Under the pieces are notes generated by a model. It was not told where the DNA came from. It searched no databases and saw nothing but the letters and a program-made list of their open reading frames with translations. Position numbers and translations under genes: made by a program. This document shows positions 1 to 15,217 of a stretch of 15,217 nucleotides of DNA, piece by piece (position 1 is the stretch's first letter; every line of letters begins with the position of its first letter). The DNA comes from an uncultured Pseudorhodoferax sp. Lineage in GTDB: Bacteria > Pseudomonadota > Gammaproteobacteria > Burkholderiales > Burkholderiaceae. Location of the stretch: the NCBI GenBank assembly GCA_913776795.1, contig CAJYRH010000238.1, positions 1 through 15,217 on the forward strand. Direction: 5' to 3'.

Positions 1-82
1 TGCGCTGCAGCCTTCAAGCTGAAACGTCCACATCCCGATCCAGGGTCAGATCCACCCGCCTTCTGCGCATGCGGTGATTCCG

Positions 83-100
83 ACGCTGCTCCTGCAGCGT
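83..100. other. Perfect 7-bp inverted repeat upstream of the cohesin gene
   Basis: ACGCTGC (83-89) and GCAGCGT (94-100) are perfect inverse complements around a TCCT loop, about 80 bases before the cohesin gene start. No T-run follows, so it is not a standard intrinsic terminator. It could be an mRNA leader hairpin, an operator, or chance in GC-rich DNA. Apart from this and the ribosome binding site near 171-175, I see nothing definite in bases 1-182; no convincing -35/-10 pair was found. Confidence 0.3.
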
Positions 101-182
101 GACGCGCCCAGATGGCGCAGTTCACGCGTGCTCGACAACGTGCAACCAAGCCAACCCAACCTTCCAACAAGAGGAAAACACC

Positions 183-755
183 ATGCTGAATCCATCGCTC
201 TTTGCATTGCGTGCTGCCGGAGCGTGCGCACTGGCGCTTGCGCTCGTGTCGCCCGCACATGCGGCGCCGGTCCTTGAAATGTCGGCAGCAGCCTCGGCGA
301 CCGGGATCGACCTCACCGTGCGTGCACGGGATGCCGTGGACCTGTACGGGTACCAGTTCACGCTGAACTTCAACCCGGCACTGCTGACTGCCATCGGTGG
401 CACCGAGGGCGCCTTCCTGCGGAGCGGCGGGGCAACCTTCTTCGACGCCGGCAGCATCGACAACGGCACCGGCTCCATCGCGTACACGTTCGGCTCGCTG
501 ATCGGGGACATCGGCGGCGTGAGCGGGTCGGGCGACCTGGCTGTCTTTTCCTTCGGCGTCCAGCAGGGTGGATTGGCCAGCTTCACATTCTCGGACGTCG
601 AGTTTCTCGATTCGACGCTGACGGCAATCTCCGTGGACACCACGGACCTGGTGGCCCAGGTCAGTGAAGTGCCGGAGCCGGGCAGTCTGTTGCTGGCCGC
701 GGGCGGCCTGTTCGCCCTGCTCGGCAGCCGTGCCATCAAGCCGAAGGCGCGCTGA
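183..755 (+). CDS. Secreted cohesin-domain protein with PEP-CTERM sorting signal
   Basis: 190 residues. Residues 1-27 form a Sec signal peptide with a hydrophobic core and an AHA cleavage site. Residues about 30-160 look like a cohesin-type beta-sandwich: the stretch DLYGYQFTLNFNPALLTA (53-70) fits the early strands of cohesins, and a GDLAVFSF segment (117-124) fits the later one. The C-terminus is a textbook PEP-CTERM tail: VPEP at 163-166, a hydrophobic helix, then a basic end (R183, K186, K188, R190). In this family, exosortase recognises the tail and sorts the protein to the outer surface or extracellular matrix. The start at 183 is preferred over an in-frame ATG at 99 because GAGGA (171-175) precedes it and the signal peptide begins there. 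The next gene, 85 bp downstream on the same strand, ends in a dockerin, the natural partner of cohesin. Its role as that enzyme's anchor is inferred. No exosortase gene is in the window. Confidence 0.82.
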   Translation: MLNPSLFALRAAGACALALALVSPAHAAPVLEMSAAASATGIDLTVRARDAVDLYGYQFTLNFNPALLTAIGGTEGAFLRSGGATFFDAGSIDNGTGSIAYTFGSLIGDIGGVSGSGDLAVFSFGVQQGGLASFTFSDVEFLDSTLTAISVDTTDLVAQVSEVPEPGSLLLAAGGLFALLGSRAIKPKAR

Positions 756-840
756 CGCGGCCACCCCATCGCGATCGGGCCCCGGCATGGCCAGGCCAGC
801 CAGGGTTGCCAGGTCATCGGAATACTCAAAAAGGACGAGC

Positions 841-3651
841 ATGTTGTTCCATAAATTCAGACTCAACGCGATCTGCATCGCGCTGCCGACGGTGTTCGCA
901 GTGGCCACCGGCGCTCTGGCAGCGGACCGGCCTGTGGACCCTGCCAATTGGCCGGCCTTGAAGGATGTCTACAAAAACCATTTCCTGATCGGCACCACGG
1001 GCCCAAGCGCGGCCACGTATGCCTCCAACGTCGTGCCGGGCGAGAACTCGGCGGCTGCCATGCGGTTGAAGCACTTCAACGCCGTGACGCCCGAGAACGA
1101 CATGAAGCCGCAATCCCTCTGGGGGGGTGGCCGCCCGAATGAGAACCCGGCGTTTCTGACGAATCTGACCTCGGGCATCAACAACGATCTGCGGGCGGCC
1201 AATGCCGCCGGCGTCAAGGTCACCGGGCATGTGCTGATCTGGCACAACCAGTCGGGCACGTGGCCGGCCGCCAATGTGCTGACGCCCGAGGGGCTGTGGG
1301 AAACGCCGTGGGACTATGCGACGGCGAAGGCGAATCTGGAGTTCTACGTGCGCACCGTCGCCTCCCACTTCGACCAGGAGCCGCGCCGGCTCTACGCCTG
1401 GGACGTTGTGAACGAGGCATTCAAGGACAACCCCGACAACCCTGCGGACTGGCGCAATGCCCTGCGCTCGGGCTACAGCCCCGAGGAGAGGCCGGCCCGC
1501 TGGGCCCAGGCCTACTCCAAGGGCGGCAAGAGCTGGGACTACATGTACGACGCCTACTTTTATGCGCGCCAGAACACGACCGCGCGCCTGGTCTACAACG
1601 ACTTCAACGACAACGAGCGGGAGTCGAAGGCGAACGCGATCGCGTCGATGGTCAAGGAGTTCAACGAGCGCTACGCGGCCGAGTCGGCTGCCGGCAGGGG
1701 CCGCATCCTGCGCGATGCCAACGGACAGCCCAGGCCGCTGGTCGAGGTGATCGGCACCCAGGGCCACCTGAACATGCGGCTCAACATGGACGCCTTCGAA
1801 AGGACGGTCAAGACCTACCTGGACATCGGCGTGGATGTCGACATCACCGAACTGGAAGCGGCGCCCACCCTCGGTCTGGACAAGAACCAGCGGATCCAGA
1901 ACGGCCCAGAGATGAACAGCATCTTCATGGCCCAGGGGGTCTACTACGCGAAGATGCTGAACATGCTCAAGGAGTACGCCGTCGGCCCTGCGGGCAAGAA
2001 CCGGCAGTACAAGGGCGGTGTGCACCGGGTGTCCTGGTGGGGCCTGACGGATCCGGGCTACCACACGAACGGCTACCTCTGGTCGGCCGTCGGCCAGCCC
2101 AAGGAAGCCTATTGGGCCGTGGCGAATCCGGACCAGTACCTGACCGACGCGGGCCTGCCGGTCAATGGCGTCACTGCGACCATCAACTACGGCGGCGAGA
2201 CGTTCACGGCCAGAACATGGGGCGGCAAGAACACCCATGCGCGGCTGGACATCAACGTGCCTGCCGGCACGAAGAATGTCAGCTTCACGGCCCGGAACAT
2301 CTCGTTGCCCGCCGGCTACACGGTCGAGAGCATCAAGTACAGCCCCTCCAACTGCGCGGTGATTCCCGGCAAGCCGTGCCACGTGACCGTGAAGGCGCGG
2401 GGCGCGGACCCGGCACCGGCCTACCAGGCCGTGGGCGTGGAGAACACCGCCACGTATGTGCTGTCGTTTGGCAACATGGCGGTGTCGTGGTTCGAGAACT
2501 CGGCCGCCCTGGCAGCCCCCTACGCCTATGCGGATGTGCGCTTCAGCGACGGCGTGACCAAGCTCAGGCAGTACAAGACGGCCAACGGTGCCGATGGAAC
2601 GCTGCAGGCCACCGGCGCCACCGAACTCAAGGCCGTGCCCAGGCATGGGCGCACGACGCTCGTGCTGAACGCGCAGGAGTTGATCGCGAACCCGGTCGGG
2701 CTGCGGCTGAACAGGGACGATGCGACGGCCAAGGCCTGGCGGCTCGTCGACCGGATCGAACCGGGCAGGACGTACATGGTCCTGTCGGCGGATTCGACGT
2801 TCCGCGACGGCGTTGAAACGAAGGGCTATGTCCTGACCAACCGGACGAAGCCAGCCAGCACCGCCGTCAATGGCATGGCCGCCCCGGAATCGCTGTCGCG
2901 TACGCCTGTCGTGCTGCGCGGCGACGTGCTGGTGCCCCTGCGCAACCCGAATGCGCCGCAAGGCGAGCCGGCGCTGGCGCAGGACAACCTCAAGTTCATG
3001 CTGGAGGAGGCGAAGAGCCCGGCCGCGGGACGGTACGAAAGCCAGGCGGGCTACACCATGGAGAGCTTCATCCATGGCACCAATGTCTATCCCAACGTCA
3101 TGTTCAGAGGCAACGGCGCGGCCGGCACCGTGGTGGGCGATTACTACTCGCTGATCACGCGGCAGCAGAACGGGGCCGAAGGCACGCCGGTCGCCGACCG
3201 GGCGCTGGACCAGGCAGTGTGGTTCCACACGCCGATCGACCAGAAGACCGGCGAGACCAAGATGTTCCTGTACACGGAACGCGACGCGACCGAGCAGCAC
3301 TATGCGCTGAAGGAAGTGGACAGTGGGGACACGCCGAACCGCGACACCGGCAACGCCATCAGCCAGCGGCAGGCAGCGACCGGGGGCTTCGTGGCCATGC
3401 GCGCGGCGACCCCGGACGGTGGGACCACCGTGAAGTTCTATGCCTATGACATGAAGCCGTACATCTACGGCGACGTGGACGGCAACGGCGCAGTCTCTTG
3501 TGCGGACCTGACGGCGGCGAAGGCGTCGGTCGGCAAGCGCACGGGCCAGGCCGGGTTCCTGCCCGCCGCCGACGTGGACCAGAACGGGATCGTCGACATC
3601 CGCGACATCTCCGGCATCTCGCGTCTGCTCCCTGCAGGCACCGGCTGCTGA
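841..3651 (+). CDS. Secreted GH10 endo-1,4-beta-xylanase-type enzyme with C-terminal dockerin
   Basis: 936 residues. A signal peptide ends at ALA (25-27). The GH10 catalytic barrel spans about 35-435: ENDMK (85-89), GHVLIWHNQ (129-137), WDVVNE with acid/base E192, NDFN (253-256), GTQGH (305-309), and DITELE with nucleophile E337. GH10 enzymes cleave internal beta-1,4 bonds in xylan with retention. Residues about 440-870 are a long region I cannot assign; C505 and C513 may form a small disulfide loop. Residues 876-936 are a dockerin with two EF-hand-like calcium loops, starting D878 and D911, with acidic or Asn ligands at loop positions 1, 3, 5 and 12. The enzyme has no sorting signal of its own, so the dockerin probably moors it to the cohesin encoded just upstream. 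The start at 841 follows AAGGA (831-835) and opens the signal peptide; an in-frame ATG at 664 lies inside the preceding gene. The exact substrate (xylan or a related glycan) is not provable here. Confidence 0.92.
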   Translation: MLFHKFRLNAICIALPTVFAVATGALAADRPVDPANWPALKDVYKNHFLIGTTGPSAATYASNVVPGENSAAAMRLKHFNAVTPENDMKPQSLWGGGRPNENPAFLTNLTSGINNDLRAANAAGVKVTGHVLIWHNQSGTWPAANVLTPEGLWETPWDYATAKANLEFYVRTVASHFDQEPRRLYAWDVVNEAFKDNPDNPADWRNALRSGYSPEERPARWAQAYSKGGKSWDYMYDAYFYARQNTTARLVYNDFNDNERESKANAIASMVKEFNERYAAESAAGRGRILRDANGQPRPLVEVIGTQGHLNMRLNMDAFERTVKTYLDIGVDVDITELEAAPTLGLDKNQRIQNGPEMNSIFMAQGVYYAKMLNMLKEYAVGPAGKNRQYKGGVHRVSWWGLTDPGYHTNGYLWSAVGQPKEAYWAVANPDQYLTDAGLPVNGVTATINYGGETFTARTWGGKNTHARLDINVPAGTKNVSFTARNISLPAGYTVESIKYSPSNCAVIPGKPCHVTVKARGADPAPAYQAVGVENTATYVLSFGNMAVSWFENSAALAAPYAYADVRFSDGVTKLRQYKTANGADGTLQATGATELKAVPRHGRTTLVLNAQELIANPVGLRLNRDDATAKAWRLVDRIEPGRTYMVLSADSTFRDGVETKGYVLTNRTKPASTAVNGMAAPESLSRTPVVLRGDVLVPLRNPNAPQGEPALAQDNLKFMLEEAKSPAAGRYESQAGYTMESFIHGTNVYPNVMFRGNGAAGTVVGDYYSLITRQQNGAEGTPVADRALDQAVWFHTPIDQKTGETKMFLYTERDATEQHYALKEVDSGDTPNRDTGNAISQRQAATGGFVAMRAATPDGGTTVKFYAYDMKPYIYGDVDGNGAVSCADLTAAKASVGKRTGQAGFLPAADVDQNGIVDIRDISGISRLLPAGTGC

Positions 3652-3689
3652 CCCCAGCGTGATGCACGGCCGGCCCGTGCCGGTCCATG

Positions 3690-3716
3690 GACGCCCGGTG
3701 CAATGCGCCGGGCGTC
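3690..3716. terminator. Hairpin between convergent GH10 and yicC genes, possible terminator
   Basis: GACGCCCGG (3690-3698) pairs perfectly with CCGGGCGTC (3708-3716), and the stem extends inward by a T-G and a G-C pair around a five-base loop. It lies 38 bases past the GH10 stop in the 138-base convergent gap. Only a weak T stretch (CTTT, 3721-3724) follows, so intrinsic termination is uncertain. A smaller 6-bp hairpin (GCACGG/CCGTGC, 3664-3680) precedes it. Confidence 0.5.
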
Positions 3717-3789
3717 TGCGCTTTCAGCGCGCCAATGCGCGCATCGCACGGAGGGGCGAGGGCAGGGTGGCTTGGAGCCCGCGACCCCG

Positions 3790-4707
3790 TTACTCGACGT
3801 TCTGCACCTGCTCGCGCATCTGCTCGATCAGCACCTTCATGTCGACCGAGATGCGCGTCAGTTCCAGCGCTGCCGACTTCGATCCCAGCGTGTTGGCCTC
3901 GCGGTGCAGCTCCTGGATCAGGAAATCGAGCCGCTTGCCGAGCTCGCCGCCGTTTTTGAGCAGGCGCTCGATCTCGTCCAGGTGCGAGTCCAGCCGGGTG
4001 ATCTCCTCGGCCACGTCGATGCGGATCGCGAAGGCCGTGGCTTCGGTCAACGCGCGGTCCTGCGCAGCCTCGGGCAAGGTCGCGCCATCGGCCAGGGCCA
4101 TGGCTTCCTTCCAGCGGTCCAGGAAGCGCTGGCGCTGCTGCTCCACAAGTTGCGGCACCAGTGGCAGGGCCTGTGCCGCGAGTGCCCGCAACTGGCCCAG
4201 GCGTTCGTTCAGCATCACCGCAAGGCGGGCGCCTTCGCGCTGCCGGGCGGCCAGCAGCTCCTTGAGCACCTTCTCGGCCAGCGGCAGCACCTGCTCGTCG
4301 AGCTCGCCCGTGCCGTGCTGCTCGGCAGACGACAGCCGGATCACCTCGGCCACCGACAGCGGGGTGGCACTGGGCAGCCAGGAACGCACCTGGTCCTGCA
4401 CGCCGTTCAGGCGCTGCAGCAGGCGCGGCGTGGGCTCGGGCACGCTGCCCGCGTCGACGTTGTCGATGGCCGCGCGCAGTTCGACCTTGCCGCGCTTGAG
4501 CTTGGCCGTTAGCAGTTCGCGCAGCGCCGGCTCCTGCTGGCGCAACTCGTCGGGCAGGCGGAATGCGAGGTCGAGGAAGCGGCTGTTGACGGCCCGGATC
4601 TCGATGCCAAGGCGGCGCGCCGGGCCGCCTTTCGCGTCCTGATCGGCGGTGTTGCCGGCGCCACTTTGCTGGGCGCGTGCGTAACCGGTCATGCTGTAGA
4701 CTGGCAT
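3790..4707 (-). CDS. yicC: YicC/YloC family endoribonuclease
   Basis: 305 residues starting MPVYSMTGYARA, the typical opening of YicC proteins. Further family marks are EIRAVNSRFLDL near the N-terminus, a VAEEITRLDSHLDE segment, and the C-terminal DUF1732 hallmark KRLDFLIQELHREANTLGSK. The family is cytoplasmic and oligomeric and has been shown in E. coli to cut RNA; the physiological targets here are unknown. The start at 4707 is chosen to keep the PVYS residues seen in relatives; the inner Met at 4692 is also possible, and neither has a clear ribosome binding site. It is divergent from the kinase gene, with a 73-bp gap (4708-4780) that must hold both promoters; I could not define either. 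In related genomes gmk, rpoZ and spoT often follow yicC; here the carbohydrate-enzyme pair faces it instead. Confidence 0.93.
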   Translation of the reverse strand: MPVYSMTGYARAQQSGAGNTADQDAKGGPARRLGIEIRAVNSRFLDLAFRLPDELRQQEPALRELLTAKLKRGKVELRAAIDNVDAGSVPEPTPRLLQRLNGVQDQVRSWLPSATPLSVAEVIRLSSAEQHGTGELDEQVLPLAEKVLKELLAARQREGARLAVMLNERLGQLRALAAQALPLVPQLVEQQRQRFLDRWKEAMALADGATLPEAAQDRALTEATAFAIRIDVAEEITRLDSHLDEIERLLKNGGELGKRLDFLIQELHREANTLGSKSAALELTRISVDMKVLIEQMREQVQNVE

Positions 4708-4780
4708 GAGAACGTTTCTGGTCGTTGCAAAGGCCAGAGAATAACGGCTTCCACCTCCCGCGACGATCGCAGCCCCTTCC

Positions 4781-5791
4781 ATGACCAAGAGCAAGCCGGC
4801 GCCGTTGCGGCCCGAGACCGTCATCGGCGGCTACCGCATCGTCCGCAGGCTTTCCTCGGGCGGTTTCGGCATGGTCTATCTCGCCATCGACGGCGAAGGC
4901 AACCATGTGGCAGTCAAGGAATATCTGCCCTCGTCGCTGGCCTCGCGCGAGCCGGGGCATGCGCTGCCGGTGGTGACGGCGGAGAAGCTGTCGCTGTACC
5001 GCCTCGGGCTCAAGAGCTTCTTCGAGGAAGGCCGCTCGCTGGCCCAGATCGCGCACCCCTCGGTGGTCAGCGTGCTCAATTTCTTCCGCGAGAACGAGAC
5101 CGTCTACATGGTCATGAACTACCTGGAGGGGGCGACCCTGCAGGACTTCATCATCACCTCGCGCGAACTCAAGCGGCCCAAGGTGTTCCGCGAATCGACG
5201 ATCCGCTCGCTGTTCGACGAGGTGCTGCGCGGACTGCGCATCGTGCACCAGCACAAGATGCTGCACCTGGACATCAAGCCGGCCAACATCTTCATCACCG
5301 ACGACGACAAGGCCGTGCTGATCGATTTCGGCGCCGCGCGCGAGGTGCTGAACAAGGAAGGCAATTTCGTCCGGCCGATGTACACGCCTGGATTCGCCGC
5401 GCCCGAGATGTACCGGCGCGACGCCACCATGGGGCCGTGGACCGACATCTACGCCATTGGCGCCTGCATCTACGCCTGCATGCTGGGCTTTCCGCCCGCC
5501 GAGGCACCCCAGCGGCTGGAGAAAGACCGCATCACGATCTCGCTGGCGCGCCTGCGCGGCGTGTACTCCGACAACCTGATCGAGGTGGTCGGGTGGTGCA
5601 TGGCGCTTGACCCGTTGTCGCGGCCCCAGTCGGTGTTCGCCCTGCAGAAGGAGCTCAGCCGCGAGGGCGAGCGACGCTACACCAAGCTCTCCATGAGCGA
5701 GAAGATCCGCATGCAGTTCGACACCCTGGTGTCCGACGGCAAGAAGCCCGGGGCCGCGCCCGCCGGCTCGAGCGACAAGACCTCGCGATGA
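4781..5791 (+). CDS. Soluble Hanks-type serine/threonine protein kinase
   Basis: 336 residues, essentially one kinase domain (about 15-292) plus a short polar tail. Visible motifs are the glycine loop ending GGFG (27-30), AVKEYL with ATP-binding K46, the HLDIKPANIF catalytic loop with D164 and N169, IDFGAAR with metal-binding D182, and APE (207-209). Two departures are notable: the first glycine of GxGxxG is serine (S25), and HRD reads HLD, making it a non-RD kinase. No transmembrane helix, PASTA or FHA domain is present, so it should be cytoplasmic. Its stop overlaps the start of the PP2C phosphatase (ATGA), indicating translational coupling and an antagonistic kinase/phosphatase pair. Its substrates are unknown. 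The start at 4781 is the first plausible Met before the domain; the Shine-Dalgarno site is poor. Confidence 0.93.
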   Translation: MTKSKPAPLRPETVIGGYRIVRRLSSGGFGMVYLAIDGEGNHVAVKEYLPSSLASREPGHALPVVTAEKLSLYRLGLKSFFEEGRSLAQIAHPSVVSVLNFFRENETVYMVMNYLEGATLQDFIITSRELKRPKVFRESTIRSLFDEVLRGLRIVHQHKMLHLDIKPANIFITDDDKAVLIDFGAAREVLNKEGNFVRPMYTPGFAAPEMYRRDATMGPWTDIYAIGACIYACMLGFPPAEAPQRLEKDRITISLARLRGVYSDNLIEVVGWCMALDPLSRPQSVFALQKELSREGERRYTKLSMSEKIRMQFDTLVSDGKKPGAAPAGSSDKTSR

Positions 5792-6675
5792 GGTTCTCGG
5801 TCTTCCAGGTGAGCCGGCGCGGTGGCCGCACACGCAACGAAGACCGCATGGGCTACTGCTACACGCGCGAGTCGGGCCTGTTCGTGTTGGCCGATGGCAT
5901 GGGCGGGCATCCCGACGGAGATGCCGCTGCGCAGCTCGCGGTGCAGACGGTGTCCTCCCTGCACCAGCAGCAGGCCACGCCACAGCTGGCGCAGGCCGGT
6001 GACTTCCTGGTGCACGCCCTGCTGGCCTCGCACCGGCGCATCCTGCGCTATGGGGACGAGCGCGGCCTGGCCGACAAGCCGCGCACCACGCTGGTGGCGG
6101 CCGTGGTGCAGGGCGACAGCCTCACCTGGGTGCATTGCGGCGATTCGCGCCTGTACCTGCTACGTGGCGGCGCGCTGCTGGCGCGCACGCGCGACCATTC
6201 CTACCTCGAGCAGATGCCGGCCGACACGGCGCGGGCGGGCCGTGTCAACCGCAATGTGCTGTACACCTGCCTGGGCTCGCCGGTGGCGCCTGAATACCAG
6301 CTCGGCGGGCCGATTGCCCTGCAGCGCGGTGACAAGATCCTGCTGTGCTCCGATGGCCTGTGGTCCAGCGTGAGCGACGCGCGCATCGTCGAGCAGCTGG
6401 CGGCACTGCCCGTGGCGCAGGCCGTGCCGGAACTCGTGGAGCAGGCACTGCGCGCGGCTGGCGAGACCAGCGACAACGTGACGGCGCTGGCGCTGGAATG
6501 GCGTTCGGTGGACGCCTTCGCCTCCACGTGCGGCCAGGCGCCCGATGCCTTCGCCGCCACCGTGCAGGGCCTGGACCCCAAGGCGGGCGAGCCCGCGCTG
6601 GACGAAGCCGACATCGACCGCTCCATCGCCGAGATCAACGAGGCCATCCGCCGCACTGCGGCCCGCCGCGTCTGA
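5788..6675 (+). CDS. PP2C-family serine/threonine protein phosphatase
   Basis: 295 residues. The PP2C metal-binding residues are present: NEDR (D19), ADGMGGH (D36, G37), SDGLW (D189) and TSDN (D229, N230); GDSR (118-121) marks the core. These bind the Mn/Mg pair that drives phosphoester hydrolysis. The family normally closes near the DN motif plus one strand, about residue 238. Here a further 55 or so residues follow, ending in a predicted acidic-to-basic helix (271-295), which could contact the kinase or a substrate. No membrane segment is seen. The gene starts inside the stop of the kinase gene, so the two are almost certainly made together and act on the same targets in opposite directions. 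No neighbouring FHA or type VI secretion genes suggest a secretion role. Confidence 0.94.
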
Positions 6676-6705
6676 CCTGTGCCGGGCGCGGTCTTCGCGC
6701 TTGGC

Positions 6706-6711
6706 GACAAT
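6706..6711 (+). promoter_or_regulatory. Possible -10 element immediately before rph
   Basis: GACAAT lies 7 bases upstream of the rph start codon, inside the 43-base gap after the phosphatase gene. If used, transcription would begin at or next to the ATG, giving a leaderless or nearly leaderless rph message. No good -35 is seen at the right distance and no ribosome binding site precedes the ATG. It may equally be chance, with rph read through from upstream. Confidence 0.3.
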
Positions 6712-6718
6712 CGCCCCC

Positions 6719-7447
6719 ATGACTGAATTTGCAAGAACCGGCGGACGTGCCGCCGACCAGCTGCGCCCCGTGCGCATCACCCGTGGCTTCACCATCCATG
6801 CCGAGGGCTCGGTGCTGATCGAGTTCGGCCAGACGCGCGTGCTGTGCACCGCCTCGGTCGAAGACAAGGTGCCGCCGCACAAGAAGGGCAGCGGCGAGGG
6901 CTGGGTGACGGCCGAGTACGGCATGCTGCCGCGCGCCACCCATACACGCGGCAGCCGCGAGGCCGCCAAGGGCAAGCAAAGCGGCCGCACGCAGGAGATC
7001 CAGCGCCTGATCGGCCGCTCCATGCGCGCCGTGTTCGACTTGAAGCGCCTGGGCGAGCGCACCATCCACCTCGATTGCGACGTGCTGCAGGCCGACGGTG
7101 GCACGCGCACGGCCGCCATCACGGGCGCCTTCGTGGCAGCGCAGGACGCGGTCGACAAGCTGCTGGCCGAAGGCAGGCTCACCGCCTCGCCCATCGTGCA
7201 GCCGGTGGCGGCGATCTCCGTGGGCATCGTCCAAGGCACGCCGCTGCTGGACCTGGAGTACACGGAAGACTCGGCTTGCGATACCGACATGAACGTGGTC
7301 ATGACGGGCGCCGGCCACTTCGTCGAGGTGCAGGGCACGGCCGAGGGCGCCGCCTTCACGCGCGCCGAGATGGACCAGCTGCTGCAGCTGGCCGACAAGG
7401 GCATCCGGGAACTGATCGGGCTGCAGCGCTCTGCATTGGCGGGTTGA
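6719..7447 (+). CDS. rph: Ribonuclease PH
   Basis: 242 residues, about the usual length. RNase PH is a phosphorolytic 3'-to-5' exoribonuclease that trims tRNA 3' ends in the cytoplasm as a hexameric ring. Signature blocks are [11 protein letters not shown] (39-49), [19 protein letters not shown] (64-82), [15 protein letters not shown] (90-104), [18 protein letters not shown] (121-138, with the phosphate-binding GTR) and DTDMNVVMT (188-196). The start at 6719 matches the family N-terminus, shortly before the RxxDQLRPV block; the frame is open upstream but that part overlaps the phosphatase gene. rdgB follows after only two bases, a pairing conserved in many proteobacteria. Confidence 0.97.
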
Positions 7448-7449
7448 GC

Positions 7450-8049
7450 ATGGACCTGGTCCTGGCTTCCAACAACAAGGGCAAGCTGGCCGAGTTGCAA
7501 GCCCTGTTCGCGCCGCTGGATGTGCGCCTGGTGGCCCAGGGTGAACTGGGCGTGCCCGAGGCCGAGGAGCCGTTCCGCACCTTCGTCGAGAACGCGCTGA
7601 CCAAGGCCCGCAATGCTGCGCACCACACCGGCCTGGCCGCCGTCGCCGACGACGCCGGCCTGTGCGTCGACGCCTTCGGTGGCCTGCCGGGCGTGGACAC
7701 GGCCTACTACGCGACGCAGTTCGGCTATGCCAAGGGCGACGACAACAACGTGCGCGCGCTGCTCGAGCAGATGCGCGGCGTGCAGGACCGGCGTGCCGCG
7801 CTCGTCAGCACGCTGGTGGCCGTGCGCAGCCCCCAGGATCCGGAGCCGCTGATCGCGGTCGGCCGCGCCGTGGGCCGCATCACCGAGGCGCCGGTCGGCG
7901 AAGGCGGCTTCGGCTTCGATCCGGTGATGTGGATCGAGGCGTTCGGCAAGACCTTCGCCGAACTGCCGGCGGAGGTGAAGAACGCCCACAGCCACCGCGG
8001 GCAGGCTGCGCGCGAGATGCTGCGGCTGATGCGCGAGCGCTGGTTCTAG
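7450..8049 (+). CDS. rdgB: dITP/XTP non-canonical purine NTP pyrophosphatase (RdgB/HAM1)
   Basis: 199 residues, the family's usual size. The enzyme hydrolyses dITP, ITP and XTP to monophosphates and keeps deaminated purines out of nucleic acids. Motifs are SNNKGKLAEL (7-16), ENALTKA (47-53), ADDAGLCVDAFGGLPG (66-81, with the metal/catalytic Asp pair D67-D68), GFGFDP (153-158) and SHRGQA (181-186), all at expected places. The segment after LPG reads VDTAYYA rather than the common SARYAG form; such variants occur in the family. It begins two bases after the rph stop and ends two bases before the hemW start, so it is surely co-transcribed. Confidence 0.97.
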   Translation: MDLVLASNNKGKLAELQALFAPLDVRLVAQGELGVPEAEEPFRTFVENALTKARNAAHHTGLAAVADDAGLCVDAFGGLPGVDTAYYATQFGYAKGDDNNVRALLEQMRGVQDRRAALVSTLVAVRSPQDPEPLIAVGRAVGRITEAPVGEGGFGFDPVMWIEAFGKTFAELPAEVKNAHSHRGQAAREMLRLMRERWF

Positions 8050-8051
8050 CG

Positions 8052-9320
8052 ATGTCCGGCATGCGCGCCCGCGAACTGGCGGACTTTATGCGGCCCAGCG
8101 TGCTGCAGCTGCAGGCGCTTCCGCCGCTGGCGCTGTACCTGCACCTGCCCTGGTGCATCCGCAAGTGCCCCTACTGCGACTTCAACTCGCATGCCGTGCG
8201 CGGCGATGAAGCGGTCGTTCGCTGGGGCGGTGCCGACGCGCCCACCGTGACCCAGGTGTCGGCCCCCGCAGAACTGCCCGAGCAGCGCTACATCGACGCG
8301 CTGATCGCCGACCTCGAGGCCGCGTTGCCGCTGGTCTGGGGCCGCACCGTGCACAGCATCTTCATCGGCGGGGGGACGCCCAGCCTGTTCTCGCCGCAGG
8401 CCATCGACCGGCTGCTGGGCGACGTGCGCGCACGGCTGCGGCTGGAGGCCGATTGCGAGATCACGCTGGAGGCCAATCCCGGCACCTTCGAGAAGGACCG
8501 CTTCCGCGCCTACCGCGCCGCCGGCGTCACGCGCCTGTCCGTGGGCGTGCAGAGTTTCGACGACGCCATGCTGCAGGCCGTGGGCCGCGTGCACGACCGC
8601 CGCCAGGCCATCGCCGCGCTCGAGGAGGCGGGCGAGGCGTTCGACACCTTCAACCTGGACCTCATGTACGCGCTGCCGGGCCAGACGCCCGGCATGCTGG
8701 CGCGGGACCTGGAGACCGCGCTGGCGCTGGCGCCGCCGCACCTGTCGGTCTACCACCTCACCATCGAGCCCAACACCTTTTTCGCCAAGCACCCGCCGAT
8801 GCTGCCGGAGGACGACACCGCCTACGCGATGCTGGACCAGATCACCGAGGCAACCGGCCGCGCGGGGCTGGAGCGCTACGAGGTGTCGGCCTATGCCCGC
8901 GCCGGCCACCGTTGCGTGCACAACGTCAATTACTGGCAGTTCGGCGACTATCTCGGCATCGGCGCGGGCGCGCACAGCAAGCTGAGCTTTGCCCACCGCG
9001 TGGTGCGCCAGGTGCGGCTGCGCGAGCCGGGGCTCTACATGGCGCAGGCCCTGGCCGGGGCCGCGCTGGCGCAGGACGAGGACGTGCGCAGGGCCGACCT
9101 GCCGTTCGAGTTCATGCTCAATGCGCTGCGCCTGCGCGAGGGTTTTGCGCTGCAGGATTTCACCGAACGCACTGGCCTGCCGCTGTCCAGCATCGCGGCC
9201 GGCCTGACCGAAGCCGAGCAGCGCGGCCTGCTGCTGCGGGACGCCGCCCGCGTGCGGCCGAGCGAGAAGGGTTTCGACTTCCTCAGCGATCTGCAGGCAA
9301 TCTTCCTATCCGGCGCCTAG
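8052..9320 (+). CDS. hemW: HemW, radical SAM heme chaperone
   Basis: 422 residues. The radical SAM cluster ligands are C35, C39 and C42 (CIRKCPYC), followed by DFNSH. The residue two after the last Cys is Phe, as in HemW, whereas the coproporphyrinogen dehydrogenase HemN has a fourth Cys there. Other marks are GGGTPSLF (107-114), the LSVGVQSFDD block (162-171), and HNVNYW (290-295) followed by GDYLGIGAGAHSK (298-310). HemW binds heme and hands it to respiratory enzymes; older annotation as oxygen-independent coproporphyrinogen oxidase is probably wrong. Between DFNSH and the next family block lies an extra stretch of about 25 residues (51-77). A Met at residue 4 is an alternative start. Confidence 0.95.
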   Translation: MSGMRARELADFMRPSVLQLQALPPLALYLHLPWCIRKCPYCDFNSHAVRGDEAVVRWGGADAPTVTQVSAPAELPEQRYIDALIADLEAALPLVWGRTVHSIFIGGGTPSLFSPQAIDRLLGDVRARLRLEADCEITLEANPGTFEKDRFRAYRAAGVTRLSVGVQSFDDAMLQAVGRVHDRRQAIAALEEAGEAFDTFNLDLMYALPGQTPGMLARDLETALALAPPHLSVYHLTIEPNTFFAKHPPMLPEDDTAYAMLDQITEATGRAGLERYEVSAYARAGHRCVHNVNYWQFGDYLGIGAGAHSKLSFAHRVVRQVRLREPGLYMAQALAGAALAQDEDVRRADLPFEFMLNALRLREGFALQDFTERTGLPLSSIAAGLTEAEQRGLLLRDAARVRPSEKGFDFLSDLQAIFLSGA

Positions 9321-9346
9321 CGCCTCTACCTCACCGGAGTACATCG

Positions 9347-10144
9347 ATGGATTTGCAACTGACGGGCCAGCATGTCTTGATCACGGGTGGCAGCAAAGGC
9401 ATCGGCTTGGCCTGCGCGCAGGCCTTCCTGCGCGAGGGTGCGCGCGTGAGCCTGGTCTCGCGCGATGCCGGCAACCTCGAGCGTGCCGCATCGGCGCTGC
9501 GGGCCGACTTCGCCGATGCATCCACACGGGTGCAGACCCATGCGGCCGACCTGCGCGACGCGCCCGCGGCGCTGGCGGCGGTCGACGCCATCGAACAGCA
9601 GGCCGGCGCCGTGCAGGTGCTCGTCAACTCCGCCGGTGCGGCCAAACGCACGCCGCCCAACGAGTTGACGCCGCAGGCCTGGCACGACGCCATGGACGCC
9701 AAGTACTTCAGCTACATCCACGTGATCGACCCGCTGGTCAAGCGCATGGCCGAGCGCGGGGGCGGTGCCATCGTCAACGTGGTCGGTGCGGGTGGCAAGG
9801 TTGCGAGCCCCATCCACATGCCGGGCGGCGCGGCCAACGCGGCGCTGATGCTGGTCTCGGCCGGCATGGCCGCGGCATACGCGGCCAAGGGCGTTCGCGT
9901 GAACGCGGTGAATCCGGGGCTCACGCTGACCGAGCGGCTGAAGGAGGGCATGGCGGCCGATGCGCGCCTGCAGGGCATCGACACCGACGAGGCGCTGCGC
10001 CGCGCCACGGCGCGCCTGCCGCTCGGCCGCATCGCCGAGCCGGCCGAGATCGCCGATGCGGTGCTGTTCCTGGCGTCGGCGCGTGCAAGCTACATCACGG
10101 GCGCGATCCTGGCCATGGACGGGGCCGTGACGCCGATGATCTGA
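9347..10144 (+). CDS. Short-chain dehydrogenase/reductase-like protein lacking the catalytic tetrad
   Basis: 265 residues with a clear SDR Rossmann fold: TGGSKGIG (13-20) for the dinucleotide, ADLRD (67-71), NSAG (94-97), and the VNAVNPG block (185-191). The C-terminal PLGRIAEPAEIADAVLFLAS segment and the DGA near the end are also typical. The usual Asn-Ser-Tyr-Lys tetrad is absent by my alignment: the positions read K119, G147, G160 and N164, in MPGGAANAALM where YxxxK should be. It may bind NAD(P) without ordinary carbonyl reduction, or use other residues. The start is supported by GGAG at 336-339 of the 9000s (9336-9339). It follows hemW by 26 bases, so it is likely the operon's last gene. 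The substrate is unknown. Confidence 0.9.
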   Translation: MDLQLTGQHVLITGGSKGIGLACAQAFLREGARVSLVSRDAGNLERAASALRADFADASTRVQTHAADLRDAPAALAAVDAIEQQAGAVQVLVNSAGAAKRTPPNELTPQAWHDAMDAKYFSYIHVIDPLVKRMAERGGGAIVNVVGAGGKVASPIHMPGGAANAALMLVSAGMAAAYAAKGVRVNAVNPGLTLTERLKEGMAADARLQGIDTDEALRRATARLPLGRIAEPAEIADAVLFLASARASYITGAILAMDGAVTPMI

Positions 10145-11002
10145 TCAGTGCTGCAGCCGCCGCAGCGCGGAGACGCGGTCGGCGATGACGGCCGTGTCGC
10201 GCGGCTCGTCGGCGAACACCAGGTACTTTTCCAGGTCGAGCACCGCCTCGTCGGTGTTGCCCAGGTCGGCATGGGTGAGACCGCGGTCGCGGTACTCGGA
10301 CCATGCCTCGGGCAGCAGCACCACGAGCCGGTTCTGCACCGCCAGCAGGCGCTGCGCGTCCGATTGGCTGCGGTGGATCTCCTTCAGGTTGCGCAGCATG
10401 CGCGCCAGGACGTCGCGCGGCCGGGCCGACTGCAGGTACAGGCCCAGCGGCACGTCGAAGTCTTCGCCGTGCTCGGCCTGTTGCTGCTGCTTGTAGGGTG
10501 CCAGGCGCTCCACCAGTTCCTCGCGGCTCAGCGACTGGCCGACGAAGGGATCGATCACCACCTGGCCCTTGGGCAGGTTGACCTTCACCAGGAAGTGGCC
10601 GGGAAAATTGATGCCGCGCACCTGCAGGTTGAGGCTCTGCGCCAGCTCCATCCACAGCACGGCCAGCGAGATGGGGATCCCCATGCGTGTGCGAAGCACC
10701 GCATTGAGATAGCTGTTGTCGGGGTCGTAGTAGTTGTTCACGTTGCCGCCGAAACCGAGTTCTTTGTAGAAGAACTGGTTCAGCATGCGCAGCCGGTGCA
10801 ACGGTGGCGCGTCGGCGGCCAGGCGGCGTTGCAGGCGGGCCTGCAACTGGTCCATGTCGCCGAGAACCTGCTGCACGTCCAGCTCGGGGTATTCGTCGTG
10901 GGCCAGGCTGGCGCAGGCCTCGAGCAGCGGGAATTGCTCGTCGCTCTGGACCAGGGAGGCGAAGTAGTCGAGCGGCGTCGGAATCGGGTAGCTGGGCGGC
11001 AT
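10145..11002 (-). CDS. SirB1-family protein (transglutaminase-like fold plus TPR-like repeats)
   Basis: 285 residues. The core (about 65-155) is the SirB1 transglutaminase-like domain: NYYDPDNSYLNAVLRTRMG (90-108), GIPISLAVLWMELA (108-121), FPGHFLVK (133-140) and VIDPF (149-153). The His (H136) and Asp (D151) of the transglutaminase triad are kept, but serine (S112) sits where the catalytic Cys would be, as appears usual in this family, so it is probably not a classical transglutaminase or protease. Residues about 198-262 look like helical TPR repeats, suggesting protein binding. The precise function is unknown. Its stop codon directly abuts that of the SDR gene on the other strand (TGATCA, 10142-10147), with no room for a terminator. 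It lies 53 bases downstream of murJ on the same strand and may be read from the murJ promoter. Confidence 0.88.
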   Translation of the reverse strand: MPPSYPIPTPLDYFASLVQSDEQFPLLEACASLAHDEYPELDVQQVLGDMDQLQARLQRRLAADAPPLHRLRMLNQFFYKELGFGGNVNNYYDPDNSYLNAVLRTRMGIPISLAVLWMELAQSLNLQVRGINFPGHFLVKVNLPKGQVVIDPFVGQSLSREELVERLAPYKQQQQAEHGEDFDVPLGLYLQSARPRDVLARMLRNLKEIHRSQSDAQRLLAVQNRLVVLLPEAWSEYRDRGLTHADLGNTDEAVLDLEKYLVFADEPRDTAVIADRVSALRRLQH

Positions 11003-11055
11003 CGGTTCTTTGTAATGGACGGGCCAGGGCGCGTCAAGCCAGGCGGCGGATGGCC

Positions 11056-12624
<1,569 letters not shown>

Positions 12625-12686
12625 CGCGGCGAGTGTAGCCAGCGGCCAGGGCGGCGCCCTGGAAGCCGGCCATGTATGGGCGGCGC

Positions 12687-12695
12687 TGTTATACT
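12687..12695 (+). promoter_or_regulatory. Extended -10 promoter of rpsT
   Basis: TGTTATACT has the extended -10 TGn followed by TATACT (12690-12695), close to the sigma-70 consensus. The -35 position is not consensus, which extended -10 promoters tolerate. Predicted transcription starts near 12702, giving a leader of roughly 40 bases that contains AAGGA (12730-12734), 9 bases before the rpsT ATG. Confidence 0.65.
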
Positions 12696-12743
12696 GGCGG
12701 GCTTTGCTGGCAACATCCTCAAGCCCTTTAAGGAACACATACC

Positions 12744-13049
12744 ATGGCAACCAAGCCCAAGAAGAAGAACCCGCGCCTGGCGTCGGGCCGCAAGCGCGTC
12801 CGCCAGGACGTCAAGATCAACGCCGCGAACACCTCGCTGCGCTCCAAATACCGCACCTTCGTCAAGAACGTCGAGAAGGCCGTTGCTGCCGGCGACAAGA
12901 CGAAGGCCACCGAACTGTTCGGCAAGATGCAATCCGTGGTCGACACCGTCGCCGACAAGGGCATCTTCCACAAGAACAAGGCCGCGCGCGACAAGAGCCG
13001 CCTGGCCGCCAAGGTCAAGGCCCTGGCCACTGCCCCGGCCGCAGCCTAA
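12744..13049 (+). CDS. rpsT: 30S ribosomal protein S20
   Basis: 101 residues, very basic, beginning [17 protein letters not shown]. It contains the S20 blocks [21 protein letters not shown] (28-48) and [20 protein letters not shown] (73-92). S20 binds 16S rRNA near helix 44 and helps assemble the small subunit. It is somewhat longer than E. coli S20 (87 residues) because of an Ala-rich tail. It has a good ribosome binding site (AAGGA, 12730-12734), its own extended -10 promoter and a strong terminator, so it is a single-gene unit. In other bacteria S20 represses its own translation through the leader; nothing here proves that. Confidence 0.98.
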
Positions 13050-13064
13050 ACCAGCCAACCCGCC

Positions 13065-13084
13065 CGGGTTGCACTTGCAACCCG
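13065..13084 (+). other. Inverted repeat after rpsT
   Basis: CGGGTTGC (13065-13072) pairs perfectly with GCAACCCG (13077-13084) around the loop ACTT, 15 bases past the rpsT stop. No T-run follows. It may protect the rpsT 3' end or assist the true terminator about 40 bases further on. Confidence 0.5.
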
Positions 13085-13121
13085 CCGTTTGACCGGGTGC
13101 GCTGCCAGCAAGGAAAAAGAG

Positions 13122-13144
13122 AAACCGCCTTCGGGCGGTTTTTT
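13122..13144. terminator. Bidirectional intrinsic terminator between rpsT and the DUF3579 gene
   Basis: AAACCGCC (13122-13129) and GGCGGTTT (13134-13141) form an 8-bp perfect stem closed by a stable TTCG loop, followed by six T (13139-13144). An A-rich run upstream (13113-13124) gives the same arrangement on the minus strand, so it can stop the convergent DUF3579 gene too. Confidence 0.92.
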
Positions 13145-13168
13145 CTTGGGCGCATGGATGTGGGCAGC

Positions 13169-13486
13169 TCAGCGCTTGGGCGGCTCGGGCACCAGGCAGG
13201 CTTCGGCCACCTGCAGTTCGTTGTCCTTGGCGAAGTTCATCGCGAAATCCCAGGCCATCACGTCGTAGTCGCGCAGGTCGTGGTGCACGATCACGCATTT
13301 GATGCCGTTGATCGTGGTCGGCACACACCAGGGCGAATAGCCCAAATGGCTGCCCGGCTGCGGCCCGCCCGGGCGGAACTGGCTCAGCACGCCGGCCAGC
13401 CGCTCGGCCCAGTCGCTGGGGCGAAAGGTCCTGCCGTCGCGCGTGATGCCCTGGATGAAGACTTCCTTGGACGGGGGCGGGGTCAT
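13169..13486 (-). CDS. DUF3579 family protein
   Basis: 105 residues starting MTPPPSKEVFIQGITRDGRTF, which I recognise as DUF3579, a small uncharacterised family of betaproteobacteria. Visible features are RPSDWAERLAGVLSQF (28-43), a central YSPWCVPTTINGIKCVIVH block and the VMAWDFAMNFAKDN segment; there is no signal peptide or membrane helix. No function can be given from sequence. The start at 13486 is chosen because the open frame upstream is low-complexity and unlike the family; a clear ribosome binding site is not seen. It converges on rpsT and is divergent from argD. Confidence 0.88.
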   Translation of the reverse strand: MTPPPSKEVFIQGITRDGRTFRPSDWAERLAGVLSQFRPGGPQPGSHLGYSPWCVPTTINGIKCVIVHHDLRDYDVMAWDFAMNFAKDNELQVAEACLVPEPPKR

Positions 13487-13668
13487 CTGGTCGGATCGGT
13501 GGAGATGGATGCGCTGGGGTGCTGCATTGTGTGCAGGACTCGCTGCAAGAACGGTGCCGTTCTCATGTTGCGGCGCACCACAGTTTAGCCGAGCCGCCCG
13601 TCGCCGCCCTGTCGCCGGGCGCATGGCTGTGATGCGGATTCGTCAAAAAAGCGAGCAATCGCTGCCCC

Positions 13669-13674
13669 TAGAAT
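13669..13674 (+). promoter_or_regulatory. Possible -10 element of the argD-argF operon
   Basis: TAGAAT is one base from the TATAAT consensus and lies in the 276-base divergent gap (13487-13762). No clear -35 stands 16-18 bases upstream. It would give a leader of about 80 bases. I saw no ArgR-type operator. The rest of the gap shows nothing else definite apart from an A-run at 13645-13650. Confidence 0.35.
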
Positions 13675-13762
13675 CGCCGTTCAGCGGGCCCAGGCGACAT
13701 GCCGTGAGGCGCCGGTCTTGCTGAATCCCCCGTGTTTCGCCCCTTCTGGAGAGATCAGCACC

Positions 13763-14971
13763 ATGACCGCTGCCGTAGAGCCCGCATCCCCCCACGTCAT
13801 GAACACCTACGGCCGCGTACCGATCGCGCTGTCGCATGGCCAGGGCGTGCGCGTCTGGGATACGAATGGCAAGCAGTACATCGACGCGCTGGGGGGCATC
13901 GCGGTCAACACGCTGGGCCACAACCACCCCAAGCTGGTGCCGGCGCTGCAGGACCAGCTCACCAAGATCATCCACAGTTCCAACTACTACCACGTGCCCG
14001 GGCAGGAGAAGCTGGCGGCCAAGCTGACTGAACTGGCCGGCATGACCAACGCCTTCTTCTGCTGCACAGGCCTGGAGGCCAACGAGGCCGCCATCAAGCT
14101 GGCGCGCAAGTTCGGCCACGACAAGGGCATCAAAAAACCCGAGATCGTCGTCTACGAGAAGGCCTTCCACGGCCGCAGCATCGCCACGCTGTCCGCCACC
14201 GGCAACAGCAAGGTGCAGCAGGGCTTTGGCCCGCTGGTCGAGGGCTTCATCCGCGTGCCGCTCAACGACATCGCCGCGCTCAAGGCCAGGACCGAAGGCA
14301 ACCCCAACGTGGTGGCCGTGTTCTTCGAGACCATCCAGGGCGAGGGCGGCGTGAACCCCATGCGCGCCGAGTACCTGCAGCAGGTGCGCCAGCTGTGCGA
14401 CGAGCGCGACTGGCTGCTCATGATCGACGAGGTGCAGTGCGGCATGGGCCGCACGGGCAAGTGGTTCGCGCACCAGTGGGCCGGCATCGTGCCCGACGTG
14501 ATGCCACTGGCCAAGGGCCTGGGCTCGGGCGTGCCGATCGGCGCCGTCGTCGCCGGCCCCAAGGCCGCCGGCATCTTCGGCCCCGGCAACCATGGCACCA
14601 CCTTCGGCGGCAACCCGCTGGCCATGCGCGCGGGCATCGAGACCATCCGCATCATGGAAGAAGAGGGCCTGCTGGAGAACGCCGCCAAGGTCGGCGCGCA
14701 CCTCAAGCAGGCGCTGCAGACGGCCTTCGAAGGCGTGGAAGGCTTCAAGGAGATCCGCGGCCAGGGCCTCATGCTCGGCGTGGAACTCACGCGCCCCTGC
14801 GGCGTGCTGACGGCGCGCGCCGCCGAGCGCGGCCTGCTGCTCAGCGTGACGGCCGACTCCGTGATCCGCATGGTGCCCTCGCTGATCCTGTCGCAGGCCG
14901 AGGCCGACGAGATCGTCGCCATCCTCGTGCCGCTGGTGAAGGAATTCCTCGCAGAACCGGTGGCCGCATGA
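13763..14971 (+). CDS. argD: Acetylornithine aminotransferase
   Basis: 402 residues, normal length for this class III PLP-dependent aminotransferase. It converts N-acetylglutamate semialdehyde and glutamate to N-acetylornithine in arginine synthesis; related enzymes also serve lysine synthesis as succinyldiaminopimelate aminotransferase. Motifs are DALGGIAVNTLGHNHP (41-56), TGLEANEAAIKLARK (102-116), AFHGRS (134-139), ETIQGEGGV (189-197), IDEVQCGMGRTGK (221-233, PLP-ring D222) and PLAKGLGSG with the Schiff-base K251, then GTTFGGNPLA (278-287). The usual SGAEAN reads TGLEAN, a mild change. GGAGA (13748-13752) precedes the ATG. Its stop overlaps the argF start (ATGA), which indicates coupling. 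Class III homologues with other substrates cannot be excluded, but the argF neighbour makes ArgD firm. Confidence 0.95.
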   Translation: MTAAVEPASPHVMNTYGRVPIALSHGQGVRVWDTNGKQYIDALGGIAVNTLGHNHPKLVPALQDQLTKIIHSSNYYHVPGQEKLAAKLTELAGMTNAFFCCTGLEANEAAIKLARKFGHDKGIKKPEIVVYEKAFHGRSIATLSATGNSKVQQGFGPLVEGFIRVPLNDIAALKARTEGNPNVVAVFFETIQGEGGVNPMRAEYLQQVRQLCDERDWLLMIDEVQCGMGRTGKWFAHQWAGIVPDVMPLAKGLGSGVPIGAVVAGPKAAGIFGPGNHGTTFGGNPLAMRAGIETIRIMEEEGLLENAAKVGAHLKQALQTAFEGVEGFKEIRGQGLMLGVELTRPCGVLTARAAERGLLLSVTADSVIRMVPSLILSQAEADEIVAILVPLVKEFLAEPVAA

Positions 14972-15217
14972 GCACCAGCAACATCCGGCACTACCTGCAA
15001 TTCAGCGACTTCACGGCCGACGAATACGCCTACCTGTTCGCGCGCGCCGCGCTGATCAAGCGCAAGTTCAAGGGCTACGAGAAGCACCATCCGCTGGCGG
15101 ACCGCACGCTGGCCATGATCTTCGAGAAGGCCAGCACGCGCACGCGCGTGAGCTTCGAGGCCGGCATGTACCAGATGGGCGGCTCGGTGGTCAACCTCAC
15201 CACCGGCGACAGCCAGC
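14968..15217 (+). CDS. argF: Ornithine carbamoyltransferase, 5' part only
   Basis: The first 83 codons are present; the gene continues past the window end. It starts MSTSNIRHYLQFSDFTADEY and contains FEKASTRTRVSFEAGMYQMGG, where STRTR is the carbamoyl-phosphate binding loop of the carbamoyltransferase family. The enzyme joins carbamoyl phosphate to ornithine to give citrulline. The ornithine (not aspartate) assignment comes from the N-terminal similarity and the argD partner that overlaps it by 4 bp; the ornithine-binding SMG motif lies outside the window. Confidence 0.95.
   Translation, partial: MSTSNIRHYLQFSDFTADEYAYLFARAALIKRKFKGYEKHHPLADRTLAMIFEKASTRTRVSFEAGMYQMGGSVVNLTTGDSQ

What the first reader, a model, noticed from the sequence alone, without database searches (positions are those of the whole stretch)
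183..3651. Two-gene cohesin (PEP-CTERM) plus dockerin-GH10 unit: a possible minimal cellulosome-like surface device in a betaproteobacterium
Seen: a secreted single-cohesin protein with a PEP-CTERM tail, and 85 bp downstream a secreted GH10 enzyme ending in a two-loop dockerin. Known: cohesin-dockerin pairs assemble cellulosomes in Firmicutes; exosortase sorts PEP-CTERM proteins in Gram-negatives; scattered cohesin and dockerin modules occur outside cellulosome makers. Inferred: the cohesin is a surface or matrix anchor holding one xylanase, replacing the multi-cohesin scaffoldin and sortase or S-layer anchor. The enzyme has no sorting signal of its own, which fits. One anchor could also hold other dockerin enzymes encoded elsewhere.
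Basis: partly seen in the sequence, partly recalled or inferred. Interest (0 to 1): 0.88.

Follow-up and report, generated by a model that had tools for sequence, protein, structure and literature searches.

The report
Two-gene enzyme anchor: cohesin plus dockerin
A bacterium appears to hold a plant-fibre-cutting enzyme at its surface with a small separate anchor protein made by the gene next door, and related bacteria seem to use the same two-gene trick for several unrelated enzymes, which would give a job to protein modules whose role outside plant-digesting machines has been unclear.

Summary
In detail: a 190-aa secreted single-cohesin protein with a PEP-CTERM tail (183-755) lies 85 bp before a 936-aa secreted GH10 xylanase ending in a type I dockerin (841-3651). 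The neighbourhood is not chance. In 399 genomes of a relative's family, 25 of 26 PEP-tailed Pfam cohesins lie beside a dockerin-protein gene; secretin-type cohesins do in 0 of 19. About ten partner types occur, mostly not glycosidases: penicillin amidase, metallo-beta-lactamase fold, M12B, M20 and C25 peptidases and others. GH10 orthologues without dockerin mostly have a hydrophobic Arg-ended tail; their genomes have no Pfam cohesin and no high-scoring EpsH, though 14 of 17 have a divergent exosortase-family match. Best reading: a dedicated two-gene anchor; the exosortase-sorted cohesin holds the enzyme by calcium-dependent docking. "Cellulosome-like" is not supported: one cohesin, no scaffoldin, usually one partner. 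Binding, calcium need and surface location are inferred; the window's genome was not held. Three GH10-dockerin genomes lack any detectable cohesin, and 21 of 55 examined dockerins have no detected anchor beside them. New variant of a known kind.

The parts
183..755 (+). cohesin-PEP-CTERM anchor protein gene, 190 aa
   Evidence: ORF and Pfam domains; 74 homologues
183..263 (+). Sec-type signal peptide of the anchor (about residues 1-27)
   Evidence: by eye from sequence; helix 4-22 in the model
300..647 (+). cohesin domain (residues 40-155 by Pfam; fold 28-161)
669..731 (+). PEP-CTERM sorting tail (residues 163-183): VPEP, hydrophobic stretch, basic end
   Evidence: Pfam 21.2 bits vs cut-off 20.7; below NCBIfam cut-off
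841..3651 (+). GH10 xylanase-dockerin gene, 936 aa
   Evidence: ORF and Pfam; 206 homologues
841..921 (+). Sec-type signal peptide of the enzyme (about residues 1-27)
   Evidence: by eye
958..2127 (+). GH10 catalytic domain (residues 40-429)
   Evidence: Pfam 150 bits; E192 and E337 invariant
3466..3624 (+). type I dockerin (residues 876-928): two loops DVDGNGAVSCAD and DVDQNGIVDIRD
   Evidence: Pfam 27.4 bits; 2ccl_B/1ohz_B matches; Cys pair in 66 of 66 GH10 C-termini examined

Best explanation
A dedicated two-gene anchoring module. Both proteins leave the cytoplasm by Sec (inferred from signal peptides). The small cohesin protein is recognised at its PEP-CTERM tail by an EpsH-type exosortase and ends up on the cell surface or in the exopolysaccharide matrix (inferred from the known PEP-CTERM/EpsH system). 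The xylanase, which has no sorting tail of its own, is held there because its C-terminal dockerin, folded around two calcium ions, binds the neighbour's single cohesin (inferred from family, fold and gene pairing). The enzyme thus borrows its sorting signal from a second protein. Shown: both architectures, genomic pairing, pairing with unrelated enzymes, exchange of dockerin for an own membrane-type tail, co-occurrence with high-scoring exosortase. Not shown: binding, calcium need, final location.
For: (1) In 399 genomes PF00963 gave 54 hits: 28 in short open frames, 20 in 750-1,100-aa frames, 6 in giant frames. Of the 20, 19 are secretins with a C-terminal cohesin; the other (G163:C34) is a small anchor-like protein with a variant tail, misplaced by frame length, and it too lies beside a dockerin. 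Of the 28 short ones 26 have a PEP tail (not G351, G183) and 25 of these 26 have a dockerin-protein gene beside them (not G082), against 0 of 19 secretin types with the same detectors (Fisher 8.2e-12; by Pfam dockerins alone 18 of 26 against 0 of 19, 1.1e-6). (2) Reverse: of 55 normal-length dockerin hits examined, 34 have a cohesin-like PEP-CTERM protein near. (3) With signal and PEP tail cut off, 36 of 37 dockerin-adjacent PEP proteins score at least 5 bits against the cohesin profile (many only 5-26), 4 of 4 others from the same loci at most 0.2; group profiles give hhalign probability 74-100 percent, control 0.1. (4) Partners cover about ten enzyme or domain types. (5) GH10 loci: 5 of 26 have dockerin plus cohesin next door; 14 of 26 have instead a Pro-rich linker, hydrophobic stretch and Arg run and no Pfam cohesin in the genome. 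(6) EpsH of 228 bits or more in 9 of 9 genomes with dockerin or remnant, 0 of 17 others. (7) In 12 pairs cohesin divergence follows dockerin divergence beyond that of the enzyme (partial r 0.52, permutation p 0.009).
Against: Three genomes carry the GH10-dockerin but no detectable cohesin (G017, G022, G361), and 21 of 55 examined dockerins have no cohesin-like PEP neighbour scoring 5 bits or more, so a dockerin does not require an adjacent anchor. Conversely G082 has a PEP-tailed Pfam cohesin hit and no dockerin seen. In two of the 25 pairs (G018:C39, G202:1130800) the first calcium loop is not canonical, and in two (G202:2872478, G287:C134) the dockerin lies inside the frame, not at its end. 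Of the 17 GH10 genomes without dockerin, 14 do have a divergent PF09721 protein (74-90 bits, above the 25.7 cut-off), so 'no exosortase' holds only for the EpsH-like type. No complex was modelled (the structure tool takes single chains) and the 936-aa model is poor (pLDDT 60.5). The PEP tail is below the NCBIfam cut-off. Exosortase could not be sought in the window's genome. Neighbouring genes can be linked without direct binding. Genomes and pairs are related, so the p-values overstate independence.
Confidence: 0.75

Rival explanations
1. Minimal cellulosome: one surface cohesin serves as a shared dock for several dockerin enzymes encoded around the genome, so the locus is a stripped-down multi-enzyme machine.
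For: Cohesin and dockerin resemble the cellulosomal modules in fold and sequence; some genomes hold two or three pairs (G202, G314, G287, G018), so cross-docking is conceivable.
Against: G015 has one Pfam cohesin and one Pfam dockerin; G002 has one cohesin and its second dockerin lies in a 7,160-aa frame. No multi-cohesin scaffoldin or carbohydrate-binding module was seen with the anchors. 25 of 26 PEP-tailed cohesins have a dockerin partner beside them, mostly not a glycosidase.
Confidence: 0.1
2. The two genes work together but do not dock: the PEP-CTERM cohesin-fold protein is a matrix structural protein, and the dockerin is a calcium-stabilised C-terminal cap of the enzyme, kept for stability.
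For: The GH10 dockerins carry a conserved Cys pair (66 of 66) that could simply clamp the terminus; some dockerin enzymes have no cohesin in the genome.
Against: Partner enzymes are unrelated but share cohesin-like neighbours; orthologues without cohesin mostly lack or lost the dockerin, odd for a stability cap; cohesin and dockerin divergence correlate beyond the enzyme.
Confidence: 0.1
3. Piggy-back export: the cohesin binds the dockerin in the periplasm, and exosortase-coupled transit of the PEP-CTERM protein carries the enzyme through the outer membrane.
For: Both carry signal peptides by eye and would meet in the periplasm; nothing here places the docking step outside.
Against: GH10 orthologues without cohesin and without high-scoring EpsH persist, so the enzyme probably has another exit or works as a membrane-tailed protein.
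Confidence: 0.05

Closest known systems
Clostridial cellulosome (type I cohesin-dockerin of C. thermocellum; 1OHZ, 2CCL)
   Different: one cohesin per anchor, no scaffoldin, no carbohydrate-binding module, PEP-CTERM tail instead of S-layer or sortase anchoring, usually one partner; partners mostly not glycosidases
PEP-CTERM/EpsH exosortase sorting system (Haft 2006, PMC1569441; passages read)
   Same: N-terminal signal, C-terminal PEP-CTERM tail, EpsH in the relatives' genomes
   Different: here the sorted protein is a docking adaptor for a second protein; cohesin and dockerin have 0 occurrences in that paper's main text
Hypothetical 'planctosome' of freshwater Planctomycetes (PMC6461901; passages read)
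   Same: non-cellulosomal cohesin-dockerin complex proposed to hold M12B and M14 peptidases outside the cell
   Different: there a 2,210-aa lamin-tail anchor plus an adaptor with both modules; the passages name no PEP-CTERM tail and no two-gene pairs
ANME archaeal cohesin/dockerin proteins (PMC9012536, PMC5244752; passages read)
   Same: cohesin and dockerin outside cellulosomes, role described as unknown or unclear
   Different: scaffoldin-like proteins with up to five cohesins; no exosortase-tailed single-cohesin neighbour gene in the passages
PepA, a floc-forming PEP-CTERM protein of Aquincola tertiaricarbonis RN12 (PMC9850573; abstract and passages read)
   Same: PEP-CTERM protein in a species of which another strain carries our pair (L020); its overexpression increased bound exopolysaccharide
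   Different: PepA was not compared with the cohesin by sequence here; it is RpoN-dependent and tied to floc formation

Membership tests
Cohesin domain (PF00963) | profile score above the curated cut-off | tested here: met
   30.8 vs 24.1 bits
Cohesin domain (PF00963) | cohesin beta-sandwich fold | tested here: met
Type I dockerin (PF00404) | profile score above cut-off and two calcium-type loops | tested here: met
   27.4 vs 22.9 bits; loops DVDGNGAVSCAD and DVDQNGIVDIRD read from sequence; loop rule recalled
Type I dockerin (PF00404) | calcium-dependent binding to a cohesin | not testable with these tools
   needs a binding assay or complex prediction
GH10 xylanase (PF00331) | GH10 profile and both catalytic glutamates | tested here: met
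   150 bits; E192 and E337 invariant in 25 sequences, (assignment recalled)
PEP-CTERM protein | signal peptide plus C-terminal PEP, hydrophobic stretch, basic end above model cut-off | tested here: inconclusive
   Pfam 21.2 vs 20.7 met; NCBIfam TIGR02595 11.5 vs 16 not met
PEP-CTERM protein | EpsH-type exosortase in the same genome | not testable with these tools
   no genome held for the window; in family-survey genomes with a PEP-tailed Pfam cohesin 21 of 21
Cellulosome | scaffoldin with several cohesins | tested here: not met
   single cohesin in 190 aa
Cellulosome | carbohydrate-binding module on the scaffold | tested here: not met
   Pfam lists only Cohesin and PEP-CTERM for the anchor
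Cellulosome | many dockerin enzymes per genome | tested here: inconclusive
   relatives have 0-3 Pfam dockerins per genome; the window's own genome is not held

The most novel reading that the evidence does not exclude
A general split sorting signal: in exosortase-bearing Gram-negative bacteria, large secreted enzymes of about ten unrelated kinds (glycosidase, peptidases, amidase, lipase, phosphatase, dehydrogenase and others) are each delivered to the surface matrix by a dedicated small cohesin-PEP-CTERM adaptor encoded next to them, with the cohesin-dockerin contact acting as the hand-over between enzyme and exosortase pathway. The docking could even happen before export, so that the adaptor carries the enzyme out.
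Probability: 0.5. Interest if true: 0.85.

Novelty: new variant of a known kind. Interest (0 to 1): 0.76.

Why it matters
The role of cohesins and dockerins outside cellulosomes is described as not known in a review read here in passages (PMC5244752, citing a 2009 survey that is not held). This finding offers a concrete, repeatable answer for one bacterial family: a one-to-one anchor for surface enzymes of several kinds. It also proposes that exosortase substrates can be adaptors for other proteins, which widens what PEP-CTERM sorting does. Because each module is only two genes and dozens of natural pairs were seen, it supplies many testable cohesin-dockerin pairs for enzyme display in Gram-negative bacteria.

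Tried and rejected
Own-genome searches failed because no genome is held. Plasmid records gave no match to the cohesin at E 1e-5. A sigma-54 spacing (GG-N10-GC), known from some PEP-CTERM promoters, was sought upstream of the window gene and six relatives: present in the window, L018 and L020 at different distances, absent in four, so not conserved. The full-length GH10 model is too poor (pLDDT 60.5) for fold searching and none was made. The Variovorax-type tail was tested in 5 proteins against NCBIfam and stays below every cut-off (best 13.4 against 25.35 bits), so it is called a membrane-type tail only.

Rows dropped: from the 88 dockerin rows, 3 were not carried into the count (two second matches in a frame already counted, one below cut-off); of the other 85, 14 lie in frames above 2,000 aa, 12 cover only part of the profile (mostly positions 19-52, taken as EF-hand-like), 4 were not fetched, 55 were examined. 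The 5-bit threshold was set; one neighbour (L153, 1.4 bits) counts as a miss. The one search set of 38 included L154 (G082), which has no dockerin beside it and scored 7.9. A first comparison used 20 'secretin-length' frames and tested 17 of them only against Pfam dockerins; on re-check I fetched those 17, ran the same detectors on all 20 and Pfam on all 20, and moved one (G163:C34) out of the control.

In a sample of 349 genomes of the phylum, 3 have a Pfam cohesin, one being G015 itself; G701 (L168) again has a PEP-tailed cohesin beside a dockerin protein; G486 has a different long protein. So the module is rare outside the family. Rejected: cellulosome membership (see membership test). Literature: no paper in the held library contains cohesin with PEP-CTERM, dockerin with PEP-CTERM or all three; 122 papers hold PEP-CTERM or exosortase. 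Most subscription papers are not held, among them the 2009 survey of non-cellulosomal modules.
Full report

Relatives of the enzyme: a natural exchange of the C-terminal slot. One genome-collection scan gave 26 loci (L009 and L010 look near-identical). Reading the C-termini and flanks: 5 of 26 have an intact dockerin and the cohesin-PEP gene directly upstream (L001, L002, L015, L018, L020); 2 of 26 (Rhizobacter L017, L022) have a dockerin but no cohesin; 2 of 26 have remnants (L003 truncated; L019 with a dockerin-like stretch behind a stop codon); 14 of 26 (mostly Variovorax, Xenophilus, Pseudacidovorax) have instead a Pro-rich linker, a hydrophobic stretch and an Arg run; L014 stops at a contig end, L021 ends early, and L023 (Synergistaceae) has another hydrophobic tail. 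Pfam cohesins occur in 5 of these 26 genomes, the same five. EpsH-type exosortase of 228 bits or more occurs in 9 of 9 genomes with dockerin or remnant and 0 of 17 others; 14 of those 17 have a divergent PF09721 protein of 74-90 bits, above the Pfam cut-off, and 3 have none (Fisher for the high-scoring type 3.2e-7). So the enzyme has either a dockerin, mostly with a cohesin anchor and always with a high-scoring EpsH, or in most other cases its own membrane-type tail.

Relatives of the anchor: the pairing is general. In 399 genomes of the family of G015 (drawn evenly from a larger group, names not told) PF00963 gave 54 hits in 42 genomes and PF00404 gave 88 rows in 68 genomes. By open-frame length 28 cohesin hits are short, 20 lie in frames of about 750-1,100 aa and 6 in giant frames; of the 28 short ones 18 lie within 10 kb of a Pfam dockerin. 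I fetched 87 regions (20, 20, 20, 10 and 17) and read them with a dockerin profile and a two-loop pattern. Of the 28 short cohesins 26 have a PEP tail (G351, at a contig edge, and G183 do not), and 25 of those 26 have a dockerin-protein gene beside them: 19 on the same strand and 6 (the M12B-type ones) divergent with gaps of up to about 1 kb and in some a small ORF between (strands and gaps counted by hand). The exception is G082. Control: of the 20 longer frames 19 are secretins with a C-terminal cohesin by Pfam, and 0 of 19 has a dockerin nearby with the same detectors, within about 5 kb or to the contig end. The twentieth, G163:C34, is a small protein in a long open frame with a variant tail (AEP, hydrophobic, RRRR) and lies beside a dockerin. 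Fisher 25 of 26 against 0 of 19: 8.2e-12; Pfam dockerins only, 18 of 26 against 0 of 19: 1.1e-6. In seven of the 25 the dockerin is missed by Pfam at its limit and rests on my profile or the loop pattern (G018 twice, G202:1130800, G246, G287:C134, G314:C1, G385:C53); in G018:C39 and G202:1130800 the first loop is not canonical; in G202:2872478 and G287:C134 the dockerin lies inside the frame.

Reverse view. Of 88 dockerin rows, 3 were not carried over, 14 lie in giant frames, 12 are partial matches, 4 were not fetched; of the remaining 55, 34 have a PEP-CTERM protein scoring at least 5 bits against the cohesin profile with tails removed, and 21 do not. The 21 include the three GH10-dockerin genomes without cohesin (G017, G022, and G361, whose protein is 67 percent identical to the window enzyme over 926 residues) and a 613-635-aa group in at least four genomes. 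Free dockerins therefore exist.

Are the divergent partners really cohesins? With signal peptide and PEP tail cut off, 36 of 37 dockerin-adjacent PEP proteins score 5 bits or more, the divergent ones between 5 and 26; the unpaired G082 protein scores 7.9; four other PEP proteins from the same loci score 0.2 or less. Group profiles compared by hhalign give 100 percent (M12B group), 95.9 (C25 and sugar-dehydrogenase group), 92.9 (propeller group), 73.9 (phospholipase group) and 0.1 for the control. For the phospholipase group this is suggestive only, and for several single members the cohesin assignment rests on the group.

What the partners are (20 proteins scanned). Beside cohesins that Pfam itself finds: GH10, penicillin amidase, metallo-beta-lactamase fold, M12B reprolysin-like peptidase, M20 peptidase, and C25-type (L123, L126 and L158 resemble the scanned C25 proteins by their ends; they were not scanned themselves), besides proteins with no catalytic match (L109, L135). 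Beside weaker, profile-level cohesins: calcineurin-like phosphoesterase (L110), a second metallo-beta-lactamase fold (L111), phospholipase C (L112), glucose/sorbosone dehydrogenase (L119), C25 peptidases (L122, L146), a VWA7-type protein (L116). Propeller or lactonase-like matches (L133, L136) are below Pfam cut-offs. L164 (C25) has a neighbour with Pfam cohesin 30.3 bits that one search did not list. Plant-wall degradation is not the common theme; being a large secreted protein is.

Exosortase. 21 of 21 genomes with a PEP-tailed Pfam cohesin have an EpsH match of 215 bits or more; of 16 genomes whose only Pfam cohesin is the secretin type, 7 do (one of these, G153, has a divergent pair in L124). 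G351 has none and G183 one of 88 bits. Since a PEP tail implies an exosortase this is a consistency check, not independent proof.

Docking itself. Not tested. Indirect signs: in 12 GH10 pairs (the window, two confirmed through loci L018 and L099, and nine matched by equal contig length) cohesin and dockerin distances correlate at 0.60, and at 0.52 after removing the enzyme's own divergence (permutation p 0.009). All 66 GH10 C-termini examined have a Cys in the loop-1 region and one in the last four residues, and 0 of 68 cohesin cores has a Cys, which fits an internal clamp of the dockerin, not a disulfide between partners. In G015 the genome has a single Pfam cohesin and a single Pfam dockerin and they are these neighbours.

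Interpretation. The most economical account is that the dockerin replaces an own sorting tail and the neighbour supplies the tail. The passages read on PEP-CTERM proteins place them with exopolysaccharide (PMC1569441) and, in a floc-forming Aquincola, report that overexpressing one increases bound exopolysaccharide (PMC9850573), so matrix or surface is the likely destination. I put 0.75 on docking plus surface anchoring of the xylanase by this pair, and 0.5 on the wider claim of a general split sorting signal; the re-check moved counts but not these odds.

Novelty. Cohesins and dockerins outside cellulosomes are known and their role is called not known; a cohesin-dockerin peptidase complex was proposed for Planctomycetes and scaffoldin-like proteins are reported for ANME archaea. 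I found no paper in the held open-access library that joins cohesin or dockerin with PEP-CTERM; the one paper with cohesin, dockerin and exosortase treats them in separate sections. Most subscription papers and bioRxiv preprints are not held. The single architecture is already annotated: one homologue is named 'Cohesin domain/PEP-CTERM motif' by its source.

Caveats. Counts are over related genomes; adjacency was judged by open frames without a gene finder; thresholds were chosen by me after looking; the window's genome and organism are unknown, the nearest GH10 loci being Pseudorhodoferax at 86 percent.

Noticed in passing
L165-L167, L170-L185 (19 cohesin hits): Secretin (GspD-like) proteins with a C-terminal cohesin domain, many with TPR repeats, in many genomes of the family; no dockerin nearby. 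What their cohesin binds is unknown.
   Followed up: partly
L004-L013, L016, L024-L026, C-terminus of the GH10 ORF: A recurrent tail (Pro-rich linker, GG, hydrophobic stretch, Arg run) in Variovorax-type xylanases; 5 relatives scanned stay below all NCBIfam sorting-tail cut-offs; possibly an undescribed sorting tail.
   Followed up: partly
G001:C2:2578-3090 (L033, L056): A 7,560-aa open frame holding a dockerin and a cohesin match only 85 bp apart; other frames of about 7,000-14,800 aa also hold dockerin matches.
   Followed up: no
L102 5642-6172, L103 6984-7520: Between the M12B-dockerin gene and its cohesin gene lies a similar small ORF (about 178 aa, secreted-looking start by eye) in these two loci.
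   Followed up: no
L137, L161, L162: GH10 with intact dockerin (SLWKR-type) but no cohesin found in the genome (G361, G017, G022): an orphan docking module, or an anchor too divergent to see.
   Followed up: partly
dockerin C-termini, window 3466-3651: A conserved Cys in the loop-1 region and another within the last four residues in 66 of 66 GH10 dockerins, also visible in M12B, M20 and penicillin-amidase partners: a possible disulfide-clasped dockerin subtype.
   Followed up: partly
window 4781-6675: Adjacent genes read by eye as a Ser/Thr kinase and a PP2C-type phosphatase, among housekeeping genes; not part of the finding.
   Followed up: no
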